From NCBI RefSeq assembly GCF_030252425.1, contig NZ_CP126994.1, forward strand, positions 372,001 through 436,000: 64,000 bases of DNA. Direction: 5' to 3'. This DNA comes from Acidisoma sp. PAMC 29798. Lineage in GTDB: Bacteria > Pseudomonadota > Alphaproteobacteria > Acetobacterales > Acetobacteraceae. The translations under genes and the position numbers were made by a program. Below the pieces are notes generated by a model. That model was not told the origin of the DNA. It saw nothing but the letters and a program-made list of their open reading frames with translations, and did not search any database. Of the stretch, positions 1 to 64,000 are shown one piece after another (positions within the stretch are counted from its first letter, which is position 1; each line of letters opens with the position of its first letter).

Positions 1-1371
1 GTCGTCCACCAGGCAGCGATATTCACGCAGGATGCCAAGGCCGCCACGATATTCGCCGGCGCCGCCGGTATCGGGCGCGAAGCCATAGCGCTCGATCCGA
101 ATGGGATAGTCGGCCTCGATCATTTCGATCGGCACATTCGATTGGTTGGAGGCCATATGGGGCACGCCTTCCTGCCCGTCATGCGCCGAGGTCGCGCCCC
201 AGGTACCCATGACGCATTCGGAAAAGACGAAGGCGGCGTCCCCATTCCGGCCGGCGAAGGTCGGCAAGGTCGATCCGCCGGTGCCATCCGCCGTGATGCG
301 GTCGGGCAGCGCCTGCGCCAGGGCGCCGTAGATGCAATCCACGATGCGGTAGCCGGTGATGCCGCGCGCCCCGCACGGCGCCGGATGCGTCGCATTCACC
401 AAGGTGCTCGGTGGGGCCAGAACATGGATCGGCCGCGTATACCCGTGGCAGTTGGGCACGTCCGCCGACATGATCGACCGCAACGCCGCATAGACATTGG
501 ATTTACAGAAGGACAGCGGTGCGTTGATGCCGCCCTTCACCTGTGCGGCAGTGCCCGCCCAATCCGCCGTGATCTCCGATCCCGCCACGGTCAAGGTAAG
601 ACGAAGCACGATCGGGTCGGGATTTTCGCCCAATCCGTCGATATGGTCGACGAAGGTATAGACGCCGTCGGCGATGGCGGAGAAGGCGTGGCGCGCGAGG
701 GTTTCCGCCTGATCCTGAAGCGCGTCGCAATGGCGCTGCAGGTCATCTGCACCATAACGTGCGACCAAAGCGAGAAGACCGCGCTCACCTATCGTGCAGG
801 CCGCCAGCTGTGCACGAAGATCGCCCAGCACCATGTCGGGGACGCGAACATTTGTGGCGATGATGTCGAGCAGCATGGTATTCTCACGCCCGCCATCGAA
901 CCATTTCACGAAGGGCAGGCGCAGGCCTTCCTGGTAGATCTCCGTGGCGCCGATGGAATTGCTTCCCGGCACGATGCCGCCGACATCCGCGTGATGGGCG
1001 ATGGTGGTGCCCCAGCCGCACAACACACCCTCGAAGAAAATCGGCTTGATGACATAAATGTCGGGCAGATGCTGGCCGCTCGCGACATAGGGATCATTGG
1101 CAATGAACACGTCGCCCGGAGCGATGCGGCCCGCGTATTGCACGATCAGATGCCGCATAGCGTCGTAGAAGCTGCCGAGATGCATGGGCGTGGTCAGCCC
1201 CTGCGCAATGGTCAGCCCCGCCGGATCGCAAAGGGCGGTCGAGTAATCCATCGAATCGCGCACGATTGGCGAATGCGCGGTGCGCATCAGATTGAGCGCC
1301 ATTTCATCGGCAATCGTCTCGAAGCCGTTCTTGAGCACTTCGAGCAGGATGGGGTCGATGCGCGCGCTCAT
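1..1371 (-). CDS. hyuB: N-methylhydantoinase B / 5-oxoprolinase-type subunit, partial
   Basis: The frame is open from an ATG at 1371 to the window edge, giving 457 codons; the family is usually 550-600 residues, so the C-terminus lies outside. Visible family motifs are the N-terminal MSARIDPILLEVLKNGF, then RTAHSPIVRDSMDYST, FIANDPYVASGQHLPD and NATHPAPCGARG. HyuB proteins work with HyuA in ATP-dependent opening of hydantoin or oxoproline-like cyclic amides in the cytoplasm. The start overlaps the hyuA stop in an ATGA arrangement, so the two are translationally coupled. Substrate specificity cannot be read from sequence; the locus context (amine oxidase, amine/amino-acid transporter) suggests a nitrogen-containing ring compound. 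Family identity is secure, substrate is not. Confidence 0.9.
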   Translation of the reverse strand, partial: MSARIDPILLEVLKNGFETIADEMALNLMRTAHSPIVRDSMDYSTALCDPAGLTIAQGLTTPMHLGSFYDAMRHLIVQYAGRIAPGDVFIANDPYVASGQHLPDIYVIKPIFFEGVLCGWGTTIAHHADVGGIVPGSNSIGATEIYQEGLRLPFVKWFDGGRENTMLLDIIATNVRVPDMVLGDLRAQLAACTIGERGLLALVARYGADDLQRHCDALQDQAETLARHAFSAIADGVYTFVDHIDGLGENPDPIVLRLTLTVAGSEITADWAGTAAQVKGGINAPLSFCKSNVYAALRSIMSADVPNCHGYTRPIHVLAPPSTLVNATHPAPCGARGITGYRIVDCIYGALAQALPDRITADGTGGSTLPTFAGRNGDAAFVFSECVMGTWGATSAHDGQEGVPHMASNQSNVPIEMIEADYPIRIERYGFAPDTGGAGEYRGGLGILREYRCLVDD

Positions 1372-3452
1372 GCCGGGACCCCCATCGCCAAGGTGATGAC
1401 GATATTGTTGAAGCTGTCCAGCGCCGCCGTTGCGTTAGGGGGAACGACCGTCGTGCCCTCATATTCCTCAATGATCAGCGGCCCCTGGCGTGCTGCGCCG
1501 GTCAAGTCCTCGCGCCCGATCACAGCCGTGGCACGCGAACCGATGTCGCGGCCAAAATAGACATCGCGCGTCGCGGTGCCACACGCCGGCACCGCCTTGC
1601 GGATCGGCCCATTACGGGGCGGCTGCGGAATGGTGCCGGTCACGCGCAGGGCGACGAACCGCACCTCGCCCTCGGGCTGGATATGGCCATAAATCCGCCC
1701 GTGCTCCCGCTCGAAAGCGGCGCGGATCTCGTCAGGGTAACCGTCAGGCCATGGCCCGCGTTCGAGGTCCACGGGAAGTTCGAAGGCCTGGCCGGCGTAG
1801 CGGAGCTGCGCGGTCCAGCCGATGCGAAGATCCGGGGATGCGCCGATGTCTGCCGCGACCTTGTCCTCCAGCGCCTCGAACGCCGCCACGATCTCCGTCA
1901 TCGGCGTGGCGGACAGCGAGCGCGTAAAGGCCGCCGACTGGGAAACCTCGAAATCCGCCAGAAGAAGCCCGACGGCGCTGAACACCCCCGCGGCGGGTGG
2001 AACCACCACGCGCGCCATGCCCAACTCCCGGGCGAGCGCTGCGGCGTGAATGCCGCCGTTGCCGCCGAAGGCAAAGAGCGTGAAATCCCGCGGATCGCGG
2101 CCGCGATAAGTCGAGACGGATTTCACCGCGCGCATCATGGTGATAGTGGCGAGGCGATGAACGCCGAAGGCTGCGTCCAGCACGTCGCAGTCCAGGAAGG
2201 CGGCGATCTTCGTCTCCAAAGCTTCACGCGCCTTGGCGGCGTCGATCTTGACCGTGCCGCCGGCGAGGGAATGACGGTTGTTATAGCCCAGCACGACATT
2301 GGCGTCGGTGACCGTGGGCTCGGTGCCGCCCGCATCGTAACAGGCGGGGCCAGGCGCGGCGCCGGCGCTATGGGGCCCAACCTTCAGGCCGCCGGCGGCA
2401 TCGAGCCAGACGATGCTGCCGCCGCCCGCGCCCACTTCCGAAATGTCGATCACGGGCAGCTTGAGAGCGTAGCCGCCCCCCTTTACCAACCGGCTGCTGA
2501 GGGACATGCCGCCACCCACCTCGTATTCGTCGGTCTTGACGACGTGACCGTCCTCGATCAGGGACGCCTTGGCCGTGGTGCCGCCCATATCGAAGGTGAT
2601 GATGTCCGTATAGCCGGCGTCACGACCTTGCATCGCGGCGCCGACGACGCCCGCCGCCGGGCCGCTTTCCACCACCTGAGCCGGTTTGGCGATGACGCGA
2701 TCCACATCCAGCGTGCCGCCGCCGGAATGCATCATCAAAAGACGGCCGGCGATGCCATGGCTCACCAGGGCGGATTTCAGCGACCGCAGATAGCGCGCCA
2801 CCATCGGCCCGACATAGGCGTTGATGACGGTCGTGCTAGTGCGCTCATATTCCCGAATCTCGGGCAGGATTTCGGCAGAGGCGGAAATGAAGACCTCCGG
2901 AAGAGCGGCGCGCATGATCGCCGCCACCTGATCCTCATGCGCCGCGTTCGCATAGGAATGCAGGAAGCAAATGGCCACGGCCTCGACGGAGGAGGCCGCC
3001 AATTCGGCGGCGAGCGCACGGACCTCGTCCACCGCCAGCGGCTGAACGACCTCACCCCTCGGCCCCATCCGCTCGGTGATCTCATAGCGGTGGCGGCGCG
3101 GCACCAGCGGGGCGGGCTTCTGATACAGCGGCTCGTACAGGCGTGGCACGCGGATGCGGCGCAGCTCCAGCACATCGCGGAAGCCACGCGTGGTGATCAG
3201 CGCCGTACGAGCACCGCGACCTTCAAGAATGACGTTGGTGGCGATGGTGGAGGCATGCAGCACCTCACTGATATCGCCATGCGCGATGCCCAATTCGGCG
3301 GCGAGTTCGGTGATGCCGCGCAGGATCGCGACCGCATAGTCGTGCGGCGTGGACGGCACCTTGCGGGTGCCGAGAACGCCGGTCGGCGACAGGCAGGTGA
3401 TGTCGGTAAAGGTCCCGCCGACATCGGCCGCCATTCTATACCCGCGCGCCAT
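1368..3452 (-). CDS. hyuA: N-methylhydantoinase A / 5-oxoprolinase-type subunit
   Basis: 694 residues from the ATG at 3452, the usual length for HyuA. The N-terminal phosphate-binding motif AADVGGTFTDIT and the second ATPase motif FDMGGTTAKASLIEDG of the actin-like (ASKHA) fold are intact, and VGAGGGSIVW is typical of the family. It is the ATP-using partner of HyuB. I chose 3452 because the open frame further upstream (to 3539) would run 83 bases into the preceding enolase-family gene, whereas this ATG lies 4 bases after that gene's stop with TGAGG upstream. The product would act in the cytoplasm on a cyclic amide. Hydantoin, oxoproline, creatinine-derived and caprolactam-type substrates all remain possible. 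Confidence 0.9.
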   Translation of the reverse strand: MARGYRMAADVGGTFTDITCLSPTGVLGTRKVPSTPHDYAVAILRGITELAAELGIAHGDISEVLHASTIATNVILEGRGARTALITTRGFRDVLELRRIRVPRLYEPLYQKPAPLVPRRHRYEITERMGPRGEVVQPLAVDEVRALAAELAASSVEAVAICFLHSYANAAHEDQVAAIMRAALPEVFISASAEILPEIREYERTSTTVINAYVGPMVARYLRSLKSALVSHGIAGRLLMMHSGGGTLDVDRVIAKPAQVVESGPAAGVVGAAMQGRDAGYTDIITFDMGGTTAKASLIEDGHVVKTDEYEVGGGMSLSSRLVKGGGYALKLPVIDISEVGAGGGSIVWLDAAGGLKVGPHSAGAAPGPACYDAGGTEPTVTDANVVLGYNNRHSLAGGTVKIDAAKAREALETKIAAFLDCDVLDAAFGVHRLATITMMRAVKSVSTYRGRDPRDFTLFAFGGNGGIHAAALARELGMARVVVPPAAGVFSAVGLLLADFEVSQSAAFTRSLSATPMTEIVAAFEALEDKVAADIGASPDLRIGWTAQLRYAGQAFELPVDLERGPWPDGYPDEIRAAFEREHGRIYGHIQPEGEVRFVALRVTGTIPQPPRNGPIRKAVPACGTATRDVYFGRDIGSRATAVIGREDLTGAARQGPLIIEEYEGTTVVPPNATAALDSFNNIVITLAMGVPA

Positions 3453-3456
3453 GGCC

Positions 3457-4611
3457 TCAGGCACACCGGAAGCGTTCAAGCTTGGCTTCATCGATGGTAA
3501 TGCCGAGGCCTGGGCCATCCAGCGGCAGGATCGCCCCATCCCGCACCACGAAGGCCTCGCTCAGCACATCATCTTCATAGTAATGGCCGCCGATCCGGTA
3601 AGGATGCGTGCCGGACGGCGCGCTGATCGGAATGACACAGGGCAGGCTGACGCTCAACGTGGCCAGGGCGAAATGCACATTGGCCGCATTGCCGATGGCG
3701 GATTCGATCGAGCCGTTGACATCGCAAGGTCGGTTGGTCGCCTCGGCAAGAGCCCCGACTTTGCGGGCACCGACGAAACCACCCGATTTCGCGAGATAGA
3801 TCGAAATGCAATCGGCACCCTGGGTGCGATCGAGGTCGAGCGCATCATTGAGATCCCAGCAGGATTCATCGGCGATGATGGGGATGGCCGTACCCCGCGT
3901 AACCTCCGCCATCTGACGCAGACCGACCGTCGGCTGCTCCACGTAATCGGCGCCGGCATCGGCCAATTGGCCGACGACGCGGATCGCGGTCTTCGTCTCG
4001 CGATAGCCCTGATTGGCGTCGAGGCGCAGGCAGATCCCGTCCTTCAGCTCGCGGCGAAGAATGCCGATGAGACGCACGTCCCGCTCGGCATCGACGCCAC
4101 CCTTGATCTGCAAAGCGGTGATGCCGTCGGCGACGGCGCCCACCGCTTCCTCGATCGCTTCGCCCTCAGGCATCAGCCCCACCATATGCGCCACGGGTAC
4201 GCTGGCGCGGCAGGCGCCGCCGAGAAGTTTGTAGATCGGAAGGCCAACGATCTTGCCCCAGGCGTCGTGCAGGGCGATATCCACGGCGCATTTTGCATAG
4301 ACATGCCCGATCACGGCGCGGTCCATACGCTCCCGCGCCATGGTCACCGCCGTGACGTCATGACCGATCAACAATGGCCCCAGCACCTCGTTCACCAGGG
4401 CCGCGACGGTCGCGAGGGTTTCACCCGCATGGCGGCCGAAGTCGCCGCCCCAATCGGGCAGGGGCGTCGCTTCCCCATAGCCGACGACGCCGCTCTCGGT
4501 TCGTACGCGGATCAGGACGAAGCCACCCAGATCCACTTTGAGGCCGGCCCATTTGAAATCACGCCGTGTGGGCAGCCGAAAGGGAATGGCCTCGATCGAT
4601 GTGATCTTCAT
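3457..4611 (-). CDS. Mandelate racemase/muconate lactonizing family enzyme (enolase superfamily)
   Basis: 384 residues with the two-domain enolase-superfamily plan: N-terminal capping region, then a TIM barrel. Metal-ligand positions are readable as DANQG, VEQP and ADES, and the C-terminal general-base lysine as YLAKSGG. The usual KxK motif on the second barrel strand reads LQIKGG, so the first lysine is glutamine while the second is kept. This fits the muconate-lactonizing/dipeptide-epimerase branch. Such enzymes abstract a proton alpha to a carboxylate (racemisation, epimerisation, cycloisomerisation or dehydration). It sits between a GMC oxidoreductase and hyuA in one leftward operon, so it probably handles an acid or amide intermediate. 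The reaction is not predictable here. Confidence 0.88.
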   Translation of the reverse strand: MKITSIEAIPFRLPTRRDFKWAGLKVDLGGFVLIRVRTESGVVGYGEATPLPDWGGDFGRHAGETLATVAALVNEVLGPLLIGHDVTAVTMARERMDRAVIGHVYAKCAVDIALHDAWGKIVGLPIYKLLGGACRASVPVAHMVGLMPEGEAIEEAVGAVADGITALQIKGGVDAERDVRLIGILRRELKDGICLRLDANQGYRETKTAIRVVGQLADAGADYVEQPTVGLRQMAEVTRGTAIPIIADESCWDLNDALDLDRTQGADCISIYLAKSGGFVGARKVGALAEATNRPCDVNGSIESAIGNAANVHFALATLSVSLPCVIPISAPSGTHPYRIGGHYYEDDVLSEAFVVRDGAILPLDGPGLGITIDEAKLERFRCA

Positions 4612-4640
4612 TCTATCTTCTCGTTATCTGACGTTTAGTT

Positions 4641-6224
4641 TTAGTGGGATCGCGTGGCGACGATGTGATCGGCGCTTCGCAAGGCGAGTGCGGCAATCGT
4701 CGCGGCCGGATTGGCGCAGGAGCCGGTCACCAGAATGCTTCCGTCGATGACATAAAGACCGGGCACGTCATGTGTGCGGCCGAAGGAATCGACGACGGAC
4801 TGTGCGGGATCGCTGCCCATGCGGCAGGTGCCAAGAGGATGCCAACCGAAATCAGGCAATGCCACGGACATGACCCGCTGGGCACCGGCTTCCCACAAGG
4901 ACTCCTCGGCACGCTTGAGGTTGTAGCGCAGCATGCGCGCGGAATTCTCCGAGATACGGTAATGCAGCCTCGGGACAGGGTTGCCGTCTGCGTCCACACG
5001 ATCCGGATGAAGATCGACATGGTTCGCCTCCTCCGGCAGATCCTCGCAAATGACACCCCAGACCGCCGACCGGCCGAGCGAGGCTGCGACATGGTCATGC
5101 AGCGCCTCCCCCCATTTCGCCTCGCCTGGCCAGGGAAAGAGTGCTGCGGCCAGGGGGCCTCCCGAAGGCCCGAAGTTCCACTTGGCGCCACGCGTGAAAT
5201 CCAATTCCGGCCGCGTCTCCGCGAATTCCAGGGAATAGATCTGCTGGCCCCAGTGTCCTTGCCACGTCTCCATCGGTTCATCGAAGAGACCGATCGCACG
5301 GCCAAAAGGATGAAACATCAACCGCTTTCCGACGAGGCCGGATCCATTGGCCAGCCCCTGGGGAAAAAGCGCCGATATCGAGGCTAGAAGCAGACGGGGG
5401 GTTCCAACGGCATTCGCCGCGACAATCGTGATGTCGGCGGCGATCGCATGCTCCACGCCCGCCCTGTCCGTAAAGACGGCGCCGCTGGCATGGCCGGCAG
5501 CGTCATGAGTGATGCGACTTACGCGTGCGCCGGTCAGCAACCTGGCCCCATGGGACTCGCTCACCGGCCAATGGGTGATATCGACTGAGGCCTTGGCATC
5601 TTCAGGGCAGCCGGTGCCGCAAACACCCCGTTGCACGCAGGGTCTCATGGCGCCGTAGCTCTGGCTCGCGATGGCATTGGACCCTGGCCACCAATGCCAG
5701 TTCAGGCGGTTATGCGCGGCGGCAACACGCTCCGCGACCGTCGACAAGGGTAGCGCCGGCATGGGGTAATCCGCATGCCGCGCCTGGGCCGGATCGCCAT
5801 TCGCGCCCGAGACGCCAAAGGCGCGGTCGACGCGATCATAGAAGGGCGCCAGCTCCGCATAGGTGATCGGCCAATCGTCACCCACGCCATCCAACGTCCG
5901 GGTCCGAAAGTCCGATGGCAGGAACCGCATCCACTGCGCCCCATATAGAATGGTGCTGCCACCGACGCCGTTGAACATCATGGGCTTGATGTCAGATCGG
6001 CTGTCGTCGATCGGATAGTCACCGGGCGCCTTGCGAATATTGGGATTGGGATGCCACTGCCCCATCGATGCGAGCTCCCAATCCGCGTTGCGTCCAGGAT
6101 AGGCTTTGCTGCCGTGCCGCGCCCCCTGTTCGAGGCAGATCACGTCCATGCCGGCCTCGGCGAGGCGGCGCGCCATCACGGCGCCGGACAGGCCGGCCCC
6201 GATGATCAAAGCCTCACACCGCAT
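4641..6224 (-). CDS. GMC family FAD-dependent oxidoreductase
   Basis: 527 residues from the ATG at 6224. The N-terminus carries the dinucleotide-binding motif [19 protein letters not shown] followed by ICLEQG; a central [10 protein letters not shown] segment and the C-terminal HPLGTCRMG and [16 protein letters not shown] are hallmarks of the glucose-methanol-choline family, with the active-site histidine region in the HPLG motif. It would oxidise an alcohol or polyol-type substrate using FAD. There is no signal peptide or Tat motif, so a cytoplasmic location is likely. It overlaps the end of the transporter gene by 11 bases; an ATG 6 bases further upstream (6230) is an equal alternative. The open frame extends to 6377 but that part overlaps the ATPase domain of the upstream gene and is not credible. 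Confidence 0.9.
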
Positions 6225-7818
6225 GGGCATCGTCCTGCAGGACGAGGTTGAGGAAACGCCGCGTGCGCTCCTTTTTCGGGAAGTCGAGAACCTCCGCCGG
6301 GGTTCCTTCTTCGACGATGAAGCCCTCGTCGAAGAAGGCCACACGGTCAGCAACCTCACGCGCGAAACGGATCTCATGCGTGACGATGATCATGGTCATG
6401 CCGGCATCGGCAAGGCTGCGGATGACGTTCAACACTTCCCCGACCAGTTCAGGATCGAGCGCAGAGGTCGGTTCGTCGAACAGCATCAGTCGCGGTCTGA
6501 CCGCAAGCGCGCGCGCAATGGCGACGCGTTGCTGCTGACCGCCCGACAGATGCTGGGGGAAATGGTTCGCGTGATTGGAGAGGCCGACGACGTCGAGAAG
6601 CTGCCGCGCCAGCGTCTCGGCCTCGGCGCGCGGCAGGCCATGAACGCGGATCGGGGCCTCGATGATGTTCTCAAGCGCCGTCAGATGGCTGAACAGATTG
6701 AAACTCTGGAACACCATAGCGACACCGACTTCGGCGCGAGCCTTGGCGCGGCCGGAGGTCGGCCGCAACCTGCCATGCTCTTTGGTATAGCCGACGTAGC
6801 GGCCGTCGATGGTGATGTCGCCGTCATCGATGGATTCGAGATGGTTGATGAGGCGAAGGAGCGTGCTCTTTCCCGAACCGCTCGGGCCGATGATGGCAAC
6901 GACCTCGCCGCGCTTGACCGAGAAACTGACGCCCTTCAGCACTTCCCGCTCACGATAGCTTTTCCACACGTTCACACAATTGACGAAACGCGCGTCCCGC
7001 TCGGTCGGTGCGGCAACGGCGTCGGGCAGAAGTGCCTGTACCGCTTCGGTGCGTGACACCGCCAGCGTCTGCTGGGCGTGAATGACGACAAGCGGCGGCA
7101 CGGCGCGTGGCTTATAGCCGGGGATCAAGCGCACCCAACGGGCCGTCACGCCGCGCCGTTCGGGATCGAGCGACCGTTCCATAAAGATCTGAACGATGGA
7201 AATGGCGCTGGTGAGCACGAGGTAGATCAACGCGGCACCCGCGAAGACCGTGAAGAACTTGAAGTTCTGGCCCACAATCTGCTGCGCCCGAAAGGTCAGC
7301 TCATTGACGAAGATGATCGAGGCAACCGAGGTCATCTTCAGCATGCCGATGGTGTCGTTGGCGAGCGAGGGCAGAATGGCCCGCAACGCTTGCGGCAGCA
7401 CGATGCGCCGCAGCGTCAGCACCGGTCCCATGCCAAGCGACGCGGCTGCTACGCCCTGCTGTGGATTGACCGAAAGAATGCCGCCGCGAATGATCTCCGC
7501 CGAGAAGGCTGCCTGATTGAGGCTGAAGGCGATCACGGCTGTGGTGAAGCTGCCGAAGGTGATTCCGATCAAGGGCAGCGCGTCGAAGATGAAAACAATC
7601 TGGAGCAACTGCGGCGTGCCGCGCATAAACCAAATATAGAGCCAGGCCGCGGCGCTGAGCGGCCTGACCGAGGAGAGCCGTGTGAGGGCCAGAACCAGAC
7701 CAAGAAAAAGACCGATGGTCATCGCGATAGCGGTGATCTCGATTGCCAGGAGCGCACCGGACCAGAGAAAGCCTCCGCTGAAATAACCAAGAACCTCGGA
7801 GAGGGTACCCAATACCAC
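6214..7818 (-). CDS. Fused ABC permease-ATPase for polar amino acids or amines
   Basis: 534 residues in one uninterrupted frame. Residues about 1-225 form a HisM/GlnP-type permease with several membrane segments and the EAA-like loop [19 protein letters not shown] linker of about 60 residues follows, then a GlnQ/HisP-type ATPase with Walker [10 protein letters not shown], signature LSGGQQQR, Walker [13 protein letters not shown] and H-loop VTHE. In most bacteria these are two proteins; here they are fused. The matching binding protein is probably the one encoded at 10979-11830 on the other strand. The gene is followed directly by the GMC oxidoreductase gene. Membrane-bound importer; substrate inferred to be an amine or amino-acid derivative from the neighbouring amine oxidase. 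Confidence 0.92.
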
Positions 7819-7912
7819 GATCCTTATGGACGAATGAAAGCCGCGCCTTGGCTATGAACGCGCGGGTTGCCAATGGCACTCGGCGTGCCCGGCGCCACGA
7901 TCAGGGAAAATA

Positions 7913-8653
7913 TCACCGCGCCTTGGTTTTGAGGCGGCGTGAGTCATCGCCTTGGGTCCCGTTGATGGCTCTAGCTGGTTCTGCTTTTTCGACACGCTTG
8001 ACCAATTGCGACCGCGCAGCGGGATTGAGAAAGGATTCGATCGATGCCCGCTCAGATGCACGCCCGTGGTAGGATATGGACAGGATATGAGCGGGGCCTT
8101 CGCTGGTCGAAACATAGACATGCTTCATGCTGCTGTCGAAATAGGCGCTTTCCCCCGACTGCAGGGAGAAGGGCGCATATTGATCGGTATGCACATCGAT
8201 CGAACCCTCGATGACATAGATGAACTCCTCGCCGCCGTGCTGACTCCATTCGGCGAAATCGTCCGGGGATCGCGCGCTCACCCACATTTCGAGCGGGATC
8301 ATGTTCTTGCGTGAGATCTCGATGGAATGGGCGTGATAATCATATTGCTCGCTTGAGAAGGCAACGGCCTCACCGCGATGCGTCACCGTCTTGCGGCCAC
8401 TCACGTCTATCTTGGGTCCAGGCTTCACGATCTGCTCAATCGCAACGCCAAGCCCACTGCAAATGCGCATGACGATGTCGAAGGACGGGGATACGTCCCC
8501 GCGTTCAATCTTCGAGAGATTGGATGTGGAAACGGAAGCGCGTTCCGCCACGTCGCTCAACGTTAGGCCACGATCGAGGCGCAGCGCCTTCACACGCTCA
8601 CCGATCGGCGTCGTGGCCTCGTCTGCGAACTTCTGCGGGTCGTGGCTTTGCAT
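7913..8653 (-). CDS. XRE-family regulator with C-terminal cupin domain
   Basis: 246 residues. Residues about 18-72 are a helix-turn-helix of the XRE type (VKALRLDRGLTLSDVAERA, then STSNLSKIERGDVSPS). The C-terminal half is a small cupin with GEEFIYVIEGSIDVH and a GESAYFDSSMKHVY segment, which normally senses a small ligand. This architecture is shared with PuuR-like regulators of polyamine and amino-acid catabolism. The gene lies at the divergence point between the leftward catabolic operon and the rightward amine-oxidase gene, so it is the obvious local regulator. The ligand is inferred, not shown; it may be the amine substrate or its aldehyde. Confidence 0.9.
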   Translation of the reverse strand: MQSHDPQKFADEATTPIGERVKALRLDRGLTLSDVAERASVSTSNLSKIERGDVSPSFDIVMRICSGLGVAIEQIVKPGPKIDVSGRKTVTHRGEAVAFSSEQYDYHAHSIEISRKNMIPLEMWVSARSPDDFAEWSQHGGEEFIYVIEGSIDVHTDQYAPFSLQSGESAYFDSSMKHVYVSTSEGPAHILSISYHGRASERASIESFLNPAARSQLVKRVEKAEPARAINGTQGDDSRRLKTKAR

Positions 8654-9027
8654 GGACTATCCGGTTGCAGGGTACGACCCGGCCGCGGGTCGTTTGCGAT
8701 CGACGAAGGATAGCCGCGCGTCGCGGCCCTCCGCAACCCGAATTCTCGTAAATGATAATTTTATCGCCAGTGGTCGTCACTCGTGTGCGACGCGCGTTCA
8801 AACTTATGCTCTTTATCGGTCATATGCTCAGTTTTTGATACTGGGCGGGTCCGGATCGCCTTCTAGCCCAATTGATTGCCTGTTATTTCGCTTTTCAGGA
8901 CAAAAAATCTCTGACTTAATAATCCTGTCGGATCCGGGAACTCCTATCCGACGGACGCCACCATGAGGCAGAAGGCTTTTGATGATCAATGACGTGTCGC
9001 GCGCCAAGGTGCGCCCCGCCTTTGTCC
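8654..9027. promoter_or_regulatory. Divergent control region with two dyads
   Basis: This 374-base gap separates the XRE-cupin regulator from the amine oxidase and has no convincing gene. It is noticeably more AT-rich than its surroundings. Two inverted repeats are visible: GATAA-TT-TTATC at 8754-8765, and GTCGGAT/ATCCGAC (7-base arms, 12-base spacer) at 8927-8952. Either could be an operator for the adjacent regulator. No clear pair of -35 and -10 elements could be assigned. Confidence 0.5.
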
Positions 9028-10950
9028 ATGCCCCGGCATTTTGACGTGGCGCGCCATCCCCTCGATCCGCTCACGCCGGAGGAGATTGCCCGCGTCGCAG
9101 CTGCAGTCAGGACCTGTGCGGATTTTGGCCTGGATATTCGCTTCGTCTCAATCGGCCTGGCCGAGCCGGCCAAAGCCGACCTCGCCGCATGGCATAGTGG
9201 TATCGCAGTGTCCCGCCTCGCCTTCGTCAGTCTCTATGACGTCGCGCAGCGCTGCGCTTATGAGGTGACCGTCGATCTGCCTGAGGGGCGTGTGGCCACG
9301 GTTCTCGCCCGGCCCGGCCTGCAACCCGGTATCGTGCTTGAGGAATTCGCCCTGTGCCAGGCGGCGGTGAAGGCCGATCCTGCCTGGCGAGCGGCGATCG
9401 CGCTTCGCGGCGTGACCGATTTCGAAAAAGCTCTGATCGATCCGTGGTCGGTCGGTGCCTATGGCGATGAGCGCTACCCGGACAAGCGGATGGCCCTCGC
9501 CCTGACTTGCATTCGCGGCGACCACAATGATGTCGGCTGTGGCCGCCCTGTCGAGGGCGTCGTCGCCTATGTCGATCTTGAGACGATGACGGTGGTCGAG
9601 GTGGTGGATACCGGTGTCGTGCCGCTACCGCCCCTCACCGGTTTCTACACGCCTGCAACCGTCGGGCCCTTGCGAACCGACATCAAACCTCTGGAGATCG
9701 TTCAACCCGAAGGCGCGAGTTTCACCGTCGATGGCCACCAAGTCCTTTGGCAGAACTGGTCCTTCCGCGTCGGCTTCACGCCGCGTGAGGGCCTTGTGCT
9801 GCATGAGATTGCGTATAAAGACCAAGGCCGGGTGCGGCCCATCATCTATCGCGCCTCGATGTCCGAAATGCTGGTGCCGTACGGTGACCCGACACCTGGG
9901 CACGCTAAGAAGAACGTCTTCGACAGCGGCGAATACGGCCTCGGCCGCATGACCAACAGCCTGACGCTTGGCTGCGATTGCGTTGGGACCATCCATTATT
10001 TCGACGCCCATCTCGCCACCATGAGCGGCGCGCCCATGACCATCCGGAATGCGGTCTGCCTGCATGAGGAAGATACCGGCACGCTGTGGAAGCATTATGA
10101 TTGGCGCACGCGCAATACCGAAGTGCGCCGGTCCCGGCGCCTGACGGTCTCGTTCTTCGCGACGCTCGGAAATTACGATTACGGCTTCTTCTGGCATCTC
10201 TACCAGAACGGCAACATCGAGATTGAGATCAAGCTGACCGGCATCCTGTCGACCGGCGCCGTGCCGGCCGGCACGCTGCCGCCCTGGGGCAGCCTGATCG
10301 CACCGCAGCTCTATGCGCCCATCCACCAGCACCACTTCATCTATCGGCTCGACATGGATGTGGACGGGGGCGGCAATTCGCTGTTCGAGGTTGATACGGT
10401 CGCTGACCCGCTGGGGCCGAGCAATCCCTACGGCACCGCCTTCCACGCCGTCGCTCGTCCCCTCAGGAGCGAAGGCGAAGCCATGCGGGATGCGAACCCC
10501 GCCATCGGTCGCGGTTGGCTTGTCACCAACCCAAACCGGCTCAACCATCTCGGCCAGCCGACGGCCTATAAGATCATGGCGGGCGCCGACATTGCGAAGC
10601 CCTTTGCGCATCCGGACTCCGCCATCATGCGACGCGGCGGATTCATGGCCCATACGCTATGGGCGACGCGTCACGACCCCGCCGAACTCTATGCCTCGGG
10701 CGACTACATCAACCAGAACCCCAACCCCGATGGCCTGCACAAGTGGGTTGCCCGCGATCATGCTCTGGAAAACACCAACCTCGTGGTCTGGTACAACATC
10801 GGCGTGCATCACATTCCCCGCCCCGAGGAATGGCCCGTGATGCCCGTGGCAACGGCGGGCTTCATGCTTAAGCCCGTCGGATTCTTTGACCGCAATCCCG
10901 CGATGGATGTGCCGCCGCCGGTCGCCGTCATCGCCTGCTGCGCCCCATAA
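9028..10950 (+). CDS. Copper-containing primary amine oxidase
   Basis: 640 residues from the ATG at 9028. All catalytic elements are readable: the topaquinone-forming tyrosine in LGNYDYGFF (Tyr383), the catalytic-base aspartate in VFDSGEYGLG (Asp299), copper ligands in HQHH (His433 and His435), and the third histidine in the HHIPRPEEWPVMP region (about His594). The spacing matches the roughly 640-residue Arthrobacter-type enzyme almost residue for residue, which is why I prefer 9028 over the upstream ATG at 8989. The enzyme oxidises a primary amine to an aldehyde with release of ammonia and hydrogen peroxide. No signal peptide is present, so it is probably cytoplasmic. The transporter binding-protein gene follows 28 bases downstream. 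Confidence 0.95.
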   Translation: MPRHFDVARHPLDPLTPEEIARVAAAVRTCADFGLDIRFVSIGLAEPAKADLAAWHSGIAVSRLAFVSLYDVAQRCAYEVTVDLPEGRVATVLARPGLQPGIVLEEFALCQAAVKADPAWRAAIALRGVTDFEKALIDPWSVGAYGDERYPDKRMALALTCIRGDHNDVGCGRPVEGVVAYVDLETMTVVEVVDTGVVPLPPLTGFYTPATVGPLRTDIKPLEIVQPEGASFTVDGHQVLWQNWSFRVGFTPREGLVLHEIAYKDQGRVRPIIYRASMSEMLVPYGDPTPGHAKKNVFDSGEYGLGRMTNSLTLGCDCVGTIHYFDAHLATMSGAPMTIRNAVCLHEEDTGTLWKHYDWRTRNTEVRRSRRLTVSFFATLGNYDYGFFWHLYQNGNIEIEIKLTGILSTGAVPAGTLPPWGSLIAPQLYAPIHQHHFIYRLDMDVDGGGNSLFEVDTVADPLGPSNPYGTAFHAVARPLRSEGEAMRDANPAIGRGWLVTNPNRLNHLGQPTAYKIMAGADIAKPFAHPDSAIMRRGGFMAHTLWATRHDPAELYASGDYINQNPNPDGLHKWVARDHALENTNLVVWYNIGVHHIPRPEEWPVMPVATAGFMLKPVGFFDRNPAMDVPPPVAVIACCAP

Positions 10951-10978
10951 CCCTCTTCTCATGATCAAGGATGTTTCC

Positions 10979-11830
10979 ATGAAGCCGATCAAAGCCATGA
11001 CCTTCGCCCTGGCGGGTGCGCTGTCGCTCTTCGCCGCATCACAGGCGAAGGCCGCTTGCGATCCCGCCGGCCTCGCCACGAAATACCCGACCCTTGTCGG
11101 CAAAACGATCATCATGGGCCTCGACCCTGAGACACCGCCCTATGCCACGCGCGACCCCAAGAACTTCAACAAATTCGTAGGCTCAGACATAGAACTCGCG
11201 AAAGCCGTCTTCGTCTGCGAGGGTCTGAAATACGAGTTCCGCCCCGGCGCGTGGTCGGGCCTGCTTCCGGCGGTGAATGCCGGGCAGATCAGCCTGATGT
11301 ATTATCTGTATTACAGCCCCGAGCGCGCGAAGCAGGTCGATTTCATCAATTACATGAAGGCCGGCGATGGCGCGCTGGTTCAGGTTGGCAACCCCAAGAA
11401 CATCCGGTCGGAAGCGGATCTCTGCGGCAAGACCGTGGTCGCCGGACTTGGAACGGTCGAAGAAGCTCAACTCCGCACCCTGTCACCCAAATGCGTCTCC
11501 GAGGGGAAGGGCGCCATCGACATCATGACGGCCAGCGACAGTGCCTCCGGCATGCGTTTGGTTGCCAACAAGCGCGCCGATGTCGATCTCGATGATCTCG
11601 TCTATGTCGACACCATGGTCGCGCAACAGCCGAAACTGCTGTTCCGTGCCTACAGCGTCATCGCCGACACCAAGATCGGCGTCGCGATCAAGAAGGGCAA
11701 TGACCCGCTGAGAAACGCCATCTTCGACGGTCTGACCTCCGTCCAGGCAGCCGGGGGGCAGTTGGCGATCTTCAAGACTTATGGTCTGTCCACTGATCTC
11801 ATCATCCCACCGACGGTGATGACAAAGTAG
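10979..11830 (+). CDS. Periplasmic amino-acid/amine-binding protein of an ABC transporter
   Basis: 283 residues with a classical signal peptide: KPIK basic start, hydrophobic ALAGALSLFAA, cleavage near AKA-ACD. The mature part is a family-3 solute-binding protein (KTIIMGLDPETPPYATRDPK, GSDIELAKAV, WSGLLPAVNAGQISLM). The ATG at 10979 has AAGGA about nine bases upstream; an open frame extends into the amine-oxidase end but has no signal peptide. Its expected partner is the fused permease-ATPase encoded at 6214-7818. Co-transcription with the amine oxidase suggests that the imported amine is the oxidase substrate, which is an inference. Confidence 0.93.
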   Translation: MKPIKAMTFALAGALSLFAASQAKAACDPAGLATKYPTLVGKTIIMGLDPETPPYATRDPKNFNKFVGSDIELAKAVFVCEGLKYEFRPGAWSGLLPAVNAGQISLMYYLYYSPERAKQVDFINYMKAGDGALVQVGNPKNIRSEADLCGKTVVAGLGTVEEAQLRTLSPKCVSEGKGAIDIMTASDSASGMRLVANKRADVDLDDLVYVDTMVAQQPKLLFRAYSVIADTKIGVAIKKGNDPLRNAIFDGLTSVQAAGGQLAIFKTYGLSTDLIIPPTVMTK

Positions 11831-11846
11831 CGTCCGCCTTCCAAAG

Positions 11847-11879
11847 GCTGGGATTTTGGGAAGCGCCCGAAATCCCAGC
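11847..11879 (+). terminator. Hairpin after the binding-protein gene
   Basis: A perfect 10-base stem (GCTGGGATTT at 11847-11856 with AAATCCCAGC at 11870-11879) and a 13-base loop begins 17 bases after the stop codon. There is no T-run after it, so it may be a weak or Rho-assisted terminator or a transcript-end stabiliser. It lies between convergent genes. Confidence 0.5.
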
Positions 11880-12002
11880 TATCGCGCCAGCCTTGGTCCT
11901 CGTTCATCGCCCACCCGCAGTTCGCTCGGCCAAGCTTGCCACATCCCAGGAGCAGCGGGCAGGCTTGCAACAGAGCCGTATCGATGATGTCGCCGCAGAT
12001 CC

Positions 12003-13010
12003 TTAACTCCCCGCGGCAAGTTGAGACGAAATGTCTGCCCCTCTTCCCTTGGCAACCCGGTTCACCATCTCGACCAAATCATGTGCGCGTAGCCCATCGG
12101 TTAGCGTACATTGTGGTGCGCTACCTTCCGCCAATATCTCTGCGAGATGATCGATCTCGGCTTGGTACGCGGGCCGGTATCGATCCCAAAAGTGGGCGTG
12201 TCGACGGGAAACGCGCGTATCATCAGCGGCGTCGAGGATCACCTCACTGACCCGTGGGTCGTTGCAGATCAGTCTACCCGCGGCACCGAAGATCTCGAGC
12301 CGCTGCTCGAAGCCATGTACGGCTTGGCGTGTCGCCGAAATCTGCGCAACGGGTCCTTCCGCCCAAGAAAGCTGAATGTGGGCCGTATCCACAGCGACCG
12401 CGTTGGGACCTACGCCGGGCATCTGATCTAGCTGAGCGTCTATGCGGTCAGGAAACCGGCCGACAAGCCAGAGGAGTTCGTCAAGGTCATGAACCACCAT
12501 GTCCGAGACAATCCCTCCTTGATGCAAGGCTTGCGATGTGGTCGGCGGCATCGGGTCCCGACTGAGTTGCAGAATATGCTGCACCCGGCCAATCTCTTGC
12601 GACGCCACTCTGTGGTGCATCTCGCGCCGCGCCGGATCAAAGCGGCGATGAAACCCGAGAATGACCGGCAGATTCGCTGCCCTGACATGATCAATGATGT
12701 CCACGATGGCCTCGCGTCTGAACGCCACGGGCTTCTCACACAGCACAGGCAAGCCGAGGTCACAGGCTTTGTAAATGTAATCAGTATGCGTCGCCGTCGG
12801 CGATGCGATGACCAGCGCATCGGGATGCGTGGCCTCCGTCGCGCTGGCCAAGTCAGGAAAGCAGGGGACATCCCAACGGTCCGGCAGCTCGGCGCCGGCC
12901 GCCGGATCAACAAAAGCGACAAGTTTTAGCCGGGGAGCGCGGCTAACTGAGAGCGCGTGTACTGCCGCTATTCGGCCTGCTCCAATGATCACGACTCGAT
13001 ATCTACCCAT
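12003..13010 (-). CDS. Gfo/Idh/MocA family NAD(P)-dependent oxidoreductase
   Basis: 335 residues from the ATG at 13010, which has GGGAG upstream. The N-terminal Rossmann fold reads RVVIIGAGRIAAVHALSV, the family EKP motif is LCEKPVAFRREAI, and GFHRRFD follows in the substrate region. Members oxidise or reduce sugars, inositols, bile pigments and similar compounds. This is the last gene of a leftward cluster with aldehyde dehydrogenase, a sugar-isomerase-like TIM barrel and an SDR. A methionine 8 codons upstream is possible but lacks a good ribosome site. Substrate unknown. Confidence 0.9.
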   Translation of the reverse strand: MGRYRVVIIGAGRIAAVHALSVSRAPRLKLVAFVDPAAGAELPDRWDVPCFPDLASATEATHPDALVIASPTATHTDYIYKACDLGLPVLCEKPVAFRREAIVDIIDHVRAANLPVILGFHRRFDPARREMHHRVASQEIGRVQHILQLSRDPMPPTTSQALHQGGIVSDMVVHDLDELLWLVGRFPDRIDAQLDQMPGVGPNAVAVDTAHIQLSWAEGPVAQISATRQAVHGFEQRLEIFGAAGRLICNDPRVSEVILDAADDTRVSRRHAHFWDRYRPAYQAEIDHLAEILAEGSAPQCTLTDGLRAHDLVEMVNRVAKGRGADISSQLAAGS

Positions 13011-13088
13011 CGTCTCCCTCGCAAGTGACCGCAACGTTCAACGCCATGGTGTCTTCCTCTCGCGCTTTGCGCCGAAAGGGTTCCTAAC

Positions 13089-14531
13089 TCAGAACGGATA
13101 ATGTGGACGCTCGGTATCGATCGTCATCCAGCGGCGGTAGGTGAATGCTTCCAGGCCGCCAGCACCGCCGAAGCGGCCGATGCCGCTCGCCTTGATGCCG
13201 CCAAACGGGACATGCGCCTCGTCCTGGATGGTTGGGCCATTGATGTGGCAGATTCCGCTGTTGATGCTGCGCGCGACCGCCATGGCACGGTTGATGTCCT
13301 TGCTGAAGACGGCCGCCGACAGCCCGTATTCGGTGTCGTTCGCGACCTGGACCGCCTCGTCGTCGGATCCGGTCCGGATCACCACGGCGACCGGCCCGAA
13401 GACCTCTTCGTGGTAGATCGCCATCCCTGGGGTCACTCGGTCGAGCACGACCGGTTCAAGGAAGACGCCCTCGGCCGTGCCTCCGGCGCGCCGAATGGCA
13501 CCTTTGCCCACAGCATCCTCCATCAGGGTCTGCACCCTCTGAACCGCAGATGCGTTGATCATGCCGCCGAGTTGGCCGTTGCCGCCGCCCCGGGTCGCTG
13601 CAAGTCCCGAGGCTTTCTCAGCCAGGCGATCGACAAACTCATCGGCGATACGGGCATCGACGATGACGCGCCCGCTCGCCATACAAATCTGTCCCTGGTG
13701 CATGAAGGCGCTGAACGCTGTTGCCTGCACGGCATCGTCAAGGTTGGCGTCGTCGAGCACGACAAGCGGGGACTTGCCGCCCAGTTCCAGGACGCACGGC
13801 TTGAGCGCCTCACCTGCCAGCCGGCCAATCACCCGCCCGATCTTGCTTGAGCCGGTAAAGTTCACGTGCCGGATCGCCTCATGACGGATGAGCGTTTCCA
13901 CAAGCGCCGGGGTAGCGGCGCGCGACCCGCTGACGAGGTTGACCACGCCACGCGGGAAGTCCCGGCACACGCGCTCAATGATCGTGTAGTGCGTGGCCGG
14001 GCAAGATTCCGAGCTCTTGAGGACGCAGGTATTGCCGCAGGCGAGCGCCATTGCGAACGAGCGCACGAAGAGGACGATCGGCGCATTCCACGGTGCGATG
14101 CCGAAGCAGACGCCCCAAGGCTCGCGCGTGGCGAACGAGAGCGAGCCGGAGCGGTCGGTCGGCATGGTTTCCCCGGTCAGTTGGGTTGTCATGGCAGCGG
14201 CTTCGCGCAGCATGTTCGCGCCGAGATCGCAGTTAAACGCTGCCCAGCTTCTGGCAGCGCCAGTCTCCAACACCATTGCGGAAACGATCTCTTCGCGTGC
14301 TTCCAGCAGACGATCTGCCGCCTGCCAGAGAAGTGCCCGCCGGTGTGTCGGGCGTGTCCTCGACCATGACGCGAAGGCTTTTGAAGCGGCCAACGCAGCA
14401 CGCTCCGCATCCACCGGCGCCGCCTCCGCCGTAGCGCTGGCTAGCTTTCCAGTTGCCGGATCAAAACAATCAAAGGTGAGGCCGCTTGCAGCGGGCTGCG
14501 GCTCGCCGTCGATAATGAGATTTGCGATCAT
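13089..14531 (-). CDS. NAD(P)-dependent aldehyde dehydrogenase
   Basis: 480 residues, normal for the family. The cofactor-binding and catalytic elements are intact: GIAPWNAPIVLFVRS, VNFTGSSKIGRVIG, the general-base glutamate in LELGGKSP and the nucleophilic cysteine in GQICMASGR, then EEVFGPVAVV. The overall pattern (short N-terminus, APWNAP, MASGR) resembles vanillin or salicylaldehyde dehydrogenases. It converts an aldehyde to a carboxylic acid in the cytoplasm. Neighbours on the same strand are a TIM-barrel protein, an SDR and a Gfo/Idh/MocA oxidoreductase. Aromatic aldehyde is my guess; a sugar-derived aldehyde is the alternative. Confidence 0.93.
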   Translation of the reverse strand: MIANLIIDGEPQPAASGLTFDCFDPATGKLASATAEAAPVDAERAALAASKAFASWSRTRPTHRRALLWQAADRLLEAREEIVSAMVLETGAARSWAAFNCDLGANMLREAAAMTTQLTGETMPTDRSGSLSFATREPWGVCFGIAPWNAPIVLFVRSFAMALACGNTCVLKSSESCPATHYTIIERVCRDFPRGVVNLVSGSRAATPALVETLIRHEAIRHVNFTGSSKIGRVIGRLAGEALKPCVLELGGKSPLVVLDDANLDDAVQATAFSAFMHQGQICMASGRVIVDARIADEFVDRLAEKASGLAATRGGGNGQLGGMINASAVQRVQTLMEDAVGKGAIRRAGGTAEGVFLEPVVLDRVTPGMAIYHEEVFGPVAVVIRTGSDDEAVQVANDTEYGLSAAVFSKDINRAMAVARSINSGICHINGPTIQDEAHVPFGGIKASGIGRFGGAGGLEAFTYRRWMTIDTERPHYPF

Positions 14532-14603
14532 TGCTGTACCCTGATGGCGATGGATTTCAGTCCGTGGTGCTGGCTGGCCTTTGCGGCGGCTGCCGGGCGC
14601 CGA

Positions 14604-15494
14604 TCAAATCCCGATGTCAGCGCGGGCCAGCGCGTCCCGCAGTGATCGTCGCGAAATAGAAGCGACCTCGGATGGCCGGAGATCCTTGTTGGCGGGCGAA
14701 AACACCTCGGGATTGACCTGCGCCAGACCGTCGATGCGCGCCAACACCCGCAAGACATCGGTGATCGGGAACTCGCCCTCTCCAGGCCAGAGCCGGTCAA
14801 AGCAGTTTTCCAGCAACGAGACGCCGGCGGGAAGCGCGAGCGGGCCGTCGTTGAGCTGGACAGTGTGGATGCGGTCGCCAGGGATCGCTTCCAGGTCGCT
14901 CAGCGTCGAGCCGCCCCGAACAAAATGCAGGATGTCAAACACCAAACCACCATTTAGACGGTCGGCTTGCCGCACGATATCCCAGGCGTCATTCAGCGTC
15001 CTGACACCCCACATCGGCAGGTTTTCGAGGTCGCAGATGACTCCGAATTCGCCTGCGAGATCGCAGGTTTTCGCGAAATCCTCAATGACCTGTTCAACCG
15101 GCAGGTGGCCAGTCGGGAAAGTCGCGTTCAGGCTCACATAGGAACAGCCGAGCGCCTGGCAGAGTTGGAAAAAGCGTAATGGCGTGATGTCCAGATTCGT
15201 GTTGTCGGACGATACCATTGCCGTCCAGGCGCTGAGCGGGTCCAAACGGACGATTGCTATGCCAGCGTCCGCCGCCATCGATCGTGCGTCGGCCAGTGTC
15301 AGACCTGACTCCAGGATGACAAGAGCATCGTGTGCTCGCAGGGACAGACCGTCGAAGCCCGCCAGACGCGTGGCCTCAACCATTTCAGGGAAGGAGAGAT
15401 GCGTTAGATTTGCAAACGGCATCACCAGTGGACCGCGAAGTCCGTGACTGCGCACGCTTGGCGTGATCTGGTTTGAAGACATCGTCGTTTCCAT
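14604..15494 (-). CDS. Sugar phosphate isomerase/epimerase-like TIM barrel protein
   Basis: About 296 residues. The sequence has the xylose-isomerase-like TIM-barrel pattern: GFDGLSLRAHDA early, VICDLENLPMWG in the middle, LVFDILHFVRGG (metal-binding region) and HTVQLNDGPLA near the end, then INPEVFSP-like VNPEVFSPAN. These proteins isomerise or dehydrate sugar acids, inositol derivatives or, in some cases, dehydroshikimate-like compounds. Start may be the ATG at 15494 or the one at 15482, which has GGAA upstream. A longer open frame to 16304 is a shadow of the SDR gene and should be ignored. Cytoplasmic; substrate unknown. Confidence 0.82.
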   Translation of the reverse strand: METTMSSNQITPSVRSHGLRGPLVMPFANLTHLSFPEMVEATRLAGFDGLSLRAHDALVILESGLTLADARSMAADAGIAIVRLDPLSAWTAMVSSDNTNLDITPLRFFQLCQALGCSYVSLNATFPTGHLPVEQVIEDFAKTCDLAGEFGVICDLENLPMWGVRTLNDAWDIVRQADRLNGGLVFDILHFVRGGSTLSDLEAIPGDRIHTVQLNDGPLALPAGVSLLENCFDRLWPGEGEFPITDVLRVLARIDGLAQVNPEVFSPANKDLRPSEVASISRRSLRDALARADIGI

Positions 15495-15526
15495 TCGATT
15501 GAGGGCTGTCTTCGCCAGCCTGCTGG

Positions 15527-16300
15527 TCAGAGTTCTCGCAGGCCGCTGGGTTGGACGGCATAGTGGCTCGCCAGACCGCCATCGGCTTCTATGTTGGTGC
15601 CACGCAGCCAACTCGATCCGCCCTCCAGCAGGAAGGCAATGATCGGTGCGAGATCGGCCACCTGAGCCGATCGGTCCATCACCGCCATGTCCTGCTCGAC
15701 CCTGTCGCCGAGGGTGGCGACGAAGTCCTGGAGGATGGGCGTTTCGACCGGACCGGGACTGACGCAGTTCATGCGGATACCCCGGCTGCGCCACGTCCAG
15801 CGGTTCAGCAGCGTCCATGCAATAATGTACTGCTTGGAGAAGAAATAGCTGTGCGGCGTGACGACCGCATGCCTTTGGCAGAACGACTCCGCTTCGTCGA
15901 AATCGACGCCATGGAACTCGTTGATCAGTTCCACGTTGTCGCGCCAAGCGTGACCGGCGAAGGAGGCCAGGTTCACGATGGAGCCCCCGTCTGCGAGCTT
16001 CGGAATCAATCCCAGTGTCAGAGTACGCAGGCCGATGGCATTGACCTTCAGCACGTCTGCGGGCGCCGCCGTCGGCGGCAGGCCGGCGATGTTGCATAGC
16101 CCGCGGATGCCAGCCGGCAGGTTGGCGACAAGTTCGCGGACCGGAGCGGCGTGACCGAGATCGCACGAGACGAAGTGGTCGCAGGTCCCGGTGGCCGGTT
16201 CCCGCCGGTCCACACCGATGACCACCATCCCGCGGTCGCGAAGCAAGCGGGCGACGCCAGCCCCGATGCCGGACGCAACGCCGGTGACGACGACGGTCAT
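15527..16300 (-). CDS. Short-chain dehydrogenase/reductase
   Basis: 257 residues. The cofactor motif is VTGVASGIGAGVARLL, the NNAG position reads NIAG, the catalytic serine lies in SIVNLASFAG, and the YxxxK motif is YFFSK. There is an unusually long segment between the catalytic serine and tyrosine, and NCVSPGPVETPIL follows. That long insertion is shared with the 3-alpha-hydroxysteroid/coniferyl-alcohol dehydrogenase branch of the SDRs. Together with the aldehyde dehydrogenase and SnoaL-like protein nearby it hints at oxidation of an aromatic or steroid-like alcohol. First gene of the leftward cluster downstream of the IclR regulator. Confidence 0.9.
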   Translation of the reverse strand: MTVVVTGVASGIGAGVARLLRDRGMVVIGVDRREPATGTCDHFVSCDLGHAAPVRELVANLPAGIRGLCNIAGLPPTAAPADVLKVNAIGLRTLTLGLIPKLADGGSIVNLASFAGHAWRDNVELINEFHGVDFDEAESFCQRHAVVTPHSYFFSKQYIIAWTLLNRWTWRSRGIRMNCVSPGPVETPILQDFVATLGDRVEQDMAVMDRSAQVADLAPIIAFLLEGGSSWLRGTNIEADGGLASHYAVQPSGLREL

Positions 16301-16787
16301 GCAAGCGCCCTCCCGCCGTTCACTGTGCGCGACGTCCAGGTCTGCTCCAGAACCAGAGCCACCACGAATGCAAACGATCGGGCATGCCTGATCGCCAAGC
16401 AGCCTCTGTCATCCAAATGCTTCGACACTTTCCCTCCCATCAGATTGGAATTCGGTCGATCGCAGCCAATGCTATTTGGACAGCGCCGCCTTTTGGCCGA
16501 TGTCAGCCGTTATAAGTCCGCATACGTAAATCAGTTTCCCAGTGTGCACAATGGCCATTTGCTTGGTGTCGGCCTCGCGGAACTCGGCGTCGCTGGCGAC
16601 CAAGGCATGGTGCGCGTGATCGTGGATCCGCATCCATGCTGACGTGCGATTTCCGTCGCCGCGTCGCGGACTAGCAATGCCTGAGAGGGCGACACAAAAG
16701 GCGCGGCTTGCACCTGTCGCCGAGCACTTGGAGTCTGGAGCCAGAAAGACTGTGCCGTTAGCGGCAGCCCAAGAAAGCGGGCGATCG
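16301..16787. other. Gap between SDR and IclR genes
   Basis: 487 bases without an intact gene. The only coding-like stretch is a short leftward fragment at 16472-16633 resembling the start of a RidA-type protein. The 170 bases next to the SDR start should contain the promoter for the SDR-to-Gfo operon, but I could not assign a convincing -35/-10 pair or an operator. Confidence 0.4.
16472..16633 (-). pseudogene. Possible RidA-like N-terminal remnant
   Basis: Fifty-three codons from an ATG at 16633 to a TAG. The stretch AIVHTGKLIYVCGLITAD has the spacing of the N-terminal strand region of RidA/YjgF proteins (typically A-V-V-H-G-x-x-V-Y-x-x-G-Q-V-A-D). Full members have about 115-130 residues, so this would be truncated by more than half. 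RidA deaminates reactive enamines and is common beside amine or amino-acid catabolic genes. The match is short and made by eye. Confidence 0.3.
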
Positions 16788-17564
16788 TCAAGCCAGGGCG
16801 ATCTGGCGACGGATAGCGTCCACGGCGCTGGTGAGCGCAGCTTCGAACAGCTTCGCGGCATCCGGATTGAAGCGTACAGCGGGGATTGCGAGGTTGACGG
16901 CGCCGACCGGGCGCATTGCTTCGTCGAGGATCGGCTTGGCGACGCCGATGATGCCGGGCGTCCACTCCTCATAGGAATACGCAAAGCCCTGCGCCACGAT
17001 CTTCGCCAGGTTCTTGCGCAGCGCGCCCGCCGTTTTGATCGTTGACGGCGTTCTGGACTCAAACGAAATGCGTCGGATGTAGTCGTCCTGAATGTCCTTC
17101 GTCAGGTGGGCGAGAATGGCCTTCGCCCCCGACGTGGCGTAGAGCGGCGCCGCATCGCCGAGCTTGAGATGCGAGACGAGACGCTGCGGACCCATGACCG
17201 TGCAGGCGACCTCGACGATGTCGCCCCTGAGAAGGTTCAGGGCACTGGATTCAAGCGTCTTGGCAGTGAGCTCGGTCAGCACCGGTCCAGACACCGTCAC
17301 GAGATCCCGTGCCAAGCCAGCCTGCTTCGCAAGACGCGTGAAGGCCGGTCCTAGCGCGTAGGTCTTGCCCTGGGGCTCGTACGCGAGCCACTTCCGTGAC
17401 ACGAGGTTCTTCAACAGCTGCGTCAGGCTGCTCTTCGGAATCTGCAGCGCTTCGGCGATCTCGGTATGCGACATATCCCTATCCCAGCTGCTCAGCAGCT
17501 CGAACACGAGGAGAACCCTGTCGGCGGACTTGACGGTCCCGGCGGCTGTGGCTTGGTCTGACAT
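16788..17564 (-). CDS. IclR-family transcriptional regulator
   Basis: 258 residues from the ATG at 17564. An N-terminal winged helix (LLSSWDRDMSHTEIAEALQI, then PKSSLTQLLKNL) is followed by the IclR effector domain (YATSGAKAILAHL, AYSYEEWTPGIIGVAKPI, AVNLAIPAVRF). The protein should control the SDR/TIM/ALDH/Gfo genes that follow on the same strand and possibly the SnoaL-like gene. A perfect dyad with 8-base arms sits immediately upstream of this ATG at 17565-17586, consistent with autoregulation. A GTG at 17573 inside the dyad is the alternative start. Confidence 0.9.
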   Translation of the reverse strand: MSDQATAAGTVKSADRVLLVFELLSSWDRDMSHTEIAEALQIPKSSLTQLLKNLVSRKWLAYEPQGKTYALGPAFTRLAKQAGLARDLVTVSGPVLTELTAKTLESSALNLLRGDIVEVACTVMGPQRLVSHLKLGDAAPLYATSGAKAILAHLTKDIQDDYIRRISFESRTPSTIKTAGALRKNLAKIVAQGFAYSYEEWTPGIIGVAKPILDEAMRPVGAVNLAIPAVRFNPDAAKLFEAALTSAVDAIRRQIALA

Positions 17565-17586
17565 CAAGTTCACATAGATGAACTTG
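17565..17586. promoter_or_regulatory. Dyad at the iclR-type gene start
   Basis: CAAGTTCA at 17565-17572 and TGAACTTG at 17579-17586 form a perfect 8-base inverted repeat with a 6-base spacer, touching the regulator's start codon. IclR-family proteins bind such dyads as dimers. TGAAC/GTTCA-type half-sites recur at 18368-18379 upstream of the SnoaL-like gene. Confidence 0.55.
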
Positions 17587-17712
17587 GTCCAGCATGCCAG
17601 ATTACTCTTCTATGGATGGCCGCGCATCATGTTGGCTTGCTGTGTGCCACCAAGGCCGGTGCGAGCACGACCGGGCGGGATGCGCAACGAATGTGAACGG
17701 AGCGACCATGGA

Positions 17713-18348
17713 CTAGATCGCTTGGCCGCGGAGCCAGGCGGCCCCTTTGACGTAAAGGGCGTCCACCTCGGGCCCGGTCAGGCCGGGCATATCCTTCTTC
17801 ACTGGATAACCAATCCGCGTTTGCAAATAGGCAAGATGCCTGTAGCCAGGTGGAAATTGTTCTAGGAGGGCGAGCTCGAGCGGGGGCACAGCGCCTGGTG
17901 TCACCGGGTCCATCCGGTCCTTCTCGTAGATGGGTTGACGCAGAACGATTCCCCATCTGCCGTTCCTCTTTTCGAGGAAGTCGTAGAATCGGCCTGTGCA
18001 GAGCACGTCGCAGAGCACGCCCTCGACCTCGGCACGCTGCGAAATCGTCATCTTGGTCTGCGACACCGCGCGATCCCCAGCCAGATCAATGGAGATTCCG
18101 CCGAGGAAGTGCAGGATGCTGACACCCTTGGCCCAACCTTCCTTGCTCATGACGATGAACTCGTCGCCCGTACCCTGGGTCCAGGTGGCCATCATGCGTC
18201 CGTCTGGATGCCAAACTCCGCGGAACCGCTCCCAATCGCCAGCATCGCGCCAGATTACCCAGTTCTGCAGCAGCTCGCGGATAGCGACCCGATCCGCAGC
18301 CTCGTGGTCATTGACGAGAACCTGAGCAGGATCACTCACGTCATTCAT
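17713..18348 (-). CDS. SnoaL-like (NTF2-fold) domain protein
   Basis: 211 residues from the ATG at 18348. Residues about 15-150 have the NTF2/SnoaL pattern: helical IRELLQNWVIWRDAGDWERF, then VWHPDGRMMATW, GISIDLAGDRAVSQTKMTI and CTGRFYDFLEKRNGRWGI. The fold hosts small-molecule hydratases, isomerases and the beta subunits of ring-hydroxylating dioxygenases. The C-terminal 60 residues (PGYRHLAYLQTRIGYPV) look family-specific and unassigned. An earlier ATG (18408) would place the dyad at 18368-18379 inside the gene, so I prefer 18348. Its neighbour is the IclR regulator. Function probably catalytic on a lipophilic or aromatic compound; not established. Confidence 0.75.
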   Translation of the reverse strand: MNDVSDPAQVLVNDHEAADRVAIRELLQNWVIWRDAGDWERFRGVWHPDGRMMATWTQGTGDEFIVMSKEGWAKGVSILHFLGGISIDLAGDRAVSQTKMTISQRAEVEGVLCDVLCTGRFYDFLEKRNGRWGIVLRQPIYEKDRMDPVTPGAVPPLELALLEQFPPGYRHLAYLQTRIGYPVKKDMPGLTGPEVDALYVKGAAWLRGQAI

Positions 18349-18367
18349 GAAGGCTCCAACACAGATG

Positions 18368-18473
18368 TGAACTGGTTCATATAAGCGTAACGCCTGGTCA
18401 GGCGTCAAGGCATCACGGTGGGAATGGGTTCTCTTGCAAATGTCGGTGTTAGGTTCGTTTAACTATGCGAACC
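18368..18473. promoter_or_regulatory. Two dyads upstream of the SnoaL-like gene
   Basis: TGAAC-TG-GTTCA lies at 18368-18379, twenty bases before the SnoaL-like start. GGTTCG (18452-18457) and CGAACC (18468-18473) form a second inverted repeat with a 10-base spacer. The first resembles the half-sites at the iclR-type gene start; the second has the GTTCG...CGAAC pattern seen in operators of some IclR-family aromatic-pathway regulators. Confidence 0.45.
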
Positions 18474-18521
18474 GGCCGATTTGACCAAAACTCCCCTTAA
18501 CTGGGTCCTGCCTGGTTCTCG

Positions 18522-18830
18522 GTGCAGGTCGTTACGGTTTTGGGGCATTACGAGACCTCCCAATGCATGGCATTCCGGTCGTCATTCGCCTCCGGGTGGC
18601 CCGTCTGCGATGTCGCGAGGCCTACTTGCGACCAGAAGATATTTGCCGAGCAGCCGGCTGGCTTGGCTGAGCCCCTGCTTCGACATACGCGCCAGGTCAT
18701 CGACATCCTGCAGGCGCTCGGGCATGCCGCAGGTGGCAAGCCCGCTGAACGCATCCTATCGCGGCTCGGTCTTCAGGCCAGCGATGATACCGTTCTGAAC
18801 CATCTCAAACGTCGCGCCCCGCCAGATCAC
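18522..18830 (+). pseudogene. ISL3-family transposase remnant
   Basis: A rightward stretch contains CDQKIFAEQPAGLAEPLLRH, then LQALGHAAGGKPAERILSRL and GLQASDDTVLNHLKRRA. These three segments follow one another as in the N-terminal third of ISL3-family transposases (C-x-x-x-I-F-A-E-x-L-P, A-L-G-x-A-L-G-G-x-x-G-A-R-L, G-x-x-x-S-x-D-T-L-L). The catalytic DDE core is missing, so it is an inactive fragment. No terminal inverted repeats were recognised. Confidence 0.65.
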
Positions 18831-18967
18831 CGCGAGCTTGACCACCCATTCCATGACCGCCCTCCTATGTCGCAGAAAGAAGCGATCGTCCCTGACCCGG
18901 CGTCACTCTGACCAGGATTTTCCCGCTCCCGCACACGGAAGCTTGGTCTTGGTTGTGGTTGCCGCGA

Positions 18968-19567
18968 TCAAGCCGCTTGGCCAGTCAAACATAGTGCTGC
19001 CTGTGCAACGCGCTGAGCGATCCGTTTAGACAGCACCGGGTCTGATACCGCGCGGGCGAGCGTAACCCCCCCGCAGAGCATCGCGAGCAGCACAATTGCC
19101 TGATCCTCTTGCGAGGGGGCGAGGGAGCATGGATCACCGTTCCCGTCCAAGCCCGCAGCAATCTCATCGACAAGGCGATACAACTCTGCCGTATAGGCGC
19201 CTCGCGTTTCATCGTCCGCGCGCATCACGTCAGGGGAGAGGCTCGGCAAGGCACAGCTGTCGCCGAGATCGCAGGTCCGCTTATAACCGAGATAGAAGCC
19301 GACAAATGTCGTCAGCCAGCTTTTCGGCTCGTTGGCTCTGAGCGCCGCAATGCCCTGCCGCAGCTCGTCTAGGCCAGACAACATTGCGGTGCGGAAGGCT
19401 TCCCTCTTGGATTTGAAGTGACCATAGAAAGCGCCATTGGTCACCCCAGCGGCCTTCGTAAAGGCGTCGATGCCAGCGCCTCCGTAACCCTCCTGACGGA
19501 AAACCCTTCCCGCTGCAGCGACGACCTTGGCCTTGGTCTCTTGTTTGTGCTCGGTGCTGTAGCGCAT
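18968..19567 (-). CDS. TetR-family transcriptional regulator
   Basis: 199 residues from the ATG at 19567. The N-terminal DNA-binding domain reads KAKVVAAAGRVFRQEGYGG, then FTKAAGVTNGAFYGHFKSKR, which is typical TetR. The C-terminal ligand domain contains GDSCALPSLSPDVMRADDET and DQAIVLLAMLCGGVTLARAV, as in the AcrR/YcdC-like group that often controls oxidoreductase or efflux genes. The divergently transcribed tautomerase-like gene begins 121 bases away, and the gap contains inverted repeats, so control of that gene is likely. An ATG nine codons earlier is possible but less well placed. Confidence 0.9.
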   Translation of the reverse strand: MRYSTEHKQETKAKVVAAAGRVFRQEGYGGAGIDAFTKAAGVTNGAFYGHFKSKREAFRTAMLSGLDELRQGIAALRANEPKSWLTTFVGFYLGYKRTCDLGDSCALPSLSPDVMRADDETRGAYTAELYRLVDEIAAGLDGNGDPCSLAPSQEDQAIVLLAMLCGGVTLARAVSDPVLSKRIAQRVAQAALCLTGQAA

Positions 19568-19590
19568 GCCCAACCTTATTAAAAGAGGGA

Positions 19591-19650
19591 TCACTCTCTA
19601 TGTCTTGTATAAAGAGTGACCGGTGTTTATAGATAGAGAGCGGTCGGTAT
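19591..19650. promoter_or_regulatory. Divergent tetR/tautomerase control region
   Basis: TCACTCT (19591-19597) and AGAGTGA (19613-19619) form a 7-base inverted repeat. It is followed by GACCG and CGGTC (about 19618-19622 and 19641-19645) around an AT-rich segment. GACCGGT/CGGTCGGT-type half-sites are common TetR operators. Both arms lie between the two divergent genes. Confidence 0.45.
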
Positions 19651-19688
19651 ATATCAGACATCCATTCTGTTCAAATGAGGAGAAGTCC

Positions 19689-20111
19689 ATGCCCATTACG
19701 CTCACGGTGCCCGAAGGTCTCCTGTCGCCAGACGAGCAGGCTGAAGCCTTTGCAGGGCTGACGGACGCGCTCCTAGAGATCGCTGGCCTGACCGGAAACA
19801 CTTTTATGAGGGCCAACATTGTTGGCTCTATCAACGTGCTGCCGAAGGAACATGTGCTTGCTGGCGGCAAGCCGGTTGCAGCGGCTTTTATCGAACTCAA
19901 GTTGCCTGAGATCGCACTTGCAACGCCCGATGAAAAAAGGGCTTTCATCGAGAAGGCAACGGATGTCGTCGAAAGGATTGGCGGCGGACGGCTGAAGCGC
20001 GAGCATATCTGGTCGAATATCGTCTACGCTCCCGAAGGAGCTTGGGGCATTGCGGGACGCAGTTACGGCAGCACCGATCTCGTTGAGGCCATTGCCGGCG
20101 CCACAGCCTAG
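19689..20111 (+). CDS. Tautomerase/MIF-superfamily-like protein
   Basis: 140 residues starting at the ATG at 19689, preceded by GAGGAGAAG. The second residue is proline (MPITLTVPEGLLSPDEQAEA), the position that becomes the catalytic Pro-1 in tautomerases. The length is that of two fused 4-oxalocrotonate-tautomerase-like units or a MIF-like monomer. GRSYGSTDLVEAI closes the protein. Related genes often follow TetR regulators and are annotated as tautomerases of unknown substrate. Cytoplasmic. I am fairly confident of the superfamily but not of the reaction. Confidence 0.7.
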   Translation: MPITLTVPEGLLSPDEQAEAFAGLTDALLEIAGLTGNTFMRANIVGSINVLPKEHVLAGGKPVAAAFIELKLPEIALATPDEKRAFIEKATDVVERIGGGRLKREHIWSNIVYAPEGAWGIAGRSYGSTDLVEAIAGATA

Positions 20112-20197
20112 CGCTCCTCGGGAAAGAGAACGTCTAAAAATCGCCGGGCGCACGGCAAGACTTTTGGCGCGGGCTCGGCCATGTTTTGAGGTTAAAT

Positions 20198-20593
20198 ATG
20201 CAGCTTGCCAACTATCTCTTCTTCACCACGCAATGCGAGGACGCGCTTGCGTTTTACACCGAATGCGGACTCGGCCGCATAACAACACTGATGCGTCATG
20301 GAGACCACGGCATCCCGATAGCCAGCGAGGCGATGAAGGGCAAAGTGATGCACGCCCGCTTCGAAGGACCAGAACTCCTATTCTTTGCATCGGACAATCA
20401 CGACGCGGAACCCATGCGCGGTTCTTCGCATATTCTTATCATGGCCGATCGCCACAGTACTGATGGACTGTTCGTCAAGCTTGCCGCAGGCGGCAATGTG
20501 ACGACGCCTCTCGCGATGCAACCCTGGGGTCGCTACTATGGCAAACTTACCGATCAGTTCGGCGTCCAGTGGATGCTGGACTTTCTTCCATAG
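20198..20593 (+). CDS. VOC (glyoxalase/PhnB-like) family protein
   Basis: 131 residues from the ATG at 20198. QLANYLFFTTQCEDALAFYT is the standard first beta-alpha element of PhnB-like VOC proteins; KVMHARFEGPELLFFASD and the closing WGRYYGKLTDQFGVQWMLDF are equally characteristic. Such proteins are metal-dependent dioxygenases, isomerases or binding proteins, and many PhnB-like members have no proven activity. It lies 86 bases after the tautomerase-like gene on the same strand and may share its transcript. A GTG/ATG four codons upstream is possible. Confidence 0.85.
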   Translation: MQLANYLFFTTQCEDALAFYTECGLGRITTLMRHGDHGIPIASEAMKGKVMHARFEGPELLFFASDNHDAEPMRGSSHILIMADRHSTDGLFVKLAAGGNVTTPLAMQPWGRYYGKLTDQFGVQWMLDFLP

Positions 20594-20987
20594 CCGAGGT
20601 TTCATGGGTGGAAACCTGCTGGCGTTCCATTTGCGTCGCAGGCGAACGGAGTGAGATTGGAACGGCTGGCGCGATACGTCAGTCAGAGAAAACCTAAATG
20701 TGGACGTAACGCGACGACAAGGCGTCTATGACGGGCTTTCTGGGACCGGAGGGTGGACGTCGCGATGCGGGGGCCTCGGCTCCTTAGCGACGCGATCTCC
20801 GACAACGAGTTCTGCGGCGGACCGCACGACGACTCGTCGAAGCCACCTCGCTTCGACTTCGCCATCACCGCCGTATCGTGGTTCACGGCACTAATTCGAT
20901 GGTCCTGTGCAAGGACGGTCGCGTGATCCTCGACGGCATCTACGTTAAGACGACCAGATAGACACTCCTGCGCTGGGAAACGAGCTT
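20594..20987. other. Gap without a supported gene
   Basis: 394 bases. Short protein-like scraps can be read in different frames (for example DAISDNEFCGGPHDDSS near 20790-20850 and CKDGRVILDGIYVK near 20910-20955). This would fit an eroded gene with frameshifts, but none exceeds about 60 codons and I recognise no family. No repeats or terminator were seen. Confidence 0.35.
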
Positions 20988-21536
20988 ATGGTGACGCGAT
21001 CCTTACTTGCCTGCTGCTACCACGACCTCAAGGTGTGTGGCGCCTATCTCTCGAACGCAGTAGCGCGTGGAGGTCGATTGAGAATTTCGTCGATGCTTTT
21101 GGCCGTGATTTGTGGGTTGCTCCAAACCGACCCAGCATTTGCGAGTGGTTTGCTGCCATCCGTACCGATCACGGCTGGCCCCTTCCCGAATTTCGTCGGG
21201 TGCCTGAACTATGTTGAGGCGACATATCGACGACAGGTGGCCATGGCCATGCCCAAACCCTTGAGGAGTCCACATGGGGGAACTCATCAAACGATTCTTT
21301 CGACGAAAGGGGTTGTTCGAGACGTGGGCGAACGGGCCACCTACAATTCCGAAATCGGACATGTAAACCGGGCTGTCGACATCAACTTTCGTCTGATAGT
21401 CACAAGCTATGACTGGGAGCGTTATACTCTCAGTTGCCAGGGTGCAGTCTTCACCGGCTCGCAACAAAACGGCTACGCCTCCCAAGGTACTGAGCCAATT
21501 CCTCCGGGCAAACCTTTGGTGGTTCCGTCGCAATGA
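20988..21536 (+). CDS. Hypothetical exported protein
   Basis: 182 residues if started at 20988; a methionine at 21093 would put a signal-like segment at the N-terminus (MLLAVICGLLQTDPAFASG, cleavage after AFA). The remainder is short, with CLNYVEATYRRQ and a closing proline-rich EPIPPGKPLVVPSQ. I recognise no family. The stop overlaps ATGATC in another frame, and a second hypothetical gene in the same phase begins at 21669. The two could be halves of one interrupted gene. Likely periplasmic if the signal is real. Confidence 0.5.
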   Translation: MVTRSLLACCYHDLKVCGAYLSNAVARGGRLRISSMLLAVICGLLQTDPAFASGLLPSVPITAGPFPNFVGCLNYVEATYRRQVAMAMPKPLRSPHGGTHQTILSTKGVVRDVGERATYNSEIGHVNRAVDINFRLIVTSYDWERYTLSCQGAVFTGSQQNGYASQGTEPIPPGKPLVVPSQ

Positions 21537-21668
21537 TCCCTTACCCCTCCGTGCCAATGAAGATGAGACATCGACGCTCCGGAAGTTCACCCCTGAGGGC
21601 GCAGGTAAAACATCGACCCGGCGGCAAGATCACTATCATCTTCGCGCCAGATGTCGTGACCACCACCG

Positions 21669-22253
21669 ATGCAAGGTCAGTGCCTCGTGCGGGGAGGGGG
21701 TCGATATGGCTTCACTATACCAGATGGAATGCGCCGTGAGAGTCTATTGGCTTACAGTCTTCGCTATGACAGCGGCAACGCTTCCATCCTGATCCAGACG
21801 GCCTTGCGGCAGCGGCGCTTCGCCGCGCAATTCACAGGCGGCACTTTCGCAGGCTTCGCCACGTCCTGCGATTTTTTCCCAGACAACAGTTCCGACAACA
21901 GTGGTGAATATCAATGTTTCGCCACACATCACTTTCAGAACAATAGTCGCATTTGCAGTCAGGGGCTGGATTGGGCGACGTACCGGACCTATTCCTCCGG
22001 CAGCGTTGCGGATGTCACCGAGGGGAAGCCGAAGCTCGTCGCGACCTGCGCAGATGATGACTGCGGAGACGACGACACCGGCGCCGGCGCCCGTTGGAAC
22101 CTCCATCCTGAAACGGCAAACGGCAAAGCCTTCCCGCATTCACTACCCCAGTTGGATGCCGAGGCGATGGATTCGATGACCGACGATCAGCCGTCCTGGC
22201 TGAAGACCTGCCTTACAGATCAGAACTTTCCGCAATCAGGGCCGCCAAAGTGA
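21669..22253 (+). CDS. Hypothetical protein, possibly the 3' half of a split gene
   Basis: 194 residues, coding-like throughout (YGFTIPDGMRRESLLAYSLR, FAAQFTGGTFAGFATSCDFF, then an acidic DDDCGDDDTGAG stretch). Several cysteines and no transmembrane segment suggest an extracytoplasmic domain, but no signal peptide is present. It shares reading phase with the hypothetical exported gene that ends at 21536. The intervening 130 bases carry a coding-like stretch in a different phase (KHRPGGKITIIFAPDVVTTT). A frameshifted single gene is therefore plausible. No family recognised. Confidence 0.45.
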   Translation: MQGQCLVRGGGRYGFTIPDGMRRESLLAYSLRYDSGNASILIQTALRQRRFAAQFTGGTFAGFATSCDFFPDNSSDNSGEYQCFATHHFQNNSRICSQGLDWATYRTYSSGSVADVTEGKPKLVATCADDDCGDDDTGAGARWNLHPETANGKAFPHSLPQLDAEAMDSMTDDQPSWLKTCLTDQNFPQSGPPK

Positions 22254-22405
22254 TGTGGATGAGCCGAGCTGGAACTCGACCCGCGGCAACGGCACGCTGC
22301 GACATCTTCCGAGCCTCGCAAACGTCGCTCAATAACCCATCGTCTTGGGAGAACTTCGAAACCTTGGGATGCGCCGGCTCGTTTGATGATTTGCACCATC
22401 AACAT
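22254..22405 (-). pseudogene. IS5-family (IS427-like) transposase C-terminal remnant
   Basis: On the minus strand VQIIKRAGASQGFEVLPRRW followed by VIER matches the C-terminal signature of IS5/IS427 transposases (F-x-V-L-P-R-R-W-V-V-E-R-T-F-A-W-L). Immediately after, the continuation TFARLGRCRS is found in a neighbouring frame, so the fragment is frameshifted as well as truncated. No inverted repeats were identified. It marks past insertion activity in this hypothetical-gene region. Confidence 0.65.
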
Positions 22406-22550
22406 CCAAAAGCCCGCTGGGTGTGACGCCGCTTGTTACGACCATCGCCACCATCAGCGAAGATAGGCCGCAGCCAGGGATGGAGCCTGCGAATGGAAGC
22501 CAGTAACGTCACAGCGGCCTGCCGCCCAGCCTTCGCATGCGACGCCCTCC
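22254..22550. other. Gap with IS remnant and nothing else recognised
   Basis: 297 bases between the hypothetical gene and the TPR gene. The left half holds a decayed IS5-family transposase end. The right half shows nothing I can assign. Confidence 0.4.
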
Positions 22551-23669
22551 CTACTGCACTCCATCGATGGCCTTCTGAATATTGTCGCGGCGCGGGGCAT
22601 CTGCGGGCGCCAAGACAAGTGATTCCCGAAAATCTGCTAATGCCGCGGCCTTGTTGGACTCATTTTGGTATATTTCACCCCGTACAAAATACGAAATATA
22701 CGTGCGGTCGCCGAGCTGAATGGCCTTGTTGAGATCCGCAAGGGCAAGAGCGTATTTGCCAGTATGAAGATAGGCGACTCCTCGGTTTGTATAGGCGAAG
22801 GCGTAGTCTGGATTGATGGCAATATCCTGGGTCGAGATGACAACTGCTTTATCATACTGCATGGTGACGTTGTAAGCATCCCCTAGGTCGCCCAAAGCTC
22901 TTGCATTATGTGGATCCAGCTGAAGCGCCTTGGTAAGATCGTCCATCCCTGTCTGATAGTGTCCGATGTTCATGGAGTCACTGGCACGCTCGATGTAGAT
23001 GACGACAAAACTCTGCCTGAGGACCGCAGCTAGGCTCGGTTTTAGAGAGATGGCCTTGTTGAAATCGGCCAAGGCCAGATCGTATTTCTTCTCATCCATA
23101 TAACCGTGGCCGCGACCGGCATAGGCCTCGGCATACGTCGGTAGAATCTCAATTGCTTTCGTCATATAGGCGATCCGGGCATCATGGTCGCCGTTCCGGT
23201 CGGCCAGCGTACCAAGCAGGAGATATGAATCGGGATGAGAGTTGGGATTTAGTCTGATTGTTTTCTTCGCATCCGCAACCGCCGTGTCATACTGGCCGAT
23301 GCTGAACTCGACGTCGGATCGGCCTCGGTAGGCGTCATCAGAGTTAGGATCGAAGGTCAGGGCTTTATTGAAGTATTCCGCAGCTTGGTCGTAGTGCTGG
23401 TCGTCTAAAGAAGAAAATCCCATAGAAGCGTAGGCGGCAGCACGATTCTGTGGCGATTGAGATCGATCCTGAATGATTGCCTGACAGCCTAAAATGGCAA
23501 TGTCGACATCGGGATTGTTCTCGCACTGGTTTAAAGAGTCGGCCGGCTTTGGCTCTGTCAGCGGCGTTTGTGCTGCCGCACAACCAGCGCCGACAACAGC
23601 GAAAGAAATTAAGCAGAAAAGACCTATCCATCGCTTTGAATATAACGTCACGGGACGCTCGCCGCCCAT
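22551..23669 (-). CDS. TPR-repeat exported protein
   Basis: 372 residues. A basic start and hydrophobic stretch (WIGLFCLISFAVVGAGCAAA) indicate export; the cysteine could be lipidated, although the residue at -3 is glycine rather than the usual leucine, so a standard signal peptide is equally possible. The rest is an array of about seven tetratricopeptide repeats, for example AEYFNKALTFDPNSDDAYRG, LADFNKAISLKPSL and LADLNKAIQLGDRTYISYFV. TPRs are protein-interaction scaffolds. The start overlaps the end of the preceding gene by 22 bases; a GTG at 23651 would give a neat GTGA overlap. Confidence 0.85.
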   Translation of the reverse strand: MGGERPVTLYSKRWIGLFCLISFAVVGAGCAAAQTPLTEPKPADSLNQCENNPDVDIAILGCQAIIQDRSQSPQNRAAAYASMGFSSLDDQHYDQAAEYFNKALTFDPNSDDAYRGRSDVEFSIGQYDTAVADAKKTIRLNPNSHPDSYLLLGTLADRNGDHDARIAYMTKAIEILPTYAEAYAGRGHGYMDEKKYDLALADFNKAISLKPSLAAVLRQSFVVIYIERASDSMNIGHYQTGMDDLTKALQLDPHNARALGDLGDAYNVTMQYDKAVVISTQDIAINPDYAFAYTNRGVAYLHTGKYALALADLNKAIQLGDRTYISYFVRGEIYQNESNKAAALADFRESLVLAPADAPRRDNIQKAIDGVQ

Positions 23670-24259
23670 TCTTTAAGAATGCTCTGATTGAGCGTTATAC
23701 TGAAACCAATGAGTGCGTTGGAAACGTCGCTACCGACGCTGTTGATCCAGGCGCCAGCGATCGTTGCGGAGTCCTTGGACTCTCCCGCATGGTCGTAGAA
23801 TGATTTTGTGTATAGAAGGCAAAAGCCGGTCTGATTCGCCAGAACAAAACGTGAGAAATTGATGTCGGTCGAGGAAGGCGCGCCTTGTCCGGCGACGAGG
23901 AAGCATTCGCCACGAAAGTCGGCGCTGGGTGGAGCGTCTTTGTCGGTAAATACAACGCTTCCTGGTTTCTTGAAGCTTGCGGCGACAAGATCCTTCTTGG
24001 CATGAAGCTGATCGTAGCTGGACACGTCCTTGTACGATATGACCGAGAAACTTTCCGTCCCTGCGTCAGAATCTGGCTGATTCGGTAACAAGAATACAAA
24101 AGCTGTATCGCCCGCTTCGACAGTCCGCAGGACGTAACTCTTGTTCATGAAGGTCAATGTTGGGATGGTATTCGCCCCACACTCCCGCATAGTGACAACA
24201 AGCGCCGCGCCCAGACTGATGCCGCCCGCAATCATGAAGTTTCTACGTTTCAAATCCAT
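23648..24259 (-). CDS. Hypothetical protein with Tat-like signal
   Basis: 203 residues. The N-terminus KRRNFMIAGGISLGAALVV has twin arginines followed by a hydrophobic segment, resembling a Tat signal or an N-terminal membrane anchor. The remainder (TFMNKSYVLRTVEAGDTAFV, FSRFVLANQTGFCLLYTKSF) is unrecognised and probably globular. It is co-oriented and overlapping with the TPR gene and 67 bases downstream of the Sel1-repeat gene, so the three probably form an envelope-associated operon. Confidence 0.6.
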   Translation of the reverse strand: MDLKRRNFMIAGGISLGAALVVTMRECGANTIPTLTFMNKSYVLRTVEAGDTAFVFLLPNQPDSDAGTESFSVISYKDVSSYDQLHAKKDLVAASFKKPGSVVFTDKDAPPSADFRGECFLVAGQGAPSSTDINFSRFVLANQTGFCLLYTKSFYDHAGESKDSATIAGAWINSVGSDVSNALIGFSITLNQSILKEWAASVP

Positions 24260-24326
24260 ACTAGCCTCCTCCTTCGCGGCGGCCCAAGGGAGGCCGCTCG
24301 CAGATCAGCCTTAGCGGGGCTAAGGA

Positions 24327-25451
24327 TCATTCACCTTGTTGCTGCTGCTGCTCGTCCTGTTCCTGTTCCTGCTGCTGTTGCTCTTGTTGCTGTTGGTATT
24401 GCTCCTCCTGTTGTTGCTGCTGCGCGGCGGCAGCCGCATTCTGCTGGTCCCACCATTCCTGTTGCTGCCTCTGCTGCTGTTCCTGCTGTTGCTGGTACTG
24501 TTCCTGCTGTATCTGCTGTTGCTGCGCATCGCTATCATCCTGTTGGTTCTGATCGGACGACGGTGCAGGATTGTTTGGGTAATAAGCGGGTTGGGAAGGA
24601 GCTTGGCTTGGACCGGCAAGGGTTTTCAAGTTGCTTTGTGCAGCGACATTCCCCTGCGCGGCCGCTTTCTCGTACCAAGCAATGGCTGTAGGTAGGCTTT
24701 GCGCGACACCTTGACCATGCTCGTACAATAGCCCGAGATTATTTTGCGCATTGGCATCACCTTGATTGGCAGCCTGAGTGAGCAAAGCTGCGGCCTGCGC
24801 ATAATCCTGCTTCACGCCCTGTCCGTTCTCGTACATTATCGCAAGGTTGGTTTGTGCCATCGGGTCGCCGTTGGCGGCGGACTTCTCATACAAGGCAACG
24901 GCTTTCATGTTGTTCCGCGCTACGCCCTGTCCGTTATTATACATAAAGGCGAGGTTGTAGCCGGCGTCCAGGTTGCCTTGATCTACGGCTTTCTGCCACC
25001 AGTATGCAGCTTTCCCGTAGTCTCTCGCCTCACCTTCGCCCTTGTAATAGGCGTAACCCAGAGAGTACAGCCCCTTCGAATCTCCGGCATCCGCGGCTTT
25101 CTTATACCAAACAACTGATGTCGCTAAATCCTTCGTGACGCCCGTTCCGTAATAATAATCATCCCCCACGTCTCTTTCAGACTTCACATTCCCCTGTTGC
25201 GCGGCTTTGACAAACCAGGCGTGAGCATCGGTGTAATCCTTAGCTGAGAAATAATACCGCCCGAGTTGGTGTTCTGCCTCCGGGTCTCCGGATTGGGCCG
25301 CGACCTGTAAGGCGGCGAGGTCTTTTGCGGACAGGGTCGGCGTGTTCGTTTTTGCGCTGGACGATCCTGTCTGCGGTGGCAATTGGCATCCCGTGATCGT
25401 TATGAGAGCACAACCGCAGGCGGCTGCCGCAAAGCGAAGGCGGATAGTCAT
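24327..25451 (-). CDS. Sel1-repeat lipoprotein with glutamine-rich C-terminal tail
   Basis: 374 residues from the ATG at 25451, preceded by AGGAGATC. A lipoprotein signal is clear (CALITITGC, lipobox ITGC). Residues about 45-275 contain six or seven Sel1-like repeats, such as LGYAYYKGEGEARDYGKAAY and LAIMYENGQGVKQDYAQAAA. The last roughly 90 residues are dominated by glutamine with glutamate, asparagine and tyrosine, encoded by CAG/CAA runs. Sel1 lipoproteins usually scaffold envelope or signalling complexes. The glutamine tail is unusual and likely disordered. It is the first gene of the leftward trio with the Tat-signal and TPR proteins. Confidence 0.9.
   Translation of the reverse strand: MTIRLRFAAAACGCALITITGCQLPPQTGSSSAKTNTPTLSAKDLAALQVAAQSGDPEAEHQLGRYYFSAKDYTDAHAWFVKAAQQGNVKSERDVGDDYYYGTGVTKDLATSVVWYKKAADAGDSKGLYSLGYAYYKGEGEARDYGKAAYWWQKAVDQGNLDAGYNLAFMYNNGQGVARNNMKAVALYEKSAANGDPMAQTNLAIMYENGQGVKQDYAQAAALLTQAANQGDANAQNNLGLLYEHGQGVAQSLPTAIAWYEKAAAQGNVAAQSNLKTLAGPSQAPSQPAYYPNNPAPSSDQNQQDDSDAQQQQIQQEQYQQQQEQQQRQQQEWWDQQNAAAAAQQQQQEEQYQQQQEQQQQEQEQDEQQQQQGE
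24330..24540 (-). repeat. CAG/CAA-rich low-complexity tract
   Basis: Imperfect trinucleotide repetition (plus strand reads as CTG/TTG runs) encodes the polyglutamine tail of the Sel1-repeat lipoprotein. The tract mixes CAG and CAA codons with occasional GAG, TAC and AAC. It is a candidate for slippage-driven length variation between strains. Confidence 0.85.
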
Positions 25452-25985
25452 AGTGATCTCCTGCCGTTGGCGTCGGTATAGACTGCAAAGGAAATACAAT
25501 CGGATCGTTCCTATAAAATGGTGGCCGCGTAGAAACGTCAACCGCTCCGGAGCAAGGTTTGTTAAGCCGCGACAGAACTAATCGGCAATCAAAGTCATTC
25601 ACCGCGTGAGGCTTCCGAGACAATATTTGTAGTTCATGGCTCCCCCGTAGTAGATGATCGCTTATCCTCTGGAACACCCGTTTGATTGATAGAGATCACG
25701 CCCAATGACAAGGGCACCGATCGCCGACAGCCTGGGCAGCCATAAGAGCAAGGCCGCTCGTCAGGCAATCTGCAACACCGGTGAGCGCCTGTGTTTCTGC
25801 CAGTAATCGCCCACCTGAACCCGAGCGAGCAGGCTTTCGGCAAACCCAACACTGCGCTGAAAGCCGCCGCGAGAAGCGTAGAGACCGTTTTTTGACACCA
25901 TGTCCTCACTGCCCAAAACTACACGCCAGTGCCGCTCTAGTAGAGCACCTAGGAATTAGAACGTCGTGAAGATACGCTGTAGAAA
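25452..25985. other. Gap upstream of the Ter-type cluster
   Basis: 534 bases between divergent genes. Weak open frames exist on both strands; one leftward frame near 25634-25909 has a hydrophobic start (STLLAAAFSAVLGLPKA), but codon use is not convincing and no family is recognised. Probably regulatory or eroded sequence. Confidence 0.35.
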
Positions 25986-26015
25986 TTGACATGACTTCGG
26001 AGCCGCATCTAAAAT
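25986..26015 (+). promoter_or_regulatory. Sigma-70-type promoter for the Ter-type operon
   Basis: TTGACA at 25986-25991 and TAAAAT at 26010-26015 are separated by 18 bases, a near-consensus housekeeping promoter. Transcription would begin near 26022, giving a leader of about 37 bases to the GTG at 26059. Confidence 0.6.
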
Positions 26016-26058
26016 AAGATGCATGGCTCGAAGAAGCCTACTAAATGCGGAGGCCTAT

Positions 26059-27135
26059 GTGACGAACGATGAAACTTTTCGAGTCGCGGCGCTGTTTAGC
26101 GACGACTCTCAGGCGTTGCCAAAGGCTGCGTCAACATCCGCCCCCTCGTCCCTCCCTGACGCATCCCCTTCGGCTGCGGATAGTGGACCGATCCCCAGCG
26201 ATGACGATATCAGCAAGCTGGCCCATAGCGGCAGCACGGTAAACGCTTCTATCACAGATCGGCTTCTGGCTCAGTATTCGACATCCGACCTCGGCGACAT
26301 GAGCGTCAAGATGACGCAGTTGGTTTCGGTATCCAAGGGCTTCGACCCCAAGGCGGCTAAGCACGGCCTCTTTCAAAAGGCGTTGGGCGCCTTCCGGGGC
26401 GAGCGCGAGCAACTGCTAGCCCATCTCCAGACCGTGAAGCAGCAGGTTGACGGCATCGTCGCCGAACTCGACCAAAAGGTTATCCTTCACGAGCAGCGCA
26501 TCAAAGACATTGCCGCTATGCAACAGGAAAACCTCGCATACCATGCGACCAGGAAGGCATCTGTCGTCCAGTTCAATCAGTGGCTGGCTTCGGTGACCGC
26601 CGCCCTGGCGCTGCCTGTAGATCCAAATGATGGTATGGCAGCAGCCCATGTCTCCGCCCTTCAGCACCTAAACCAGCGCCTCCAGGTGGCCATCGCAGAC
26701 GCCCAGAACGCGATGCTCCTCGCGAAGCAAAATGCCATAAAGCTCCAGATGACCAGCGACAATTCACGGGCTATCCTCGACCAGTTTGAACGCGTCAAGG
26801 TCAACGTTATCCCGGCCTTGAAGTCGCTTCTCGAGCAGCAACTACTAGCCATGGAGCAGAAGAAATCCATCGATGTCGACAATATGCTCAGCAGTACTCT
26901 GGATGCCGCCTTGCGGTCGAACGCTCAGCTGACGGCCGACAACACGGTGGCTATCGCCACGATGCAGCAGAGGTCGACAGTGAGCGTCGATACCATTGCA
27001 GAATGTCAGACGATCCTCAATGAGACGGCTGGAAAGGTTCGCGACATTGAGGAAGCCGGCCGCCTGCACCGCATCGAGGATGCAGCCAAGCGGCAGACCA
27101 TCGAGCAGGACATGCTCACGTTAGTGGCTCGCTAA
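26059..27135 (+). CDS. TelA-like (toxic anion resistance family) protein
   Basis: 358 residues from a GTG at 26059 with GGAGG five bases upstream; an ATG at 26023 is in frame but would sit at the predicted transcription start. After a Ser/Pro/Ala-rich, acidic N-terminal region the sequence is almost entirely helical. The segment LVSVSKGFDPKAAKHGLFQK leading into LLAHLQTVKQQVDGIVAELD follows the pattern of TelA proteins, and long coiled-coil helices follow. TelA accompanies Ter proteins in tellurite-resistance and general stress loci. First gene of a four-gene rightward module with vWA, TerD and an unknown protein. Cytoplasmic. Confidence 0.75.
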   Translation: MTNDETFRVAALFSDDSQALPKAASTSAPSSLPDASPSAADSGPIPSDDDISKLAHSGSTVNASITDRLLAQYSTSDLGDMSVKMTQLVSVSKGFDPKAAKHGLFQKALGAFRGEREQLLAHLQTVKQQVDGIVAELDQKVILHEQRIKDIAAMQQENLAYHATRKASVVQFNQWLASVTAALALPVDPNDGMAAAHVSALQHLNQRLQVAIADAQNAMLLAKQNAIKLQMTSDNSRAILDQFERVKVNVIPALKSLLEQQLLAMEQKKSIDVDNMLSSTLDAALRSNAQLTADNTVAIATMQQRSTVSVDTIAECQTILNETAGKVRDIEEAGRLHRIEDAAKRQTIEQDMLTLVAR

Positions 27136-27160
27136 AAAAACGGTCTAAGGAAATTATCCA

Positions 27161-27859
27161 GTGGCGATTGACCTTCACAAGAAGGCCGAGAAAGTCGGCA
27201 TTAATCTCAAGAAGAAGGGTATTAGCAATCCTCCTATTTTGCGTGTCGGTGCAGCCTGGGACATCTCGGGTTCAGCGAGAGGCATGTACTACGACGGTGA
27301 GATGCAGGAGGCCCTGAATCACGTCCTCGGCCTCGCCATGGCGTTCGATCCGACGCAGAAACTCGACAACTTCGTTTTCGACGATCAGCACGCACAGCTG
27401 CCCGCTCCGGCGACACCCGGCAACTTCACGACTTACATCGAAGATCAAGTTCTGAACGAAAAGGAAATTCGGAAGTGGGGAGGTACCTGCTACGCGGGCG
27501 TCGTCCATGAGATGCAAAACCACTATTTCGGCAAGCACCACGGCTTGTTGAGCCTTTTTCACAAGAAGAAGAAGGCCGACCATCTTCCGGCCCTATGCTT
27601 TCTCTTCACGGATGGAGAAAATTCCGACCATGGGGAGGCACGCGAGGCGTTTGAGCGGGCCACCGACTATCCGGTCTTCTTCTGTCTGGTCGGCATTGGC
27701 GCGGGACACTCGTTCCGGTTCCTGCGCCAGATGGAGAGCGGCGAATCGGACTGCGAGTTCGTCAATCTGAACAATCTCCGGGTCAGCGACGACGAGCTCT
27801 ACGAAAAGATCGTCAGCCCGAAGCTCGTTAACTGGCTGAAGCTGCATCCAGAGCGATAG
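27161..27859 (+). CDS. TerF-type von Willebrand A domain protein
   Basis: 232 residues from a GTG at 27161 with AAGGA upstream. It opens with a TerD-like short motif (KVGINLKKKGISNPP), then the vWA domain with metal-site residues DISGS (MIDAS), a conserved GGTCYAG loop and FTDGENSD. The ending FRFLRQMESGESDCEFVNL is typical of the vWA domain found at the C-terminus of TerF. vWA domains assemble multiprotein complexes through a divalent metal. The TerD domain found in full TerF proteins is absent here but encoded by the next gene, so the pair may correspond to a split TerF. Confidence 0.85.
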   Translation: MAIDLHKKAEKVGINLKKKGISNPPILRVGAAWDISGSARGMYYDGEMQEALNHVLGLAMAFDPTQKLDNFVFDDQHAQLPAPATPGNFTTYIEDQVLNEKEIRKWGGTCYAGVVHEMQNHYFGKHHGLLSLFHKKKKADHLPALCFLFTDGENSDHGEAREAFERATDYPVFFCLVGIGAGHSFRFLRQMESGESDCEFVNLNNLRVSDDELYEKIVSPKLVNWLKLHPER

Positions 27860-27937
27860 CCAGGCCCCATTGGCGACGAGGCGGCTCGACTAACGCGCAT
27901 CTTCCCACGAACTGTTTAGATCTTTTGGAGCACTGCA

Positions 27938-28537
27938 TTGATTAATTTGAAAAAGAACGAGGGCATCAATCTCTCGAAACAGGCAGGACACGTCACCAAC
28001 TGGAAGATTGAATTGGATTGGGATGTCAATACGGCAGCGCGCAGCCGGAGCGACCAATTCGAGCTCAATGTCGGCGGGTTCCTGCTAAATCACGTTGGGG
28101 GCAAACCCATATGTGCGCGCGACGAGAACTTCATCTTCTACGGCAACCGAGCAGACCCGACCGGGTCCGTGATGCACAACCCTGACAACTACAAGGGTGG
28201 AACCGATATCATGTTCCTGAACCTCGACAAGCTCAGCACCAAGAATGATGGTATCGATGAGCTGTCGGTCATCGCAGAAATTTACGAAGCCGCTGATCGC
28301 CGACAGGATTTCGGACATGTCAACCATGCCCGCGTGACGATCTCCGACGGCGACACCGGCGAGTCCATCGCCGACTTCAAGCTAACCGAGGACGACGGCA
28401 ACAGCACCGCAGTGCAAATGGGCTCCTTTGTCCGTAAAGGCAATGACTGGCACTTCGAAACGGTCGGAAAGGGTTATAGCAAGGGCTGGGCGTCGTTCGT
28501 TGTCGCCTACGGCCTCGAGGTCGGTTCCGACGAGTAG
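27938..28537 (+). CDS. terD: TerD-family tellurium-resistance/stress protein
   Basis: 199 residues from a TTG at 27938 with GGAG about ten bases upstream. The TerD fold is clear: INLKKNEGINLSKQ at the start, IELDWDVN, the ARDENFIFYGN and SVMHNPDNYKGGTD segments (the calcium-binding loop region), AEIYEAADRRQDFGHV and the closing GKGYSKGWASFVVAYGLEV. TerD proteins bind calcium and are linked to tellurite resistance, phage resistance and membrane stress. It follows the vWA gene by 78 bases. No TerC membrane protein is present in the window. Confidence 0.92.
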   Translation: MINLKKNEGINLSKQAGHVTNWKIELDWDVNTAARSRSDQFELNVGGFLLNHVGGKPICARDENFIFYGNRADPTGSVMHNPDNYKGGTDIMFLNLDKLSTKNDGIDELSVIAEIYEAADRRQDFGHVNHARVTISDGDTGESIADFKLTEDDGNSTAVQMGSFVRKGNDWHFETVGKGYSKGWASFVVAYGLEVGSDE

Positions 28538-28595
28538 AGGACGCGCTGGGGCAGGGACAGTCCCCCCTGGCGTCGGCGAGCCTTTGCAGGATTTC

Positions 28596-28628
28596 GAATG
28601 CCCTCACACTCGTCGTGTGAGGGCATTC
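28596..28628 (+). terminator. Strong hairpin between terD and the fourth Ter-module gene
   Basis: A perfect 14-base stem (GAATGCCCTCACAC at 28596-28609 with its complement at 28615-28628) and the 5-base loop TCGTC lie 59 bases after the terD stop. TTCGTCTCG follows rather than a T-run. It could terminate part of the transcripts or protect the terD message, adjusting expression of the downstream gene. Confidence 0.65.
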
Positions 28629-28659
28629 TTCGTCTCGAGGAAAGGGTGTAGGGATAAGC

Positions 28660-29622
28660 ATGGTTCCGGCTAGTCCGCTTTTTGGCGATGATGACGAGCC
28701 GAGCCAGGCAAAGCGTCTGGCGTCCACAGTCATGCCTCTGGACCTCCATGACGACGCGCCGGCTGAACAGCCCCGTTTTTCAGAGGCTGCCCCACAGGTC
28801 GATACAGCCGTCGCTGCCCTGGATCTTCCTGACGCACCAGCGGCGCCAAAGGTCCTTTCGAGTCACGCGAGCATCCTTGACCTTCCTGATCTGCCTGAGG
28901 CGCGACTCAACCGTGAGGGGCCTCCAGCGTCGACAAGCCAGATCACGGCTCCAAGCGAGATCTTCGTGGTGGAGGAGCATCCGAGCATTGCTCCGGCCAT
29001 GAAGCGCGGGCAGGAGAAGTTCCCAGAAATCATGAAGATGTCGGGCTTCCTCATTCGAAACTCCCTCAATGACCTAGTGCCGCTATCGTTTGATTCGTTG
29101 TCGTCCCATGGGAGCAATACGCTGACGCGGGCGGCTGGCCTCGTGGATAGGATTGCCGCCGCGACGCGTGCTGTTGCTGAGGTCAGAGCCTCCGAGCAGA
29201 TCCAGGACATTGTAGCCCGAGCCGATTCCACGAAACATACGGTGACGCTTCTGGGTTTCATTGAAAAGTCGATGAAGCCCTTCGACCCGGTAGCGGCGAA
29301 CGTCCATCTGACAGCCATAAAGGAGGCTTTGCGGATCAAGCTCCGAGTTGTGGACGAACTGCGGCAGGAGATGATCCGCATCAAAGACTCGTTGGTCGTC
29401 GAGGTTGCCACGATGGCCATCCTCTCCGATATGACGGATCACGCAGATATCGGAGCTCTTGTCGTGCGGAAGGCCAGCCTCTTCAACGTGTCTCTTCAGG
29501 AAGTCCAGATGGCTCTCACGCAGGTGACAATGGTAGAGAAGAGCGCCCAGGACTGGGTGATGCGCTGCGACGAGGTGAAGACGGTCACACTCCCAGCCCT
29601 AGGCTTCAGGGCGAGCCTCTAA
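28660..29622 (+). CDS. Unrecognised helical protein of the Ter-type module
   Basis: 320 residues from the ATG at 28660 with AAGGG upstream. The first 110 residues are acidic and Pro/Ala/Asp-rich with repeated short motifs (ALDLPDAPAAPKVLSSHASI then LDLPDLPEA). The rest is predominantly helical (LTRAAGLVDRIAAATRAVAE, IKEALRIKLRVVDELRQEMI). This plan, a disordered acidic lead followed by a coiled-coil bundle, mirrors the TelA-like protein at the front of the module, but I see no TelA signature. It sits 122 bases after terD, beyond a strong hairpin. Probably a structural partner of the module; function unknown. Confidence 0.75.
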   Translation: MVPASPLFGDDDEPSQAKRLASTVMPLDLHDDAPAEQPRFSEAAPQVDTAVAALDLPDAPAAPKVLSSHASILDLPDLPEARLNREGPPASTSQITAPSEIFVVEEHPSIAPAMKRGQEKFPEIMKMSGFLIRNSLNDLVPLSFDSLSSHGSNTLTRAAGLVDRIAAATRAVAEVRASEQIQDIVARADSTKHTVTLLGFIEKSMKPFDPVAANVHLTAIKEALRIKLRVVDELRQEMIRIKDSLVVEVATMAILSDMTDHADIGALVVRKASLFNVSLQEVQMALTQVTMVEKSAQDWVMRCDEVKTVTLPALGFRASL

Positions 29623-29838
29623 AACGAAGCAATCTTTATTTATGGGCCAACGAACGCCCCCTCCCAGCCCGCACCCCCGCGCGCCATCATCATCGACGCG
29701 CTTGGAAACTATTCACGTCTCGAAAATCAAGAGATGCGTCGTTACGCAAAGTACTCTCGAGACCGTCCGGCTAGGAGATGCCTCTCCCTAGATATCTTTC
29801 GTATCCATTTCAACGATCCACCACGGCCATCCGAATCG

Positions 29839-30966
29839 CTAAACGGCGGGTGGCACCGGCGTCTTTCGCTGGAATGGATAGAGGAATTGCCGCCACATCC
29901 CTTTCGGCAATGGATCACCGGCCACGCCGTAATGCTCCGGCCAGCGGTCGCTCGGCATGTGGTACGTGCCAAACATACGATCGATTATCGGCAGATGAGC
30001 GGCATAATTGATGTCGATCGCGTCCTTGTCGCTACCATGGTGCCAATGATGGAACAGCGGCGTAGCCACTAGGTATTTGAAAGGCCCGAACTCAAGGCCG
30101 AAGTTTGAGTGGACCAATCCGGCCTGAAACCCTGCCCAGACGATGTAGCAGAGCAGGGGTGTATCGCTGGCGCCAAGTATAAAGGCTGGAAGCATGACAG
30201 CCGTCCGCGTGACCAATGGCTCTAGAAAATGCAGCCGCGACCCGGCCATCCAGTCCATTCGTTCTACGCTGTGATGTATTGCATGGAACCGCCATAACAC
30301 CGGCACTTCGTGCATGGCCCGATGCGTGGCGTATTCCATAAGGTCGGCCGTCACGAGAACCGCTATGAACTGCACGATTCCCGGCAGTGATCTGAACCAG
30401 ACTTGCAAATCCGCATTGATTGTCCACGAAAACAGCGACGGCACCATGCGAACGCTGATAAAGAGGAAGATACCGATGGCCAGGTGGTTGAAGATAAAGT
30501 AACGGCCGTCATGCCAGAAGTCTCGACGTAGAATGGGCTGATATCGCTTGTGCGGTACGATCTTTTCGAGCGCAATGAACGTCGTGGCCGAGGCCAGCAA
30601 GTCCAGAATGAACCAGTCGAGGCCGATGTAACCAGGAACGTCATATCGCGGCCCGACCTGTACCGAGCTGCCACCGAGGTACATTGCCACTGACGTGAGC
30701 ACGATTCCCAGTGCCCCAAGCCTTTTCTGTCGGTTCAATATGAAGGTCAGGCCCCCGAATGCTGCCGAGAACACCATTCCGGCCGCCAAGAGTTTTCGCA
30801 TCAATGGCAAGTCGTAGCCTGCCCGCAGCGCGGGTGTCGTCAGATAGTCGGGAAACAGGAAGCAGATTACGGAGAGCAAGCTCAACGCTCCCAGGGCGAT
30901 CGAGAGATAGCCGCTGATGCGACCATCGCCCATCCGCAAGGGGCGATCCTTCTCATCAAGTCTCAA
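29839..30966 (-). CDS. Sterol desaturase/fatty acid hydroxylase family membrane enzyme
   Basis: 375 residues from a TTG at 30966 preceded by GAGGAGGA, which decides the start. Several membrane segments (YLSIALGALSLLSVICFLF, FNHLAIGIFLFISV) surround the three histidine clusters of the di-iron family: HRAMH, HAIHHS and HHWHH. Members hydroxylate or desaturate sterols, carotenoids, fatty acids or ornithine lipids in the inner membrane. The first 130 residues add extra membrane helices beyond the core domain. Neighbours give no pathway clue. Substrate unknown. Confidence 0.9.
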   Translation of the reverse strand: MRLDEKDRPLRMGDGRISGYLSIALGALSLLSVICFLFPDYLTTPALRAGYDLPLMRKLLAAGMVFSAAFGGLTFILNRQKRLGALGIVLTSVAMYLGGSSVQVGPRYDVPGYIGLDWFILDLLASATTFIALEKIVPHKRYQPILRRDFWHDGRYFIFNHLAIGIFLFISVRMVPSLFSWTINADLQVWFRSLPGIVQFIAVLVTADLMEYATHRAMHEVPVLWRFHAIHHSVERMDWMAGSRLHFLEPLVTRTAVMLPAFILGASDTPLLCYIVWAGFQAGLVHSNFGLEFGPFKYLVATPLFHHWHHGSDKDAIDINYAAHLPIIDRMFGTYHMPSDRWPEHYGVAGDPLPKGMWRQFLYPFQRKTPVPPAV

Positions 30967-31073
30967 CGAAAATCCTCCTCAGTCGGCATCACATGGCGCG
31001 AGCGGCGATACGTGACCAGACGCGCGACATTCAACGATATCGCCTCATCTGGCCGGAAGGAAGACTTGAAGAC

Positions 31074-32060
31074 CTAAGCGGCATGTTGCGCTGGCGTCAC
31101 ATCCGGGCCGTGATTGAGCCGCCACATCAGGATCGCGCACGTCAACAGGACTAGGCCGCCAAGCAGCAGGCTGCCGGGCGTGGCACCCACCCACTCGAAC
31201 CACTGGGTATAGAAGTGGATGCCACCGAACACGGCCACCAGGTTCAGTACCCAGCGTCGGTCGGTGCGGCCTGCCCACAGCCCGGTGGCAACCAGCAGGA
31301 GCGCCCAGGCCACCGCGAATTCATGCGCCGAAATCGTGAATAGAGGACCGTGAACCAGCCAGCCCAGGTCATCGCCCCAGAGCGAGCCGACCCAGAAGCC
31401 GAGATTGGCCAGGAACAGGGCGACGCGGGCAACGATCGTGGCAAGACGCTCCCACTGCGGTGCCAGGCCGCGCGACAGCACATGCGCCACCAAGGCCAGG
31501 GCGCTGAACAGCACCACGGTGGCGAAGGGCTCCGTCACCTGAAGCCCATAGGTCGCGGCGTCGTAGTAGCTGCTTCCACCCAGTGCGGCGAATAGCAGCA
31601 ACGTCGCGAGGCCCGCCAGCAACCCGCTGCGCGCCAGGGCAGCACATCCCCCGAACAAGACGGCGACCAGCCCGAAGGCGAGGGCGAGCGGCATCAGAAT
31701 ATGGGCGTCGCCGACGTCGCCGACGGTCGCTACGCCTTGGCTGAGCAGAACAAGGCCGGCGCCCAGCAATAGGGAGGCGATCAGAATGCAGATGGTAGAC
31801 AGAATGGCCAAGTGAGGCGGGCCGGATAGTTTGAGGGTGACGCCAGTCGCCATCAGGATCCCGCCGATGATGGCGCCAACCAGTGCGGAAGGTACCAGCG
31901 CGACGGTGCCGAGCCCGACGGCGATGACGCCGAAGCCCACCAAGACGTTCACCAGCACCAGGCCGGTGTCATGGCGGCCAAGCACCGCCAGACGATCATG
32001 TTCGCCTCGTGTGATGGTGCCTTCATCCAACAATCTGGACAGATCCAGGACTACCTTCAT
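31074..32060 (-). CDS. DUF2157-like multi-pass membrane protein
   Basis: 328 residues from the ATG at 32060 with GGAG upstream. A short cytoplasmic N-terminus (LSRLLDEGTITRGEHDRLAV) is followed by about ten hydrophobic segments. The repeat of alternating glycine-rich helices and the N-terminal LxxxGxIT motif fit DUF2157-type proteins. Function is not known for the family. It is transcribed divergently from a TetR regulator, and one of three matching operators lies between them, so TetR repression is likely. Confidence 0.75.
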   Translation of the reverse strand: MKVVLDLSRLLDEGTITRGEHDRLAVLGRHDTGLVLVNVLVGFGVIAVGLGTVALVPSALVGAIIGGILMATGVTLKLSGPPHLAILSTICILIASLLLGAGLVLLSQGVATVGDVGDAHILMPLALAFGLVAVLFGGCAALARSGLLAGLATLLLFAALGGSSYYDAATYGLQVTEPFATVVLFSALALVAHVLSRGLAPQWERLATIVARVALFLANLGFWVGSLWGDDLGWLVHGPLFTISAHEFAVAWALLLVATGLWAGRTDRRWVLNLVAVFGGIHFYTQWFEWVGATPGSLLLGGLVLLTCAILMWRLNHGPDVTPAQHAA

Positions 32061-32118
32061 CGTCGTCTCCTTCGGCTCGAGGTTTATCGACCATTGAAAC
32101 ATCGCCGGAGTGTATGTA

Positions 32119-32188
32119 TGAACGGCGTTCACATATTGTGATTAGCGGATACATGAACATCGTTCAAGATAAAAATGAACACCGTTCA
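32119..32188. promoter_or_regulatory. Three copies of a TGAAC-NNC-GTTCA type operator
   Basis: Near-identical palindromes occur at 32119-32131 (TGAACGGCGTTCA), 32154-32166 (TGAACATCGTTCA) and 32176-32188 (TGAACACCGTTCA). They lie between the membrane-protein gene and the TetR gene, and the second and third overlap the first codons of the TetR gene as annotated. Three matching sites beside a TetR gene strongly suggest its operators. Confidence 0.8.
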
Positions 32189-32791
32189 CGTCGGCCTGCC
32201 ACGTTGGTCCGTCGGAGCGATCTGGCAGCACGGCTGACGGATCTGGCCGAGTCTGCCATCTCCACCATCGGCGTGCAGGATCTGCGGGCAAGGGCCTTAG
32301 CGGATGCGGCAGGGTGCTCGGTCGGTGCGATCTACACCGTATTCCCCGACCTCGATGAACTCATCCTCGCGGTGAATGGCCGCACGCTCGACGCCATCGA
32401 CGCCGCAATGACCTTGGCCGCGCAAGGGGCCCCGACACCAGAGGCGCAGATGGAAAGCCTCGCCTCACGGTATTTGGACTATGCAACAAACCATCGGGGC
32501 CGCTGGAATGCCCTATTCCAGCATCGCATGGCGGGTGCACGCGCGATGCCGGATTGGTATGCCGCGCGTCTTGCGGCGGCCTTTACACATATCGAGGCGC
32601 CGATTCACGTGCTGCAGCCAGAGCTAGACAAGGCGGCGTGCGCGCAATTTGCCCGCACTGTCTTTTCTGCGGTCCATGGGGTGGTGGAATTGGGGTTGGG
32701 CGGCAAGACAATGACACCCCCTGACATACTGCGCGTTCAACTGCGGAAGGTCGTGGCAGCGATAGCACGCGGCAGTGATCTCCGTGGCTAG
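32153..32791 (+). CDS. TetR-family regulator
   Basis: 212 residues from the ATG at 32153. The DNA-binding region is LTDLAESAISTIGVQDLRAR followed by ALADAAGCSVGAIYTVFPDL, standard for TetR, with a C-terminal TetR_C_33-like helical domain (HRGRWNALFQHRM, FARTVFSAVHGVVELGLGGK). Two of the three local operators overlap the first dozen codons, so a start further downstream is possible, though no better ATG with a ribosome site is seen. Likely autorepressor and repressor of the divergent membrane-protein gene. Confidence 0.88.
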   Translation: MNIVQDKNEHRSRRPATLVRRSDLAARLTDLAESAISTIGVQDLRARALADAAGCSVGAIYTVFPDLDELILAVNGRTLDAIDAAMTLAAQGAPTPEAQMESLASRYLDYATNHRGRWNALFQHRMAGARAMPDWYAARLAAAFTHIEAPIHVLQPELDKAACAQFARTVFSAVHGVVELGLGGKTMTPPDILRVQLRKVVAAIARGSDLRG

Positions 32792-33303
32792 GGGTCATGA
32801 AGCTCAAAGGGTTTAGTCAGTGCGTGTCGAGAGTAGCGTGGGCTCAAGCGCGATCCTGCGCTTGATGGGTGTTGGTGCGACGATGGTGGCCGATCTCGCT
32901 CAACCCCTTCTTGGTCACCTACGACAACCTGCTCAACCAGTGCTTGAGCAACTGGGAGGACCCGAATGAAAAACGTGAGGAAACCTCCAAACCTGACCCC
33001 GTTTCGCACTGTGACGCCGGTTTCATCACAGCCCTCTACACATAGGCTCGCCCCCTTGGCCTTCACCAACCTGAGCCTCGCCTGGCCCTGGTCCGGTTGG
33101 GCAAGGATACGTCACTTGCGATTGTTGTGCGGGCGCTGCGTGGCAGAGGTCATGACCCATGGCATCGAGACAACGACTGGCCTTGCTAGCTTCAAGTGTG
33201 TTTATTATCGCGTTATTCCGCGCGATCGACGGTGCTAGGAAGTCCCGCACCGCCTTATTTCTTGCTTCTACTATAGCCCGATATTTAACGACCCACCGGC
33301 TGC
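32792..33303. other. Gap without a supported gene
   Basis: 512 bases between the TetR gene and the SGNH hydrolase. A rightward phrase SLNPFLVTYDNLLNQCLSNW with a stop soon after looks coding-like but has no recognisable start or family. Probably eroded mobile or duplicated DNA. Confidence 0.35.
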
Positions 33304-33972
33304 TCAGGCCATCGGATCAGGCGCATGGTTGCGCAGAGTCGCCGCCACCGCCTTTCCCAAGGCAATCTGCGCTGTGGCGGACAGATGCAGGCCGTCCGGG
33401 CCATCCGTGGCAATGACAGTGCCAGCGTCGAGGAACAAGGCGCCGGCTGCCTTGGCCACGTCCGCATACGCCGCCGGCAGCGCCCTGGACTTCTCCAGCC
33501 CGCCAGCAAACTCGTCGGCGAAGAAGGCCATCTTAGCCAGGGGCGGAGGGCAGATGAGCAGCACCCTGGGGCTGACATACGGCGTGCCGATGCCACCGCC
33601 GATCTGTTGCGCAATATCGATCAATCGCCCGGCACCCAGTGCGATTCGCAAGGGTGAGCGGGCGAAATGCGCCTTCAGGTCATTTGTCCCAAGCATGATC
33701 ACCACAAAGTCGAGTGGCAGGTGGCTGGCGAGGCAAGCCGGCAAATAGGCCGCTCCATCCACCCCGGCTCCGGTAATCGCCGGCTGCATCGGATCGGCAG
33801 TATCCGTGGTTCGGGCGTTCAGCCCCTCTTCAATGATGTCACAGTCCGGCCCCAATTCAGCGCCCAAGACGCGAGGCCAACGGCTTTCGGGCGGATGGCG
33901 TGGCGCGGGCGGCTGAAGTGTGGGACCGCAGCCCCATGTATTGCTGTCGCCGTAGCAGATGATACGGAGCAT
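33304..33972 (-). CDS. SGNH/GDSL-family hydrolase (arylesterase-like)
   Basis: 222 residues from the ATG at 33972. Block I is IICYGDSNTWGCGP with the nucleophilic serine, block III is VIMLGTNDLKAHF, and block V with the Asp-His pair is DGLHLSATAQIALG. The length and GDSNTWG form match bacterial arylesterase/lysophospholipase-type SGNH enzymes without a signal peptide. It hydrolyses an ester, probably in the cytoplasm. It is the last gene of the leftward sugar cluster (spacing 96 bases) and could deacylate the imported compound, an inference. Confidence 0.88.
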   Translation of the reverse strand: MLRIICYGDSNTWGCGPTLQPPAPRHPPESRWPRVLGAELGPDCDIIEEGLNARTTDTADPMQPAITGAGVDGAAYLPACLASHLPLDFVVIMLGTNDLKAHFARSPLRIALGAGRLIDIAQQIGGGIGTPYVSPRVLLICPPPLAKMAFFADEFAGGLEKSRALPAAYADVAKAAGALFLDAGTVIATDGPDGLHLSATAQIALGKAVAATLRNHAPDPMA

Positions 33973-34068
33973 GGCTGCACCTTCTATTGCAACGAACCTC
34001 GCCAGGGACGCATTCCATGGCAAGGTTCTCACTATGTCGCGTGAAGCGAAGTGACCGATACGGCGGCT

Positions 34069-35124
34069 TCAGACAGGCAAATACTGCGCGAGCAGCGACA
34101 GATCAACCGCGCCGAGCCTGTCGCTCGCGGTCAGGGCCTGATGCCAATAGGGATAGAGCAGCGGAAGCTTGCTGGCGGCATTCAACCGTTCCATGTCGTC
34201 ATCGGTCAGATTTAGTTCGACTGATTTCAGATTGGTTCGCAGCTGTGCCTCAGTCGTGGCACCGATCACCACAGACGACACCGCCGGACGACGCAATAGC
34301 CAGGCCAAGGCAATTTCGGCCGCTGAGGTGCCGTGTTCTTCCCCGATCTGCACGAGCAACTCGATGATATCGTAAAGTCGCGACTCATCGCGGATGGGCG
34401 GCTCCTGCCAGCCCGCGAAATCACGACCGCCCTCGGCTGCCGTCTCGCCACGACGATACTTTCCCGACAGCAACCCGCCAGCAAGGGGACTCCAGACCAG
34501 AATGCCGAGCCCCTGATCGAGTGAGATCGGCACCAACTCATATTCTGCCTCGCGTGCCTCCAGCGTGTAGTGAATCTGCTGGCTGACGAAGCGGGCGGTT
34601 CCGGCGCGGTCTGCCGCGCCAAGGGCTTTCATGAGCTGCCAACCGCAGAAGTTCGAGACACCGATGTAGCGCACTTTGCCCGACGCCACCAACGACTCCA
34701 GCGCCTGCATCGTCTCTTCGACGGGCGTCAGTCCGTCCCATTCATGGACTTGGTAGAGGTCGATATGATCCACATCGAGGCGCCGAAGACTGGCTTCACA
34801 CGCACGGATCAGATGGTAACGGGAGAGACCGGCATCATTCGGCCCGGCACCCATCGGAAAGCGTGCCTTGGACGCGATCAGGACGTTATCGCGTTTGCCC
34901 TTGACCGCTTGGCCCAGGATTTCCTCAGACGCTCCTGTTGAGTAGACATCTGAGGTGTCCAGGAGATTGACCCCGGCATCAAGCGCAATATCGACCATAC
35001 GGCTGGCGTCTGCCGCATTGGTCTTACCGACAAAGGCGAACCGCCCCTTGCCGCCAAACGTCATGGTGCCAAGGGTGAGGGCGGACACCTTAAGGCCGGA
35101 GCGTCCGAGTTGCCGATATTCCAT
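34069..35124 (-). CDS. Aldo/keto reductase (paralogue 1)
   Basis: 351 residues from the ATG at 35124, chosen because GAAGGA lies at the right distance; the ATG two codons earlier is too close. The family elements are MEYRQLGRSGLKVSALTLGT, the catalytic aspartate-tyrosine region NLLDTSDVYS, and the later SKARF, HEWDG and VVIGATTEAQL. It reduces or oxidises a carbonyl with NADP(H). It is about 80 percent similar by eye to the reductase at 37494-38561, a clear local duplication. Both belong to the same leftward sugar-transport cluster. Confidence 0.92.
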   Translation of the reverse strand: MEYRQLGRSGLKVSALTLGTMTFGGKGRFAFVGKTNAADASRMVDIALDAGVNLLDTSDVYSTGASEEILGQAVKGKRDNVLIASKARFPMGAGPNDAGLSRYHLIRACEASLRRLDVDHIDLYQVHEWDGLTPVEETMQALESLVASGKVRYIGVSNFCGWQLMKALGAADRAGTARFVSQQIHYTLEAREAEYELVPISLDQGLGILVWSPLAGGLLSGKYRRGETAAEGGRDFAGWQEPPIRDESRLYDIIELLVQIGEEHGTSAAEIALAWLLRRPAVSSVVIGATTEAQLRTNLKSVELNLTDDDMERLNAASKLPLLYPYWHQALTASDRLGAVDLSLLAQYLPV

Positions 35125-35197
35125 CGCCATTCCTTCTCAATGTTGGCCGGGCCGCATCGCGACCCCGCCTTTGGGCATAGCCGAAGGCGCGGTGTGC

Positions 35198-36136
35198 CTA
35201 ATGGCTGGGTGAATTCCAGCCCTTGTAAGTCTTCACGGTGTCGCGCGTGACCAGGACCGATGGAAGCAGCGTTAGCGGCTTATCCACCTTATGGCCATTC
35301 ATCATTTCGTCGCCCAGATGTACCGCAATCCGCGCCATCAGAAAAGGATCCTGAGTGGCGGTTCCTACGATCTGCGCCATTGCGGGATCTTCGAGCGCAT
35401 TCTCCATATCTGGCGAGCCGTCGATTCCCGTAATTGGAAAGTTTGTACGGCCCAGCTGCTTGGCGGCCAAGGCGGCACCGATGGCCTCCGGATCGTTGAT
35501 GGCAAACAGGCCATCAACCTGGGGAAACCGCGTCAGTAACGACTGCGCCACGGAGAAGCCAACGTCGCGCGATCCGTTGCCATTCTCGCCGGACGACAAG
35601 ATCTTGATATCTGGATACTTCGCCAGAACGCTCTCGCAGCCCTTCACACGGTCAAACACCACAGAGACCGATGGACCGCTTTCGATGATGACATTACCTT
35701 TGTGCCCCATCCTGTCGACGAGGTATTGACATGAGACCTCGCCGGCCTGGACGTTATCCGTCGTCACCGTCACGTCCGCCCCCTCGGCGCGCGCGTCAAC
35801 GGCAACAACGGTAATGCCTGCCGCCTCAGCTTTTTTGATCGCGGTCTTGATCGCCTTTGGATCACCCGCACTCAACAAGATCATATCGACGCCGGCCGCG
35901 ATAAAGTTGTCGATTTCAGTAAATTGCCTGCCCAGGTCATAGTCGTAAGCGACGGTGGTGACCTGTACGGCAGGATTGATTTTCTTGGCCTCAAAGGTGG
36001 CACCCTTCGCCAAAGCCACGAAGAACGGGTTGCCCATAGAGGCGCCGGATATGCCAATCAACTTGAGATCCTTGGCATAGGCGAGATTGCCACAGAAAGT
36101 TAAGGCAACGCCGGCAAGCAGGAGTTTCTTGATCAT
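35198..36136 (-). CDS. Ribose-type sugar-binding protein (second binding protein of the cluster)
   Basis: 312 residues with a signal peptide (KKLLLAGVALTFCGNLAYA). The mature part is a family-1 periplasmic binding protein: ASMGNPFFVALAKGATFEAK, then AAGVDMILLSAGDPKAIKTA, AINDPEAIGAALAAKQLGR and GIDGSPDMENAL. It is separated from the permease and ATPase genes by reductases and Hyi, and the cluster already has another binding protein next to the ATPase. It may share the same membrane components or widen their substrate range. Periplasmic. Confidence 0.92.
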   Translation of the reverse strand: MIKKLLLAGVALTFCGNLAYAKDLKLIGISGASMGNPFFVALAKGATFEAKKINPAVQVTTVAYDYDLGRQFTEIDNFIAAGVDMILLSAGDPKAIKTAIKKAEAAGITVVAVDARAEGADVTVTTDNVQAGEVSCQYLVDRMGHKGNVIIESGPSVSVVFDRVKGCESVLAKYPDIKILSSGENGNGSRDVGFSVAQSLLTRFPQVDGLFAINDPEAIGAALAAKQLGRTNFPITGIDGSPDMENALEDPAMAQIVGTATQDPFLMARIAVHLGDEMMNGHKVDKPLTLLPSVLVTRDTVKTYKGWNSPSH

Positions 36137-36235
36137 TTTTTTCGTTTCCCCCGATGATTAAGTTGACTGCACATACCGATTATCGGGCTTCGGCTGGCAC
36201 AGTTGTCCTCAAAATGTGTGCTGTCCGCACATGGA

Positions 36236-37021
36236 CTAGGTGGCACCAAGATATGGCGCGAGCCAACCAAGACCCGCAATCGTCGTGGTCGCTGGCTTGT
36301 ATTCACAACCGATCCAACCCGTGTAGCCAAGCGCGTCGATGCGGTTGAACAGGTAGGGATAATTGATCTCGCCCGTGCCCGGCTCGTGACGGCCGGGGTT
36401 ATCGGCGAGTTGGATATGACCGATGCGCGCAAACTGTGTTTCGAGCGTTGTGGCGAGTTCACCCGCCATGCGTTGCTGATGATAGAGGTCGTACTGCAAA
36501 CGAAGGTTTGTGGCGCCAACCTCGTCCATGATCCCGAGCGCCATTCGCGTGGTGGGCAGGTAGAAGCGGGGAACGTCGATATCGTTCACCGGCTCCAGCA
36601 CCAGGCGGAGATCTGCATCTGCCAGCGCCGCCGCAGCAAAGCGCAGATTGTCGACAAGAACCGCACGTTGTCTGGCAGGATCAACGCCTTCGACGGTGAG
36701 ACCGGCGAGGCAGTTCAATGTCGGACAACCCAGGGCGGTCGCATAGTCGATGGCCTTTGCGACGCCCGACCGAAACTCTTCGATCCGGTCGGGCAAGCAG
36801 GCGATCCCGCGCTCGCCGGCATTCCAGTCGCCGCACGGCAGGTTGTGCAGGATCACCCGCACGCCGGCGCCGCGCGCCGTGTCGGCGACCACTTCTTTCT
36901 CGAAATCATAAGGAAACAAGAACTCGACCGCATCAAACCCTGCCGCGGCCGCAGCTTGAAAGCGCGCCAGAAACGGCAACTCCGTGAACAGCATCGTCAG
37001 ATTCGCGGCAAATTTCGGCAT
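36236..37021 (-). CDS. hyi: Hydroxypyruvate isomerase / 2-oxotetronate isomerase family
   Basis: 261 residues, the usual size. PKFAANLTMLFTELPFLARF is the diagnostic opening of the Hyi/OtnI family; AGFDAVEFLFPYDFE, VLEPVNDIDVPRFYL, LQYDLYHQQRM (metal-ligand region) and IGHIQLADNPGRHEPGTGE follow. Hyi interconverts hydroxypyruvate and tartronate semialdehyde; OtnI acts on 2-oxotetronate. With the dehydrogenases at 42495-44371 this suggests catabolism of a C3 or C4 sugar acid. The annotation as Hyi versus OtnI is not decided by the sequence alone. Confidence 0.88.
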   Translation of the reverse strand: MPKFAANLTMLFTELPFLARFQAAAAAGFDAVEFLFPYDFEKEVVADTARGAGVRVILHNLPCGDWNAGERGIACLPDRIEEFRSGVAKAIDYATALGCPTLNCLAGLTVEGVDPARQRAVLVDNLRFAAAALADADLRLVLEPVNDIDVPRFYLPTTRMALGIMDEVGATNLRLQYDLYHQQRMAGELATTLETQFARIGHIQLADNPGRHEPGTGEINYPYLFNRIDALGYTGWIGCEYKPATTTIAGLGWLAPYLGAT

Positions 37022-37038
37022 CGATTCCCCAGGGCCTC

Positions 37039-37443
37039 CTATGAAGCGCTGTAGGCAGCAGCAGCGGCGTCGGCAATCTCTTGGTCCTCAGAGGGCGCGA
37101 GACCGCTAATACCGATGGCGCCAATGGTTGCACCACTCTCGCTGCAAATGACGGCGCCGCCGGGCAGGCCCGTCAGCGTCGGATCTGCGAAATACGCCGC
37201 GGGTATACCTTCCCGCTCCAAGCGCGCGTGAAAAGCGGCGGTCGATACGCCGAGCCTGGCGGCGCTATAGGCCTTGGCTTCCGACAATTTGACACTTCGG
37301 ATCGGCGCCCCATCCATGCGCGTGAACGCCAAAAGCGCGCCGCGCTCGTCGGTCACCGAGACGCAGACAGGACGCCCCAATGTATGCGCCTGCGTCACAA
37401 CAGTTTCTAAAAGGTGGTGAGCGGCCACGCGATCGAGTTTCAT
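37039..37443 (-). CDS. HbpS/GlcG-family small protein
   Basis: 134 residues from the ATG at 37443. It has the family pattern PVCVSVTDERGALLAFTRMD, SVKLSEAKAYSAARLG and the glycine-rich GGAVICSESGATIGAIGISG. Family members bind haem-like cofactors or have unassigned roles beside glycolate, diol or sugar-acid catabolic genes. It lies 17 bases upstream of hyi in the leftward operon. A second member of the same family is encoded at 45846-46286 beside another sugar transporter. Cytoplasmic or secreted is not clear; no signal peptide is present. Confidence 0.85.
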   Translation of the reverse strand: MKLDRVAAHHLLETVVTQAHTLGRPVCVSVTDERGALLAFTRMDGAPIRSVKLSEAKAYSAARLGVSTAAFHARLEREGIPAAYFADPTLTGLPGGAVICSESGATIGAIGISGLAPSEDQEIADAAAAAYSAS

Positions 37444-37493
37444 GGGAACTGGAACCTTTGATGTTTTCGGACCCACGTCAGAGCCACTCTGCC

Positions 37494-38561
37494 TTAGAAG
37501 GCGTTGGTCGTCGGCAGATATTGCTCCAGCAGTGCAAGATCCACTGCGCCAAGCCGATCATTGGCCGTCAGGGCCTGGTGCCAGTATGGGTAGAGCAGGG
37601 GCAACTTGCTGACGGCGTTCAGCCGCTCCATGTCGTCGCTCGTGAGACTCAGATCCGCTGCCTGGAGGTTGGTGCGAAGCTGCTCCTCCGTGTTCGCGCC
37701 GATCACGACGGACGCCACCGCCGGCCGGTGCAGCAGCCAGGCCAAGGCAACCTCAGCCGCGGACACGCTGTGCACCTCACCGATCTCGACCAGTCGTTCG
37801 ATGATGTCATAAAGCCGGGCTTCGTCGCGGATCGGTGGTTCTTTCCATCCGGCAAAGTCGCGTCCGTCTGCGGGACCGGCCTGGCCCCGACGATAGTGGC
37901 CCGATAGCAGGCCGCCGCCGAGCGGGCTCCAGACCAGGATGCCGAGGCCTTGGTCCAGCGAAACGGGAACCAACTCGTATTCGGCTTCGCGCGCTTCCAG
38001 GGTGTAATGGATCTGCTGGCTGATGAAGCGTGCACTGCCAGCCCGATCGGCGGCCCCCAGCGCTTTCATGAGCTGCCAGCCGGTGAAATTCGACGCGCCG
38101 ATGTAACGGACCTTTCCCGACGTGACGAGGGAGTCCAGCGCCGCCATCGTCTCCTCGACCGGTGTCAGGCCATCCCACTCGTGGAGCTGATACAGATCGA
38201 TGTGATCGACCCCGAGTCGCTTCAGGCTGGCGTCGCAGGCACGAACGAGATGGTGGCGAGAAAGTCCGGTATCGTTCGGACCTGACCCCATTGGAAAGCG
38301 CGCCTTGGTCGCCAGCAGCACATCCCCCCGTTTGCCTCTAATCGCCTCACCCACCATCTCCTCGCAGGTTCCCAAGGAGTATTGGTCCGAGGTGTCGAGC
38401 AGATTGACCCCGGCGTCGAGCGCGATGTCGACCATGCGTGTGGCCCCGGCTTGGTCAGTATTACCGACATAGGCAAACTTACCCTTGCCGCCAAACGTCA
38501 TTGTGCCGAGGGTAAGGGCGGAGACTTTGAGGCCGGACCGGCCAAGTTGACGATATTCCAT
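37494..38561 (-). CDS. Aldo/keto reductase (paralogue 2)
   Basis: 355 residues beginning MEYRQLGRSGLKVSALTLGT, with the catalytic NLLDTSDQYS region, LATKARFPMGSGPND, HEWDGLTPVEETM and VVIGANTEEQL. It differs from paralogue 1 (34069-35124) mainly around residues 30-70 and in the C-terminal tail, so substrate preference may differ. It lies between the permease gene and the HbpS/GlcG gene on the same strand, with gaps of about 50 bases. NADP-dependent carbonyl reduction or alcohol oxidation of the imported sugar is likely. Confidence 0.92.
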   Translation of the reverse strand: MEYRQLGRSGLKVSALTLGTMTFGGKGKFAYVGNTDQAGATRMVDIALDAGVNLLDTSDQYSLGTCEEMVGEAIRGKRGDVLLATKARFPMGSGPNDTGLSRHHLVRACDASLKRLGVDHIDLYQLHEWDGLTPVEETMAALDSLVTSGKVRYIGASNFTGWQLMKALGAADRAGSARFISQQIHYTLEAREAEYELVPVSLDQGLGILVWSPLGGGLLSGHYRRGQAGPADGRDFAGWKEPPIRDEARLYDIIERLVEIGEVHSVSAAEVALAWLLHRPAVASVVIGANTEEQLRTNLQAADLSLTSDDMERLNAVSKLPLLYPYWHQALTANDRLGAVDLALLEQYLPTTNAF

Positions 38562-38615
38562 CCGCGTGAGTTCCTTCTAACCTGCTGGAGCGTCGGTCGT
38601 GTGCAACGATCGCCG

Positions 38616-39620
38616 CTACTTAATGACACCGATTTTTTTGCGATCGATATTGATGAACACTGCTGTGATCAGCACGACACCCTTGATGATGTTCTGCAGG
38701 TAAGGATCGACTCCCGCCATATTCATGCCGTTCGAGAGGAGCGTGATGATCAAAACCCCTAGAATGGTGCTGATGATGCTGCCGTAGCCGCCCGTCAATG
38801 GCGTGCCGCCGACCACAACGGAAGCGATGACATCGAGTTCAAGACCGAGACCGAGTTGGGACGTTGCGGCCATGGTGCGTGCGCCCTGCAGCATGCCGGC
38901 CATGCCGCACATAGCGCCGAGCAGCACATACATCAGAATCTTGACGCGGGTGACGGAGATCCCGGTGAGGATCGCGACACGCTCGCCGCCGCCGATTGCC
39001 AGAACCTCGCGACCGAAGACGGTGTATTTGAGGATGACCCAGGCCACAACCGCGAGCGCCAGCCCGATCATGACCGTGTGCGGAATGCCGTAGCTGACGC
39101 TGGAATAGGTGTTGAGGAATCCGTCGTTGTCGATCTCCACCGGTGCGCCGTGGGTGACGTAGAGAACGAGGCCACGGAAGACCACCATGGTTCCCAATGT
39201 CGCAATGAAGGATGGCACCTTGCCAACTGCAAGCAGCAGACCATTGAGGCATCCGCACATCGCACCGATTGCGACTGCCGGGATGATCGCCCAGGCGCCG
39301 AGTGTGTCGGCCGTCAGTGCCGCGACCAGCGCCGCAACGGCGACGATTGCGCCCACCGAAATATCGATCGACCCCGCCATGATGACGAAGGTTGCGCCCA
39401 GTGAGGCCACAAGCAGCACGGTGCTCTGTTCAAGAACGGTGGAAAGATTATCGATCGACAGGAAACGCCGCGTCATGATGGTGAAGACGATGACGAGGAT
39501 CACCAGGAAGATGATGGGGAAACCGCGACGCAACCGGTCAATCTGAACAATTTTCAATCCACCTTCGGGCGGTGGGGCAGTCGCGTCGCGAGCGTTGGTC
39601 GTGATTGCGTCGTTCATCAT
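38616..39620 (-). CDS. Ribose-type ABC transporter permease
   Basis: 334 residues with eight to ten hydrophobic segments. The family pattern is clear: ATFVIMAGSIDISVGAIVAV near residue 80, GKVPSFIATLGTMVVFRG, GREVLAIGGGERVAILTGI and VVGGTPLTGGYGSIIST. It forms the membrane channel with the ATPase encoded just upstream (6-base gap) and the binding protein at 41202-42287. Typical RbsC-like homodimer. Sugar or polyol import is secure at the family level; the exact sugar is not. Confidence 0.93.
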   Translation of the reverse strand: MMNDAITTNARDATAPPPEGGLKIVQIDRLRRGFPIIFLVILVIVFTIMTRRFLSIDNLSTVLEQSTVLLVASLGATFVIMAGSIDISVGAIVAVAALVAALTADTLGAWAIIPAVAIGAMCGCLNGLLLAVGKVPSFIATLGTMVVFRGLVLYVTHGAPVEIDNDGFLNTYSSVSYGIPHTVMIGLALAVVAWVILKYTVFGREVLAIGGGERVAILTGISVTRVKILMYVLLGAMCGMAGMLQGARTMAATSQLGLGLELDVIASVVVGGTPLTGGYGSIISTILGVLIITLLSNGMNMAGVDPYLQNIIKGVVLITAVFINIDRKKIGVIK

Positions 39621-39626
39621 CCTGCC

Positions 39627-41114
39627 TCAAGTCATATATTGCACGATGTCGTGCTCTTCGACGTTGTCCAGCGAGTCGAACTCGCGGACCATCACGCCCT
39701 GCCGAAGAACCACGAGACGGTCCGACATGCCGATGAGTTCCGGCATGTCTTCAGACGAGAGAAGAATGGCGAGACCCTCGGACGCTTTCTGGCGGATAAG
39801 GCGATAGATTTCTTCTCTGGCGCCGACATCGACGCCACGTGTCGGGTTATTCAGCAGGAGAAGCCCGGGGACAACGGCGAGGCATTTTCCCAGCACGACC
39901 TTCTGCATATTCCCGCCCGACAGCGAACGACAGGGCGCCGCTGCACTCGATGTGCGAATGCCGATCAGCTTGATCAAATCATTTGACATCGCGCGCGCCC
40001 GGGCCTGCGCAAAAAATGGGCCGAACGTCGGCGGCCGCGCCATGACGAGATTGTCGAGGACGCTGAAGGACGCGATCAACCCTTCATTGCCGCGATCTCC
40101 TGGCAGATGGGCGATGCCGTGTTTCCAAGCCGCACGGGGATTGCTCGGGTGATAGTCCTCACCTTCGAGTTGCAGATCGCCGTGACGCAACGGCTCGTCA
40201 CCCACGATCCCGGCAAACAGCGCCTCTGCACCCGCACCTTTCAGCCCCGCCAGTCCAAGGATTTCGCCATGTCGGACTTCGAGGCTGATGTCGTTCAGTT
40301 CTCGGCCGACAGCAACCTTTTTGACACGGAGCGCGGGGGCGGCGGCGGTGGCACGCGGTGGCGCACGTTGCGGATAGATGCCTTGCAGGACATCGCGGCC
40401 GACCATTAGACGATGAATTTCGTTCGCCTCGATGCCTGTCGCACGATAGGAACCAACAAATTGGCCGTCCTTAAGAATCGTCAAATCATCGGCCGCGGCA
40501 AGGACCTCGCTGAGGTGATGCGACACAAAACCGATCGTCATGCCCTGGGACTTCAGCTCATGCATGACATGGAGAACGGCGTCCACTTCTCTGTGGTCAA
40601 GATAGGCCGTCGACTCGTCGAGCAGGAGAGTCTTCGGATTGGTACAGATCGCACGTGCGATCTCGATGCATTTCAACTCGCCAAGGTTCAATCGTTCGAT
40701 GTTGGCGGTGACGGAGATCTTCACACCAATCCGGTCAAGGGATGCCTGGGCTGCCGCAGCGATCTGCTTTCGCTTCAACACACCAAGAGGCCCCGCATGG
40801 AGACGCAGATCGCCGATAAAGATGTTTTCCGACACGTTCAACGAGCGATTGATGGTGATTTCCTGATGAACCAGCGCCACACCTCTATGCGTGGCCTCGA
40901 AGCCGGATTGCGGCGCGTAGGGTGTGCCGTCCAACGTCATCTCACCACTGTCGGGACGTATGACGCCGGCCAGCATCCGCAGAGTCGTGGATTTGCCTGC
41001 ACCGTTTTCACCGACGATGGCATGAACCGTGCCAGTGCGGAGCGTGATCGAAATATCGCGGGCGGCAATGGTTGGTCCAAACCGCTTGTTCAAGCCGCTC
41101 GCCACGAGCGTCAT
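39627..41114 (-). CDS. Ribose-type ABC transporter ATPase (two ABC domains)
   Basis: 495 residues with two nucleotide-binding domains. The first has Walker A VGENGAGKST and a variant Walker B LLLDESTAYLD, and its signature region reads LNLGELKCIEIARAI instead of LSxGQ. The second lacks Walker A (GLKGAGAEALFAG) as usual for this family, retains LSGGNMQKVVLGK, but its Walker B ends LLLLNNPTRGVD, with two asparagines in place of the usual Asp-Glu. It should energise the adjacent permease. The double substitution is unusual and may make that site inactive, leaving the first site to drive transport. Confidence 0.93.
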   Translation of the reverse strand: MTLVASGLNKRFGPTIAARDISITLRTGTVHAIVGENGAGKSTTLRMLAGVIRPDSGEMTLDGTPYAPQSGFEATHRGVALVHQEITINRSLNVSENIFIGDLRLHAGPLGVLKRKQIAAAAQASLDRIGVKISVTANIERLNLGELKCIEIARAICTNPKTLLLDESTAYLDHREVDAVLHVMHELKSQGMTIGFVSHHLSEVLAAADDLTILKDGQFVGSYRATGIEANEIHRLMVGRDVLQGIYPQRAPPRATAAAPALRVKKVAVGRELNDISLEVRHGEILGLAGLKGAGAEALFAGIVGDEPLRHGDLQLEGEDYHPSNPRAAWKHGIAHLPGDRGNEGLIASFSVLDNLVMARPPTFGPFFAQARARAMSNDLIKLIGIRTSSAAAPCRSLSGGNMQKVVLGKCLAVVPGLLLLNNPTRGVDVGAREEIYRLIRQKASEGLAILLSSEDMPELIGMSDRLVVLRQGVMVREFDSLDNVEEHDIVQYMT

Positions 41115-41201
41115 TGTGCCTAACCTCTTATGAGGTGATCGGGAAAGCGGGAGGTGACGTCGAAGACGCCACCTCCGATGTGAGCCGGTCTTATCACCGC
41201 A

Positions 41202-42287
41202 TCAGTTGGAGTATCGGAGGACGGCGGCGCCGATCGTGTCCGCAGCCGGTGCGTCCTTATTGTAGACCTTGGAGTGCGCCTTGAAATCAAAGTTCGGCTG
41301 GCCACCCGGAAAGTCTTTATCGAAGCGAACGACATCAGGTTGCGTCATCGGCAGCAGCTTAAGCTTGAAGTTAGATTGGTCGGCAGGGAGCTTAAAACCA
41401 TGCAGGTAATCATACATGATCAACAATCCGATGCCGCCCTGTAGCCAATGGCCACCAATGTCGAAAAGCTGCTTGCCGCCCTTCATGGCAATGACGTTGG
41501 AGCCATTGAGGTCCATGCCGACGACGAGAACATCCTTGCCGGGCACTTTGCCTGTGCGCTCCAATGCCGCGATCACGCCCATCGCCATCGGATCATTCGA
41601 CGCAAACACCCCTTTGATTTCTGGATGGCCCTGGTAGAGGGCTTCGAACGCCGACTGTGCCTGATCGCGGACGAAATTGCCCTCGACCTCACCGGCGATT
41701 GTGACTTTGTCGGCGCCCTCTTCCGCGATCGCTTGAGCGAGGCCCTTGCGGCGATCAATGGCGACGGACGTGCCGGGCGTGCCGTTAACGACGCCGATCA
41801 CCTTCTTGCCGTCCGCGCCTGGTGTGAGGCCGGCAAGCAACGCCTTGCCCATGTGATAACCGGCATCTTTGTCGCTCGGTCCAACGAAGGCGATGTAGTT
41901 TTCGTGTTTGTCGCTCAGCGGGGCGAATTCCGGATAGCTGTCGGTGATGACGACGGGAATATTCGCGCGTTGGGCGAATCTGATGGTGGCGGGGGCAGAG
42001 GACCAGTACCCCACCGAGATGATGCCATCGACATGGCGAGAGATGAGGTCCTGGGTGAACTGGAGCATATTGTCTGGCTTGTTGTCGGCGTTCAGGACGA
42101 TGAGATTGGCGCCAAGCTGTTCGGCACCCGTCTTGGTGAACGCGATATACCTGTTCCAGAACTCCGAATCCAACGTCGGCACGATCACGCCGATCGTCGG
42201 CACATTGGCCGCCCTCGCCACCGAAGACAGGCCGCTCATCGCGACCGCAGAAAGGAGTGCTAGATTAACGTTGCGCCGGCTCAGCAT
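41202..42287 (-). CDS. Ribose-type sugar-binding protein (primary)
   Basis: 361 residues with a signal peptide beginning RRNVNLALLSAVAMSGLSS and ending near ARA. The mature protein shows the family-1 binding fold: GVIVPTLDSEFWNRYIAF, ISRHVDGIISVGYWSS, GVVNGTPGTSVAIDRRKGLA and FASNDPMAMGVIAALERTG. Its place directly before the ATPase and permease genes makes it the primary periplasmic receptor. The arginine pair before the hydrophobic stretch could allow Tat export, but the segment is also a normal Sec signal. GGGAT lies upstream of the ATG. Confidence 0.93.
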   Translation of the reverse strand: MLSRRNVNLALLSAVAMSGLSSVARAANVPTIGVIVPTLDSEFWNRYIAFTKTGAEQLGANLIVLNADNKPDNMLQFTQDLISRHVDGIISVGYWSSAPATIRFAQRANIPVVITDSYPEFAPLSDKHENYIAFVGPSDKDAGYHMGKALLAGLTPGADGKKVIGVVNGTPGTSVAIDRRKGLAQAIAEEGADKVTIAGEVEGNFVRDQAQSAFEALYQGHPEIKGVFASNDPMAMGVIAALERTGKVPGKDVLVVGMDLNGSNVIAMKGGKQLFDIGGHWLQGGIGLLIMYDYLHGFKLPADQSNFKLKLLPMTQPDVVRFDKDFPGGQPNFDFKAHSKVYNKDAPAADTIGAAVLRYSN

Positions 42288-42494
42288 GTTTCGATCCCTT
42301 TGTTTTTTGCCTATTACCGCTCGATTTTTCCGGCGGCAATGTTTTCGAATGCTTCGTCTTCCCGAGTGATCGGGTCTGACATGCCCGTCCCGCTCGTTGT
42401 CAGAACGTTACACAGTTTAACTAGTGGTGTCATCAACCGTCTACATTCCTGCGGGGCGATTCGGCACAGAAATGAGCACGATCTCGTGTCGCAA
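42288..42494. promoter_or_regulatory. Probable internal promoter region before the transporter genes
   Basis: 207 bases separate the D-2-hydroxyacid dehydrogenase from the binding-protein gene in an otherwise tightly packed operon. CTGACA (42376-42381) and TGTCAG (42398-42403) form a 6-base dyad with a 16-base spacer. A separate promoter for the transporter is likely. Confidence 0.4.
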
Positions 42495-43484
42495 TTACTC
42501 TGTAAAGCGAGGTGCCACTGCCTCCCAGTTGATGCATGCGTCGGGCGCCCGCCCTGACAGCACAGCCAGCACGTTGCGCGAGACGATCGCACCCATCTGC
42601 AGTCTCGTCTCTTCCGTTGCGGAGGCGATATGCGGCACGATCACCAGGTTGGGCAGGTCCGTGAGGCCTGGGGCGAGCGCGGGTTCATCCTCGAAGACGT
42701 CGAGCGCGGCGCCCCAGATGCGATGTGCGCGCAAGGCCTCGACAAGGGCCTTCTCGTCGACGATCGGTCCACGGCTCGCATTGATCAGGATGGCGGTCGG
42801 CTTCATCCGGCCGAGTTCATGGGCGCTGATGTAGTGCCGCGTCTCCGGCAAAAGCGGCATATGCAGCGTCAGGAAGTCTGATCGCGATATGAGGTCGTCC
42901 TTGTTGACGAACTCTGCGCCAGTCTCGTCTTCGATGTCGCGATTACGCGCGACGTCGCTGTAGATGATCTTCATGTCGAACGCACGCGCCTTGCGGGCCA
43001 CGTTACGCCCGATCCGGCCGGCTCCGGCGATGCCGAGTATCTTACGATCGACGTCTGCGCCGATGAAGAACATGGGCTTCCACCCGTCCCAACGTCCCTC
43101 GCGCAGGAAACGCTCGGCTTCAGGAATGCGGCGCGCCATCGCTAACATTAGGGCGATGGTATGAGTCGCGGTCGCGTCGTCGAGCACGCCGGGCGTGTTG
43201 GTCAGCGCAATGCCGCGGTCTGTGGCACTAGCCACGTCAAAATTGTTCGTGCCGACGGCGTAGTTCGCGACAATGCGGCAATTCGGGCCCGCTGCATCGA
43301 GAAGGGCGCCGTCGATGCGGTCCGTCAACAAGGATACGATGGCGGCACAGCCTGCAACATTGCGGCGAAGCTCGTCGGGCGAGAGCGCGCGATCCTCAGA
43401 GTTGACTGTGACGTCATGCTCCGCCTGAAGGGCTTCAATTGTCGTACGCGGTATCTCGCGCGTGACGTAGATTTTTTGTCTCAT
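42495..43484 (-). CDS. D-2-hydroxyacid dehydrogenase (glyoxylate/hydroxypyruvate reductase-like)
   Basis: 329 residues. NAD(P)-binding motif GIAGAGRIGRNVARKA, catalytic arginine in LINASRGPIVDE, glutamate in DVFEDEPALAPG and histidine in VPHIASATEETR are all in place. The length and the VGTNNFDVASATDRGI segment match glyoxylate/hydroxypyruvate/2-ketogluconate reductases. The start overlaps the stop of the beta-hydroxyacid dehydrogenase gene by one base. With Hyi and the neighbouring dehydrogenase it would feed hydroxypyruvate to glycerate. The substrate assignment is an inference from context. Confidence 0.92.
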   Translation of the reverse strand: MRQKIYVTREIPRTTIEALQAEHDVTVNSEDRALSPDELRRNVAGCAAIVSLLTDRIDGALLDAAGPNCRIVANYAVGTNNFDVASATDRGIALTNTPGVLDDATATHTIALMLAMARRIPEAERFLREGRWDGWKPMFFIGADVDRKILGIAGAGRIGRNVARKARAFDMKIIYSDVARNRDIEDETGAEFVNKDDLISRSDFLTLHMPLLPETRHYISAHELGRMKPTAILINASRGPIVDEKALVEALRAHRIWGAALDVFEDEPALAPGLTDLPNLVIVPHIASATEETRLQMGAIVSRNVLAVLSGRAPDACINWEAVAPRFTE

Positions 43485-44371
43485 CAGATAGGTTGTCCGA
43501 TCTCATGGTTGGCGAGCAGCTCGAGCGCGCGTACCAGGGACGAGTGGTCGTCGCGGCCGCCGCCATGAGCCTCGCACGCGCTAAAAAGTGATCGGGCCAG
43601 AGCGGTCGCGGGGAGCGAGACGCCGAGTGATCGCGCATTCTCAAGGGCGATATTGAGATCCTTCTGGTGTAATTCAACGCGAAAGCCGGGCGTGAAATTG
43701 CGCTTGATCATGCGTTCGCCATGAACCTCGAGTACGCGGGAGTTGGCGAAGCCGCCGAGCAGGGCCTCACGCACGCGCGCCGGGTCAGCGCCTGCGCGTG
43801 AGGCGAACACCAAGGCCTCAGACACCGCCTGGATTGTAAGCGCGACGATGATCTGGTTGGCGACTTTCGTCGTTTGGCCCGCGCCGTGCTCGCCGACCCG
43901 GTTGATGTTCCGTCCCATCAATCCGAGGATAGGCTTCACACGCTCGAACAGGTCTTCCGGACCGCCGACCATGATGGTCAGCGAGGCCGCTTTTGCACCG
44001 ACTTCGCCGCCCGATACCGGCGCGTCGAGGCACCCGATGCCACGCTCACCGAGGCGTGCCGCGAATTGCTTGCTCGCCAGTGGAGAGATGGAACTCATAT
44101 CGATGACGACGGAGCCAGGCCTTGCCGCTTCAGAGACACCCGCTGCGCCGAACAGAACAGTTTCGACGTCGCTGGTATCGGGCACCATCGTGATGATGAT
44201 GTCAGCGTCCTTGGCCGCTTCGGCCGCGCTCGCGCATGTGATCACGTCCCCGTCGATCATGCCCGCCGGGACGCCTGAGCGGCTTGCGAGAGCAACCCGA
44301 TGGCCTGCCTTGATCAGGTGTTCCGCCATCGGGCGTCCCATGACGCCCAAGCCGATAAATCCGATGTTCAA
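43484..44371 (-). CDS. Beta-hydroxyacid dehydrogenase (tartronate semialdehyde reductase-like)
   Basis: 295 residues. The NAD(P) motif is GFIGLGVMGRPMAEHLIKAG, the substrate motif DAPVSGGEVGAKAASLTIMV, the catalytic lysine lies in GAGQTTKVANQIIV and the cofactor-side motif in KDLNIALENARSLG. This is the GarR/GlxR/HIBADH family; tartronate semialdehyde reductase is the best guess because a Hyi-type isomerase is in the same cluster. The start overlaps the IclR regulator's stop (ATGA), so it is the first enzyme gene of the operon and tightly linked to its regulator. Confidence 0.92.
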   Translation of the reverse strand: MNIGFIGLGVMGRPMAEHLIKAGHRVALASRSGVPAGMIDGDVITCASAAEAAKDADIIITMVPDTSDVETVLFGAAGVSEAARPGSVVIDMSSISPLASKQFAARLGERGIGCLDAPVSGGEVGAKAASLTIMVGGPEDLFERVKPILGLMGRNINRVGEHGAGQTTKVANQIIVALTIQAVSEALVFASRAGADPARVREALLGGFANSRVLEVHGERMIKRNFTPGFRVELHQKDLNIALENARSLGVSLPATALARSLFSACEAHGGGRDDHSSLVRALELLANHEIGQPI

Positions 44372-45201
44372 CGAACCTTCCTCCTGCTTTTGGCCACGCG
44401 CAATTTCGGCGGCGCAGTTGCTTGTGCGGCTGTGCTGTAGACAGATTCCGAAATGGCGCTCGCCGCGACAATCACTTGCGCTGCAAGGATCTCGAAGCGT
44501 CGATCTTCGACTTGCTCTAGCGTGCCAACCGCGCTGATTGCGGCGACAACGACGCCGTCGCGATCACGGATCGGTGCTGCAATGCAGCGGCAGTTCGGTG
44601 CCTGTTCCTCATCATCGAGCGCCCAGCCGCGCTTCCGAACATCGGTGAGTTGAGCACGAAAGTCCGTCGCGTTCATCGCCGTCTTCGGCATCCGCTTTTC
44701 GAACGTGAGGTTCGCGATCACGATATCGAGTCGCTCAGGCGCCAGCCACGCGATCAGGCTTTTGCCGAGAGCGCTGCAATTGACAGGGAATCGTTGGCCG
44801 ACATGAGATTTGACGACGATGTCGCGTGCACCCTCGACACGTGCAAGATAGACCGCCTCGCTCTGCTCCAACACACCCAGATGACATGTGAGTTGGACCC
44901 GTTGAGCAAAATCGTGAAGGAGCGGCAGCGCTTCCCGCTGCAGATCATTGTTCTCGTTTGCAATACCGGCAAGCTCGAACAGCTTGAGTCCTAAACTGTA
45001 GCCGCCCAACGACCTCCGCTTAATCAGGCCAAGTTCGCACATCGTGGAGATGAGGTGATGGGTTGAGCTTTTTGGCATGCCGAGCCGTTCCTGAATGCCA
45101 GTAAAACCAAGGCCAGGTTCGCGCGCGATCGCTTCCATAATCGCTACTCCCTTTCCGAGAGCAGGAACTTTTAGAGCGGAGGTTTGTCCGTCGTTGTTCA
45201 T
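44368..45201 (-). CDS. IclR-family regulator of the sugar-acid cluster
   Basis: 277 residues from the ATG at 45201. The winged helix is GKGVAIMEAIAREPGLGFTG followed by LGMPKSSTHHLISTM; the effector domain contains GARDIVVKSHVGQRFPVNCS and ALGKSLIAWL. The C-terminal 25 residues are basic (KLRVAKSRRKVR), longer than usual. A GGAACT/AGTTCC dyad sits six bases upstream of the start. The open frame reaches back to 45276 without a better start. Two genes overlap it downstream, so it probably controls, and is co-transcribed with, the dehydrogenases. Confidence 0.9.
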   Translation of the reverse strand: MNNDGQTSALKVPALGKGVAIMEAIAREPGLGFTGIQERLGMPKSSTHHLISTMCELGLIKRRSLGGYSLGLKLFELAGIANENNDLQREALPLLHDFAQRVQLTCHLGVLEQSEAVYLARVEGARDIVVKSHVGQRFPVNCSALGKSLIAWLAPERLDIVIANLTFEKRMPKTAMNATDFRAQLTDVRKRGWALDDEEQAPNCRCIAAPIRDRDGVVVAAISAVGTLEQVEDRRFEILAAQVIVAASAISESVYSTAAQATAPPKLRVAKSRRKVR

Positions 45202-45320
45202 TACTTGGAACTCTAGTTCCCTTATTTGAGCTACGCTGCTCGTATCTAATGCGACTGTCAATCCTCTTGCGTTCACACGAAAAGTATCGCTGTCGTCAAG
45301 TGACTTCCGGTGCAGCGCAA
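45190..45320. repeat. Imperfect direct repeat, copy 1 (iclR 5' region)
   Basis: About 131 bases covering the first codons, operator and upstream leader of the IclR gene. They align almost without gaps to 45486-45615. Both copies begin GTCGTTGTTCATTACTTGG and end CAGCGCAA. Confidence 0.8.
45207..45220. promoter_or_regulatory. IclR-type operator candidate
   Basis: GGAACT-CT-AGTTCC forms a perfect 6-base inverted repeat just before the regulator start. The same spacing of GGAAC/GTTCC arms is preserved at 45503-45516 in a diverged second copy of this region, suggesting selection on the dyad. Confidence 0.6.
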
Positions 45321-45440
45321 CACACGCGTCGCGGTCAGACCCGTTGAAGATAAGATGAGGAACTTAGCGCTTGGCCCGCCACACTGCTGCTAACTGGCAG
45401 TGAGGCCATGGCCAGAATCGCTTGCGTCGCTCCAGGACCG

Positions 45441-45497
45441 TTACACGTTCCCGAGAGAAGAGAGCGTCAAACGTGAGGTGTTCTTGTCGTTGTTCAT
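45441..45497 (-). pseudogene. Truncated iclR-like 5' end
   Basis: Eighteen codons from an ATG at 45497 (MNNDKNTSRLTLSSLGNV, then TAA). They align with the start of the intact IclR protein encoded at 45201 (MNNDGQTSALKVPALGKGV), sharing MNND, TS, L and LG in register. Only the first part of the gene remains, so this is the relic of a second iclR-family gene or of a partial tandem duplication. Confidence 0.6.
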
Positions 45498-45615
45498 TAC
45501 TTGGAACTTTGGTTCCGTAGTTCATCGAGGCTGCGCGTGTCCTAACCGAGTGTCAAGACTTGTAAGCGTTCACTGAAAGCCTTGCTGTCGTCATCTGGCT
45601 TCTTGTGCAGCGCAA
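45486..45615. repeat. Imperfect direct repeat, copy 2 (relic iclR 5' region)
   Basis: Diverged copy of 45190-45320, about 130 bases, with the dyad GGAAC-N4-GTTCC kept at 45503-45516 and an in-frame start codon for a short truncated peptide. Confidence 0.8.
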
Positions 45616-45620
45616 AATCT

Positions 45621-45845
45621 CGGGGCGGCGTTCCTTCTGGCAGGCCGCGGAGATTAAAGCGCGGAGGTAGCGTTGATCTGACTCTCTAGCCCTGCGAGAT
45701 TGGAGGGTGGGATGCGGTGGCTCGAAGCGCGCGGAGTTCCAGGTACGCACGATCTCGGGCTTGCACGATCGACGATCGTATCGTTCGTAGGCAAGCCTGG
45801 CCTGGCGCCCGCTTGGCCATGTGCAACAGACCCTGCTGATCGACG
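45621..45845. other. Intergenic stretch with a 15-base palindrome
   Basis: No gene is supported. ACGATCG-A-CGATCGT at 45765-45779 is a perfect palindrome with 7-base arms. It sits about 65 bases past the end of the HbpS/GlcG gene and could be an operator or part of a transcript-end structure. Confidence 0.4.
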
Positions 45846-46286
45846 TTAGCCGGTCAAAGCCGCGAGTCCGGCGCGCGCCACTTGACTGTCTTGAGCCGAG
45901 CGCACCCCGGAAACGCCAATTCCACCCACGATCACACCTTCGACCACAATGGGGATGCCGCCTTCCAGCGGCAGACCATTGGGCATCGCGAGGGTCCGCA
46001 GATGCGCCGTTCCTTCATCGAGAAGCTGTTGGAAAACGCTGGTGGGTCGGCGAAAGCGGACGGCGGTCTCCGCCTTCTGCTGGGCTATCATGATGCTGCC
46101 GAGCTGGGCTTGGTTCATACGGTGCAGCATGACGAGATTGCAGCCGGAATCAACGATGGCAATTACCAGGGGCCAACCCTCCCGGTCTGCCTCCGTCTCC
46201 GCCGCCGCCATGATCGTCTTGGCGGATTCCAAGGAAATTGGCGCTCCGTAATGCATCATCGTCGATGACGATACCGTTTTAGTCAT
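45846..46286 (-). CDS. HbpS/GlcG-family small protein (second copy)
   Basis: 146 residues. The pattern is PLVIAIVDSGCNLVMLHRMN, SIMIAQQKAETAVRFRRPT, GLPLEGGIPIVVEGVIVGGI and GVSG near the end, as in HbpS/GlcG proteins. It is the last gene of the second leftward sugar-transport cluster, 42 bases after the SorC regulator. It differs considerably from the copy at 37039-37443 and is not a recent duplicate. No signal peptide. Role unknown; members occur repeatedly next to glycolate, propanediol and sugar-acid genes. Confidence 0.85.
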   Translation of the reverse strand: MTKTVSSSTMMHYGAPISLESAKTIMAAAETEADREGWPLVIAIVDSGCNLVMLHRMNQAQLGSIMIAQQKAETAVRFRRPTSVFQQLLDEGTAHLRTLAMPNGLPLEGGIPIVVEGVIVGGIGVSGVRSAQDSQVARAGLAALTG

Positions 46287-46328
46287 GGCGGAAATTCCAC
46301 TTGTTGCCGTACGGACCCAATCGCACGT

Positions 46329-47288
46329 TCATCTTCTCTCGGATGTCGAATCATCGAGATCGATGACGGCACGCGCATTCGACAGGCTGGTCGCCAGCGT
46401 ATTGATGACGCCGGTACGGAGGGCCGCCAGGATGATGCCGCTCTTGGTGTTTTCGCTGGCGATGACGATGACATCCTGGATGGGATGCAGCTCCGCAATG
46501 GTCAGCCCGATCACGCGGCCTTGAACGATCGTGCTCGACGGCCGGCCCTGGATGTCGATGAAGTCATTGCCCATCATATCGCCGATGGTGCCTGTGGCCC
46601 GCGCCTTGGCGACTTCGTGCGGTGTCAACCAGCCCATGCGAATCATGTTGCTGTCCTCGGTGAGATCACCGACGCCGATCAGCGCGAAGCTTGCCTGTCG
46701 TGCGCGATCCAGCGTCTGCTTGACGGTCTCGTTCAACAGGAGCGCGGCGCGCTGCGCCTTGTCGGCGACGATCGCCGGCGCATAAAGCGTCTCGCTCCGG
46801 CCGCCGAAGCGCGCCGCGAGACGTCGGGCAATGTGATCTGGGTTGACGATCTCGCCACCATGGATCGAACCGCCGATCGCCGACGCGAACAGGACATTGC
46901 GCGGCGTCGGTGTACCAAAGGCGCTGCTGATGGCACTGACATTGCGACCCATCCCGACAGCGACGACGGAATTGTCGAGCAGCGTCTTATCGAGATAATT
47001 GGCGACGAGGGACGCCACATCCGCCCGCTGCATATCGGGATCAGGACGATCGACCGCGCAAAATAGACGGGCGATGCCAAAGCGGCGACAAAATTCTCCT
47101 TCGAGGTCGCGCGCGACATTCGGGCTCGCGCGAACGTTGATTTCGACGACACCGATGTCATGAGCCTGTTTTATGAGGCGCGAAATCGTCGAGCGAGACG
47201 TGTTGTATCGCTTTGACAATTCCTCCTGCGTCATGTGCTGCAGATAATAGAGCGCCGCAATTTCGGTGACGAGATCGGCCTCGCTCAT
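46329..47288 (-). CDS. SorC/DeoR-type sugar-binding transcriptional regulator
   Basis: 319 residues from the ATG at 47288, which overlaps the ribokinase stop by four bases. An N-terminal helix-turn-helix (YYLQHMTQEELSKRYNTSRS, then TISRLIKQA) is followed by a SorC effector domain with VVAVGMGRNVSAISSAFGTP, GGSIHGGEIVNPDHIARRLA and ASFALIGVGDLTEDSNMIRM. SorC regulators bind phosphorylated sugars. With a ribokinase in the same operon, the effector is probably the phosphorylated product. It likely controls the transporter operon and its own expression. Confidence 0.9.
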   Translation of the reverse strand: MSEADLVTEIAALYYLQHMTQEELSKRYNTSRSTISRLIKQAHDIGVVEINVRASPNVARDLEGEFCRRFGIARLFCAVDRPDPDMQRADVASLVANYLDKTLLDNSVVAVGMGRNVSAISSAFGTPTPRNVLFASAIGGSIHGGEIVNPDHIARRLAARFGGRSETLYAPAIVADKAQRAALLLNETVKQTLDRARQASFALIGVGDLTEDSNMIRMGWLTPHEVAKARATGTIGDMMGNDFIDIQGRPSSTIVQGRVIGLTIAELHPIQDVIVIASENTKSGIILAALRTGVINTLATSLSNARAVIDLDDSTSERR

Positions 47289-48208
47289 GCTGTCATCCGG
47301 CTCGCCGAAGGCGAAAACGCATCGATTTCGGCCTTTGTCGGGATGCTCGGCTGGGCACCTGCGCGGGTGCAAGAAATCGAACCCGAGATCACGCCGCGCG
47401 TGACTGCCGTCACGAAATCCATGCCCTGGTCGAGAGCCGCGGCGAAGGCGCCGGTAAAGCTATCCCCAGCCGCTGTGGTGTCGCGCGGTATGACCGCCGG
47501 CGCGGGAATGGCGGCGAAGGTCCCGTCCTGCCAGCTGAGGGCGCCAAGCGGCCCCAAGGTCACGATCGTCGCGCAGCCGAACCGGGCGCTGAGTTGGCAT
47601 GACGCGATCTTGGGATCCCCGCCGTCGATGCCGACAGCCTCCGCCACAGCGTGCAGCTCATGTTCGTTGACAATCAAAACATCAACGTCACGCAGCACCT
47701 CGGCGGGAACGGGTCCCGCGGGGGCGACGTTGAAGACGACGCGGGCGCCGCGCGCCTTGGCCAGGGCCACGGCGGCGTAGGTATCGCGGTCCGGAATTTC
47801 GCGTTGCAGGATCACTGTATCGCCGGCACCGAAGGGACAGTCGCTCAGTTGGGCGAGTCGCGTTTCCAAATTGGCGCCGGCAGCGGCCACGACGGTGTTT
47901 TCGGCCTGGGCATCAACCACAATCAAGCAGACACCGGTGGGCTTGGGGATGATCGCGAGATGCGACAGATCGACCCCGCTCTCCTTCATGATCGAGACGG
48001 CGACATGTCCGAAGGCGTCGTCACCACAGGTCGCGACATGCGTGACCGCAGACCCCGCCCGCGCCGCCGCGACCGCCTGATTGGCGCCCTTGGTTCCCGG
48101 CACGACGACATAGCCGTCGCAGGCCATCGTCTCGCCCGGACGTGGGATGCGTGCCACGTTGGTGACGATATCGACGCCAACAGAGCCAAATACAACGATC
48201 ATCAACAA
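47285..48208 (-). CDS. rbsK: Ribokinase-like PfkB-family carbohydrate kinase
   Basis: 307 residues. The substrate motif PGTKGANQAVAAARAG and the ATP/anion-hole motif DTTAAGDSFTGAFAAAL, with its catalytic aspartate, are typical of ribokinases; the central region contains VIVNEHELHAVAEAVG. The position normally glycine in DTTGAGD is alanine, seen in some family members. It phosphorylates the imported pentose-like sugar at a terminal hydroxyl. Start may also be the methionine two codons later (48202). It sits between the binding-protein gene and the SorC regulator. Confidence 0.88.
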   Translation of the reverse strand: MLMIVVFGSVGVDIVTNVARIPRPGETMACDGYVVVPGTKGANQAVAAARAGSAVTHVATCGDDAFGHVAVSIMKESGVDLSHLAIIPKPTGVCLIVVDAQAENTVVAAAGANLETRLAQLSDCPFGAGDTVILQREIPDRDTYAAVALAKARGARVVFNVAPAGPVPAEVLRDVDVLIVNEHELHAVAEAVGIDGGDPKIASCQLSARFGCATIVTLGPLGALSWQDGTFAAIPAPAVIPRDTTAAGDSFTGAFAAALDQGMDFVTAVTRGVISGSISCTRAGAQPSIPTKAEIDAFSPSASRMTA

Positions 48209-48287
48209 AGGTTCCGGATAGAAGTGAGGTGCGATGACCGGGGTGCGACGACAAGGGCGAGACGCCCCAGTCGCCGCACCTCGACTG

Positions 48288-49277
48288 TTACTGACGCATC
48301 TTCAGCAGTGCATCGACGTTCTGAGGCGTGACAGGGGTCCACGGCACATTATAGCTTTTGGCAGTGCCGCCAGCCCAGGGCATATTCGGATACTGCTGCC
48401 AGATTGCCGATTGCGGCTTGTAGCTATCACCCACAACCTGACGTATCGCGACGTCCAGCGACCCTTGCGCCTGTGCATTGGCATCCTGGAGGATCGAGGT
48501 CATCTCGCCCGCCTTCACAGCCAGCAAAGCATCCGTGATGCCGTCGATTCCGCCGATGGCGAAGTCGCTGACCTTCAAGTTAGCGCCCTTGATGGCCTCG
48601 ATCGCGCCGAGGGCCATCTCATCATTCTGACCGATCACGCCGTCGATCTTGCCGGGGTGACGGGTCAACCAGTCTTCCATCAGCGCCTGCGCTTCGGCAC
48701 GCGACCAGTTCGCGGTCTTCATCTCCAATACCTTGACCGTCGGGCATTCCGCGAGGGCCTTCTGGTTGCCTTGGCTGCGCTGGATCTGGGCGGAAATACC
48801 GATCGGACCCTCGATGATCACCACGTTGCCTTTGCAACCGATCTTGTCGAGCACGGCCTTTGCCTCAAGATAGCCAGAGCGGACGTCATCGGACCCGACA
48901 TAGGAGGTCAGCAGATCGGTATTGGCGCGGGTATTGGTGCCGATCACCGGGATATTGGCGGTATGCGCAGATTCTACAGCGGTCGCGCCGGCATCGGCGT
49001 CGATCGGTGCGAAGATGATGGCGTCATAGTGCTGGCTAATCATGGTCTCGAACTGGCCCTGCTGAACGAGCGGGTCGTACCGCCCGTCGAACACCGTGAC
49101 GACGGCAGTGCCGCTTTTGACCTCAGGGCTGTTCTTGGCGGCTGCCGCCCAAAGCTGCATGAACTCGGCCTTCAACCCATAGAGGGCGACGCCGATCTTG
49201 ACGGGCTTCGCTTCCGCGACCCCGGACACGGTCATAAAAGCCAGAGTACTCGCGAGGAAGGCCATTTTAAGTTTCAT
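48288..49277 (-). CDS. Ribose-type sugar-binding protein of the second transporter
   Basis: 329 residues with a signal peptide (KLKMAFLASTLAFMTVSGVA, cleavage after AEA). The mature protein has GVALYGLKAEFMQLWAAAAK, YDAIIFAPIDADAGATAVES, GKIDGVIGQNDEMALGAIEA and GGIDGITDALLAVKAGEMTS, a family-1 receptor for ribose-like sugars. Transcribed after the permease (94-base gap) and before ribokinase. Periplasmic. The sugar is not identified; rhizobial homologues of this pattern bind ribose, erythritol, xylitol or related polyols. Confidence 0.92.
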   Translation of the reverse strand: MKLKMAFLASTLAFMTVSGVAEAKPVKIGVALYGLKAEFMQLWAAAAKNSPEVKSGTAVVTVFDGRYDPLVQQGQFETMISQHYDAIIFAPIDADAGATAVESAHTANIPVIGTNTRANTDLLTSYVGSDDVRSGYLEAKAVLDKIGCKGNVVIIEGPIGISAQIQRSQGNQKALAECPTVKVLEMKTANWSRAEAQALMEDWLTRHPGKIDGVIGQNDEMALGAIEAIKGANLKVSDFAIGGIDGITDALLAVKAGEMTSILQDANAQAQGSLDVAIRQVVGDSYKPQSAIWQQYPNMPWAGGTAKSYNVPWTPVTPQNVDALLKMRQ

Positions 49278-49371
49278 TGTTAATCCCCCTTTGTATAATC
49301 AAAGCCGCTTGTATTTTGCGGCACCAAGATGAGTCGACATGCTGTACGATCATCGTTGACCTGGTTGCGGG

Positions 49372-50397
49372 CTAATGAGAGTCTGCGCGACGCGTGGAAT
49401 CCAGCATCACAGCGCCAACGATCATCAAGCCCTTGAAGATCTGCTGGTAGTTCGAGTCGACCCCGAGCAGATCCAATCCGTTGTTCATGACTCCAATAAT
49501 CAGGGCGCCGAACAGCGTGCCCGTCACGCCGCCGATGCCGCCCGATAGGCTCGTCCCGCCAATGACGACGGCGGCAATCGCGTCCAGTTCGTAGGAAATG
49601 CCTGCCTGCGGCAGGCCCGATCCCGTGCGCGCCGCGAGGATGATGCCAGCAAGCCCAGCAAGGCCGCCGGAGATGACGTAGACCAGCAGGCGCACCCGGC
49701 CGACGCTGATGCCTGATGTCGTCGCGGCACGTGGGTTGCCACCCGTCGCATAGACATGTCGCCCGAAACGGGTTCGGCCAAGCACCCACCACGACACTGC
49801 GAAAACACCGAGCAGCACGAAAATCGGGATCGGAATGCGAAAGAACTCGCCGGTGCCAATCCAACGGAAGCGGGGTGTGAGATCCGGGACCGGCAGGCCA
49901 CCGGAATAGAGCAAGGTCAGCCCGCGCGCGATCGACAGCATGCCCAGGGTCACCACGAAGGGGGGCACCCGAAAGCGCGACACGACGGTGCCGGACAGAC
50001 CACCAGCGACCATGCCGGTGAGAATGCCGATCACAGTCGCAAAGACCGCCCAGTAAGGGGCACCGGGCATGCCCGCGATGCTCGATGTCGTGGCAAAACT
50101 CGCAGCGACGATGCCAGCCAGTGCCGCGACCGACCCGACCGAAAGATCGATCCCGCGCGTCAGGATCACGAAGGTCATGCCGATCGCGAGAATGCCATTG
50201 ATCGAGGTCTGGCGCAGGATGTTGAGGATATTCTGCAGTTCGAGAAAATAGTCGGAGACGATGCTTAGAACGACACAAAGCACGATGAAGGCCGTGATGA
50301 TGCCGTAGCTCTTCAAAAGCTCGAGGGCGACGTGGAGATAGTGATAGCGACGTTGCGTGGTCATAGATACGTTCGTCGATTGCGGCGCAGTTGCCAT
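49372..50397 (-). CDS. Ribose-type ABC permease of the second transporter
   Basis: 341 residues with eight to ten membrane segments. GMTFVILTRGIDLSVGSVAA, RVPPFVVTLGMLSIARGLTL, GRHVYATGGNPRAATTSGIS and VVIGGTSLSGGIGGVTGTLF are hallmark RbsC-type elements. An extended cytoplasmic N-terminus of about 30 residues (MATAPQSTNVSMTTQRRYH) includes a second methionine that could be the real start. It follows the ATPase gene by 31 bases. Forms the membrane part of the importer. Confidence 0.93.
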   Translation of the reverse strand: MATAPQSTNVSMTTQRRYHYLHVALELLKSYGIITAFIVLCVVLSIVSDYFLELQNILNILRQTSINGILAIGMTFVILTRGIDLSVGSVAALAGIVAASFATTSSIAGMPGAPYWAVFATVIGILTGMVAGGLSGTVVSRFRVPPFVVTLGMLSIARGLTLLYSGGLPVPDLTPRFRWIGTGEFFRIPIPIFVLLGVFAVSWWVLGRTRFGRHVYATGGNPRAATTSGISVGRVRLLVYVISGGLAGLAGIILAARTGSGLPQAGISYELDAIAAVVIGGTSLSGGIGGVTGTLFGALIIGVMNNGLDLLGVDSNYQQIFKGLMIVGAVMLDSTRRADSH

Positions 50398-50428
50398 TCG
50401 TCAGATTCCGGTCTGTCGTCGTGGGAGA

Positions 50429-51913
50429 TCAGGCGGCGAGGTTCAGCAGAGCTTGTTGATTGGCCTCGGCCCGTGGGAGTTCGCCGGATACTGCGCCATC
50501 ACGTATGACGACGATGCGATCCGCCATGCCCAGGATTTCGTCGATTTCGCCGGAAACCATGATGATCGATCCACCGGCGGCCGCAAATTCGGACATGATG
50601 CCATAAATCTCTCGTTTGGCGCCGACATCGACGCCGCGTGTCGGTTCATCGAAGAGCAGGATGCCGGGTTCGGTGAGATAGCAACGCCCGATCACCACCT
50701 TCTGCTGATTGCCGCCGGACAGGCTACCGACGGAAAGCCTATCGGTCGCGGCCTTGATGCGGAATTGCGCGATCATCCTGGCGGACCATGCCGCCTCCTT
50801 CTTGCGGTCCATCACACCCTGCGGCGAGAGCTCCGGCAGCACTGCGAGGGAGAGGTTGCCGCGCACGGTGTCGCTCATGATGAGGCCGCTCTGCTTGCGA
50901 TCCTCCGTCACCAAGGCGAGGCCGGCATCCATGGCGTCACGCGGCGTACGCATCGCGCGGGTTGCGCCATCGACGATGATCTCTCCGGTCCAGTCGGTAT
51001 CGATACCGAAGAGGCAATCCAGAATCTCAGTCCGACCGGCGCCCATCAGGCCATAGAGACCAACGATTTCGCCTTCATGCACATCGAAGGATATGTCGTG
51101 CAGCTTGCCCGGCCTGTTCAGGCCCTTCACCGCTAGGCGTGTCTTGGGGCCGGGTTGGTTTTCCTTAATGAATTCATCTTTCAACTCGCGCCCGACGATC
51201 ATGTTGATCAGTTCAGATCGATTAATCTCCGTGATCCCGCCCGAAGCGACAAATTTCCCATCCCGAAAGACCGTATAAGTGTCGACGATGCCGAAAATCT
51301 CGGAGAGGCGGTGCGAGACATAGATGATGCCCTTGCCTTGCGCCTTCAGCCTGCGGATCGCCTCGATCAGGCTGTCCACTTCCTTCTCGCCAAGAGCCGA
51401 GGTTGGTTCATCCATGATGATGATCCGAGCCTCATGGCTGAGCGCCTTTGCAATCTCAACCAGCTGAATCTGACCAACCGAAAGGTCTCGCATCAAGGAC
51501 TTTGGCGCGATATCGAAGCCAAGTTGCGCTAGCAACTTGGCGGCATCGCGGTTCATCCCCGCGAAGTCGATTCCGCCGAGGCGCTTGGTATATTCGCGTC
51601 CCAGGAAAATGTTCTCTGCGACCGTCATATCGAGGACGGGGCTGAGTTCCTGTTCAATGATGGCGATTCCTGCGGCCAATGCTTCTGCCGGTCGGGAAAA
51701 GGAGACCGAGCGTCCATCAAGCTTTATTTCTCCAGCATCACGTGGGATTATGCCCATAATAATGGACAGAAATGTCGATTTCCCAGCGCCATTTCCACCG
51801 CAGAGGGCATGAACCGAACCTGCTGTAAGACAAAACTCTCCATTTTCTAGTGCTGAAACACCACCGAAAGCCTTTCTAAGGCCGGAGACTTCTAAAATAC
51901 AATTAGTTTCCAA
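50429..51913 (-). CDS. Ribose-type ABC ATPase of the second transporter
   Basis: 494 residues from a TTG at 51913 with GGGAGGG about eight bases upstream. First domain: Walker A GGNGAGKST, signature LSVGQIQLVEIAKAL, Walker B IIIMDEPTSALGEKE. Second domain: degenerate Walker A (GLMGAGRTEILD), signature LSGGNQQKVVIGR, intact Walker B LLFDEPTRGVDVGAK. Compared with the ATPase at 39627-41114 it keeps the usual catalytic residues. First gene of a leftward operon: ATPase, permease, binding protein, ribokinase, SorC regulator, HbpS/GlcG protein. Confidence 0.94.
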   Translation of the reverse strand: METNCILEVSGLRKAFGGVSALENGEFCLTAGSVHALCGGNGAGKSTFLSIIMGIIPRDAGEIKLDGRSVSFSRPAEALAAGIAIIEQELSPVLDMTVAENIFLGREYTKRLGGIDFAGMNRDAAKLLAQLGFDIAPKSLMRDLSVGQIQLVEIAKALSHEARIIIMDEPTSALGEKEVDSLIEAIRRLKAQGKGIIYVSHRLSEIFGIVDTYTVFRDGKFVASGGITEINRSELINMIVGRELKDEFIKENQPGPKTRLAVKGLNRPGKLHDISFDVHEGEIVGLYGLMGAGRTEILDCLFGIDTDWTGEIIVDGATRAMRTPRDAMDAGLALVTEDRKQSGLIMSDTVRGNLSLAVLPELSPQGVMDRKKEAAWSARMIAQFRIKAATDRLSVGSLSGGNQQKVVIGRCYLTEPGILLFDEPTRGVDVGAKREIYGIMSEFAAAGGSIIMVSGEIDEILGMADRIVVIRDGAVSGELPRAEANQQALLNLAA

Positions 51914-52870
51914 TTCAGATCCCTCCCGTGATCTTAATAGGTAATCTATTTTCTATAGAATTAGCTTGCACATACTGCCCTCTCGAAGCGAGCGAGGGAG
52001 AAGCATCGTCTGCAAACTTCTATTGAAGCAATATTGTCGAGTGGACTGCCCGTTCTTCTTGTTGAGCCATCATACAAGCGCCTGCACGAACGTCAATGAC
52101 TATGATCATATGACCAGACGTCCGTGTCCGCTCTTGCTTCGGGTCAAACGGCAGCTTCGATGCCTTTTATGTCGGCCTGGAGTGTTAGACTTGACTGGTG
52201 GGGAGGTTCGTCCGGAATACGAGCCTGACGCGGCATCCGCGATTTCGGAGCGGCGCCCGGTTCAGCTGCCACCAGATATAATCAGATAAATTTTGGCATT
52301 GGCGGAACCGAACCTGCTCAACCTTGAGGGATGCTCGCTTGATCCGAAATGGAACTTGAGCGCCTCGTCGATAGGACTTGGGAAGTCGTCGTCACACGTC
52401 CTGAAACAAAAGCAACCGATTTCCGGTGCCTCCTCCTCCGCCCCAACTGTCAAAATCTCCAGATAAGGACGAATGCTTCGCTCGACAAAGCCATCATGGG
52501 CTCGTGCTATTCTCACTTCAGCCCGCGCGCGACCATCTCAATACGGCGTGTGCGGACTCAGAATGAGTAACGAAGATGAAGATGCGACCAAGGACAGGAA
52601 GAGTACTGGTCGGCTAGATGCGCGTTCCACATCCGAGCAGAACCTGGCGCAATAGGTTATGCGCGTTTTGGCGGAGAGAGTGTCTGTAGAAATAGCGTTT
52701 CGGGGCATTTCCTGCCGGTTCGAACTCTCAAGACTCTATCGGCAATCTCGGCATACCCGTCCCCCAGAATTCCCCTTCAATTCGGTCTAATCCGGCTTGT
52801 CTAATGGGACTGAAAATGGGACCATACAGTTCGACGGAGAGATTCGTTTGCTTGGAGTGGTCTCTGAACA
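51914..52870. other. Intergenic region between sugar operon and integrase
   Basis: 957 bases with no gene I can defend. Close to the ATPase gene there is a 10-base palindrome TTCTATAGAA (51951-51960), a plausible operator or promoter element. Short open frames occur on both strands (for example an ATG at 52564 giving 30 codons, SNEDEDATKDRKSTG), without family match. The right part probably holds the attachment site of the integrative element that begins with the integrase at 52871. Confidence 0.45.
52669..52683. other. Possible attachment-site remnant resembling a tRNA-Ser 3' end
   Basis: TGGCGGAGAGAGTG read on the opposite strand is CACTCTCTCCGCCA, the acceptor-stem and CCA end of a serine tRNA. 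The T-arm does not continue, so this is not a complete tRNA. Many tyrosine integrases use tRNA 3' ends as attachment sites and the integrase starts 187 bases away. Tentative. Confidence 0.25.
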
Positions 52871-54082
52871 ATGGCCGGTAAGTTGACTGTTTTGGGGCTC
52901 AAGGCATTGGTCAAGCCCGGTCGCTACGTCGATGGCGACGGCCTGCATCTCCATGTCAGAGGTCCCGAACGCCGGGCCTGGGTGTTCCGCTACACCCGCC
53001 AAGGCAAGACAAAGGATATGGGTCTTGGGTCTTACCCAGAGGTGTCGCTTTCCAGCGCGCGAGGCGCGGCCGCAGACGCCAATGCAGTGTTACGGGCCAA
53101 GGCCGATCCGCTCCAAGCCCGGCAGGCGACCGCCACCCCTCTGAGCTCTCGGACCTTTCGCGAAGCCGCGACCGACTATCTCGCCGCACATAGCCCGAGC
53201 TGGCGAAACCCGAAGCACGTGGCGCAGTGGGAGGCAACCCTGAAGGCTCACGCTTACCCCGCGATCGGCGACTTTCTTGTCTCCAATATCGACGTGGACG
53301 CGGTGCTGAATGTGCTCAAGCCGATCTGGGCGAAGACACCAGAGACTGCCTCGCGCCTTCGCGGGCGCATCGAGGCGATCCTGGATGCTGCCAAGGGGAG
53401 GGGGTGGCGGCACGGTGAGAACCCGGCCCGGTGGAAAGGCAACCTATCGGGCCTCCTGCCGCCGAAGGGGCGGATGGCCCGCGTCGAGCACCAGCCATCG
53501 CTACCGTGGGAGCAGATGCCGGCCTTCATGCAGGCGCTCCGGGCCCAGGCGGGAACGGGCGCCGCCGCGCTGGAACTGGCTATCCTTACTGCGGCCCGCA
53601 CCGGCGAGGTCAGGGGAATGCGCTGGCAGGAGATCGATCTAGAGGAGGGCATCTGGCTCGTGCCGGCCGAGCGGATGAAGGCGGGCCGTATGCACCGTGT
53701 TCCTTTGGTGGGCCGCTCGTTGGAAATCCTCCAAAGACTCGCGCCGACGATGCGGGAGCGGGACAGCCTCGTCTTCCCCGGTAGTAAAGGTGTAGTGCCG
53801 CTGTCGGATATGGCCTTGTCGATGGTGGTCAGGCGCATGAATGGCGAGACGAAGCCGCCCACCTGGCGTGACATCAGCGGCCGGGCGGTGGTGCCCCACG
53901 GCTTTCGCTCCAGCTTCCGGGTCTGGGCCGGTGAGATGACCGCATATCCGCGGGAAGTTGTGGAGGCGTCGCTCGCCCACACCCTCAAAGACAAGACGGA
54001 GGCCGCGTACGCCCGAACCGACCTCATGGAGCGGCGCCGGCCGCTAATGAAGGAATGGGGCGAGTGGTGCGGGAGAGCGTAG
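52871..54082 (+). CDS. Tyrosine recombinase/integrase (DUF4102 type)
   Basis: 403 residues. The N-terminal DUF4102 arm domain reads GRYVDGDGLHLHVRGPERRA, then GLGSYPEVSLSSAR. The catalytic domain shows the first arginine in TAARTGEVRGM, a lysine in AERMKAGRMHRVPL, the HxxR box in HGFRSSFRVWAGE, a histidine in LAHTLKDKTE and the nucleophile tyrosine in AYARTDLMERRR. This is the P4/CTnscr94-type integrase of genomic islands and satellites. It marks the left boundary of the integrative element. Directly after its stop lie pieces of other integrase C-termini. Confidence 0.95.
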   Translation: MAGKLTVLGLKALVKPGRYVDGDGLHLHVRGPERRAWVFRYTRQGKTKDMGLGSYPEVSLSSARGAAADANAVLRAKADPLQARQATATPLSSRTFREAATDYLAAHSPSWRNPKHVAQWEATLKAHAYPAIGDFLVSNIDVDAVLNVLKPIWAKTPETASRLRGRIEAILDAAKGRGWRHGENPARWKGNLSGLLPPKGRMARVEHQPSLPWEQMPAFMQALRAQAGTGAAALELAILTAARTGEVRGMRWQEIDLEEGIWLVPAERMKAGRMHRVPLVGRSLEILQRLAPTMRERDSLVFPGSKGVVPLSDMALSMVVRRMNGETKPPTWRDISGRAVVPHGFRSSFRVWAGEMTAYPREVVEASLAHTLKDKTEAAYARTDLMERRRPLMKEWGEWCGRA

Positions 54083-54085
54083 CCG

Positions 54086-54211
54086 GCTGCATACAGGCGT
54101 GGCGACCTGTTCGAGAAGCGGCAGGAGATGATGGAGGCGTGGGGAAGTGGTGTGTCACCGACAAGGTGGCCGAGGCGGTGAGGGGGCAGATGGCCGCTGT
54201 GTGCGCGAGAT
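54086..54211 (+). pseudogene. Relic C-terminus of another integrase
   Basis: Right after the integrase stop, one frame reads AAYRRGDLFEKRQEMMEAW and the continuation GKWCVTDKVAEAVRGQ is found one base out of phase. This is the canonical ending of DUF4102-type integrases (A-Y-x-R-x-D-L-F-E-K-R-R-x-L-M-x-x-W-x-x-W-C), paralogous to AYARTDLMERRRPLMKEWG in the intact gene. A further short echo, GAGATGATGGAAGCGTAGGG, occurs around 54205-54225. The region appears to record recombination between related elements. Confidence 0.65.
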
Positions 54212-54320
54212 GATGGAAGCGTAGGGATGAGGTGCGGAGCCAGCTAGAGTCGATCTCGGCATGGCGGAGCTGAATCATGCGGCGATTATAGAGGGCTCGG
54301 CTTTAGGAGCGACAAACCTC

Positions 54321-55835
54321 TCAATCCGCAACCTCATCGTTAGGGGAAATGAGATCTTCCTCGCTGTCCTTCTCAGATATCTCATCCTCTTCCGAAGAGA
54401 CCGGTCCCGAAAACAGCCCAATGTCTTTGGTTATGTTCCGACCGACTGTGTAACAATAAACAGCGCTAGGAGATAATTTGACCTGATGTCCTTCGACCGT
54501 GATGGTCCCCGAGAGGGTCTTAGTCGTGAAAAATGCGGACTTAATACTCGGGTGTTTTCTCAACAGAGCTGCGATCCCACGGGTCTCCTCTGAAAATTTG
54601 GTTTTGATCCGATCCGACCACTTAATTTCACCAATCCAGCCAGGCCGTTGATTTGCACCCTCGAGCGAAACAATATCTACCTCGCCCTCATTTCTCCATC
54701 TTGCGTAACGAAGATTCTTGAAGTGAAAAGAATGCTGCCACTGGGAAAAAATTGCGGACTCGGTGAGGTGCCCGATTCTTTCGGAGTCAGTGCTTTCTAC
54801 GGGGGCGAACAAAGCGGCCCGCATTGAGGGGTTGTTCAGGTAAATCTTGAAATTTCGTTCCCTCTTCATCGTCCGACAATTGTCATCGACTGTAGTGAGC
54901 TTGATGATTAGAAACGCGCTCTCAAGGTATTCAATGTATTTTTTAATGGTCGGCTTGGCTAGGCCGGACTCTTGCGAAATGTTTTCAAGACTCGCCTCAC
55001 TGCCTGCATTGTAAGCGAGAAATGAAAATAGCCGATTTAACTCCTGTATCTCATCGATCCCGTACAGGCTTGGAAGGTCTTTGAGGAGAACCTTGTCAAT
55101 GATGTCATTCTTTATGAATTGCTCGGGATCAGCACGAATTTGATCGTTTAGAACCGCCTCGGGATAGCCTCCAAAATTGAGGTAGTCGATAAACCGCAAG
55201 TTTAGTTTTTCAAGGTCCGTCGCACGATATTCATTTTTTTCATTTTCGATGACAAGATGATCCTCATTTAAGAATAGTAGGAACTCATAGAAGGTAAGTG
55301 GAGGAAGCATAAAGTCAGAGAACCGACCCGCCCCTGATTCGCGACTCTTAAGCCTCAGGGCCGCAGCAGCTGATCCTGATGCAATGAATTTCGTTTGCGG
55401 GTTGCTGTCGACCAAATCTTTGAGATGTACTTCCCAATCGCGGAGATATTGTATTTCATCAAAGATAATAAGCTTTTGCTCACTAGCTTCGGACGTCGGC
55501 ATAAACTCCAGAAACTTTTCAAGAAGAATGCCTGAATATATTGGGGTATCGATGCTTACGTACATGACGCACGATGGTGAAATCCCCCGATTTATGCTCT
55601 CTTGGACGAGTTGCTTGATCATGACAGTCTTGCCTACCCGCCGCGGCCCCAACAGGACTGTGGCACGCCGCACGCCGTAATTCAGCGCCAGCGATAGGAA
55701 TGGCTCAAAATATACTCGTCGAGGGAAAGCATCTTCCGGAAGTTTTTTCCCGGGGGACGTCCACCAAGGATTATCCCGCTCTATCCTTCGCTGTATGTCG
55801 CTAGGTGCAATTGGGCGCATTACGTCACCTGACAA
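54321..55835 (-). CDS. AAA+ ATPase with DUF4143 domain
   Basis: 504 residues. The ATPase domain has Walker A LLGPRRVGKTVMIKQL, Walker B LIIFDEIQYLRDWE and sensor FIASGSAAAALRLKSRESGA. A winged-helix-like segment (ENISQESGLAKPTIKKYIEY) leads into the DUF4143 nuclease-like domain, including VDIVSLEG-type DIV and IGEIKWSDR, resembling a D...ExK restriction-nuclease core. The C-terminal 40 residues are acidic (SSEEDEISEKDSEEDL). The gene is visibly AT-richer than its neighbours and is opposite in strand to the island genes, so it is probably recently acquired cargo. Function is unknown; defence is possible. ATG at 55820 is an alternative start. Confidence 0.88.
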   Translation of the reverse strand: MSGDVMRPIAPSDIQRRIERDNPWWTSPGKKLPEDAFPRRVYFEPFLSLALNYGVRRATVLLGPRRVGKTVMIKQLVQESINRGISPSCVMYVSIDTPIYSGILLEKFLEFMPTSEASEQKLIIFDEIQYLRDWEVHLKDLVDSNPQTKFIASGSAAAALRLKSRESGAGRFSDFMLPPLTFYEFLLFLNEDHLVIENEKNEYRATDLEKLNLRFIDYLNFGGYPEAVLNDQIRADPEQFIKNDIIDKVLLKDLPSLYGIDEIQELNRLFSFLAYNAGSEASLENISQESGLAKPTIKKYIEYLESAFLIIKLTTVDDNCRTMKRERNFKIYLNNPSMRAALFAPVESTDSERIGHLTESAIFSQWQHSFHFKNLRYARWRNEGEVDIVSLEGANQRPGWIGEIKWSDRIKTKFSEETRGIAALLRKHPSIKSAFFTTKTLSGTITVEGHQVKLSPSAVYCYTVGRNITKDIGLFSGPVSSEEDEISEKDSEEDLISPNDEVAD

Positions 55836-55952
55836 ATAAGATTACGATCGATAGCTTAAGCTGCAACCTGTAGGTAAACAACTGATTTCTATAGCTAAAG
55901 AGACTGCATATAAGCGGCAGCTCCTACGGCACCCTCTGTCCCTTCATCGCTG

Positions 55953-56036
55953 TCACGCGCCCTTCCTCAACCTCACCCCCGGGCCGCCACCGTTCTGCTC
56001 TATGAACTCGACGCCGGCCGCCTGCTGGCCAGAGAG
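55953..56036 (-). pseudogene. Relic C-terminus of an XRE regulator
   Basis: On the minus strand, QQAAGVEFIEQNGGGPGVRL then RKGA and a TGA stop. It parallels the end of the intact XRE regulator at 56314-56577 (EAAGVIFVEENGEGPGVRLK). The helix-turn-helix part is missing. It indicates a second, lost regulator copy upstream of the 73-residue gene. Confidence 0.65.
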
Positions 56037-56038
56037 AA

Positions 56039-56260
56039 TCAGATTTCGCCCTTCTCAATCAAACGCACGGTGAAGGTGATGCCCCGATAGGGCGGATTCG
56101 CCAGTCCTTCATCGGTCATATTGGATTGGGCGTCCTGAACAAGTTGAGCGTGATCAGTTTCCTGACCAGGAAGAGGATGTGACCTCAGCTCATAGCACCT
56201 GATGACCGACCCGTCGGCGGTTCGGACGCAATCAACCTCATAGATTTCCTGTAGAGCCAC
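56039..56260 (-). CDS. Hypothetical small protein
   Basis: 73 residues (MALQEIYEVDCVRTADGSVI, closing PYRGITFTVRLIEKGEI). It looks coding, has no membrane segment and no recognised family. It lies between the intact XRE regulator and the XRE tail relic, transcribed with them. Confidence 0.5.
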   Translation of the reverse strand: MALQEIYEVDCVRTADGSVIRCYELRSHPLPGQETDHAQLVQDAQSNMTDEGLANPPYRGITFTVRLIEKGEI

Positions 56261-56313
56261 TTCGAATACCTCCGTGTGTCGCCAAGGATCGAGATAGCAG
56301 GTCGCGCGCGGCT

Positions 56314-56577
56314 CTAATCGACTTTCTTCAACCTCACCCCCGGCCCCTCGCCATTTTCCTCCACGAAGATGACGCCGGCCGCCTCCAGCGCGGCCCGGAT
56401 GGCGGAGAGGGTGCGCTTCTGGGCAGTTCCCTGCTCTAGCTCAAATCGGGCGAGTGTACGCTTAGGGACCTCGCTCTTTTCCACCAGCCGATCCTGAGAC
56501 CAGCCAAGTAGACCCCGAGCCGCTCGAACCTGTGCGGGAGAGATGGCAATTTCAATGCCGTTTCCACTTGCATTCAT
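56314..56577 (-). CDS. XRE-family helix-turn-helix regulator
   Basis: 87 residues from the ATG at 56577. A single HTH domain (AQVRAARGLLGWSQDRLVEK, then SEVPKRTLARFELEQGT) is followed by a short tail AAGVIFVEENGEGPGVRLKK typical of small alphaproteobacterial prophage repressors. Genes of the phage-like module are divergent from it, with the dyad GTTCC-ACAA-GGAAC at 56605-56618 in between. It is the likely repressor of the element. Confidence 0.9.
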   Translation of the reverse strand: MNASGNGIEIAISPAQVRAARGLLGWSQDRLVEKSEVPKRTLARFELEQGTAQKRTLSAIRAALEAAGVIFVEENGEGPGVRLKKVD

Positions 56578-56604
56578 GGCGATGATCATGGCACTTCTAA
56601 TGCC

Positions 56605-56618
56605 GTTCCACAAGGAAC
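56605..56618. promoter_or_regulatory. Operator candidate for the island XRE repressor
   Basis: GTTCC-ACAA-GGAAC, perfect 5-base arms with a 4-base spacer, lies 28 bases upstream of the XRE start in the divergent gap with the first rightward phage-like gene (56688). Confidence 0.5.
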
Positions 56619-56687
56619 AACGGCCGAGCGCGGTGTTGGAAGCACCCCACCCGGCCTGACCGCAACCGCTCGAGCAAGGAGACGGCT

Positions 56688-56960
56688 ATGGCTGACCGCG
56701 CCCATACCACAGGAGGGGGAACCGCGCTTACCCCGCCGCCGCTTATCAGCAACCCCACTAGCACACTTTCCACCGACCAGCCCTTTTCCCGCCGCGTCGA
56801 CCGGCTGCTCTTCACCGAATCGGTGAATGAGTGGATCGAGCTGATTTTGGCCGGTGCGGCTGATGCGACTGACGATGAGATCGCTCCGCATCTCGCGGCC
56901 GGCTTGGCTGCTCCGCTTGCCGCCAGCCGCGTTCTTGCCGGGCGGGTAGTGGCGAAATGA
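56688..56960 (+). CDS. Hypothetical phage-like small protein
   Basis: 90 residues (RRVDRLLFTESVNEWIELIL, closing APLAASRVLAGRVVAK). The first 30 residues are Thr/Pro-rich, the rest helical and alanine-rich. GGAGACGGCT lies upstream of the ATG. First gene of the rightward chain, overlapping the next by four bases. No family recognised. Confidence 0.65.
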   Translation: MADRAHTTGGGTALTPPPLISNPTSTLSTDQPFSRRVDRLLFTESVNEWIELILAGAADATDDEIAPHLAAGLAAPLAASRVLAGRVVAK

Positions 56961-57295
56961 GCAAGCGAAAGACTAAGCCGGCGCTCATCCACCCAATCGC
57001 GCTGCTGTCCTTTGTCACGGACCGCGAGCCGACTGACGACAACAACCTTCGCCGCGTGTTCTGGCAAGTGAGTCCTAGCGGAGACTTCCACGACAATTGC
57101 ACCCTGGGTCGGGCCTATGGCGAGGAGGCGGCTCGTTACCTCCAGCGGGAGGGTTTAAGCCCGGCTTTGGGTTGGATTGTCCTGGACATGATCAGGGCAT
57201 TCGGCGGCAAGGTTCAGCAGCCTGACAGCGGTCTTGTCGTCGGCTTCATGACCTATCTCGCGGGGCACGTTGCACAGTCGCAGGTGCGACTGTGA
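56957..57295 (+). CDS. Hypothetical phage-like protein
   Basis: 112 residues, ATGA overlap with the gene before. LLSFVTDREPTDDNNLRRVF and GRAYGEEAARYLQREGLSPA suggest a small globular protein; the GW-rich C-terminus (LGWIVLDMIRAFGGKVQQPD) is unassigned. No family recognised. Probably an element-specific accessory protein. Confidence 0.7.
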   Translation: MSKRKTKPALIHPIALLSFVTDREPTDDNNLRRVFWQVSPSGDFHDNCTLGRAYGEEAARYLQREGLSPALGWIVLDMIRAFGGKVQQPDSGLVVGFMTYLAGHVAQSQVRL

Positions 57296-57681
57296 GCGGC
57301 CGGCGCGGCGTAGGGCGCCGTAGCCTGATCGGCGTCGCCTCCATGCTCATCCTGGTGGCTGCCGAGGCCGGCATAGCCAAGGCGGAGGAATTGGATGGTG
57401 AGCTGCTGGCCCTGTGCAGGGAGGCCGTGGAGAACCATGCCGAGAGCGTGCGTGCTGATGACTTCCTCGAGCAGCACGGAGGCGATGAGCAGGCCCATCA
57501 GGAGGCCATGTATGTGCGGGTCAATCGTTGGCACGAGGTCTGCGCCCAGATCGCGGAGATCCCCGCCCGCACTCCTGAAGGCATGCGAGGCAAGGCGGCA
57601 GTGCTGGCCGACGTCATCGCACTGGAAAGCCCGATGGTCGCGTCGCTGTGCAGCGACCTCCTGGGGAGGCACATCGGATGA
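57292..57681 (+). CDS. Hypothetical phage-like protein
   Basis: 129 residues from a GTG at 57292 (GTGA overlap). A moderately hydrophobic start (LIGVASMLILVAAEAGIAKA) could be a membrane anchor or a buried helix. The remainder is helical with IAEIPARTPEGMRGKAAVLA, a phrase frequent in alphaproteobacterial prophage proteins of unknown role. Overlaps the next gene by four bases. Confidence 0.7.
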   Translation: MSGRRGVGRRSLIGVASMLILVAAEAGIAKAEELDGELLALCREAVENHAESVRADDFLEQHGGDEQAHQEAMYVRVNRWHEVCAQIAEIPARTPEGMRGKAAVLADVIALESPMVASLCSDLLGRHIG

Positions 57682-57992
57682 CCGCGAAGATCATGACCGC
57701 GAAGGAGAAGGAACTGGCACTCCGGCAAGCCCTTCAGGAGGCCTTGGTCCTCGCCGAGATTATGGAGGCGCTCTCCAACGGCACGCCTCGAGACAGCGAT
57801 GAGGTGCCTTGCACTTGGGTGGGCTGGCTCGGGAATGCATCTTCCGTGTTGCCCAGAAGATCGAGGGAGCCACAGCATGACCGCGCGCACCAAGAAGGCG
57901 CCGCCGCCGATCGTCCCGCCGCAGCCGCCGCAGACAGAAAAGGAAAAGGCTGCCTCGTTGGAGCTTCGAGAGATTATGCGGAGTATGGCTGA
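57678..57992 (+). CDS. Hypothetical small protein, probably frameshifted
   Basis: As read from the ATG at 57678 it has 104 residues, but it overruns the following gene by 116 bases. The first part is coding-like and repetitive (MTAKIMTAKEKELALRQALQ, EALVLAEIMEALSNGTPRDS). From about 57805 another phase reads better: GALHLGGLARECIFRVAQKI then EGATA and a stop that overlaps the next ATG. A single-base indel near 57800-57815 would restore one protein of about 67 residues ending in an ATGA junction. Confidence 0.45.
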   Translation: MTAKIMTAKEKELALRQALQEALVLAEIMEALSNGTPRDSDEVPCTWVGWLGNASSVLPRRSREPQHDRAHQEGAAADRPAAAAADRKGKGCLVGASRDYAEYG

Positions 57993-58161
57993 TCGGCTGC
58001 AGCAGCGGAATCTCGACGCTGCAGTTGCTTTGGCTAAGCAAGCCGCCCGGCGGCGTGGTCCTCTGGTGGATCACTTCGCGGAACTCGGTCGCCGGTTCGG
58101 CTCGGACATCGACCAGCACGAGAAGCCGAACCTGCGCGTCGTCAAAGGGGAGGGCGCATGA
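57877..58161 (+). CDS. Hypothetical small protein
   Basis: 94 residues from the ATG at 57877. A Pro-rich opening (TKKAPPPIVPPQPPQTEKEK) is followed by a helical core (LELREIMRSMADRLQQRNLD, AAVALAKQAARRRGPLVDHF). No family recognised. ATGA overlap with the next tiny gene. Confidence 0.65.
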   Translation: MTARTKKAPPPIVPPQPPQTEKEKAASLELREIMRSMADRLQQRNLDAAVALAKQAARRRGPLVDHFAELGRRFGSDIDQHEKPNLRVVKGEGA

Positions 58162-58256
58162 CCCGCCAGTTCGTCATCCCGGTGCGGCTAGGCGAGAAGC
58201 CGAAGCCGAAGCCGAAGCCGAAGCCGAAGCCGAAGCCAAAGCCGGCGGAGGGGTAA
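58158..58256 (+). CDS. Tiny protein with eight Lys-Pro repeats
   Basis: 32 residues: MTRQFVIPVRLGE, then eight consecutive Lys-Pro pairs encoded by a hexanucleotide AAGCCG repeat (58197-58244), then AEG and a stop. It starts in the ATGA overlap with the preceding gene. Too short for the gene predictions supplied, but the start is well placed. The Lys-Pro run is basic, extended and could bind nucleic acid or membrane. Confidence 0.55.
   Translation: MTRQFVIPVRLGEKPKPKPKPKPKPKPKPAEG
58197..58244 (+). repeat. Hexanucleotide AAGCCG microsatellite
   Basis: Eight in-phase copies of AAGCCG (one is AAGCCA) inside the tiny Lys-Pro gene. Such a tract is prone to copy-number change that would keep the frame. 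Confidence 0.9.
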
Positions 58257-58332
58257 GACATGGAAAAACACATCTCCTACCGTTCCCTTCCAGGTCCGGT
58301 CATACTCGCCGGATCGAATAAGGGGTGCGTCA

Positions 58333-58944
58333 ATGGGCGATACCGAGCAGGAACCTACCTTCGCGGACAAGCTCCCAGAATTGCTGGACCGCTATCATCA
58401 ACTTGCCGCGTCAACGCAAAACCCAATCTACGCATGGTTAGCGTTTCAAGCGATCTTCTGGGCCCGCGATCTTCAAGGTTCTGGTATAGATCAGGAAGCA
58501 TCATTTCCGGCTTGGCTGGTCGATTACATCCAGGAGATAACAGAAAATCTCCTCTCGCTCTCGGCAGGACTGGACCCGAGGGTGCAGCCTTTAGTGGGCA
58601 CGTATGTTCCTTCATCTCCCGACGACGCCATGAACTCACAAGAATTCCAGGACGATCTACGGCGGCGTCGCATCAGTCTGCCCGAGGCAGTGAAGCTAGT
58701 GCCGCTCGTTCTTGGACTGACCAGAGAGGGCGGTTGGAATGCTTTTTCTGCCGTCGATGCGACCACACAAAAGATGCAGGAATTCCGCATCTACGAGAGT
58801 ATGCGGGAAAATGGCTTTACGTCGCAGCAGGCTATCCAAAAGCTACACGAACTTTATGGACCACGAAGCGATCGAGCCCGGTATCTGCGTGTCGCCGAGG
58901 GGCGGGAACATGCCGACGGCCAACTGAAGAAGCCAGAGGGGTAG
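58333..58944 (+). CDS. Hypothetical protein of the island
   Basis: 203 residues. Helical throughout (KLPELLDRYHQLAASTQNPI, IQEITENLLSLSAGLDPRVQ, FTSQQAIQKLHELYGPRSDR), with no membrane segment or signal. The tail contains EGREHADGQLKKPEG. No family recognised. The end of the gene is built into a hairpin (58926-58952), and the following gap carries a 62-base dyad, so this gene may be a transcription-unit boundary. Confidence 0.65.
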   Translation: MGDTEQEPTFADKLPELLDRYHQLAASTQNPIYAWLAFQAIFWARDLQGSGIDQEASFPAWLVDYIQEITENLLSLSAGLDPRVQPLVGTYVPSSPDDAMNSQEFQDDLRRRRISLPEAVKLVPLVLGLTREGGWNAFSAVDATTQKMQEFRIYESMRENGFTSQQAIQKLHELYGPRSDRARYLRVAEGREHADGQLKKPEG

Positions 58945-58952
58945 GCTTCTTC
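58926..58952 (+). terminator. Hairpin overlapping the gene end
   Basis: GAAGAAGCC (58926-58934) pairs with GGCTTCTTC (58944-58952) around a 9-base loop that contains the stop codon. ATG follows rather than a T-run. A possible terminator or message-stability hairpin. Confidence 0.5.
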
Positions 58953-59013
58953 ATGTCGAAGCCGAATAGGGTGGCTTCTACATGTAGGAGCTACCCATAC
59001 TCACTTCGACATG
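58952..59013. repeat. 62-base symmetrical dyad upstream of the AlpA-like gene
   Basis: Outer arms CATGTCGAAG (58952-58961) and CTTCGACATG (59004-59013) are perfect. Between them a 28-base near-palindrome centred on CTACATGTAG (58978-58987) matches at 24 of 28 positions. The two 7-base spacers between outer and inner arms are equal in length but not complementary. All parts share one centre of symmetry. A large dyad of this kind could be a multi-dimer operator, a recombination or replication site, or a cruciform/RNA hairpin. Confidence 0.85.
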
Positions 59014-59087
59014 ACATTACGCCGCCTACTACGATTATTGAGATGTCCCAGCGGCGCACAGTGCGCCGGATCGCAAAGGGACGTAAA

Positions 59088-59309
59088 ATGAATCGAGCCT
59101 CTGATTTTGTTGCCGTCGTCGAGGCAATGGTCGTGCCTCTCCCCCAGGCTCCCGCAGTGTTCGGCCTGTCGCGCAGTGCGATTTACCGTGCCGCCGCGGT
59201 TGGCGAGATCACGCTGATGAAGATGGGGCGCAGCACTCTTGTCGATGCAGCAAGCGTCCGCCGCTATCTGGCAAACCTCCCGCGGCTTCACCCGAAGCAG
59301 GCCGCCTAA
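59088..59309 (+). CDS. AlpA-like helix-turn-helix (excisionase-type) protein
   Basis: 73 residues from the ATG at 59088, with AAAGGGA upstream. MVVPLPQAPAVFGLSRSAIY RAA is the HTH of AlpA/MerR-like excisionase proteins, followed by the wing VGEITLMKMGRSTLVDAASV RRYL. In P4-like elements such proteins activate excision or late-gene expression. Its upstream region contains the 62-base dyad, which could be its binding site. A hairpin follows the stop. Confidence 0.88.
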   Translation: MNRASDFVAVVEAMVVPLPQAPAVFGLSRSAIYRAAAVGEITLMKMGRSTLVDAASVRRYLANLPRLHPKQAA

Positions 59310-59316
59310 AAACAAA

Positions 59317-59344
59317 AACGCCGGCCCTTGGGGGAGCCGGCGTT
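59317..59344 (+). terminator. Terminator after the AlpA-like gene
   Basis: AACGCCGGC (59317-59325) and GCCGGCGTT (59336-59344) form a perfect 9-base GC-rich stem with a 10-base loop eight bases after the stop. An A-run precedes it; no T-run follows. Likely terminator. Confidence 0.7.
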
Positions 59345-59434
59345 GCGTCGCTGATATCAAAGCTGGATTGCACCGCCTAGATAGATCACCGACCTTCGCT
59401 GCGCAAGACCAAAGGCTGGCATCGGAGTATTTCG

Positions 59435-59602
59435 ATGCACACACCTTCAAGACTCCCGACATCCTATCCACGCCACACCTACGTCCCGGACTTCGCGGCC
59501 AAGCTGGATCGGCTCGCGGATCAGGAACTTGCTTGGGGTCACATCGCCGTGGCGGAGAGGCTCAGCCAGCAGGCAGCCCAGATGCGAGAGACGTCTCAGT
59601 GA
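59435..59602 (+). CDS. Small island protein
   Basis: 55 residues, starting at 59435 (HTPSRLPTSYPRHTYVPDFA, then KLDRLADQELAWGHIAVAER). The helical end LSQQAAQMRETSQ is followed by a GTGA overlap to the next gene. Too short for the gene predictions supplied; coding is supported by overlap and phase. No family recognised. Confidence 0.55.
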   Translation: MHTPSRLPTSYPRHTYVPDFAAKLDRLADQELAWGHIAVAERLSQQAAQMRETSQ

Positions 59603-59802
59603 GCGCGACGATTGGCACCTCTTATGGGCGCCGGTCCCTGGGAATGGTGCCGATGCGCACCGTTTCCGTCACGGCCGACGAACTGGCGGGCCTTGCCGCT
59701 CTCGTCACGCGTTGGGCGATCGAAGCCGATGGTGAGGGGCGGCATGACGCCGCCGATCGGCTCTACTCGCGGGCCGCGGCGCTGCGGGAGGGTGCGCGAT
59801 GA
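59599..59802 (+). CDS. Small island protein
   Basis: 67 residues from a GTG at 59599 that overlaps the previous stop. MVPMRTVSVTADELAGLAAL then VTRWAIEADGEGRHDAADRL; a helical bundle-like small protein. ATGA overlap with the next gene. No family recognised. Confidence 0.6.
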   Translation: MSATIGTSYGRRSLGMVPMRTVSVTADELAGLAALVTRWAIEADGEGRHDAADRLYSRAAALREGAR

Positions 59803-60044
59803 GCGACGCCCCGGAGATGGCCGAGTTCGGTAAAGCCCTGGTCGAGAAAACCGCGGACGAGTTGAAGCGCTGGCTGGCCCAAACGGGAGGCATGCCCGAC
59901 GCCGGCGTGTCATCGCTGATGCTGGTCATCCACTACACGATGGAGATCACCGCAGAACGTCTCGGGCCAGCCGGCGTCGCCTTCATGCTCGAAAGCGCCG
60001 GCATGTTTGCCGCTCAGGCTTTGACAGGTGAGGTGGCGGGGTGA
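59799..60044 (+). CDS. Small island protein
   Basis: 81 residues (MSDAPEMAEFGKALVEKTAD, ELKRWLAQTGGMPDAGVSSL, closing SAGMFAAQALTGEVAG). It overlaps the replication gene by four bases (GTGA) and is probably its translational partner. No family recognised. Confidence 0.6.
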   Translation: MSDAPEMAEFGKALVEKTADELKRWLAQTGGMPDAGVSSLMLVIHYTMEITAERLGPAGVAFMLESAGMFAAQALTGEVAG

Positions 60045-62500
60045 GCGCCTACGCCCAACCTGCTTCAGAGTTCGTGCGCGCCATGGGGCCGGTCGCTCGT
60101 GAACTGCTTGGCGATCCTACCTTCGAAACAAAGCACGAGTTACGATTCCGGCAGCGTGGCAGCTTGGCAGTGGATTTGCTGAAGGGAGTTTGGCACGACC
60201 ATGAGGCGAACGTCGGCGGTGGTGTCGTCGATTTCGTCATGGTCGAGACAAGGACAGACAAGGCGGGTGCCGTGGCGTGGCTGCGCGAACGCAAGCACAT
60301 CGAACCCGTCGCAACGCGCAGCGGTTCGTTTAACATCATGTCGACCTATGACTATACTGACGCTGACGGCGTTCTGCTTTACCAAGTCTGCCGCATGGAG
60401 CCTAAAGACTTCAGGCAGCGGCGCCCGGATCCTGAGAAGCCTGGCTCGTGGCTGTGGAACACGGGTGGCACCAAACGTGTCCTCTATCGCTTGCCCGAAG
60501 TCATTGCGGCGGTGAAGGAAGGGCGCCCCGTATTCATCTGCGAAGGTGAGAAGGCAGCCGACGCGTTATGTGGCCTCGGCGTCACCGCGACGTGTTCGCC
60601 AGGTGGTGCGAATAAGTGGCGGCGCGAGTTCGCCGATCACTTCTCATCTGCGACGGTGGTGGTTCTTCCCGACAATGACGAGCCCGGCCGCCTTCACCGC
60701 GACATGGTGGTTAGAGGCCTATCGCGTTGGGCTACGATCGCAACGATCACGCTGCCCGGCCTGCCGCCCAAAGGTGACGCCTATGATTGGATAGCAGCAG
60801 GCGGCACTAAGGCTGACTTGAAGGCGTTGGTGGCTAAAGTCTTCGAGGAAGTCTTTGACGAAGAAGATCTGGCCCTGTTCACCGACGAGGGCTCTAGTGG
60901 GATCGGGGTGGAGCATATCGATTGTGGCGCCGGGCGCCACCCTTCGCCGGAACCAACCACGAAGCCGACGATCCTCGTACGCGCCGGAGAGCTGGACACG
61001 CTGGCGACGAAGGGCGAGGCGGCCCTCTGCTCGTCCGACCTTCCTATCTATCAGCGCGGTGATGTCCTGGTGCGGCCGATCAGCAAGGAGGTCAGCGCTT
61101 CACGGGGCCGGACAACAGTGGCCGCAGGTCTGACGGAGTTGAGCACACATGCCGTCCTCGACCTTCTGAGCCAATCCGCACACTGGGTCCGGTTCGATAA
61201 GCGCGCCAAAGCCGAGATTGCGTGCGATCCACCCGCTGCCGTGCCCTCCATCATCCTGAGCAGGAAGGGGCAATGGAAGCTGCCGCTGGTTGCCGGCGTC
61301 ATCACCACACCGACGCTCCGGCCGGATGGATCGCTGCTGTTCGAGCCCGGATATGACGCTGCAACCCGTTTATTCCATGTTGCTGATCCCAGCCTGAAAC
61401 TCGGGGCGATGCCGGAGAAGCCGTCGCGAAGCCAGGCCGAGGAAGCGCTGGGCAAGCTTAAGGCGCTGCTGACGGGGTTCCCGTTCGTAACCGAGATAGA
61501 CCGGGCCGTCGCTCTGTCTGGCCTCATCACCCCCGTCGTGCGCGGCGCCCTGTCGGTCGTGCCGCTTCACGCATTCAAGGCCAGCACCGCCGGCAGCGGT
61601 AAAAGCTTCCTTGTCGACATCATCAGCGCCATCGCAACTGGGAGACCGTGCCCAGTGGTCGCCGCTGGTCAGACCGACGAGGAGACCGAGAAGCGCCTCG
61701 TCGGGTTGCTCATTGCGGGCTTCCCCATCGTGTCGGTGGACAACGTCAACGGTGAGCTGGGCGGCGACCTTCTTTGCCAGCTCATCGAACGACCGTTGAT
61801 CAGGGTGCGTCCCCTCGGCCGGAGCGAGATCATGGAACTGGAAAGCCGGGCGACCGTCTTCGCCACAGGCAACGGCCTCCGGGTGCGCGGCGATATGGTT
61901 CGCCGGTCACTCATCTCGTCGCTTGACGCCCAGATGGAGCGGCCGGAATTGCGAAAATTCGACACCGATCCAGTCAATGACGTGCTGAGCGACCGTGGCA
62001 AGTATGTCGCCGCCTGCTTGACCATCGTGCGCGCTTACGCCGCTGCCAGTCGTCCGCACCATCTCCCTGCACTCGCGTCGTTTGAGGATTGGTCGGCTTC
62101 CGTTCGCTCGGCGCTTGTCTGGCTAGGCTGCCAAGACCCGGTCACATCAATGGAATCTGCCCGCGAAGATGATCCCGACCTCGCCGAGCTGCGGGAAGTG
62201 CTCGCGCTGTGGAAGACGCATCTAGGCTCCGGCAGCGGCTACGCTTTCACGGCCAGGGACGCGGCTGAAGCGGCCTGCAAGAGGGAAGCAACCGTGATGG
62301 GTGAGCCGCCCGACTTCGCCTGCCCTGAGTTCCGCGACGTGCTTCTGCGGATCGCTGGCGAGCGAGGAAACGTCAACACGAGGAAACTCGGAACCTGGCT
62401 GATGGATCATGCGGGCCGGATTATCGGCGGGCTTCGGATGATCAAGGCCGGGACCGCAAACGGTGGCGTGTTGAGGTGGAACGTGGAGGTCGTGAAGTGA
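60041..62500 (+). CDS. TOPRIM-containing primase-helicase-like replication protein
   Basis: 819 residues from a GTG at 60041. The N-terminal region has a primase-like start (FRQRGSLAVDLLKGVWHDHE) without zinc-binding cysteines. A TOPRIM-type domain follows (FICEGEKAADAL, then VVLPDNDEPG). The C-terminal half is a DUF927-like helicase with Walker A ASTAGSGKSFLVD near residue 520, ATGNGLRVRGD and other ATPase elements. This architecture is shared with replication proteins of P4-like satellites and small integrative elements. It overlaps the genes before and after, and the iteron cluster at 62533-62662 lies within 35-160 bases of its end. Confidence 0.9.
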   Translation: MSAYAQPASEFVRAMGPVARELLGDPTFETKHELRFRQRGSLAVDLLKGVWHDHEANVGGGVVDFVMVETRTDKAGAVAWLRERKHIEPVATRSGSFNIMSTYDYTDADGVLLYQVCRMEPKDFRQRRPDPEKPGSWLWNTGGTKRVLYRLPEVIAAVKEGRPVFICEGEKAADALCGLGVTATCSPGGANKWRREFADHFSSATVVVLPDNDEPGRLHRDMVVRGLSRWATIATITLPGLPPKGDAYDWIAAGGTKADLKALVAKVFEEVFDEEDLALFTDEGSSGIGVEHIDCGAGRHPSPEPTTKPTILVRAGELDTLATKGEAALCSSDLPIYQRGDVLVRPISKEVSASRGRTTVAAGLTELSTHAVLDLLSQSAHWVRFDKRAKAEIACDPPAAVPSIILSRKGQWKLPLVAGVITTPTLRPDGSLLFEPGYDAATRLFHVADPSLKLGAMPEKPSRSQAEEALGKLKALLTGFPFVTEIDRAVALSGLITPVVRGALSVVPLHAFKASTAGSGKSFLVDIISAIATGRPCPVVAAGQTDEETEKRLVGLLIAGFPIVSVDNVNGELGGDLLCQLIERPLIRVRPLGRSEIMELESRATVFATGNGLRVRGDMVRRSLISSLDAQMERPELRKFDTDPVNDVLSDRGKYVAACLTIVRAYAAASRPHHLPALASFEDWSASVRSALVWLGCQDPVTSMESAREDDPDLAELREVLALWKTHLGSGSGYAFTARDAAEAACKREATVMGEPPDFACPEFRDVLLRIAGERGNVNTRKLGTWLMDHAGRIIGGLRMIKAGTANGGVLRWNVEVVK

Positions 62501-62784
62501 GACGTTCAACCGACCAACCGAGTGTCATGTCTAAAGGTCTTAAAGGTTGTAAAGGTCAGTTCCCAACCCCCACTCCATCTTCGCAATCCATTTTCAATGG
62601 TAAACCCCCTGCTAAATCTGAGGGTGCGGCTGAGACTGACCTTTACAACCTTTACAACCTTTCAAACGACGAAGCCGACGAACGCCTCGCCATCCAGACC
62701 GAAGCCCAGAACGCGGTGCCCCAGAAGATCGATCAGGCGTTGATGATCGCGGGACTGATCGCTTGCGCACGGTGGCGCCCATGA
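62497..62784 (+). CDS. Small protein encoded across the putative origin
   Basis: 95 residues from a GTG at 62497 (GTGA overlap with the replication gene). It contains MSKGLKGCKGQ and DLYNLYNLSNDEADE, which are the translations of the two iteron clusters, and a helical tail. Genes of this kind often occur after primase genes in small phage-related elements simply because the origin is there, so it may not encode a functional protein. The tail (RLAIQTEAQNAVPQKIDQAL) looks genuine. Confidence 0.5.
   Translation: MRRSTDQPSVMSKGLKGCKGQFPTPTPSSQSIFNGKPPAKSEGAAETDLYNLYNLSNDEADERLAIQTEAQNAVPQKIDQALMIAGLIACARWRP
62533..62662. other. Putative replication origin: inverted iteron clusters
   Basis: Three AAAGGT units with a 9-base period (62533-62538, 62542-62547, 62551-62556) face three ACCTTT units, also with a 9-base period (62639-62644, 62648-62653, 62657-62662). 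The inner 18 bases of each cluster (62542-62559 and 62636-62653) are perfect inverted copies. The 82-base interval has a short CCATT/AATGG hairpin. Two opposed iteron sets directly after a primase-helicase gene match the plan of satellite and small-element origins. Confidence 0.7.
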
Positions 62785-62786
62785 CC

Positions 62787-63119
62787 TCAGTCGGACAGCG
62801 TCAGGCGAATGACCTTCGGCTCGATCTCAATTACCTGATCGACATGATATTGGAACAGGTCGCCGCTTCGATCCTGGATCGAGAGGTGCTGCCATTCGAA
62901 GTCGTTCAGATGTTCGGTATCGCTTACCGCGATGATGAAGTGGGCGCGCGACGTCCTGACCGGCACCGTGCGACCATTCTCCAGCTTCCTGCTGGTATAG
63001 ATGTTCGGCCTCCGCTCGATCGAACCGCACGGCACCTTGAGCGTCTTCACGCCAGATCGCTCGTCAGAAGTCAGTGTGATTTCAGTAGCAATCCACCCTT
63101 CAGCCACTCGAACCCCCAT
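62787..63119 (-). CDS. Hypothetical protein on the opposite strand
   Basis: 110 residues (GVRVAEGWIATEITLTSDER, SRAHFIIAVSDTEHLNDFEW, closing EIEPKVIRLTLSD). It reads as a compact beta-rich protein and has better codon texture than the opposing 198-codon frame on the plus strand. AGGG lies upstream of the ATG. It is opposite in direction to the rest of the right-hand island genes. No family recognised. Confidence 0.55.
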   Translation of the reverse strand: MGVRVAEGWIATEITLTSDERSGVKTLKVPCGSIERRPNIYTSRKLENGRTVPVRTSRAHFIIAVSDTEHLNDFEWQHLSIQDRSGDLFQYHVDQVIEIEPKVIRLTLSD

Positions 63120-63143
63120 CCTTACCCTAAAGGAGTAACCCTA

Positions 63144-63359
63144 ATGGGGATGTCCGAGTCCAATCTACTTAAATGTCCGTCCGGGAGCGCTCGATCCCTC
63201 CGGTCTAATCCTGGACGCGGGCCAACACCCCATGACGGTGACCATCCAGCAAGCCATGCACGCAATGGAGGGCCGGGGGGGCTATGGGTCCCTCTACCAT
63301 CCCAAAACCATGCGGGCATTGCGCTAGCCCGATGTGTCGCTAGCCAAACCTCAATTTAG
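63144..63359 (+). CDS. Doubtful small gene
   Basis: The ATG at 63144 has AAAGGAG eight bases upstream, an excellent ribosome site, and the frame runs 71 codons. However, from 63145 another phase is more coding-like (NVRPGALDPSGLILDAGQHP, then MTVTIQQAMHAMEGRGGYGS LYHPKTMRALR-type ending at 63327) but lacks a start before 63232. A single-base indel would join the good ribosome site to the better frame. I record the locus but not the product. Confidence 0.3.
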   Translation: MGMSESNLLKCPSGSARSLRSNPGRGPTPHDGDHPASHARNGGPGGLWVPLPSQNHAGIALARCVASQTSI

Positions 63360-63905
63360 GTGTCCGCACTCATGAACACGCCCAAGAAGCCACCACTCCT
63401 CGGAATCTCGATCCGCGAATTTGCACGACGCGACGGGTGCAGCGAAAAACTTGTGCGCCGTCACGTCGAGCGAGGCGGGCTCGCGCGATTCACCGACGGC
63501 ACAATCGATCCGGCTGGCATTGGAACGGGCTGGCGCGAAAGTAGCCGGGGCTCTGCAAACGCTGCAGACCGAGTGCGGACATCCTCAAAAAAAATGTCCG
63601 CACTTGCCAAGGTGTCCGCACCGGAACTGTCCGCAACCGCCGAGGCCCTCGCGAGCGTGACTGATGGCGGCGCCTACGAGCTGGCGATCCTTCTGAGCGA
63701 GGCAAAGATGCCGGCCGCCGATGCCCAGGCCTTGGTGAACGCCTGGCATCTTCGGGGCCGTGCAGTCGCCATCGAGACGCTGGAGGAGATCGAGGCGCCC
63801 CCCGAAGAGCTGGATGATTGGAGGGATCACCCAAGGTTCAAGGTGAACTGGATGGAGGGCATGCGAATCGCGTGGGATGACGTCGAGATGGCGGCGGCTG
63901 TCTGA
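63360..63905 (+). CDS. Helix-turn-helix-bearing island protein
   Basis: 181 residues from a GTG at 63360 (an ATG at 63372 is the alternative). The first 55 residues look like a small DNA-binding domain (ISIREFARRDGCSEKLVRRH, then VERGGLARF), followed by a Ser/Ala linker and a helical, acidic C-terminal region (EIEAPPEELDDWRDHPRFKV). The plan recalls small terminase subunits, but no family is certain. The motif TGTCCGCAC recurs within the gene. The next gene overlaps its stop. Confidence 0.65.
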   Translation: MSALMNTPKKPPLLGISIREFARRDGCSEKLVRRHVERGGLARFTDGTIDPAGIGTGWRESSRGSANAADRVRTSSKKMSALAKVSAPELSATAEALASVTDGGAYELAILLSEAKMPAADAQALVNAWHLRGRAVAIETLEEIEAPPEELDDWRDHPRFKVNWMEGMRIAWDDVEMAAAV

Positions 63906-64000
63906 TGGGGATGCTGACCAGTTCTGAAGAGCGCACCGCAGAGCGCATCCTCTCCAAGCTTCATTGTGGGCAACTGCCGGACCTCGGCGAACTGCTGTTC
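63905..64000 (+). CDS. Partial gene at the right edge
   Basis: An ATG at 63905 overlaps the stop before it; 32 codons are visible (MGMLTSSEERTAERILSKLH, then CGQLPDLGELLF) and the frame is open at the edge. Function cannot be assigned. Confidence 0.5.
   Translation, partial: MGMLTSSEERTAERILSKLHCGQLPDLGELLF

Follow-up and report, generated by a model that had tools for sequence, protein, structure and literature searches.

Mirrored repeat arrays past a primase-helicase gene: a probable replication origin of a prophage- or satellite-like element and its recurrence in relatives

The window analysed here is a stretch of 64,000 nucleotides from Acidisoma sp. PAMC 29798. A 14-bp repeat pairs position 52669 with window-equivalent position 71141, so that the element carrying the features described below is about 18.5 kb long and the window ends inside it. 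These features, in order of position, are the following.

52669..52682, no strand: attL, a 14-bp copy of the 3' end of tRNA-Ser(gga), recognised as a 14-bp direct repeat.
52871..54082, + strand: tyrosine integrase at the left end of the element (Pfam Phage_integrase, E 2e-16; Arm-DNA-bind_3; Phage_int_M).
59088..59309, + strand: small helix-turn-helix protein, possibly an AlpA/MerR-like regulator, from a weak match (PF12728 HTH_17, E 0.0056, under the curated cut-off).
60041..62500, + strand: TOPRIM primase fused to a D5/SF3-like helicase, 819 aa, the presumed initiator (PHROG, AlphaFold, Foldseek).
62252..62491, + strand: C-terminal domain of this protein (codons 738-817), the presumed reader of the repeats (models; co-change with the repeats).
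62527..62784, + strand: open frame across both arms, a putative gene at most, and a portion of the frame 62476..62784.
62533..62560, + strand: left arm, three AAAGGT units at 9-bp steps (direct positions, complementarity, score 44/48).
62561..62634, no strand: central spacer, the candidate melting region (GC 0.527).
62635..62662, - strand: right arm, three ACCTTT units (AAAGGT on the other strand) at 9-bp steps (positions, complementarity, score).
71141-71154, window-equivalent, beyond the window: attR, which matches attL and is the 3' end of the tRNA-Ser(gga) gene.

The element looks like a reduced prophage or satellite. Past the repeats lies a terminase-small-like gene, from a weak match (phrog_57, E 0.0064), and head decoration and tape-measure/tail-lysozyme genes are found at window-equivalent positions 66042-68478 (L314:42-2478). 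Large terminase, portal and major capsid were not named among the ten downstream proteins scanned, and the element may be a remnant or may rely on a helper phage. Its phage matches are to Caulobacter, Brevundimonas, Ruegeria and Rhodobacter, with others including Arthrobacter and Streptomyces. On the strand opposite to the integrase and the primase, an AAA_14/DUF4143 ATPase gene located in DNA of lower GC, 0.48-0.53 (54321-55835, -), is probably cargo, and a small HTH_3-like protein (56314-56613, -; E 0.00055, marginally below the cut-off), also opposite to the primase operon, is a candidate repressor of the element. Near this operon, the region 58142-58273 is a simple repeat whose overlapping frames read EAEAEAEA and FGFGFGFG.

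The presumed initiator matches phrog_239 (DNA primase/helicase) at residues 99-258 and phrog_29234 (function unknown) at residues 302-814; no family of Pfam or NCBIfam covers the helicase part at the thresholds applied. The AlphaFold model of the protein, built with 56 aligned sequences, has a mean pLDDT of 91.6. Compared with the PDB by Foldseek, it retrieves D5-type hexameric helicases (best E 5.7e-8), the SaPI5 primase-helicase (7.8e-7), PriRep1 (3.1e-6) and the Aquifex TOPRIM primase. The three matches with E values given have a probability of 1.00, but their TM by query length is about 0.2-0.3 and their rmsd near 10, which indicates a partial fold match despite the significant scores. The helicase fold is thus predicted to resemble that of self-loading initiators. 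The C-terminal domain has predicted helices at 738-745, 762-772 and 780-789, followed by strands at 798-805 and 811-817, and reaches a pLDDT of 89.3 when modelled alone (100 residues). By this order of elements, the last 80 residues are predicted to be winged-helix-like; the label draws solely on that order because the isolated domain had no Foldseek match at E 0.001 or below.

The repeats themselves start 33 nt past the stop codon of this gene. AAAGGT occurs at 62533, 62542 and 62551 on the + strand and faces ACCTTT at 62639, 62648 and 62657, both sets at exact 9-bp steps. The two arms are 28 nt each, 93% complementary and separated by 74 nt, and the whole inverted arrangement spans 130 bp. 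The first-pass annotation had described these facing triplets of 9-base period, and the positions bear it out; the perfect 18-base inverted copies that it reported are slightly longer, since pairing between the arms is perfect over the inner 20 nt (62541-62560). The frame list and the profile matches agree with its placement of the repeats after a TOPRIM/helicase gene, and Pfam confirms the integrase that it had leading the element. The small coding frame that it drew over the repeats does exist, but nothing was found that marks it as a gene, and the region 62521-62781 had no Pfam or PHROG match. The pattern AAAGGTNNNAAAGGTNNNAAAGGT has two copies in the window, both at this locus, as opposed to 0 of 100 dinucleotide shuffles, and its 23-base form, with at most one mismatch, has no further copy in the genome (4.99 Mb, 5 contigs). 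To compare loci we used a mirrored-array score computed over six copies, with a maximum of 48. The locus scores 44, and every other place in 86 kb (the window and the next 22 kb) scores at most 39. This last value is that of a GC-rich stretch around 79.3 kb, so a score of 39 is possible away from such a locus. The spacer between the arms has a GC content of 0.527, lower than that of the gene (0.626) and of the kilobase that follows (0.595); it is AT-rich in relative, not in absolute, terms.

We then considered whether related proteins are followed by similar arrays. Relative loci came from a genome search and from two scans of viral contigs (160 loci from the two scans); the protein is present in 26 of the 100 genomes searched, counting the window's own. 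With that one exception, no AAAGGT triplets were found in the loci fetched from the genome search, and a letter scan of the viral collection gave no opposed AAAGGT arrays within 400 bp among the 120 matches listed. Instead, several of the genome-search loci have facing arrays of other units past the stop codon, e.g., TTAAGTGGG in L127, TGACACCAA in L128, GGTGACGCA in L130 and TGCGGGACT in L136. The letters of the unit differ between relatives, which is why literal searches for AAAGGT yielded nothing comparable. Hence, the expectation in the first-pass annotation that relatives would have the same repeats at the same position stands in many of them for architecture and position, but not for the letters. 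In one of these loci (L127:3172-3530), the opposed array occurs twice in tandem, about 220 bp apart.

A simple 6-mer test detected opposed clusters in 76 of 159 loci; among shuffles and control windows, the counts were 10 of 795 and 36 of 788. The mirrored-array score was at least 39 in 69 of the 161 loci that have room past the stop (15 from the genome search and 73 from each viral scan), a value that none of 161 shuffles and none of 322 control windows inside the gene attained. By source, these were 54/73 in the second viral scan, 7/73 in the first, which consists mostly of TOPRIM-only matches, and 8/15 among the genome-search loci. The set sharing the window's helicase type started from 85 loci, of which 79 met the requirements of a nearby stop and of a protein at least 400 aa long. 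Removal of identical C-termini left 72 (the near-identical L233 and L234 were both kept), and 71 were scored, all but L264. An array 3' of the gene with a score of at least 39 was found in 53 of these 71, the window included. The other 18 comprise ten loci at 37 or 38 and eight below 37, including L124 (33) and L125 (32). Loci of this helicase type that were fetched later had the array in 6 of 6 cases, and TOPRIM-only loci in 0 of 11, a set in which several are duplicates or belong to the first viral scan (two more had no room past the stop). In L126 and L127, the array lies farther than usual from the stop, at +86 and +112, and the N-terminal part of the protein has a weak match to Prim-Pol instead of TOPRIM (Pfam E 0.0011 and 0.011, below the cut-off). 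Among distant helicase relatives, L132-L134, L137 and L150 score under the threshold, whereas L135 and L136, which are no less distant, score at or above it. The VapE-like domain of L130 (E 2e-77) and its score of 47 indicate that proteins of the VapE type can have an array. In the fetched sample, the array thus tracks certain helicase types, not the TOPRIM primase.

Removing identical arms reduced the 69 array loci to 65. In these, the left arm starts at a median of +5 nt past the stop codon (59/65 within -15 to +40), and the gap between the arms has a median of 65 nt (54/65 at 55-90 nt), with a range of 52-170 nt in which 170 is the upper bound of the search. Both steps are of nine bases in 34 arrays, and the remaining 31 mix steps of 8, 9 and 10. 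When the steps are unequal, the mirrored order fits better in 23 of 26 arrays, a count biased by the choice of arrays on their mirrored score; the positions of exact 6-mers, found without the mirrored rule, also give mirrored steps in several loci. The centre has a mean GC content of 0.493, against 0.632 in the gene, and is the lower of the two in 64 of the 65 loci. No fourth unit was found inward of the arms, where 6 of 8 matches are reached in 1/65 left arms and 0/65 right arms.

Many of these loci are on viral contigs. We put 14 of the 80 records of the second viral scan, picked for length or score, through three profile searches; 13 of them have arrays at the threshold and one, L244, is just under it, at 38. 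An HK97-type capsid and a portal were found in L244, L258 and L312, i.e., in two of the 13 array records. Ten records, all within the 13, have a terminase-like match, although one of the ten contains stops and the profile also matches 11 of 14 control genomes. The array-bearing viral records are probably phages. Among cultured phages with distant relatives of the protein, drawn from the 103 and 815 records matching two queries, the array was found in 1 of the 10 examined. This is the isolated Marinobacter phage PS3, with an array score of 43, compared with at most 37 in its shuffles.

If the protein reads the repeats, the two should change together. The near-identical viral contigs L233 and L238 offer one clear natural case, judged by sequence, of what would be initiator-origin co-change. 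Their gene bodies are identical at 1444 of 1458 bases, the centres at 60/64 and the downstream DNA at 74/75, whereas identity falls to 71/105 in the last 36 codons, 19/32 in the left block and 18/32 in the right block. The proteins differ at 14 of 521 residues, and 13 of these 14 are at 784-818, in and past the third helix of the predicted C-terminal domain. Because the right arm sits past the conserved centre, a single continuous exchange does not account for both changes. This case is one pair. Across 76 close pairs, the similarity of the unit correlates with the identity of residues 784-819 (rho 0.60) more than with that of residues 736-783 (0.46) or of the helicase (0.30). Among windows of 30 residues in these pairs, 790-819 has the highest value (0.61), and other windows also correlate with the unit (0.53 at 690-719; 0.44-0.46 at 560-599). 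Within a clade of 21 loci, the partial correlation between unit and C-terminus given the helicase is 0.27 (0 of 2000 permutations) and the reverse one is 0.03 (752 of 2000). Over all 53 array loci, the former is not significant (0.037, with 270 of 1000 permutations at or above it; 0.015, 395/1000, in a second run), perhaps because both the unit and the C-terminus are saturated at that distance. A per-column coevolution test gave no C-terminal excess. The unit sequence thus tracks the protein's C-terminal end both in the pair L233/L238 and in the clade of 21, as expected of an initiator and its origin.

The arms are inverted repeats, and they might extrude as a cruciform, the protein recognising a DNA stem-loop as proposed for pRN1. 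Several patterns fit a cruciform origin: copies that pair across the arms resemble each other slightly more than those that do not (0.838 and 0.805), deviations are mirrored in 30 of 175 cases where 8 are expected, and pairing extends inward of the arms at 295 of 650 positions. In pRN1, a mutation of the stem is tolerated solely once symmetry is restored, as reported in PMC4234260. We nevertheless regard this explanation as unlikely, given that each arm consists of three direct repeats spaced by 8-10-bp steps, a feature for which a hairpin has no need, that 145 of the 175 deviations are not mirrored, and that the sequence of the repeats changes with the end of the protein. The likeness of paired copies is not predicted by independent binding sites alone; the arms may combine binding sites with a mirror symmetry that would come from inverted duplication or from position-specific contacts, and a cruciform may still contribute. 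The arrays could also be an operator, bound by a repressor that controls the primase operon or the gene after it. Paired repeat arrays can serve as operators, and an autorepressing initiator could share its sites with the origin. Yet the site is 3' of the gene, tracks the helicase type, has a GC-poorer centre and, in one pair and one clade, changes with the protein's C-terminal end, which makes a pure operator very improbable.

A structure in the transcript past the primase gene, such as a terminator, attenuator or riboregulator, would fit an inverted repeat directly past a stop codon, which would be transcribed. Selection on RNA pairing should favour G.T over A.C mismatches, but the arms have 58 of the former and 57 of the latter, and the 10 nt inward of them 89 and 91; on this absence of a wobble bias RNA structure was rejected, and we give it a very slim chance. 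The gap of 52-170 nt between the arms also counts against it, being too long for an intrinsic terminator. The repeats might also encode a small repetitive protein: both arms lie within an open frame in the window, steps of nine bases preserve the frame, and some sense frame is open in 48 of the 65 arrays (52% for shuffled letters). In 31/65 arrays, however, one or more steps of 8 or 10 break the frame, and the general coding explanation was rejected on these frame-shifting steps. The letters, hence the peptides, also vary among elements, with no family match at the window locus, and we consider coding a very improbable source of the repeats. The case that the first-pass annotation had named as contrary to an origin, repeats kept merely as codons, is accordingly not what the 31 of 65 arrays with steps other than 9/9 present.

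We conclude that the arrays are very probably the origin of the 18.5-kb prophage- or satellite-like element, read by its own primase-helicase. This reading is based on the repeats, their position, the mirror geometry, the recurrence, the GC-poorer centre, the predicted fold and the co-change; our confidence in it was lowered slightly because the isolated C-terminal domain had no Foldseek match. From these we infer the steps of binding, melting, loading, priming and direction. Copies of the primase-helicase would use their C-terminal domain to bind the three units in each arm. Because the arms point at each other, two helicase assemblies would load head-to-head about the 74-bp centre, which is poorer in GC, melt this stretch and then move apart, while the fused TOPRIM domain would lay primers for the host polymerase. 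By analogy with the systems below, such a mechanism is already known in kind, and what seems new is the helicase family and the occurrence on probable phage records. Among the open-access titles and opening parts of abstracts listed by searches, a body of text with subscription papers mostly outside it, none describes such arrays for the window's helicase type.

The closest comparison is with the phage-inducible chromosomal islands (PICIs), whose origins are described as following rep directly on its 3' side and as having an AT-rich region enclosed by two sets of iterons (PMC6092414); in the SaPIs, the C-terminal domain of Rep is described as reading the iterons (PMC7581432). The locus resembles them in having an array, here a putative origin, directly 3' of the primase-helicase gene, three plus three units flanking a relatively AT-rich centre (GC 0.527 against 0.626 in the gene) and an integrase at the left end of the element (PMC6092414, PMC7581432). 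The SaPI5 primase-helicase is also among the fold matches of the window's protein. Unlike in PICIs and SaPIs, the helicase part of the window's protein is placed in no family by Pfam or NCBIfam at the thresholds applied. The consulted portion of the PICI source leaves the orientation and step of the iterons unstated, whereas here there are three-plus-three units at mirrored 8-10-bp steps. Taken as a whole, the element may or may not be PICI-like: it has an integrase, a tRNA-Ser att site, a size of 18.5 kb and a weak HTH match, but a PICI is expected to have few or no structural genes of its own and this element has head decoration and tape-measure/lysozyme genes. The protein is like D5/SF3-type initiators (P4 alpha, SaPI Rep) in its D5-type AAA+ fold match and TOPRIM-type primase match. 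P4 uses ori and crr sites that are located apart. Its alpha protein is described as having a TOPRIM primase, a helicase and a winged-helix origin-binding domain that binds origin repeats (PMC4234260). With its TOPRIM primase, helicase and predicted winged-helix-like C-terminus, the window's protein is likened to alpha by description, not by direct sequence comparison. There is also a likeness to iteron plasmids, whose Rep protein binds direct repeats and is usually not a self-loading helicase. Their iterons are of about 20 bp (PMC2647930). In SCCmec, short iterons to which the C-terminal domain of Cch2 binds lie past its helicase gene, at a putative origin (PMC7581432), but this binding depends on a 23-bp direct-repeat region, not on inverted repeats (PMC7581432).

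A broader reading can be proposed tentatively, with a joint chance that we place somewhat below even. Mirrored arrays with steps of about 9 bp and a centre of 55-90 bp, directly 3' of the gene, might form one class of origin, used by the self-loading primase-helicases of phages, satellites and perhaps archaeal pRN plasmids. The layout would then not be a hallmark of PICIs, and the pRN1 "stem-loop" would be a pair of opposed iterons. Turnover of the repeats would go together with that of the initiator's last ~36 codons, as lock and key. If this is true, both arms are rewritten to match, giving origin families that do not cross-react on an otherwise identical replicon. The pair L233/L238 is a natural test case for how an initiator and both origin halves would change specificity jointly. 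The findings also argue against inferring descent from a PICI from this layout, and they provide a rule to find origins in unannotated prophages and satellites that needs no conserved sequence, i.e., mirrored arrays with 8-10-bp steps past the stop codon of a primase-helicase gene. We had given this reading an even chance and lowered it because of a chance control on the stems of the pRN plasmids.

In the Sulfolobus plasmid pRN1, the ORF904 primase-helicase has a C-terminal winged helix, and a stem-loop of about 100 bp (21-nt stem, 58-nt loop) 3' of the gene is reported to be needed for replication (PMC4234260, PMC3869888). The locus is like this type of origin in having an inverted repeat, here of 130 bp, 3' of the gene, in a layout that is kept while the units change. 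Unlike in the window, the pRN1 primase is of the AEP type, and there are at most two units per arm, with weak similarity. A 9-bp self-similarity of the left stem has a shuffle chance of 0.08 in pRN1, 0.016 in pHEN7 and 0.05 in pRN2, and is not seen in pDL10 (0.29) and pSSVx (0.44). When any step of 7-11 is allowed, the chances become 0.35, 0.08 and 0.22 for the first three, 0.05 for pDL10 (11-bp step) and 0.95 for pSSVx. The link between the window-type arrays and the archaeal pRN plasmids is thus only suggestive, and the restoration of symmetry in pRN1 favours the stem view. The authors of the pRN1 study describe an origin lacking an iteron structure, and motifs bound by the protein that were not yet identified (PMC4234260, in the portion consulted). 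The idea of opposed iterons bears on their question of which motifs ORF904 binds: the pRN1 arms (L347, 5084-5104 and 5163-5183) have TGTCCA twice each at a 9-bp step, and a 9-bp-step repeat is present in each arm of pHEN7 (L350, 4177-4207 and 4240-4270).
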